NCBI GenBank assembly: GCA_003693705.1
Contig: RBZT01000804.1
Span: 1 to 23,536 of the forward strand
DNA: 23,536 nucleotides
DNA from: Polymyxa betae
Lineage: Eukaryota; Endomyxa; Phytomyxea; Plasmodiophorida; Plasmodiophoridae
Direction of reading: 5' to 3'
Part shown: in pieces, positions 1 through 23,536 of the stretch
Layout: each line of letters begins with the position of its first letter
Numbering within the stretch: the stretch's first letter is position 1
Notes under the pieces: generated by a model
Database searches by the model: none
Seen by the model: only the letters and a program-made list of their open reading frames with translations
Told to the model about the DNA's origin: nothing
Made by a program: the position numbers and the translations under genes

Positions 1-271
1 GAGACGAGATGAGAAACGTATGAATTTTGGAGTTGATCGGAATGGTTGCGTGGAGGCGCTCCTCGCCATTCATAGTAGGGAGACGAGGGGACCCGCGCAG
101 TCCGTGACAGTTAGGGCTCTTCCCCTATAGGAATCGTCAGCAGGGGCGTAGCCCTCTGCGCAGCCCCTCAGGAAGGGCCAGTACGACTGCCTGGTGGTCG
201 GCTGGGCGGCTGCGAGTACTGTCATGCTCAATGGGCATGACATGTGGGAGTAAAACATGTAAAGGACCAGC
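1..271. other. Left edge without a supported gene
   Basis: No convincing gene was seen here. A minus-strand open frame (70-399) overlaps the start of the plus-strand frame at 272-847, but neither shows a recognisable motif. The sequence around 145-175 has CTGCGCAGCCCC-like words resembling the LTR upstream repeats found further right, so this edge may also be transposon-derived. Confidence 0.3.
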
Positions 272-847
272 ATGTTGAAGAGTGCGATCGACCCCAAGCT
301 CGTGGAAGGACGTTCAAGGACCATATCATCCAGTAATGATCTCAAGTTGGTCAGTACATCCTTACAGCAGGCACAGACTCGTGAAGCAATCGAGACCATG
401 TATCCTCCAGACGATCCTAATATGTACTACAGAGTTCCAGCAAGCGCTGACGTCGCTTTATTCAGAAACGACCAGTCATCAGCAAGAGACAAGAGCGCTG
501 TGCTGGGCGAGGTCATCCTAATGTTGGTTCTGTTACATGCACTTCCGGAGAACCCCTTCCCTGAAGCCGAGCTTGAATTCAGTCTACGAGGTTGGCTAAA
601 CCAATGTCGAGAGGCTCATGATTCTCCAACGCATTATAATCGTTTTCTCAAGTCCCTTATCGATGGCTGTGTGTCAGAGCCATGTCTGCGCAGCCCCCGT
701 TGGCGCAGCCCGCATACAGGCCGCGCGCAGTTTGTCAGAGCCATGTCTGCGCAGCTGTGTAAGCTCCAGCCTTTTGATAGTCGCAGAAATAGAACTCTGC
801 TTTATATTCATCTCTTGAAGTCTTTAAATATTCATTTCGGAGCCTGA
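272..847 (+). CDS. Unrecognised 191-aa open frame ending in repeat-derived sequence
   Basis: An ATG-led frame of 191 residues follows an in-frame TAA at 260-262. I do not recognise it. Residues 1-130 look like a mixed helical protein, with a short hydrophobic stretch (VILMLVLLHALPENPF). From about residue 134 the frame runs through the 61-bp repeat that also forms the start of the LTR at 956, so the C-terminal third is repeat-derived. Either a real gene has taken in repeat sequence, or the frame is fortuitous. No intron signals or homology support it, and an antisense frame is also open over its first 130 nt. Confidence 0.22.
   Translation: MLKSAIDPKLVEGRSRTISSSNDLKLVSTSLQQAQTREAIETMYPPDDPNMYYRVPASADVALFRNDQSSARDKSAVLGEVILMLVLLHALPENPFPEAELEFSLRGWLNQCREAHDSPTHYNRFLKSLIDGCVSEPCLRSPRWRSPHTGRAQFVRAMSAQLCKLQPFDSRRNRTLLYIHLLKSLNIHFGA
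672..754 (+). repeat. 61-bp tandem repeat related to the LTR start, copy set 1
   Basis: The word TGTCAGAGCCATGTCTGCGC starts at 672 and again at 733, a 61-bp period. The unit also contains CCCCCGTTGGCGCAGCCCGC and ends with GGCCGCGCGCAGTT. The same unit recurs at 902-1005, where it runs into the LTR. It reads as an amplified or displaced piece of the LTR upstream region. Confidence 0.75.
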
Positions 848-901
848 AGTTCATCGGCCAAATAGTTCATGTTGTTGAGTCGCGCTACGCCAGTCCACAC
901 A

Positions 902-1005
902 GCAGCCCCCGTTGGCGCAGCCCGCTTACAGGCCGCGCGCAGTTTGTCAGAGCCATGTCTGCGCAGCTCCCGTTGGCGCAGCCCTCACACAGGCCGCGCG
1001 CGGTT
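902..1005 (+). repeat. 61-bp tandem repeat at the start of the LTR, copy set 2
   Basis: There are two units: CCCCCGTTGGCGCAG at 906 and CTCCCGTTGGCGCAG at 967, again 61 bp apart. The second unit lies inside the LTR proposed at 956-1245. LTR upstream regions often carry such enhancer-like duplications; whether these have any activity is unknown. Confidence 0.75.
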
Positions 1006-1245
1006 CATGGTAAGTCTGGCGCAACCCTGGCAAAGTAACAGTCGACAGAGCGACTGGAGCGTCGCTCGACGCCCCACTGTAACCGCATTGTGGTCAAGTT
1101 CGCCGCCGCCCCGCAGTCGCTACTTAAGCGTGCCCGGCATGCATTTAAATTCATACTTGTAATTACCTTATAAAAGTAACATCAATCCTTCCAGCTCCTG
1201 CCTCGTTGAGTTCTGCCTCGCCCTCGTTCGTCCTTGACACTGTGA
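956..1245 (+). mobile_element. LTR of a retrotransposon (copy A)
   Basis: About 290 bp align along their length with the reverse strand of 16818-17124. Shared landmarks in order: a TG start followed by CGCAGC; GGCGCAGCCCTCA; a 22-nt GC-rich hairpin (1055-1076; 10-nt arms, one mismatch); a TTAAGCGTGCC box at about 1123 that may be the TATA region; CATACTTG.AATTAC; CCAGCTC.(C)GCC; and a CTGTGA end. The copies are well diverged and the edges are estimates. TGGGGCGAAGTCC directly after the end could be a tRNA primer-binding site, but no tRNA was matched. If this is a 5' LTR, the internal region should start near 1246. Confidence 0.65.
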
Positions 1246-1706
1246 TGGGGCGAAGTCCTCTCATGGCAATGGCGGCCATACAAATTCCAGTCTTAGTTCA
1301 GAATTTAATCAACGTATGCTTGCTGTTAAAGGCACTGCGGATCACTACCGATCGTGGTCGAGCGAACAGCAGGCCGAGGCGCAAGCACTCATGTCTGAAT
1401 ACCAAGGATCGCTTCTTGGTCACACAAAAGTGGGAAGCCGTCATTGAGGGGTCCCTTCCTTCGGAAACCCAACCTGCACCATGCATTAGATCCTCTGTGA
1501 ATATGAGCTTTGACGACGATTTCGATGAGACAGTAGTGACTACCGATCGTCGCAAGGCAGGAAGAGGATCATTCCAAAACTCGAGCTACGTCACCGTCAA
1601 CTACGCTACTTTCTACCGTACGCAATTAATACAGACTCATTCTATTTTATTGTCTCCATCTGTGATCGCCTATCTCGTACCTCAGATCGGCACACGGTGC
1701 GGATAA
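1244..1706 (+). pseudogene. Possible gag-region debris behind the LTR
   Basis: Two plus-strand frames are open here. One runs 67 codons (1244-1444) before a TGA at 1445-1447 and is hydrophilic, rich in Ser, Gln and Glu (it includes SEFNQRMLAVKGTADHYRSW). The other (1206-1706, no ATG at its first codon) has an acidic patch MSFDDDFDET. Position directly after an LTR suggests the 5' part of a retroelement, but no zinc knuckle, protease or polymerase motif was found. The assignment rests on context only. Confidence 0.2.
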
Positions 1707-1854
1707 ACTATTCTAAACAATTATCCTCGACGTGATTATTGCGAATAATATTTAATGGGCGTCTTATCTTCACCGTTGACGATATCGAGATCGTCGCACA
1801 TTTGCTGAAAAGTATTATTATCTTCAGCAAGTAGCGTTTCCCAATTTCGGAAGA

Positions 1855-2260
1855 TTATAAACTAGATAGGTGAGCATAGCATAGAAATCTTCGCATGAAA
1901 TCTTCTCCATTCGACAGATTATAGAAATGGAAGCGGATCGCTCTAACTAATCTGTAGTCGATACTGCGGATATGTGCAGCAGAAATAATTGTGGCTTGCA
2001 GTTTGCTGCAAGTGATACTCCTCCGGATCTTCGGGAATGTATTCAGAATAACGTTCTCGACGATACTCTTTTCAAGCTTGTCGACAGAATTCAGGATACA
2101 GTATATCTTGATAAGGGGCCGTCCTAGGTCGATCGCAATATTGATCGAGAGGATGTGGATATAGAATGTCGACATCCTCATCATCTACGTTATCCAGTGC
2201 TCTGACTCCGGCGTTGCTGAGATGGCACAACGGAATGGCAGCAATAGAAACTATCAATGA
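1855..2260 (+). other. Unassigned stretch with overlapping broken frames
   Basis: From about 1890 to 2200 a plus frame reads as plausible protein (MCSRNNCGLQFAASDTPPD, then NNVLDDTLFKLVDRIQDTVY) but contains two or more stops. The minus strand is also open for 109 codons (2184-1855). Nothing was recognised on either strand. It may be a dead gene or retroelement fragment. Confidence 0.18.
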
Positions 2261-2399
2261 ACGATGTGAGTTCAGCCGGGAGATCAGTAGAATAGTTCAA
2301 TTTTTACATACTGTAAGAATAAAATTTTGTATTGGTTACGATAGTTACAGTTTTGAAATTTCTAAATCCCGCAGTGACATTTGATAGTACCATGGATGG

Positions 2400-3140
2400 G
2401 AGGGTCCAAGGGGTACCTTTCTTTGGGTCCGGGACCTTTTAGGGTTGGGTTTATTTCAGCACTGGGGAAAGATTAATGGGATTAATATCATTCAGAGGCA
2501 GGAAGAAGTATAAAGCGGCGATAGATGAGCCTATTGCGAATTTCGCTGGTGGCAATGATGGAATTTAGTGGAAATTTTTTACGGTTTTGGTGAATTTTAT
2601 GCCGATGTTGATTTCGCAGGCGAATAAGAGACACGCCGCTTAGTATCCGGCTCCGAGTTCATTGTCACCGGCCTCATATTCTGTAGCAGTAAACGGCAAA
2701 CTTGTGTTTCCTAAGAGCAGCGCAGAAGCCGAATGCATTTCTGCGTCTTCGGCATGTGAAGAGCTGCTCTGATGTCGTCGTTTGCTGAATGATATTAGCC
2801 TCTCAAAATCGTGAATTCACACTCCTTTTAGTCCAGCTTTGAGTACTTCCAACTGGTAGCTTCAATCAGTAATATGCAGAAGAAAGAGAAGAAAGCAGCC
2901 CGAATCAGTTGAGCTACAATCTTGACTTAATATTTGTTATAGTTGGTTTCGTTACTACCAATGATCAAAAGGACGACAGAACTCAGGAATTCCTGGAATT
3001 ATAACTCGAAGTTTATTACTGTGGCAACTTCCAAGATCGGAGCTGTCATGAGTTCTCACCTGAGAGCTCCTCAAAGACTGAGAAATCAATTTATAATGAG
3101 CATCTGCCCATTCCAACTGGAATCTCGCTAAGAATAGCTG
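2400..3140. other. About 740 bp with no supported gene
   Basis: Only short frames occur. A word at about 2420-2450 (GGGACCTTTTAGGGTTGGG) resembles the sequence that flanks the LINE end near 20640-20665, including a telomere-like TTTAGGG. Nothing else was recognised. Confidence 0.4.
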
Positions 3141-3144
3141 TAGC

Positions 3145-3162
3145 TTAGGGTTTTAGGGTTTT
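3145..3162 (+). repeat. Interstitial telomere-like repeat
   Basis: TTAGGGTTTTAGGGTTTT: two TTAGGG cores spaced as in a TTTTAGGG repeat. It has the same orientation as the tracts at 3644, 11640 and 20629. Confidence 0.7.
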
Positions 3163-3177
3163 CATACACTGGGAGCA

Positions 3178-3563
3178 TGAGGCCATTTTTTGATTATTTT
3201 GGGTCAGAAGAGGCCATTTCTAGTTTGTAAACGAAAACTGCGTCCACGAAGATTAGGCCATTTAGGATTTTGAGGCCGAGTTCCGCGGCTCTGAGAGATT
3301 CAAGCTTGATGCTGAAGAACATTTACTTGAGTTTGAACTTCAAGAGGAAGGAAATTTAATTGGGAATTTGGATGGAGAATTCATTGACGAAGTCCTGCAG
3401 ATGAAGTGGAAGAAATCTCAAATGAAGTTGAAGAGGATGAAGCAATCCAAGAACCAAAATGAAATCGGTCGTCCTGGGCACAACAGATGGTAACTGACCT
3501 AATCGCTTTTGCAAAAGCCAATTCGCTCTCAGAGAAGAATTTGGCTTGTTGGGTCATGGTATA
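3178..3563 (+). pseudogene. Stop- and frameshift-broken acidic protein fragment
   Basis: A plus frame reads DFEAEFRGSERFKLDAEEHL and on to GNLDGEFIDE (about 3268-3393). After a shift it continues in another frame with EVEEISNEVEEDEAIQEPK, a TGA, then SWAQQMVTDLIAFAKANSLS, ending in TAA at about 3563. Upstream codons in the first frame hold several stops. The acidic, helix-prone composition carried across a frameshift suggests a decayed coding sequence rather than chance. I do not recognise the family. Confidence 0.38.
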
Positions 3564-4501
3564 ACTCGTCTTTTAAATAGACATCTATTAGTCAAAACTT
3601 CCAATAATTTGCTAAATACTTCCTCTGTTCGCTCGACTGAGTCTAGGGTTTTGAGTTAGGGTATTCCATATAAGGTACACCGACTCTAAAGTATACAAAA
3701 ACAAAATATTCTGAAGCAAAACAGGGTATACCTTATTTGGAGGTCCACGGCGTTAGGCAGGCTGCCGGATGCGGCCTGGATGATGACGTTGATCTGCATT
3801 ATGCGCCTTAGCATACGAAGCTCATTTGAGAAAGCGACACCATTGACGAACTGGCAACAAAAGGCAGCTGAAGGCGGCGATTATCTCGATAAGCATGCTG
3901 AATTTACGCCATCGTACCGACTGTATTAAAGATGCTGTGCAGAACAGAAACTGGATATCGATCTGTCCGGTAACATGAAGTGCAGCACAATAGACCGGGA
4001 ATACCCGACACGAGCTCATTTATTCTCGGGGAATTAAGTCATCACAGAGGTAAGGATCTCAAGTTTCCTGATGATTAAGTCAATTCACTTATTAATAGGA
4101 TGGTGCACTCGACACACGTTAGGGAGCGCTTATCCCAACCTGGTGGGGATAGAAGAGTCCGATACATGCAGGCATTGACAAATTGACATAGAAACATCAG
4201 CTCTTAAATGCTGAACGGACTTTGAAAATGAATTGTGTCGATCGTCAATCTACAACAACCAAAATGTACGCAATTTTCACAGAGCAATACAGTTGCTTTT
4301 TATGACAAAAGTTACCATGAAAGCGAAAAGATGCGGGGGCTATATATTGTATGAGCTGGAATATAAGCAAGCTGGGTGACCCAGTAAGGGTTTGCTAAGC
4401 GAGTAACGTATACTACTATATAGGTTCGAGTCTCTGTTGGATTGGGCGGGTAACTCCAACCTATTGGTCTTCTGTTCTGTTAATTTGCAAAAGGCGTCAT
4501 C
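3564..4501. other. Intergenic stretch, nothing supported
   Basis: Only short frames occur on both strands. A second telomere-like tract lies at 3644-3661. GGTTCGAGTCTC at about 4423 recalls a tRNA B box, but no tRNA fold could be made around it. The right end is the 3' flank of the coiled-coil gene. Confidence 0.4.
3644..3661 (+). repeat. Degenerate interstitial telomere-like repeat
   Basis: TAGGGTTTTGAGTTAGGG: two TAGGG cores separated by a diverged unit, in the same orientation as the other tracts in the window. Confidence 0.55.
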
Positions 4502-4507
4502 TTTATT
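4502..4507 (-). promoter_or_regulatory. Poly(A) signal of the coiled-coil gene
   Basis: AATAAA on the minus strand, about 20 nt past the TAA that ends the coiled-coil frame at 4528. The closeness implies a very short 3' UTR. Confidence 0.55.
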
Positions 4508-4527
4508 ACGAATTTCGGCTACCACAG

Positions 4528-7500
4528 TTATGTCCTGGGTAACGGGCTAACACGACGCGGCCGCACAGGCCCGGATCCGCCCGTGCGGAACCCGGCCTGG
4601 CTGTTGACGTCGACGACCGAGGCCGAGCGCAGGACTTGGGTAACGGGGGGCGGCCCCGGGGTCCGACGAGCCGCCACGGCGCCGCCGCCTGACGTGGCCG
4701 GACAGTATTTGCCCGCCAGGCCCTGGTCCCGGTTCTGCAGCTCGAGCTTATAGAAGCGGATCTCATTGGCCAACTGTTCGGCAGCGGATTCGGTGCGGGA
4801 GGCCTCTACCTCGAGCTCACGGATTCGTTCGCGGTCCTCGGTTCGTGCGTCCTTCTCGCCGTGTACCGCCTCCAGCCTGAGCGCCACGCAAAACATCAGC
4901 CAAACTTGATACATGAGATCGGCCATCGCGAAGGCAATTTGCAAACAGTAGAAAATTTACAAAGACAATCGCGATTACAAAATTCAAAACAATGAAGAGT
5001 TTTGCAATTTTTGTTTTTTTCAGAAAAAATCAAGAAATATAATTTTGGTCGGAAAAACAGCTTAACGACTTTTCCTGCAGTTTGCGGAGTTTTCGTGCAC
5101 CACGACTGCGTTCTCGGTCGAGTGCGTGCCCCTGCTGCTCGATGACTTCGGACAGGTCGCGATTCCTGCGCTCGAAGTCCGCCAGACGTGTGCGGGCGTG
5201 TTGTTCGGCCTCCGTCAGGGCGCGTTCATGGTCGCGCTGCGCCCGATCTCGTTCTGGGCACGAAAATCAGTCCGCAATTGGCAATGTGCAGCGATCACGT
5301 TACCGGCATGGGCCTGGGCCAGCTCGACCTGTCGCGAGTCCAATTGTAATTGTAACGTGTTTCGTTCGCGTTCCAGGACGGCGTACTGCGCGCGACAATC
5401 TGCCAAGATGCGTTCGCGTTCGGACTGAAATTCGGACTTCAACGTTTCAATCTGCTCCGTGACAGCGTAGAGTTCGCCCTGGGCCGTGGCGCGCTCCGAT
5501 TGTAACAGCTCGGTAGTGTCAGTGGCATGACGCTCACGGAGTTGACGAAGTTCGGCCTCGTGCACCTCCCGAGCCCGTTCCAATTGATCCTGGAAACGTT
5601 ACATTCAGCGTGCGAAAAGTGAACAATGCCGCTGCCAGGCGGACCTGTGCCATTTGCGTTACCGCCCGAGTCGCATCCTCGGACGCCGTCAGTAACGAAG
5701 AGCGTAGTTCCGACAATCGCTGCTCTAAAACTTTCTTAGCGCGGGCTTCGGCTTCAACAACAGCTTTTTCCGCACTAAGAACAAAGTTAGGGCAAGTAAC
5801 GTAAATCATTGAAACGTTACTCGGTCTGGCTTTGCAGGCAAGCGGCACGGCATTGAGCACGGACTTTCTCCAGGTCGGTCTCGACCTCGACCTGGGCCGC
5901 GTGTAAGTCCCGTTCGTAACGTTGCTGTGCGTCCGCGGCATCCGCAAGTGCGCGATCCAACTGCGTCATAGTGCGCTCATGCAGAGCCCGACTCGACTGC
6001 AGATCCGCCTCCAGACGCCGAACGGACTCCGCCATCTGTTCCCGGGCCTATAACAATGTTAACGATACATCATGTCGTTACCAATCACGTTACTTGTAAC
6101 GATTCGTTCTGGAGCTGTGCCAGTCGCGCATTAAGTTCATCAACGATGGCGCAGTGATCACGTTCGCAACGTTGCACCTGCACCTGGAACAGTTCCCGTT
6201 CGGCCTCACGAACTGCACATACGGCCTCCGCCAGGCGCTGCTGGGCGTCGACCTTGTGCGCCTCCAACGCATCCACAGCGGAGGCAAACTTGGCCCGGAG
6301 CTCGGCCTCGTCGGCCTTGGCACGGTTCAACTGACCACGGAGTTCGGCCAAACCCGTCCGCATCCGTTCATGTTCGGACAGAGACCGCGCACGCTCCTCG
6401 GACCACGCCTGCCGCTCCGACATGAATTTCGTCTCGCAATCTACATCGAACACGTTACCAAAACAACACCCTGTAACGTTGCCACATTGTCGGACCTCGG
6501 AGGCAGCGATCCAGCGCCTCTTGTAGAGTCCGCGGATCACATTGATGCTGCAGATCACGGACTTTCGTCTCCAAGTCCGCAGCCCGCTGCTCGGCCTCGG
6601 CCACAAACAGCTCGTGCTGTTCCCGTGACTGCTGAAGCTCGGAGGCATGTGCGCGTTCCAGCTGGGCTTCCGCCTCCTTTTGTTGCTGCCGCATGTCCTC
6701 GAAACGGCGGTCGTACTCGCCCTCGCGCCTCTCGATCCACAAGGACTGCTCCTGATCGAGCTCGGCGCGTAATGACTCGAGACGTTCCAGCCAGAGATGT
6801 TCGCTACGGACTTGCGCACGCCGTAGCTGGTCGGTCTCACGGCGTTCCTCGCCGAGACGGCGCTCAGACTGTTGGAGCGAGCGTTCCAGGTCACGGACTC
6901 GGCCACGCATCGATTGGAGTTCGTCGTCGGCGTCGTCGCGTTCGTCCAGCTGCGCTTGTAGCGTGCCTATGTTGGACTGTAATCTGCGGACTCTACGTTC
7001 GGTCTAATCAAAAGGCCGTGAATGTGTTGAGATGGACCTGACATACCGATGCTCGGCCGCCTGGCTGCGCGCCACCGCATCGGTGGCTACGTCGCGTAAC
7101 GCTATCATAAGACCACGCTGTTCCCGAATGTAACGTAATTGTGTGTCGTCACGTTCCCAGTAACGTTGCAGCGCTGCGATCGAGTCACGTTTCGCCTGTT
7201 CGTTCAGCTCCATATCCGCCTGTAACTGGCGGTAATGTTTTGCCATGAGCATATCGGCATCGGACATCTCCGTGACAGTTCGTGGTAACATGACAACAGC
7301 CGATCGCTTTTTGACAACTCGCGACATGTGACGTTGCAGTATGGCAGCGTACAGAGACATTTGTTCCCTTTCGCGATCTCGCTCCGATTGCGCTTCGAAC
7401 AACAGAGACTGGAACGATGTCACACAAACACCGTGATTGAAACGTAGATGTCACGATACCTGAAACCGTTCCGCATCCGGATCCGGCCCGGAAACAACCG

Positions 7501-7696
7501 AGACGATTCGCGGCATGGTCCGTGACTGGATCTGTTCCAGGCGGCGTGCGAACGCCACCTTCACCTGACGGACATCACGTTTCAGCTGCGACAGACAAGC
7601 AGCGATGCCGCGCTGGCCCTCGGGTCGGAGGTTGTCCAGCGCATGCAGGGCTGCGCGCAACTCGTCGAACGTCGTATCGGTGACGAGCGAGGTCAT
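4528..7696 (-). CDS. Large coiled-coil protein, 9 exons, 877 aa
   Basis: Exons (minus strand): 7696-7460, 7408-7043, 7003-6496, 6440-6094, 6047-5821, 5774-5645, 5589-5304, 5253-5070, 4876-4528. All junctions are GT-AG and in phase, giving 2634 nt; introns are 51, 39, 55, 46, 46, 55, 50 and 193 nt. The protein starts MTSLVTDTTFDELRAAL and is almost entirely charged heptad-like helix rich in Glu, Arg, Gln, Leu and Ala, without membrane segments or a catalytic motif. The final coil ends in ANEIRFYKLELQNRDQ, then a Gly/Pro/Arg-rich tail of about 80 residues (ARRTPGPPPVTQVLRSASVV). That last coil reminds me of the C-terminal block of FAM184-type coiled-coil proteins, a recollection I could not test. 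A cytoskeletal or centrosome/cilium scaffold is an inference from architecture. It lies 86 bp downstream of the E2F-like gene on the same strand. Donor sites vary (GTAACG three times; GTATCG, GTCAGG, GTCCGA, GTCCGC, GTCGTT once each). Confidence 0.88.
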
Positions 7697-7782
7697 CGAG
7701 TACGCCCCGAACGATCCTCACACCAATAAATATCCAGTACGACCTACTGACCGCGGAAGCGTATGATGATGATGATGGCTGT
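7697..7782 (-). promoter_or_regulatory. 86-bp gap between two same-strand genes
   Basis: This must hold the 3' end of the E2F-like transcript and the promoter and 5' UTR of the coiled-coil gene, unless both share one transcript. On the minus strand it contains a CAT trinucleotide run, TTCCGCGG (weakly E2F-site-like) and TATTTATTGG (possibly TATA-like). No AATAAA is seen on the minus strand. Confidence 0.4.
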
Positions 7783-9676
7783 TTAGTAGGGGTGGAAGCG
7801 GTCGCGGGCGGTCCGATCGAGCCAGGTGTCCAGTACGGCGCGGTAATGGTCGACGAGAGCGGATTGCGGGTTGGCGGAGAGCGTGGCGGCATCGAGTGAC
7901 AGAATGCGATCTAGATGAGATCGGGTGCTCGGGGTGTCTTTGACAAGGAGGATGGAGGCAGGAGGGCCTTGCTGAAATGATAGCGATGGGATCCCGTCTG
8001 GGTACGATTGGAATGCGGACTTCTTCGAGAGGAGTTCGTTGCCAGGCCTCGTCAGTCTACACAAACGAATCAGACGCGAAATCGAACAGCAGAAAGAACG
8101 AAAGGATCAAGACTAAAAACTGAATGAAATTTCCAGTCAACAAATAAAGAGCAAAATTTGGGAGATTTTGTAAAAAAGCAAAGTCGAAAATTATGGTTGG
8201 TACGATGGTGGCAAGTCAGGGGTCTGAAGATGTAAGCTAACAGGGGGCCGCATCGGAGTCGAGAAATTATCTGATGGATTCTGTGAAGGCGGTGGCTGCT
8301 GCTGAGGTGTATCGTCTTCGTCGGAGTCGTCCTGAAAGAAGCCATTTAAGATGCTGCGACGCAACGAAAGATGATGAGAAAAAATTCAGGTGGTGGAAAA
8401 GCAGATTGGAGATTGTCCAAAAATGAATAGAAATGTGTGACTACATAATTGAGACGATATGAATGCTTCTTGGAGATGCCGGACACTTTCTCCACCACGC
8501 CGAGCGCAACCAGCACGTTAACGACGTCGTATAAGCGGCGAATACCTAAGAGCGAGCATCAGACAGCGAGTTTATGGTACAGGCCAATGCAATAAATGCA
8601 AAAAGCAAGAAAGTGAATAATCAAAAGATGGAAGACAAAATCATGAAACAATTCAATCAGATCAAAAGAAGAGTTGGTGATAAACTATTGAATTTGGAAA
8701 ACAGATTCCGGAAAAAATGAAGAACTTTCAAATAGATTACAATTTTTATAGGCGGTCATCTGTTCCGAATCGTTACGGATTGGGAACAATGCGCGCGCGA
8801 ATTCCTCCAGCGTCGACATGTGCGTGTCCGACCAGAACAAGAATGCTATAAGAAAGTGAGAAATCAATGGTGGCAGCACGACCCGCGCCCGTTTACCGAG
8901 AAAACACATACAGAGGCGACCAAGAGAATACGTTTTGCGTTCGGGGCCGTTACAATCCGCCATTAAGGTCTGCAACGTTTTCAATAAAAAAAAACAGAAA
9001 ATCAATCCCCAAAAAATCGCAAGATGTTTTGGACATTGCCGAAAATTATGAAATTGAAAGTAATTCAAGAAAAAAGCTTTACGAACGGCCGTTAAGGAGG
9101 CGCTGATGGTTGCCGATTGTTCTCGAATCCGACGTAATGTTTGAGAGACATTCTTGGCCCCGTTGTAAACGTATGATGCCTTCTCTTTACGGGTTGTTGA
9201 TCCGATGTTCTCCACTAGGCGATGGATTCGTCAACAGTAGTACAGCGCTTGGTAAAGAGAAAAATTAAGATTTGCTTGATAAATCAAGAAAAAAACGAAG
9301 ACTGTCAATATCAATGAGCAAAGAAGCAGGAAAAGAGGGAGCGAAAAAAATTCAGGCTTCCATAATCATGAATGAAAATGATAAAAAAACATTACAGATA
9401 TTGACGATATCGTAGAGGCGTCTCCTCGGAATCCCCATTTCCTATCAGATAAGATTGGATCCAGCAGGCCGACTAGCCAGAGAAGAAAACCTTCGAGAAG
9501 ACGGTCAGATCGATAATCTGCACCGACTCCTGGACGCATTTTGCCAGGAACCGGGTCGTCAAGATCGCAAGCGACCGCTCCTTGCGTCGATACTTGCTGG
9601 ACGACGTCGACGGCCAGTCTTTCATGGGGCGGATGCTGCCGCCGGTCTCGTCCGACGCTGCCACCGGCCCATCCAT
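7783..9676 (-). CDS. Atypical E2F transcription factor with two DNA-binding domains
   Basis: Exons: 9676-9491, 9441-9396, 9214-9087, 8969-8897, 8845-8741, 8545-8445, 8331-8204, 8056-7783 (1041 nt, 346 aa). Introns are 49, 181, 117, 51, 195, 113 and 147 nt, all GT-AG and in phase. The third donor (GTTCGT) was chosen to keep the frame. The start is the first ATG after an in-frame TAG two codons upstream. Winged helix 1 (about residues 30-98) has RRKERSLAILTTRFL and the recognition helix IPRRRLYDIVNILENIG, followed by KASYVYNG. Winged helix 2 (about 130-213) has KTYSLGRLCMCFL, STLEEFARALF and IRRLYDVVNVLVALGVVEKV. RRxYD is the E2F/DP DNA-contact motif. Two tandem domains with no visible dimerisation, marked-box or pocket-binding region match E2F7/E2F8 of animals and DEL proteins of plants, which bind E2F sites without a DP partner and repress cell-cycle genes. 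The tail has an acidic-Gln-Pro linker (DDSDEDDTPQQQPPP). At 346 aa it is compact. Confidence 0.88.
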
Positions 9677-9913
9677 CCAGGTCTATCTCCCTTCGCCCAG
9701 CCAACCAAATTATGAAAGACAGCGATGAAGAGAGAGACGCCCCAAATCTCTCTTAAAGAAGACCCCAATGCCCCAAACAGGGCGGCGGACACCGGGCTGC
9801 GCTAATGTCTGATTTTTTTCTCAAATTTTTCATAAAAGTTTTCTGTTCGCTGTCTATAATCGAGTTGCCCCTTCCAGATAGCTTCATTTCCGCATTTCGC
9901 ATCTGGCGGGTGA
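9677..9913. promoter_or_regulatory. Upstream region of the E2F-like gene
   Basis: Promoter region of the minus-strand E2F-like gene by position. Short plus-strand ATG frames begin at 9711 and 9728 (the second reads MKRETPQISLKEDPNAPN and closes after 26 codons). These could be first exons of a divergent gene, but no phase-consistent splice to the frame at 9914 was found. No canonical E2F site was noticed. Confidence 0.3.
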
Positions 9914-10042
9914 GACCTGCTGGCGGTCAAAGCCTTCTATCTACATCTGAGCAACATATGGGCCATTGTCGGCGTCCCATTATTGATCTGCATGGCTAGC
10001 TCCATACACATTCAAATATGGGATGCTTCTGCCATTCTGTAA
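9914..10042 (+). CDS. Possible exon of a membrane protein
   Basis: A 42-codon frame between stops reads DLLAVKAFYLHLSNIWAIVG and continues with VPLLICMASSIHIQIWDAS, i.e. one probable transmembrane helix. A second protein-like stretch in another frame (about 10046-10138) includes FVAVMADEEWLFCGAG. A third, ending at 10429 after a TTACAG acceptor-like site, reads IRDGFLGFKTKTRM. They may be exons of one plus-strand membrane protein, intact or decayed, but I could not join them with in-phase GT-AG introns and do not recognise the family. Confidence 0.25.
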   Translation, partial: DLLAVKAFYLHLSNIWAIVGVPLLICMASSIHIQIWDASAIL

Positions 10043-10469
10043 TGTTCTCGCGGGATCGTATGTTCGTAGCAGTTATGGCCGACGAAGAATGGCTCTTTTG
10101 CGGTGCTGGAATCGTCACCACCGCAAACAAACTGTTTTAAATCGAAACTAATGACTTTCTATCTTGTAGAACGGTTGCTTTGAGCAATACATATTTTGAA
10201 TCTTATTCTACCTACAGAGCGAGTTTTCCATTTTTTATCTTTCGTTTTTTGTTCGTCTCTGTTACAGTATTCTGTGTGCTTTCACAAAATTAGAGATGGG
10301 TTTCTCGGTTTCAAGACGAAGACCAGGATGTTGCCCTCGGCGTCCTCGGAAGTAATCGAGATTTTCCGGGAGACCATACGGCCCGATTTCAACGTGACCG
10401 AGTTTTGTTTGATCTCAACTCTGTGTTAAAATACGGAATGTCGATGGGAATAATTTTCTTCAGTCGGCT

Positions 10470-10964
10470 TCAGCGAATATATTGATTCACAGCAGCCCTA
10501 AAACTCCGAGTCCGGATGGTCTCCACTCTCCAGAGGTCTGCGCCCTGTTTCTGGCTCCATCCTTCATGATTGCTGGCAATAAACTCATATTCCGTCTGGA
10601 ATAGTTTCACAAGAAAGTATTCTGCGAGAAGATTTCGTTCTGGATTAAGTTCACTGACATATTCTGCAATCAAGAATATTTTTCCATATTTTTGTACCAA
10701 CAGCAAAACATTGGCTGTTCTATTAATTCGGACATCGGATTGAATGAGGACTTCTCGAATGTGCACGTTGAACGCATTCCCGTGAAAGAAATTCGCTCTG
10801 GTTACGGCGCTTACCTGTCGAAGGCAAATTTCAACGGAGAACTTGTAACAGAACAACTGAACTTGAATGAGCGTTAAGGCCATGAATTGTGAATACGAAA
10901 GATGTTGGGAAACGGGAAAGGCTCTTGCTAATCTAGATGATATTCTTCTAAGAGTGATGTCCAT
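10470..10964 (-). CDS. Unrecognised 164-aa open frame
   Basis: An ATG-to-stop frame of 164 residues with no interruption, starting MDITLRRISSRLARAFPVSQ. It includes LIAEYVSELNPERNLLAEYF and ends RAAVNQYIR. No domain is recognised. The opposite strand is also open for much of this length (10692-10877 from an ATG, containing NEDFSNVHVERIPVKEI), so the coding strand is uncertain. No splice or promoter evidence was found. Confidence 0.3.
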   Translation of the reverse strand: MDITLRRISSRLARAFPVSQHLSYSQFMALTLIQVQLFCYKFSVEICLRQVSAVTRANFFHGNAFNVHIREVLIQSDVRINRTANVLLLVQKYGKIFLIAEYVSELNPERNLLAEYFLVKLFQTEYEFIASNHEGWSQKQGADLWRVETIRTRSFRAAVNQYIR

Positions 10965-11639
10965 ACTATCCGGGAGGTCAAGTTATCTTGTCATATTTTC
11001 AAAGGTCACATTCTATTAATACGTGATTGTCGTCCTATAGCCAAGTCAATATCATTCGCGTCTTATTTATTGGAGTATAATGACAGCATCCAGACAATTA
11101 TTATACTGTGAGCTGATGGGTGATGTTAACATCATTCTCGTTATAAGAATGAAAGTCATGGGCTATAGCCGCAGACACCTCATTGCATGACGGCGGATGC
11201 TACGAACATCTACTGCAAGCAAACTCGGCGATCACAGGAGATCTACACACGATCTGGGCCAGCTAATGGGTGTCACAGATGACCCACAATAGCATGAAGA
11301 AGCTGTCCATTCGTTGCTGCAGGAATTCGACTGTTCAACAGTACTTTAATTCAGACGCGATTGGCGGACACTTTAAACCCCATTGCTATGCCCCCGGGTT
11401 GGGAAGGTGCCGTACTACCCCCATTCTTCATCCAGCTGCCAAGACCAAGAGGTTGCGTTTTCAAGAGCCCGCGACCCCAAGTGGCCCTGTGAGATGATTA
11501 CCTTTGAAACGAAGCGATGAGCGGGAAGGAACACACGCGTTATGAAGATAGAAACAGGACAACAGGCCACGGAACTGTCAGATAACGATCACGATCAGGC
11601 ACCACGGGTACGCCGTGCTGGACTGTCAATTGTGTCCTC

Positions 11640-11658
11640 AGGGTTTAGGGTTTTGGGG
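11640..11658 (+). repeat. Interstitial telomere-like repeat
   Basis: AGGGTTTAGGGTTTTGGGG: one TTTAGGG unit flanked by a diverged unit on each side, in the same orientation as the other three tracts. Confidence 0.65.
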
Positions 11659-11806
11659 TTGTGGAGTGATACGACACTTCTCCCTCGCCGAATGAGATGT
11701 TGGCTGAGATTGGAGCCGAATCCAGTTGTCACGAACTACCTGCTGGTGATCGATGTTTGAAGGCGGTTTCCCGTAGAAGTCGTCAGCGAAATTAAGGATC
11801 GATTAA

Positions 11807-12174
11807 GCGAGGCCAATTTTCAAAGAAGTCTATCTAAGAAAAAGCCAAAAACTGATTGAGTCGGAATCTGATCTTCTGTAGTGTAAAGGTGGATAGATTG
11901 TCATGACCAAAGTAGTGAATGAACAACGATGTGGAAACGAGCCAGGCTTCGAGATCCAGCTCCAGTATTATATCTTTAGAGTCTTCCGCGATTATATTGT
12001 GCGCATCAACTCTCCTTTGCAACATTCAGAGAGCTCGAACTCGTTCAGGAAGGGTTAGTAGATGCCGACATGAATCTCAACTGGAGAGTGCTGCCATCAG
12101 CGAGGCGACTTTTCATATAAATCTATCAGAATAAAAGCCAAAATTGCACGCACTTCTGATTGGGTCTGAATCTG
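11807..12174 (+). repeat. Diverged direct repeat, two copies about 293 bp apart
   Basis: Copy 1 (11807-11873) and copy 2 (12100-12174) share in the same order GCGAGGC, TTTTCA, TCTATC, AAAAGCCAAAA, CTGATTG.GTC and GAATCTGA. Similarity fades on both sides, so this is not a simple tandem of the whole 293 bp. The origin is unknown. Confidence 0.55.
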
Positions 12175-12714
12175 AGGGGTACTTCATAAGTAGAATATTA
12201 TGTCCCGCGATGTAGAGCAGGACAAATTCTTCTTACCCGCAGTTTGTCCCGAGGAGATTCTTGATCATGCCGATGTTAAGTACCTGAATTGCTCGCCGGG
12301 CCTTTTAGAATGAAGACTTTTTGGAACTGGCAAAAACATTGGCCTCAAGTTTCATCGAAGTAATTCTTTCTCAATATTCTACTATTCAATAATCTGTCGC
12401 CAATTGCGATTGTGAAATGCTCGAATTGTTTTGCAGATCAACCAGTTAATCGTCCAACTTCTAACGAATTGACGATATAAATTTCGTGGTGTCCTGTAAT
12501 TTTTTATCAAAGCCGCGAATAGTATAACCATAGACTCGGCCGGAATCGAACTTGGACTTTGCGATTTGCCTGATCAATTGGCTATCACTGATTCGTTTTG
12601 CAAAGCTATAGAATTGGAATTCAAAGAGGGTTTTTCCGAAGAACCGCAAAACGCTTCTAAGCTGAAAACTGGTAAGGAGATGCCTTGACACTATAAAAGC
12701 GGATTTCTGCAAAA

Positions 12715-13119
12715 ATGTTCCGGACATCTGCAAAATTGTTCCAAAACAAACACAAAAGCAAGTGTAGCAACGTATGGGAGCGACTCGAAAGGAAATTTGG
12801 CCTTCGGTTTGACCTTTCGTTCGGCCTTCGGATTGGAATTGTGCGAGCACTTTTTTCCAGGCCATGTTATTGGCCTTCTGACCGCGATAACGGACCCTGT
12901 AGGTCCGTGGCGGCGTTCCCTCGACCCGCCTCACGATTTCTCAATTCAGATTCGAGGTTCTGGGGGGGTTGGCTTCAGAAGATGAACGTTGCTGTTTGCG
13001 CTTTCGTTGCAGCGATTGCGATCTTCTTCACCTTGCTGTATAGAATCCCGGCTGGTACTGTACGACCATTGCCTTACGTTTCAATTGCTGACGTGAATTC
13101 AATCAGAACTGCCAAATGA
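12715..13119 (+). CDS. Open frame with a membrane or signal-anchor segment
   Basis: 134 codons from an ATG at 12715. The first 89 residues are basic and unremarkable. A second ATG at 12982 begins MNVAVCAFVAAIAIFFTLLY, a strong signal-peptide or membrane-anchor helix, followed by RIPAGTVRPLPYVSIAD. The second ATG is the more natural start, giving a short 45-residue frame that could be the first exon of a secreted or membrane protein. No in-phase downstream exon was found, although GTAAGG occurs at 13136. A minus frame is open over part of it. Confidence 0.28.
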   Translation: MFRTSAKLFQNKHKSKCSNVWERLERKFGLRFDLSFGLRIGIVRALFSRPCYWPSDRDNGPCRSVAAFPRPASRFLNSDSRFWGGWLQKMNVAVCAFVAAIAIFFTLLYRIPAGTVRPLPYVSIADVNSIRTAK

Positions 13120-13839
13120 TCAAGATCAACCAGCCGGTAAGGGCTCTGTAGATCTGTGAAATGTTTTGCCTAATCATGCTGTAGCAGTGCTACAACAGCT
13201 CAATGAAGCCGATTTTCATCAGGAATTCGTTACCGCCGCTCATACTGTAGAGTGTAATGTTACCGCAGTCGTTTGATCTCCAACATTAACTGACAGAACG
13301 TGTAGATAATCACGTCGCACTGCCCCATCCGCCCCATGAGAGCCGGTTTGTGAGGAAAACGTCCTGCTTTTGCCTCGTTTGGTTGGTAATCCTCACCACG
13401 ATGTCATTGGCGGTTTTCGCCGATTACAATCAGCGTCACAAGAATGAAGGCAACTTCCTGTAAACTGAATATGGAATCTCTGCTCAACAAACATGCTCAA
13501 TGTTTGTTGATTTCCACTGTATATATAAATACATCATTTTTAGCAATCAGCTTTAAACAACATTGCCTGTGATGTTAGAGAGCTGTTGCTGCCAATTCAC
13601 GTATTAACAAGAAAAGTCATATTCTTGTAAGTTCAAGAAAGTAACAACTTCTCTCCGAAGAGAATTTTAGATTGATAGACTGTTGACAGATACCTAGACG
13701 ATAAACTACAGAAAAGATGCATCTTTGATTGGAATTGTTTCATTCGAAGAAGAAAACTGAACAATTTATAGATTACGAACATATATTAAGACAGAAAGAT
13801 TACAGAATCACTGTTACGTCAAGAAATTGTTATTTAGAC
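13120..13839. other. About 720 bp without a supported gene
   Basis: AT-rich in its second half. On the minus strand MGRMGQCDVIIYTFCQLMLE (about 13350-13270) is protein-like but short and bounded by stops. Nothing was recognised. Confidence 0.3.
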
Positions 13840-14245
13840 GCTTGAAGTTATGGCTATGAGCCTCGCGATACTTCTCTTCCAGCAGGTGCAGCAGATCGAG
13901 TTTCTGCAGTTTAGATTGTGGTACAGTACATAGTCGGGAAGTTCCCATCAGTATCAGCCTTCATCTTCTCGAAATTTCGATCGAGCTGCTGATGCCATGC
14001 GTACAGGACCGAGAGCTGGAAAGCGAACGCCGAGCTGCCCATAGCCTAGCGCAATAACAGAAACCCAGAATAAAGGTGCCAGATTGAACTATGGCAGACA
14101 GCGGGACATGTTGCTGCCCAGTACGACATGGTTAAGACGAGAGAAGCTCAGCGATCATCAGATGGCGTCAAAGGAGTTCAAAACTGCGCCACTGACGCAG
14201 TTTGTCACAGAGTCGCGCAGATTTCTTGCCGCGGCCTTCAGCCAT
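13840..14245 (-). CDS. Candidate small split gene, structure unresolved
   Basis: Three minus-strand stretches look like exons. An ATG at 14245 starts MAEGRGKKSARLCDKL. After acceptor-like CTAG at about 14044 a frame reads AMGSSAFAFQLSVLYAWHQQ and then LDRNFEKMK. After CTGCAG at about 13906 a frame reads KLDLLHLLEEKYREAHSHNF and closes with TGA at about 13840. A competing frame over the second stretch reads LAPLFWVSVIALGYGQLGV, a possible membrane helix. The phases do not join simply, so this is either a gene with sites I did not find or a decayed one. The family is unknown. Confidence 0.25.
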
Positions 14246-15876
14246 GACAGATAGAGAGAGAGACGATAGCGGATGGTGATGATGGCACGATCCGCATGGC
14301 ACGGAAGTCGGCGTGCCAGGGCATGAAGACTTCCGAATCCATTATTTCCTGTCTGACACAATACGAAACGCTCTAGATCAGACGTTCTGGTCTCCGGCCA
14401 TGCTCGAAGGGTTTCGGACCATTAGATATATCTGCCTTTTTGACTTATTGTATTTTACATTCCGTTTAAGTCCAAAATCTGTTATCATCAGCTTCGATTT
14501 CTTCGAGGCCGAAATATGAAATAAACCATTCCGGTTTCTGGCTGAAAGTGAACCTCGGATTCTCAAATAAGGTCAAAGCATCTTAAGAATATAAAGCCAT
14601 CAGTGACGATACAATCCGTTGATCGAACCGCGGGAAATCGCTATCTTGAACAGATTCGGTTTCGATCAGGTCGACAGCTGTCCTGCTGGATCTACAATGA
14701 GGTCACTTCCCACGAGAATAACTCGGATTGATGTTTTGAGATTATCACGAATTGTTGCTGGTAAGAAATAATCTTTTATTTTTCTCCATTTTTTTCAATG
14801 AAGGCATCAAATTGTTTTCACAATTTTGGTGAAATATTTTGCAAAGAAAGCCCGATAACTGTTTTTATCATTAATCTGATCAAAGATAGATGAGCTCGAC
14901 GTTTTCACACTTTCCGCAATGCTTTTTCGAGAATCGAGTTCGAGACTTCCCACTTCCTATCATCATTTGATTTTGACCGCATTCTGGTTTTTGATAAGCT
15001 GGAGATCTCTCACGCTCTATCATCATCTTTGAAAGGAAATTTGGGCCAATATGCCCGGAAGGTTCCGGCAGTCTGCCATATCACGTTTCTGAGATTGGTT
15101 TTAAAGCGATCAACACTCAGAGAATATTGTCGCTGTTGTTGGTCTTCTCACAGGGCGAGCACGACCGCGCGGTTTGCGAGCTCCGTTCAGAATAAACCCA
15201 GAGATGATGCTGATGGTGAGGATCTCGATCACCAGTCCAATCACATCGGAAATCTTGACGGTCGCCGCCATCCTCACATTCAGCTTTCGCTCCACTCACG
15301 GCGGTTCAGTACGGCCTGGTTCCATTTTTTGTTGACGTTAATGGACATTGGGCGGCCCGGTGAAGGAAGTATCACAGCGAAAGGTCCAGCGTGAGTGCTG
15401 ATGGGCGGCGGCGGTCAACTGAAGCGTTGACGAGATCGATTTCGACAGCAATTTCAACCTGAATTGGAAATTAGATCTGATGAAGCATGAAAGTTAGCGA
15501 TTTCAGAGGAAACCTTTTAAACAAAACAAATTCCAGAGGTCAACAATGAGTCAATGAGGTTCATGATTTCGCAGAGAATTTCTGAAAATCAAAGAAAGAT
15601 ACTTAAAAATTAAATGAAAATTCTCATAAGCAGATTTTGGGGAAAAAATTCAAAGCAAAAAGCTGAATGTTTGCAATTTTGAGAAATGTTGAGCCAAAAG
15701 ATATTTGGGCCTTCAGTCGTCGATTTCAGCTGGCTATAGTGAATCCGGAATCCTAGCGAATAACGCTCCGAACGGTCGAAGTCAATTCTCGGCTCGCCTC
15801 TGCATTCGTCTGGAAGTTCTTAACCCTGCTGGTTTCACCATTGTTATCAATGAACTCTACAAGAAGCATCTAATCG
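14246..15876. other. About 1.6 kb with only weak open frames
   Basis: Overlapping frames at 15029-15394 (plus, 121 codons) and 15295-15110 (minus, with MAATVKISDVIGLVIEILTI, a possible membrane helix) are open on opposite strands, and neither is recognised. The remainder is AT-rich with short frames only. Confidence 0.3.
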
Positions 15877-16506
15877 ATGTCATTAATCGCAAGCTGTATC
15901 AAATCAAGCCAAGATCGACTCATTTGCGAAAGCATTCACGAATTTGTCGACACTGCCGAAGTCGGCATCCCAAGACCTTTCAAACATCATCGTATAGAGA
16001 AGCGTTTCGTCGACCACGTCGTTAGGAATCTGAAAGAGATCGGGGACGGCATGCTAGACATGGAATCGGGCAGAACAATTTAAGCTGTGTCGAGATCGAA
16101 GTTGGCCGTTCCTATAGAAATTGCACTCCAATCTATGATACTCGAAAACGCTGACGAGACGATGGCTAGAAATTGCGAACTGTTTATTTCCGACATTTGT
16201 AGAACAACGACACTACCCATTGGAAGGTTCCAAACTCCGCAACGGTGAAGCGCCACGGAACTGTGGAACCTAATGTTGGAAAGTTCCAACAGTTCCTTCT
16301 CTTGAGTCACCTCAGGAGAGAATCCACAAGATTGTTAGCATGCTTTCGTAACTGAATCTCCGATTACGAAGACGTCAGAATCGTCTTCTGAGCGTCTTAA
16401 GCAATTGATATCAACGCTTAAGTCTCCTCAGCATCTTATGAAGTTGCAGATGCTCCGGGAGCAGCTAGGCGATCATATTCAGCTTCCATCGTCGGAGCCG
16501 GATTGA
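15877..16506 (+). pseudogene. 210-codon protein-like frame broken only by in-frame stops
   Basis: One plus frame reads as plausible protein from 15877 to a TGA at 16504-16506, with four internal stops (16081 TAA, 16246 TGA, 16303 TGA, 16336 TAG) and no apparent frame change. Stretches include HRIEKRFVDHVVRNLKEIG, IEIALQSMILENADETMARN and SERLKQLISTLKSPQHLMKL. Upstream, another frame is open from 15705 (INELYKKHLIDVINRKLYQ). I do not recognise the protein. It could be a dead gene, or short introns of length divisible by three could remove some stops. Confidence 0.35.
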
Positions 16507-16817
16507 TCCAGTATCAATTTGGTCGAGTTTTCTGCACCATGGCCAATGATTTAGGAGTGCTACGAATCGAACCCCAGGCTGCAATTGATACTGCGGAATG
16601 GGAGAGCACGGGCGATACTCAGTCTGTAGTCTCGTGTAATCCATGTTAGCGCAGTTTGTGCGGTTTCGGTCAGATCAGATATCTGTTAAGGGTGGGAATG
16701 TGTCAATGTATAGGATGAGAGGAAAATGATGATGCGACATTAACTTACCAATAGCAAAATTGAATATCGAGCAGTCAATCGCTTCAAACGCGCATTTTTT
16801 AGACTGGAATTCGGTGG
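16507..16817. other. Flank of the minus-strand LTR, no gene seen
   Basis: Non-coding by inspection. It lies beyond the 3' end of LTR copy B and would be the flanking target DNA if that LTR is intact. Confidence 0.3.
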
Positions 16818-17124
16818 TCGCAGAGTCAGGGATAGGCGTGGGGAGGCTGTGCTGATTCAGGTTAGGCGTGAGCTGGGAATGATGGAAGCATCAAGCAATT
16901 GATATTTCGTTCACAATGTAATTTCAAGTATGGTATCAAAATGACATGTCCTGGCACGCTTAAATACAGATAGCGGCAGCGGCGAGGCTGGCAAGGGGAC
17001 GATTACAGTGGAGCGTCGTGCGACGCTCCAGTAACTCCGTCGTCTTTTCACTTGGCCATTGTCGCATGTAGAGAACTGCGTGCGGTCTGTCTGAGGGCTG
17101 CGCCAAAGAGGGCTGCGCGAATCA
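16818..17124 (-). mobile_element. LTR of a retrotransposon (copy B), minus orientation
   Basis: On the minus strand it starts TGATTCGCGCAGCCC and aligns through about 300 nt with copy A (956-1245). It contains a 22-nt hairpin (17008-17029) with perfect 10-nt arms TGGAGCGTCG/CGACGCTCCA, a TATTTAAGCGTGCC box, CATACTTGAAATTAC, and CCAGCTCACGCC. Just upstream on the minus strand, CAGGGGAAGGA at about 17126-17136 looks like a polypurine tract, as expected before a 3' LTR, and polymerase debris lies further upstream on the same strand. Edges are approximate. Confidence 0.68.
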
Positions 17125-17145
17125 TCCTTCCCCTGTAGCTTTTGT

Positions 17146-17313
17146 TTACTTCCGGTCCTGGGCGCTCTGGGTTTGCTGCATGTACTCTTCGATTATATCT
17201 GATATCCATAAATCGCGACGAAGCTCGGCTGATGGTTCCATGATTTGTGTGCTGGGCAGTAGAGTAGCCTTCGAAATGCCACCAGATATTCCAGTTTTCT
17301 GCGGTGTAATCAT
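17146..17313 (-). CDS. 55-aa open frame just upstream of the 3' LTR
   Basis: An ATG-to-TAA frame reading MITPQKTGISGGISKATLLP and ending IIEEYMQQTQSAQDRK. It stops about 22 nt before the LTR on the minus strand, just ahead of the purine-rich tract, where the last codons of a retroelement polyprotein are expected. No domain is recognised, so it may be the remnant C-terminus or chance. Confidence 0.25.
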   Translation of the reverse strand: MITPQKTGISGGISKATLLPSTQIMEPSAELRRDLWISDIIEEYMQQTQSAQDRK

Positions 17314-17388
17314 GGGTCCTGTATCTTCGCGTTAGGGCTTAGGTAATTATCCGTGTCTTCTGTATTTAAGTTTATGGAGTGATAATAT

Positions 17389-17493
17389 AGCTCCCAAATC
17401 GAAATTGCGATCAGGGTGAGCAAATACAGGAGCGGTAGTGAATGGATTCTTGAGCTAATCGAAAGAGAGTTGCTCAGGCCCCAGTGGAAACGA
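17389..17493 (-). pseudogene. Ty3/gypsy polymerase fragment, start of RNase H
   Basis: One minus frame reads SFPLGPEQLSFD, a TAG, then LKNPFTTAPVFAHPDRNFDL. This matches the junction between reverse transcriptase and RNase H in Ty3/gypsy elements (pattern F.WG.EQ..AF..LK..LT.APVLA.PD...F.L). Upstream residues (LAPRIVCSNSVLESLLAPTQ) fit the preceding thumb segment loosely. The in-frame stop and missing RNase H and integrase show it is dead. It may belong to the element that owns LTR copy B, about 270 bp away on the same strand. Confidence 0.6.
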
Positions 17494-17849
17494 GGGCTTT
17501 TGTGTAGGAGCGAGTAAGCTCTCCAGGACAGAATTAGAGCAAACAATCCGCGGGGCCAACATAAACTCATCAAATGGCCCTGATGGTAGATCTAACGGAT
17601 TCATGAAACTGGCATCTGAAGACAGCGAAATCTCCGAGCTCATTTTGCAAGCCATGAATTACCAACTCTTCAAAGAACGAAATAACGGCAAACACTGAAT
17701 GCAACACGCATTGTGACACTACAGAACCGAGACCTGGAGAATACTGACCAATCCGTCTTCTGACAAATTTATTGAAATTTGCTCCATACATGATACAAAT
17801 ACGTATGCAAGAATCGTAGCAAAGAATCTTCCGAGTTGAAGAATAGACA

Positions 17850-18188
17850 TTTTAAGCTAACAGACAAGCGACCCTCCAATTTCACCACTGACGTCATATC
17901 CGCGAGGCCTCTCGAATCGTCCAGAACCAACAATGCGGTTTCCACATCCATTTTGAGAGATCTGTAAGTTGGGAGTGGAAGCAATAGAAAGCATTACAAT
18001 AAATAAAATATGTGAAATTACAGGCGAATAAGTTTCATCAAAATCAATTCCGGCAGCCTGCGAAAATCTTCTTGCGACATAGCTGGCCTTTTACTAACAA
18101 ACATCCCGTTTTCGTCAGATTATGGCCTTGAAGATCCATTTGCTAGAATGGGTCGCATTCCTTAGAGTAGTGCGACCAGATACCATGT
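17850..18188 (-). pseudogene. Ty1/copia reverse transcriptase fragment
   Basis: In order on the minus strand, with frame changes and stops between: TWYLVALL (18188-18165), SKWIFKAII (about 18147-18121), YVARRFSQAAGIDFDETYSP (from 18081), and MDVETA (17951-17934). These are the ordered signatures of the Ty1/copia polymerase N-terminal region (W.LV..P, KWVFK.K, KARLVA.G..Q..G.D...T..PV, MDV.TA). At least three frameshifts and several stops make it a dead copy. The catalytic YVDD region is not recognisable. It abuts the gypsy fragment, suggesting nested or recombined elements. Confidence 0.7.
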
Positions 18189-19532
18189 CTGGGTTTTAAA
18201 ATAACATTCTCGGTCAATTAGCTGAATGCCATCTGTCAGCACGGAGTGCGGCCTACATCGGATCGGTTCAGTGACGTCCGCGATCAGAGCTCAAGGATAA
18301 GTTTCGCCTTCAAGCTCGTCACCGCTTCAGGATCATTGTCTGCTCAATGAAATCGATGTCACCCATTACTCATTTTGCTGATTTTTCAATCAGGGATTCC
18401 ATTCAAAAAAGCCTCTCACAATCAACAACCGATGTGAGCAGAAAACGGGTCCGCTTGAAAAAGCCCGGACTGCATAAGGATATGGACTATTTGTTGAGCA
18501 TAATGTTGCTGATATTACAGACTACTACCCTATATACTTTTTAAAAAAAAGTATGGAATGTAGAATGCAACAAATGCCACATACATTATAGGACTTTTTT
18601 TGCTTTCGCATGTTATGTAAAGTACAGTCTCGCAAATTTAGTTTTTTTCAGATTCTTGAGGCGGTGAGTCAGATTTTTGAGGCGGTGAGCTAACGTATCG
18701 TCATGGCTCGGAAGAGGATATTGCAGGCTCATTTATCCCTGATGAACGCCAAAAGGCGAAGAAATCAGTGCCCCCCTGCTTAAGGGTACGATGATAGGAA
18801 TGATGATTTTCCAACTCACGCCTAGGTAGCTCGTATAGCTTGTCGCGTTCGGAAAGCGATTACGAAATCTATTGGCTTGCTGAGACAATATCGTATTTAC
18901 CATCGTTCGAATTTCACTTATTTTCCAATTTTTTTTTATAAAAATTTCACCATATTGAGAAGTTTTGGGGAGCTGCTAAACGTTATAGACGTTCACTTCG
19001 GGATTATTGGTTTTCTAGTTCGGTCCGCGTTTTGCCAGAAGCTATTTCATCAGTTTCGGTTATTCCGATTCGGCGATTTGCTCGGAGATGCTTCAGGCTG
19101 GTCTTTTGATTATGATACAAGCCTTATCAGCTATGAGTACGCATGTACATTGACGCATATCGATAGAAAAATTGGGAATTCTTATTGGTGAAAGACGCGG
19201 AAAGGACAGTAGGGCAATTCAAATGTCATCGGATTATTCGGCCTTGGTGGAATAGCGATGAATAAACAGCTTACACTGATCCAATTTCTATTTATTTAAT
19301 AGAAAATGTCTGTAATTCGGAGTGCAAATATCTGGCCGCACATTTACAACGAGTTTGCCATCGCAAATATCATTTGCAATGCGGATTACGTGCCTTTTGG
19401 AAATTCTCCCATGATTTCGAAGACCGAAATCTGCGCCACGGACATGTCACATGTAGGACATTTCCTTCCAGGCCTCGTCGCGTCTCGCTCCATTTCGAAT
19501 CTCTGAGCCTTTCGAAATAGGGCGCACTTACC
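18189..19532. other. About 1.3 kb with no firm gene
   Basis: There are plus-strand frames at 18347-18544 (65 codons, MKSMSPITHFADFSIRDS), 18877-19191 (104 codons, no ATG at its first codon) and 19306-19506 (66 codons, MSVIRSANIWPHIYNEFAIA). None is recognised. A 21-bp tandem duplication lies at 18649-18690. The left part may be upstream copia sequence. Confidence 0.3.
18649..18690 (+). repeat. 21-bp tandem duplication
   Basis: CAGATTCTTGAGGCGGTGAGT is directly followed by CAGATTTTTGAGGCGGTGAGC: 21-bp units with two differences. No function is evident. Confidence 0.7.
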
Positions 19533-20342
19533 AATGAGGCTCGTGTCCATACTGGCCCTGACCGTCACGGTCGCCTTAAACATCTGGTCTGGAACCCCTC
19601 AATGCAGAGCCCATCTCTGTGGCCATGCTGCTGCCGACTGCAGATAATGAATTCGAGGCGATCCTGATGGAAATCCTTCATAAATCTGCATTCGATCTGA
19701 CAACGAATGAATTGGAGATATTGGGTGTAGATAGGACCAATTATATTTATAATGATACTGATATGGAGATATAGAACTCCCAACCTGGAATAGAACACAT
19801 TGAGGAGGTTTGTAAGATAGATGATACAGCTTACGAAGAGGGCGGCGCCAGCGATCCCGTTCCATACAGTGAAGACAATCGCAAAACTGATGCTGAATCT
19901 TCCCGTCTTTCTGAAGGTATGAATCTATCACAATGCTCCTTATAACAATGTTAAATCGTGATCAGAACGGGAGACTTTCGAGGCGGAAATTTCGAAGATT
20001 CTAGAATGTTTAGACGCTCACGGTCAAGCTGATTTTAACAATTTGGATTTTCTCGGGATCAAGGAGGCTTCTGTGACTGTTCGAACGCTCGTTCTGCACA
20101 ACATCAATGATCGCAAGATCAGGTTGATTGGCAAACTTTATGAACATTTTCAGCATTATTCAGCATCCGTCAATTGGCAGTTAAACCAAGCGAAGTTATC
20201 GTTATCTGCAATGCTGCGTTGCTATAACGAGCATTGTGGCAACGACGTGGCCGTATTCGCCGAGAGGCACCAAACCCTGCCTGTAAAGTCGTTCCACAGA
20301 TTACGCTGTAGGGGTAACAAGCTCTGTGGGAAAGGCAAATAA
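19533..20342 (+). CDS. Probable split gene, about 206 aa, possibly secreted
   Basis: Exons joined by in-phase GT-AG introns: ending at 19726, then 19775-19916, then 19966-20342 with TAA. Introns are 48 and 49 nt, the same size class as in the E2F-like gene. From an in-frame ATG at 19625 the protein is 206 aa: MLLPTADNEFEAILMEIL at the start, an acidic linker (DDTAYEEGGASDPVPYSEDN), helical ETFEAEISKILECLDAHGQA and IRLIGKLYEHFQHYSASV, and a Cys/Arg/Lys-rich end (FHRLRCRGNKLCGKGK). Just upstream in another frame, an ATG at 19533 encodes a clear signal-peptide-like start (MRLVSILALTVTVALNIWSG, then TPQCRA). Only an implausibly short 25-nt intron would join it in phase, so there is a missed exon, a frameshift, or an unrelated frame. 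I do not recognise the family. Confidence 0.55.
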
Positions 20343-20628
20343 TGAGAGCGAAATCAGAAAGATTGAATGATACGGAAGACAGGATCTCTTCTAGCATAAA
20401 CTGAATCGTTTTCCTTTCCATTGTTTTCTATCGACTCTGCAGCAATCCCATTTTGCTTCTTCCGTGAAGTGTCTTTTCTTCGTGATTTTGAACAGACGTC
20501 CAGGCTCTCTTACTTAGATATTTCAGAGGTAATTCAGCCCATGTAATCTCATCGTAGTTCAGCCCTACAGAGGACTTCGAGATATTGACCGTGAAGGCAG
20601 CAACTGTTGGCCCAATCCTTCAGGAAGC
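20343..20628. other. 3' flank of the split gene, nothing seen
   Basis: No frame or RNA gene is supported. The only poly(A)-like word is AATAAT at the stop codon. Confidence 0.35.
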
Positions 20629-20650
20629 TAGGGTTTTAGGGTTTAGGGGG
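20629..20650 (+). repeat. Interstitial telomere-like repeat beside the LINE end
   Basis: Three AGGG cores spaced 8 and 7 nt, i.e. mixed TTTTAGGG/TTTAGGG units, then extra G. Read on the minus strand it is CCCTAAACCCTAAAACCCTA, which lies directly beyond the 3' end of the minus-strand LINE relic. Confidence 0.7.
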
Positions 20651-20989
20651 TCCCTGTACCTTTTAGAGGCTGCCGTTATCCCCTGCTGGTTTCCCAGCTT
20701 TCTCAAAATCAAAAGCGACATTTGTCATCGGGTTCAATTCCAATATTTTTCAGATGTGATTTGCATCGAGTATGTCCTGTACGGGCTCGATTCTGGAGCG
20801 GTCTGTTGTGTTTTTACTCGTAGTTCAACTAGAAGGGGTCGCGTCTGTAACACGTTTTAGCGCATTGAAATGGATTGAGCTCCGGATATCCAGAATCCGA
20901 CTCGGTTTGGTATCTGTGACTAGGTAGCGCTTCATCCTTTTTCGTGCATATTTTCTACTGTTTTTGCGAGCTAATTTGGCGATTTCGCA

Positions 20990-21400
20990 ATATCCTTTAC
21001 AGCTGCATTGACACACTGCTGTTTATAAGGGATAGTAGCAAGTTGCTGTAGACATGACAAAGAATCTGAAAATATACGAATCTGCTGATTCTTCGGACGC
21101 CGTATCTTGTATACGTTAGTTATACCGTACTGCAGAGTAATTATTTCTGTTTCGTAGCTTGATGTGCTTCAGGGATCTGAATCTGAGCTCAATTTCGGAA
21201 TTTGTTTTTCCAGTTTCGGCGTCCAACATATGGGTGACATTCCTATCGGTTAGCAAATCGGAATTGTTAACGTGGTCTGCCGGGATTTTCCATCGCGCTA
21301 TGTAAGCAGCTCCTGTGAGAAGACTATCGGTTTCATCGTCTGCTCTGAGGATACCGTCAGTCCAGAGGGTAATGCCCTCGTCGCTATCGGGTAGGAGCTT
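20990..21400 (-). pseudogene. RNase H domain of the LINE relic
   Basis: Minus-strand frames read ITLWTDGILRADDETDS then LLTGAAYIARW (first acidic residue in WTDG, 21364-21347). MLDAETGKTNSEIELR follows (expected Glu position), then after a frame change IFSDSLSCLQQLATIPYKQQ (third acidic residue in SDS, about 21074-21039). Order and spacing fit RNase H of non-LTR retrotransposons. Shifts between blocks show decay. Confidence 0.65.
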
Positions 21401-21599
21401 TCATTTTTTGTGTTTGTCGAGCGCTTCTGCTCTCGTACTAAGGTGGAAGATGCATTTGCTCAGACCTTCGAGCAAGCCCCACAGCGTTGTATGATTTGTT
21501 GAGCGGGTTTATGCAGAGTTATCTATAGAGTGGAACGCGCTTGAGCTTTGTTGGCTATTGATTCATCTCCCAATTGTTTGATGGAGGGCATTTATCAAA

Positions 21600-21830
21600 G
21601 TTGGCGTTCCGGAGAATTTTAAAAGCGCTTCAAAAATTGACCGTGGCATCGATTTACAAGCGCTTTTAAAAGCACCTCGGGAGATGCTTTTAAAAATTTA
21701 AAAGCGGAGGCCACGCAAACTTGAGAAAAAATTCGGAAAATACCTATTTGTCACTGACTTATAGCATCAGCAGCAAAGTTAAAAGCGCTTTAAAAACCCT
21801 TTAAAAGACGTTCAAAGCTACCGAAAGCGC
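21600..21830. repeat. Cluster of AAAAGCGCTT palindromic words
   Basis: Repeated variants of TTTTAAAAGCGCTT occur at about 21617, 21657, 21685, 21700 and 21779, including GCGCTTTTAAAAGC-type self-complementary words. The segment sits between the polymerase and RNase H parts of the LINE relic and has no recognisable coding content, so it looks inserted or expanded after the element died. Confidence 0.55.
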
Positions 21831-21939
21831 ATGTTTAATACCCCCTATTGTTTCAAATAGTTCTCCGTGTAATACGGATCTGATCGGATGAATGACTTCG
21901 TTGAACATTACACAACTTGTATCGGTGTTGATTTTGATT

Positions 21940-22300
21940 TAGTTTTGTAGACACCATGTTTCCATGTCCAGCAGTTGTGATGTCAAACCTTCTGTAACTT
22001 CGTCTTTTGTGGGCGCAGAGACCCGCCAGCTGTGTCGTCTACGTAGATATTCGAATTGGCTTCTGGGAGCGGCATATCGTATGCAAAGATCAGCCAGAAT
22101 AGAACATTGAGGCTGGATCCTTGGGGATGCCATTCTTTTGTTCCCGGATTTGGGACAGGGCGTTTTTATGTGTAAATGTGAAAGTTCTTTCACGTAATCG
22201 TATATTATCAATATTAGTTGAGGTGGGATTCCAAGTTTTATCATTTCCTTGACTAAGATATGTTTAGGAACTCTGTCATATGTTTTTGTGAAAACGTAAA
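21940..22300 (-). pseudogene. Reverse transcriptase domain of the LINE relic
   Basis: In order: YVFTKTYDRVPKHILVKEM (22298-22254 and on; compare the F.KAYDRV motif), LGIPPQLILIIYDYVKE, then after a frame shift PQGSSLNVLFWLIFAYDMPL and NIYVDDTAGG. YVDD (22045-22034) is the catalytic Asp pair. Downstream, IKINTDTSCVMFNEVI fits the W..KIN..KT.VM.F motif. At least two frameshifts and stops are present. Motif spacing is typical of non-LTR polymerases. Confidence 0.8.
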
Positions 22301-22349
22301 AGATGCATCCGAACTGTTCATTTTTGGCCGAGCTTGTACCACAGTAGTA

Positions 22350-23200
22350 CTAGTGCATTAGACATATGAGCGCGTGGGAGGTTGAGTGTCCTGTACGGCA
22401 CCCGATCGAAGGTGGCAGTCGGGGGCCAGGTGCCCTTCGAGATTGCACGTGATGCAGTGCGAAATTTTCGTAGGGTCTTTGGTGTGTCTTGTGTGCTTCG
22501 CCGCAGATTGTGCAGCGAATCTTCCCGCATCTACGGGCTATGGCGCTGTTCGCAGTCGATGGCATGACGATGCTTGCATACGCGTCCCGGGTTCATCTTT
22601 AAAGCAGCTGCTGCATAAACGTTGTCGCCAATCGTGACCCACTTCCGTGAGTTAATTAACAGACTGGGCTTCTGCAGGGTAATTGTAGGCGACTTTGATG
22701 GTGCTCGGCTGATTGAGCTTAATAAGCTCAACAGGTCTCTCTTTGTCGCGAAAGAACTTGAGGATGAGCTTGCTCTAAATTTGTGCTGGTGGGATTCGAA
22801 AGATGACAGCCTGTCGATCCTCGTCAAATTTAGCTTCGTTGTAGGGTACAAGCTTTCGGGTCTATTAAGTGTTTTCGATCGAAAATAGCTCTCGGTTTGC
22901 CAGATTGTCCAGACGCGCAGGCGTTGTCAGGAATAAAAAGACGGGCTGTTCCGGTATCTTCATGCTGAGCGCAATCAGACAACCCCCCCCCCCGAACAGG
23001 CATTTCTCGACCAGCTCAACAACGTCCTCTTCACTGTAGGCAAGCTCCGGGTTCCGGCCTGGCGGAGATTCTCCAGCTCTTGTTCCTGGGCGGGAGTCAG
23101 GACCGGGCATTGGTTTGTAATGCGGCTTTGTCCGCTTGGCCCTGCTCCAGCATCCGAGAGAGGCGTTGAACCTCCTTCAAAGCGATCCTGACAGGGTCAG
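22350..23200 (-). pseudogene. Gag-like ORF1 remnant with zinc knuckles
   Basis: A CX2CX4HX4C zinc knuckle reads CITCNLEGHLAPDC (within 22459-22413). Just upstream RCTICGEAHKT (22529-22491) and VCKHRHAIDC look like two further, altered knuckles in other frames. Further upstream are FDEDRQAVIFRIPPAQI, KERPVELIKLNQPSTIKVAY, and, at the far end, EEDVVELVEKCLFGGGG next to an 11-base C run (22983-22993). The frame changes repeatedly. Zinc-knuckle ORF1 proteins bind the RNA of non-LTR elements; this one is not functional as it stands. Confidence 0.6.
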
Positions 23201-23201
23201 C

Positions 23202-23370
23202 ACTTGAATACCACCCATACCACAATGATATTATTGAAAATTTTTCCAAAAATATCACGTTATAAGATCATTGAAAATTTTTCCAAAAATATCAGGTTAT
23301 ATGACCTTATAACGTGATATTTTTGGAAATTTTTTCAATAATATCATTGTGGTATGGGTGGTATTCAAGT
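23202..23370. mobile_element. 169-bp near-perfect AT-rich palindrome, MITE-like
   Basis: The 65-nt arms (23202-23266 and 23306-23370) match at 63 of 65 positions around a 39-nt centre. The outer ends read ACTTGAATACCACCCATACC. A 32-nt word starting ATTGAAAATTTTTCC occurs three times: direct at 23233-23264 and 23270-23301 (one mismatch) and inverted in the right arm. CAG lies next to both ends (one base offset on the left), possibly a target duplication but too short to trust. It contains no gene. Shape and size fit a foldback miniature transposon or a long hairpin at an element boundary. Confidence 0.7.
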
Positions 23371-23427
23371 CAGGGGCGATTTATCCGTGATGATATTAAG
23401 GATTAATCCAGGATAATATTTGAAAAA

Positions 23428-23536
23428 ATGAAAATATTATTAAAAATAATGACTGATATTAAACTTGAATACATAAAAGATTTTCCCAATTATCTTATCA
23501 GTAATAAGGGGGGTATATATAGCATATATAAAAATA
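23428..23536 (+). CDS. Start of a NUMOD4-like protein, cut by the window end
   Basis: A frame with ATGs at 23428 and 23449 stays open to the last base. From the second ATG it reads MTDIKLEYIKDFPNYLISNK then GGIYSIYKN. The pattern aromatic-x-I-x-x-(F/Y)-x-x-Y-x-(I/V)-S-N-x-G-x-(I/V)-x-S is that of NUMOD4, a small DNA-binding module at the N-terminus of many HNH homing-type endonucleases in phages and large DNA viruses. The nuclease domain would lie beyond the window. Codons are very AT-rich, unlike the E2F and coiled-coil genes. Which ATG is used is open. Only about 29-36 residues are visible, so the call rests on one motif. Confidence 0.6.
   Translation, partial: MKILLKIMTDIKLEYIKDFPNYLISNKGGIYSIYKN

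Follow-up and report, generated by a model that had tools for sequence, protein, structure and literature searches.

What is the short AT-rich tail that closes contig C84 of the Polymyxa betae assembly, and how did it come to adjoin host DNA? The window, i.e. the whole stretch of DNA analysed here (23,536 nucleotides), is this entire contig in an assembly of 24,426,232 bases and 541 contigs; the "edge of a eukaryotic locus" that a sequence-only reading had placed here is thus the edge of the contig. The same reading had offered three origins for the tail: an inserted viral segment, a captured homing nuclease or an assembly join. Our analysis points, with evenly balanced confidence, to a mobile or virus-like element, AT-rich and dispersed, with hairpin-capable ends, perhaps a linear replicon; the tail would be one of its ends. 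Three features of the contig end are needed for the argument:

23202-23370 (169 nt), no strand assigned: terminal palindrome of the element, recognised by its arms, its fold, a base-exact host boundary and relatives on 15 contigs
23371-23409, plus strand: subterminal block, which starts with CAGGGG and contains GGATTAATCC; 92-95% identical to the blocks of C457, C366, C233 and C219
23428-23535, plus strand: 5' part of a NUMOD4-HNH gene starting at ATG 23428 or ATG 23449 and cut by the contig end

Results and Discussion

The contig end

The outer boundary between element and host DNA lies between positions 23201 and 23202, at the edge of a palindrome whose two 70-nt arms (23202-23271 and 23301-23370) are 96% complementary. 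As single-stranded DNA the palindrome folds to -70.4 kcal/mol, compared with -13.9 +/- 2.8 for shuffled sequences (z = -20.3). GC content drops from 0.58 over the 200 nt preceding the palindrome to 0.25 over the 166 nt that follow it. The abrupt shift to AT-rich DNA described earlier is real, but low GC starts with the palindrome itself and not after it; the palindrome, previously treated as a neighbouring feature, is instead the element's own end. Small inverted words that had been noticed around GGATTAATCC are genuine as well and are located in the 39-nt block conserved beside the palindrome. Scans for Rfam families and tRNA genes found nothing in the window, Pfam searches in four frames of the window gave no match, and phage blastn with the contig tail returned one 31-nt match (E 0.5).

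Three further observations concern the window itself. A run of C in host DNA near the junction (22983-22995) is a place where assemblers may slip, and short TTAAAAGCGCTT-type repeats in both orientations occupy 21617-21807. The near-identical peptide stretch HMSCPLSMTVLAAAQPTTRQSYWPFLRGCAEG is common to window positions 70-399 and contig C306 (L084, ~71-322), which indicates a dispersed repeat at the window's other end.

The NUMOD4-HNH gene

From ATG 23428 (second ATG at 23449) a reading frame is open up to the contig end. Its own 36 residues reach 15.4 bits with the NUMOD4 profile (E 0.023), below the Pfam cut-off of 23.4. The NUMOD4 identity proposed earlier was borne out through the sister copy on C366, whose homologous frame shows 94% amino acid identity over the 36 residues, stays open for 92 codons until its contig stops and, at 29.5 bits (E 9e-7), passes the cut-off. 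As to the concern that the frame might close within a few codons, the one on C366 stays open, and the C219 copy breaks off after about 40 codons. The C366 frame has matches to PHROG HNH families (E 3e-18); its contig stops short of the region that Pfam HNH_3 covers, and relatives on C249, C345 and C19 pass HNH_3.

A NUMOD4 profile search of the assembly gave three matches, one over the cut-off (C366, 29.9 bits) and two below it (C219, C249). Searching with the C366 frame returned, at E<=1, 13 matches distributed over 12 contigs; stops interrupt six of these rows. This search did not recover the HNH pieces on C152 and C540, the latter with an HNH_3 match below cut-off; DNA comparison found them. 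Among pairs of HNH copies, young ones carry too few changes for dN/dS and old ones are saturated. An IMG/VR scan with the C366 frame yielded three loci of 39-47% identity; in L080, the one inspected, the largest frame looks phage-terminase-like by eye. An IMG/VR match to the C249 HNH (L066) was taken as chance, with 17 residues only, in a 64% GC stretch.

Copies of the palindromic end

Six contigs, C84 itself among them, each have one match to the contig tail. Relatives of the palindrome on 15 contigs plus a half palindrome on C249 make up 16 palindromic loci, and the host side was inspected for ten ends at nine of them. At nine of these ten ends A[C/G]TTGAATACC meets unrelated host DNA at the identical base; the remaining one (C18, right) reads ACATGAATACC. 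In the other seven loci the palindrome is truncated (C366, C219, C266) or has a differing outer sequence (C264, C449, C428, C178). Directly inside the palindrome stands C[ACT]GGGG, at seven of seven inspected loci. The element end is a palindrome at a base-exact host junction, followed by CNGGGG, the conserved block and an inward NUMOD4-HNH gene, and this composition is well supported. The host genome contains several partial, differently truncated copies of the element, and a captured nuclease without an element was rejected.

Behind the same palindrome and 39-nt block, C457 continues into AT-rich DNA of another sequence, where a 139-codon frame lies that is also open on C539; two unlike sequences behind one terminal sequence are as expected from inverted terminal repeats. 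With a dN/dS of 0.80 over 137 codons and no sign of coding constraint, this frame was rejected as a proven gene. At four of six ends examined, the 120 nt next to the palindrome contain two to three GGATTRAT words (either strand), and two ends lack them; the background, taken from 55.6 kb of other loci, is 0.2 per kb. In the window the two words are a single GGATTAATCC read on both strands. A 32-nt AT-rich motif present twice in C457 (L042, 914-945 and 1141-1172, 97% alike), upstream of minus-strand start codons, may be a promoter or leader.

For fourteen of the 16 palindromic loci a contig end is no more than 3.5 kb away, in zones that comprise about 16% of the assembly; because repeats break assemblies, no telomeric position can be derived from this bias. 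Telomere-like repeats at the 18 loci checked amounted to one 18-nt run (C343). C227 and C405 were dropped as lone palindromes, their other side showing CTGGGG and 89% common DNA over 214 nt; C405 reads N from 1 to 2372 (L044), adjoining the palindrome. On C428 (L050:4683-5040) about 245 nt of other DNA, which contains a readable frame, splits the palindrome, which looks like a gene fragment caught between its two arms.

The alternative that survives best is a foldback or MITE-type DNA transposon, whose ends would be moved by a transposase located elsewhere, with the AT-rich genes as cargo and without a linear or viral stage. Such transposons have palindromic ends, dispersed copies and exact boundaries, as found here. 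The C18 palindrome looks alone, with no adjoining AT-rich block, the C428 palindrome is split, and many palindromes are complete or almost so: all inspected ends except that of C249 retain much or all of it and not half, which again suits a transposon. We nevertheless consider this explanation rather unlikely. C18, the only copy with both host sides visible, has no target duplication by eye, and conserved coding DNA is attached to the palindrome; the terminal block and CNGGGG remain constant across subfamilies, which cargo capture does not predict. The only transposase found beside the palindromes belongs to a DDE_1 element on C98, a gene over the Pfam cut-off that sits between the palindrome and AT-rich DNA, inside the AT-rich stretch, and has inverted end-like sequences on its flanks (by eye). 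A retroelement integrase piece in the assembly scored just below its Pfam cut-off.

A telomere-resolvase-like recombinase

A search for tyrosine recombinases gave 11 matches on eight contigs; the match on C184 is weak (E 0.45), and six rows have stops. NUMOD4-HNH and tyrosine recombinase occur together at six loci, where the recombinase genes are mostly broken: the two are convergent (tail to tail) on C249, C345, C152, C540 and C337, interrupted in the last, and on C233 they share a strand, 2.3 kb apart. C242 has a recombinase, with no HNH seen there. The recombinase fragment of C249 abuts the half palindrome, and a block just upstream of the C540 recombinase is found again at the C98 end and in C457, where it lies 1.3-1.5 kb inward of the palindrome. 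Because NUMOD4-HNH adjoins it, because of the C249 half palindrome and because of the block common to C540 and C457, the same element family appears to encode this resolvase-type recombinase, a connection that is partly shown; that the resolvase belongs to the same element as the palindrome and the NUMOD4 end is probable. Against this connection, the search revealed no resolvase copy next to any of the young palindromes (C84, C366, C233, C219 and C343).

Which recombinase is it? A profile built from an alignment of eight rows, cut as they stand, was compared by hhalign with four phage protelomerases (TelN of N15, Tel of PY54, Valp1, 48ST307) and matched their catalytic domain at 93.5% and E 2.2e-7, in register from SGRR to the tyrosine of LGH..HY. 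As single comparisons of thin profiles, each protelomerase alone gave E 2.8e-5 to 2.2e-4 over 127-146 columns, XerC, XerD and the integrases of HP1, lambda, SEN5 and T5282H, taken singly, gave E 5.7e-4 to 0.091 over 29-46 columns, and integrase/Xer control sets gave E 0.0014-0.0046, one set over 144 columns; these controls comprise phage integrases and XerC/D only. The catalytic set of telomere resolvases is Arg, Lys, Arg, His, Tyr. SGRR, QQKK, HxLR, LGH and HYN were found at aligned positions, scattered over separate pieces with no single copy having all.

In tblastn against 50,697 phage records the C540 piece matched 32 records, and the best 15 of these 32 (E 0.03-0.1) comprise six protelomerases, nine hypothetical or unannotated proteins and no integrase. 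The C249 piece matched 18 records at E 1-10: seven protelomerase, telomere resolvase or telN entries, one N15 gp29, six integrases or XerC, three unannotated and one other. Several results count against a resolvase. PF16684 scores are 21.2 (C249), 19.2 (C233) and 17.9 bits (C540), all below the cut-off of 27, a PF16684 search of the whole assembly gave no match when a control genome did match, and the C-terminal part of the recombinase matches NCBIfam XerA_Arch (E 1e-4). The copy with 21.2 bits for PF16684 has 16.7 bits for the tyrosine recombinase family PF00589. For these three reasons (scores below cut-off, the assembly-wide null and the XerA_Arch match) we name the protein only "telomere-resolvase-like": by sequence comparison it appears nearer to phage telomere resolvases than to the integrases tested, yet it stays below the Pfam cut-off.

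Other searches added little. P0001, the closest resolvase relative, gave no protelomerase against phages (three irrelevant matches), a further point against the resolvase reading, and its structure model alone (pLDDT 38.9) is uninformative. The C249 piece was also compared with PDB sequences; taken alone, the outcome is not evidence, since two coiled-coil surface antigens (E 0.037 and 0.05) rank above TelK (E 0.15). Between resolvase copies dN/dS is 0.11 over 105 codons for the best pair (C249/C233), 0.28 for C249/C152, 0.33 for C233/C152 and 0.13 for C249/C345, where dS is near saturation; C249/C540 was not computable. Copies of the Peptidase_S74 gene described below have a dN/dS of 0.12 over 73 codons. 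These low values suggest that the resolvase and S74 copies stem from lineages in which the proteins worked.

Viral genes and competing origins

Peptidase_S74 is a tail-fibre chaperone domain. An AT-rich Peptidase_S74 gene fragment stands beside the palindrome at the C266 end (L047:4919-5491; 28.7 bits, cut-off 22), and a second, broken AT-rich fragment lies without a palindrome in the otherwise host-like contig C306 (L084:239-1070). Are these the remains of a larger endogenous DNA virus, giant or Polinton-like, of which palindromes, S74 fibre, HNH and resolvase would merely be parts? Both S74 fragments and the low GC speak for it. According to two reports, phaeoviruses carry telomere resolvases (PMC13236599), and Polinton-like viruses have YREC recombinases with one case of NUMOD4-HNH_3 (PMC12220804). 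The assembly holds no match to VLTF3 (PF04947), Capsid_N (PF16903) or D5_N (PF08706), controls being positive for PF08706 only, although missing or withheld stretches may conceal such genes; we regard a virus of this kind as unlikely and rank it behind the transposon. Of the inserted AT-rich segment with a NUMOD4-HNH gene that had been proposed at the outset, the mobile or virus-like character is supported; its strict giant-virus form gains no support from these three hallmark searches.

A hairpin-ended phage-plasmid of a bacterial symbiont, transferred into the host genome, would account for a telomere-resolvase-like enzyme, NUMOD4-HNH and an S74 fibre, all of which are common in phages. We think it very improbable. 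Three short contigs from metagenomes hold the closest relatives found (one relative of the resolvase and two of S74 in the protein database, none of the 139-codon frame); IMG/VR scans with the resolvase, the 139-codon frame and S74 gave no relatives, the distant ones being confined to the NUMOD4 part. That copies of different age with base-exact ends are spread over many contigs suggests an element long resident in this lineage. Least probable of all, and rejected, is an assembly join, i.e. unrelated AT-rich DNA glued to a host contig at the palindrome: the junction is at a contig end, palindromes mislead assemblers and most palindromic loci lie close to contig ends, but the base-exact junction recurs with unrelated flanks, the truncated C219 and C343 fragments have other DNA on both sides, and a DDE_1 transposon sits within the C98 stretch.

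A possible life cycle

Returning to the dispersed element with hairpin-capable ends, sequence comparison of its copies suggests the order palindrome, GGATTRAT words, 139-codon frame, block, resolvase (pointing right), NUMOD4-HNH (pointing left), palindrome. This order was pieced together from overlapping partial copies of different subfamilies, and the terminal sequence is the same at both ends. A complete copy was not seen among the loci examined, which counts against our explanation. The element would be, or would have been, a linear molecule with hairpin-capable ends, and the palindrome a copied or opened telomere; we advance hairpin telomeres as a hypothesis. The resolvase would process the palindromic telomere, the HNH enzyme may aid spread, and the genomic copies would be pieces inserted from the palindromic end. 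A resolvase of the N15 type leaves half palindromes, and the frequency of whole palindromes therefore speaks against a cycle purely of that type; a better fit would be a transposase, or nicking at the base of the hairpin. Tentatively, and with more doubt than confidence, we propose a new class of small (~4 kb) eukaryotic mobile elements, linear DNA with palindromic ends, hairpin telomeres, their own resolvase and NUMOD4-HNH, which would insert through an opened telomere; on the same tentative reading they would be related to, and far smaller than, giant viruses with telomere resolvases.

Comparison with known systems

Telomere resolvases are known from some bacteria. Phage protelomerases have a palindromic target in their own replicon (annotated repeats of 42 bp in PY54 and 56 bp in N15). 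In contrast, the recombinase described here is found in a eukaryotic genome, has a NUMOD4-HNH neighbour, scores below the PF16684 cut-off and goes with a palindrome at an insertion boundary. Cryptons are eukaryotic mobile elements that likewise have a tyrosine recombinase; the long palindromic ends set the present element apart.

Among eukaryotic viruses there is a precedent in the phaeoviruses (EsV-1, FsV-158, Ectocarpus EVEs), described in one report as likewise encoding a telomere resolvase with a telRL-like palindrome, which in the Ectocarpus provirus is internal (PMC13236599); here the palindrome is at the host boundary and comes without a giant-virus hallmark match. Polinton-like viruses with YREC have in common with the present element terminal inverted repeats, a tyrosine recombinase and, rarely, the nuclease: HNH accompanies YREC in two cases, and in one of these it is NUMOD4-HNH_3. 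As far as the accessible text goes, these viruses are 14-40 kb long with capsid genes, and palindromic ends are not mentioned (PMC12220804). Titles and abstract openings from a topical literature search describe no such small palindrome-ended resolvase element.

Conclusions

Palindromic ends with a homing nuclease and a resolvase relative, as the element seems to have, are an unusual combination for a eukaryotic genome. If the resolvase family is truly tied to the palindromic ends, hairpin-ended replicons would be more widespread among eukaryotes; beyond phages, some bacteria and the phaeoviruses (PMC13236599), this would be another eukaryotic genome with resolvases. The finding also bears on the entry of linear viral DNA into host chromosomes.
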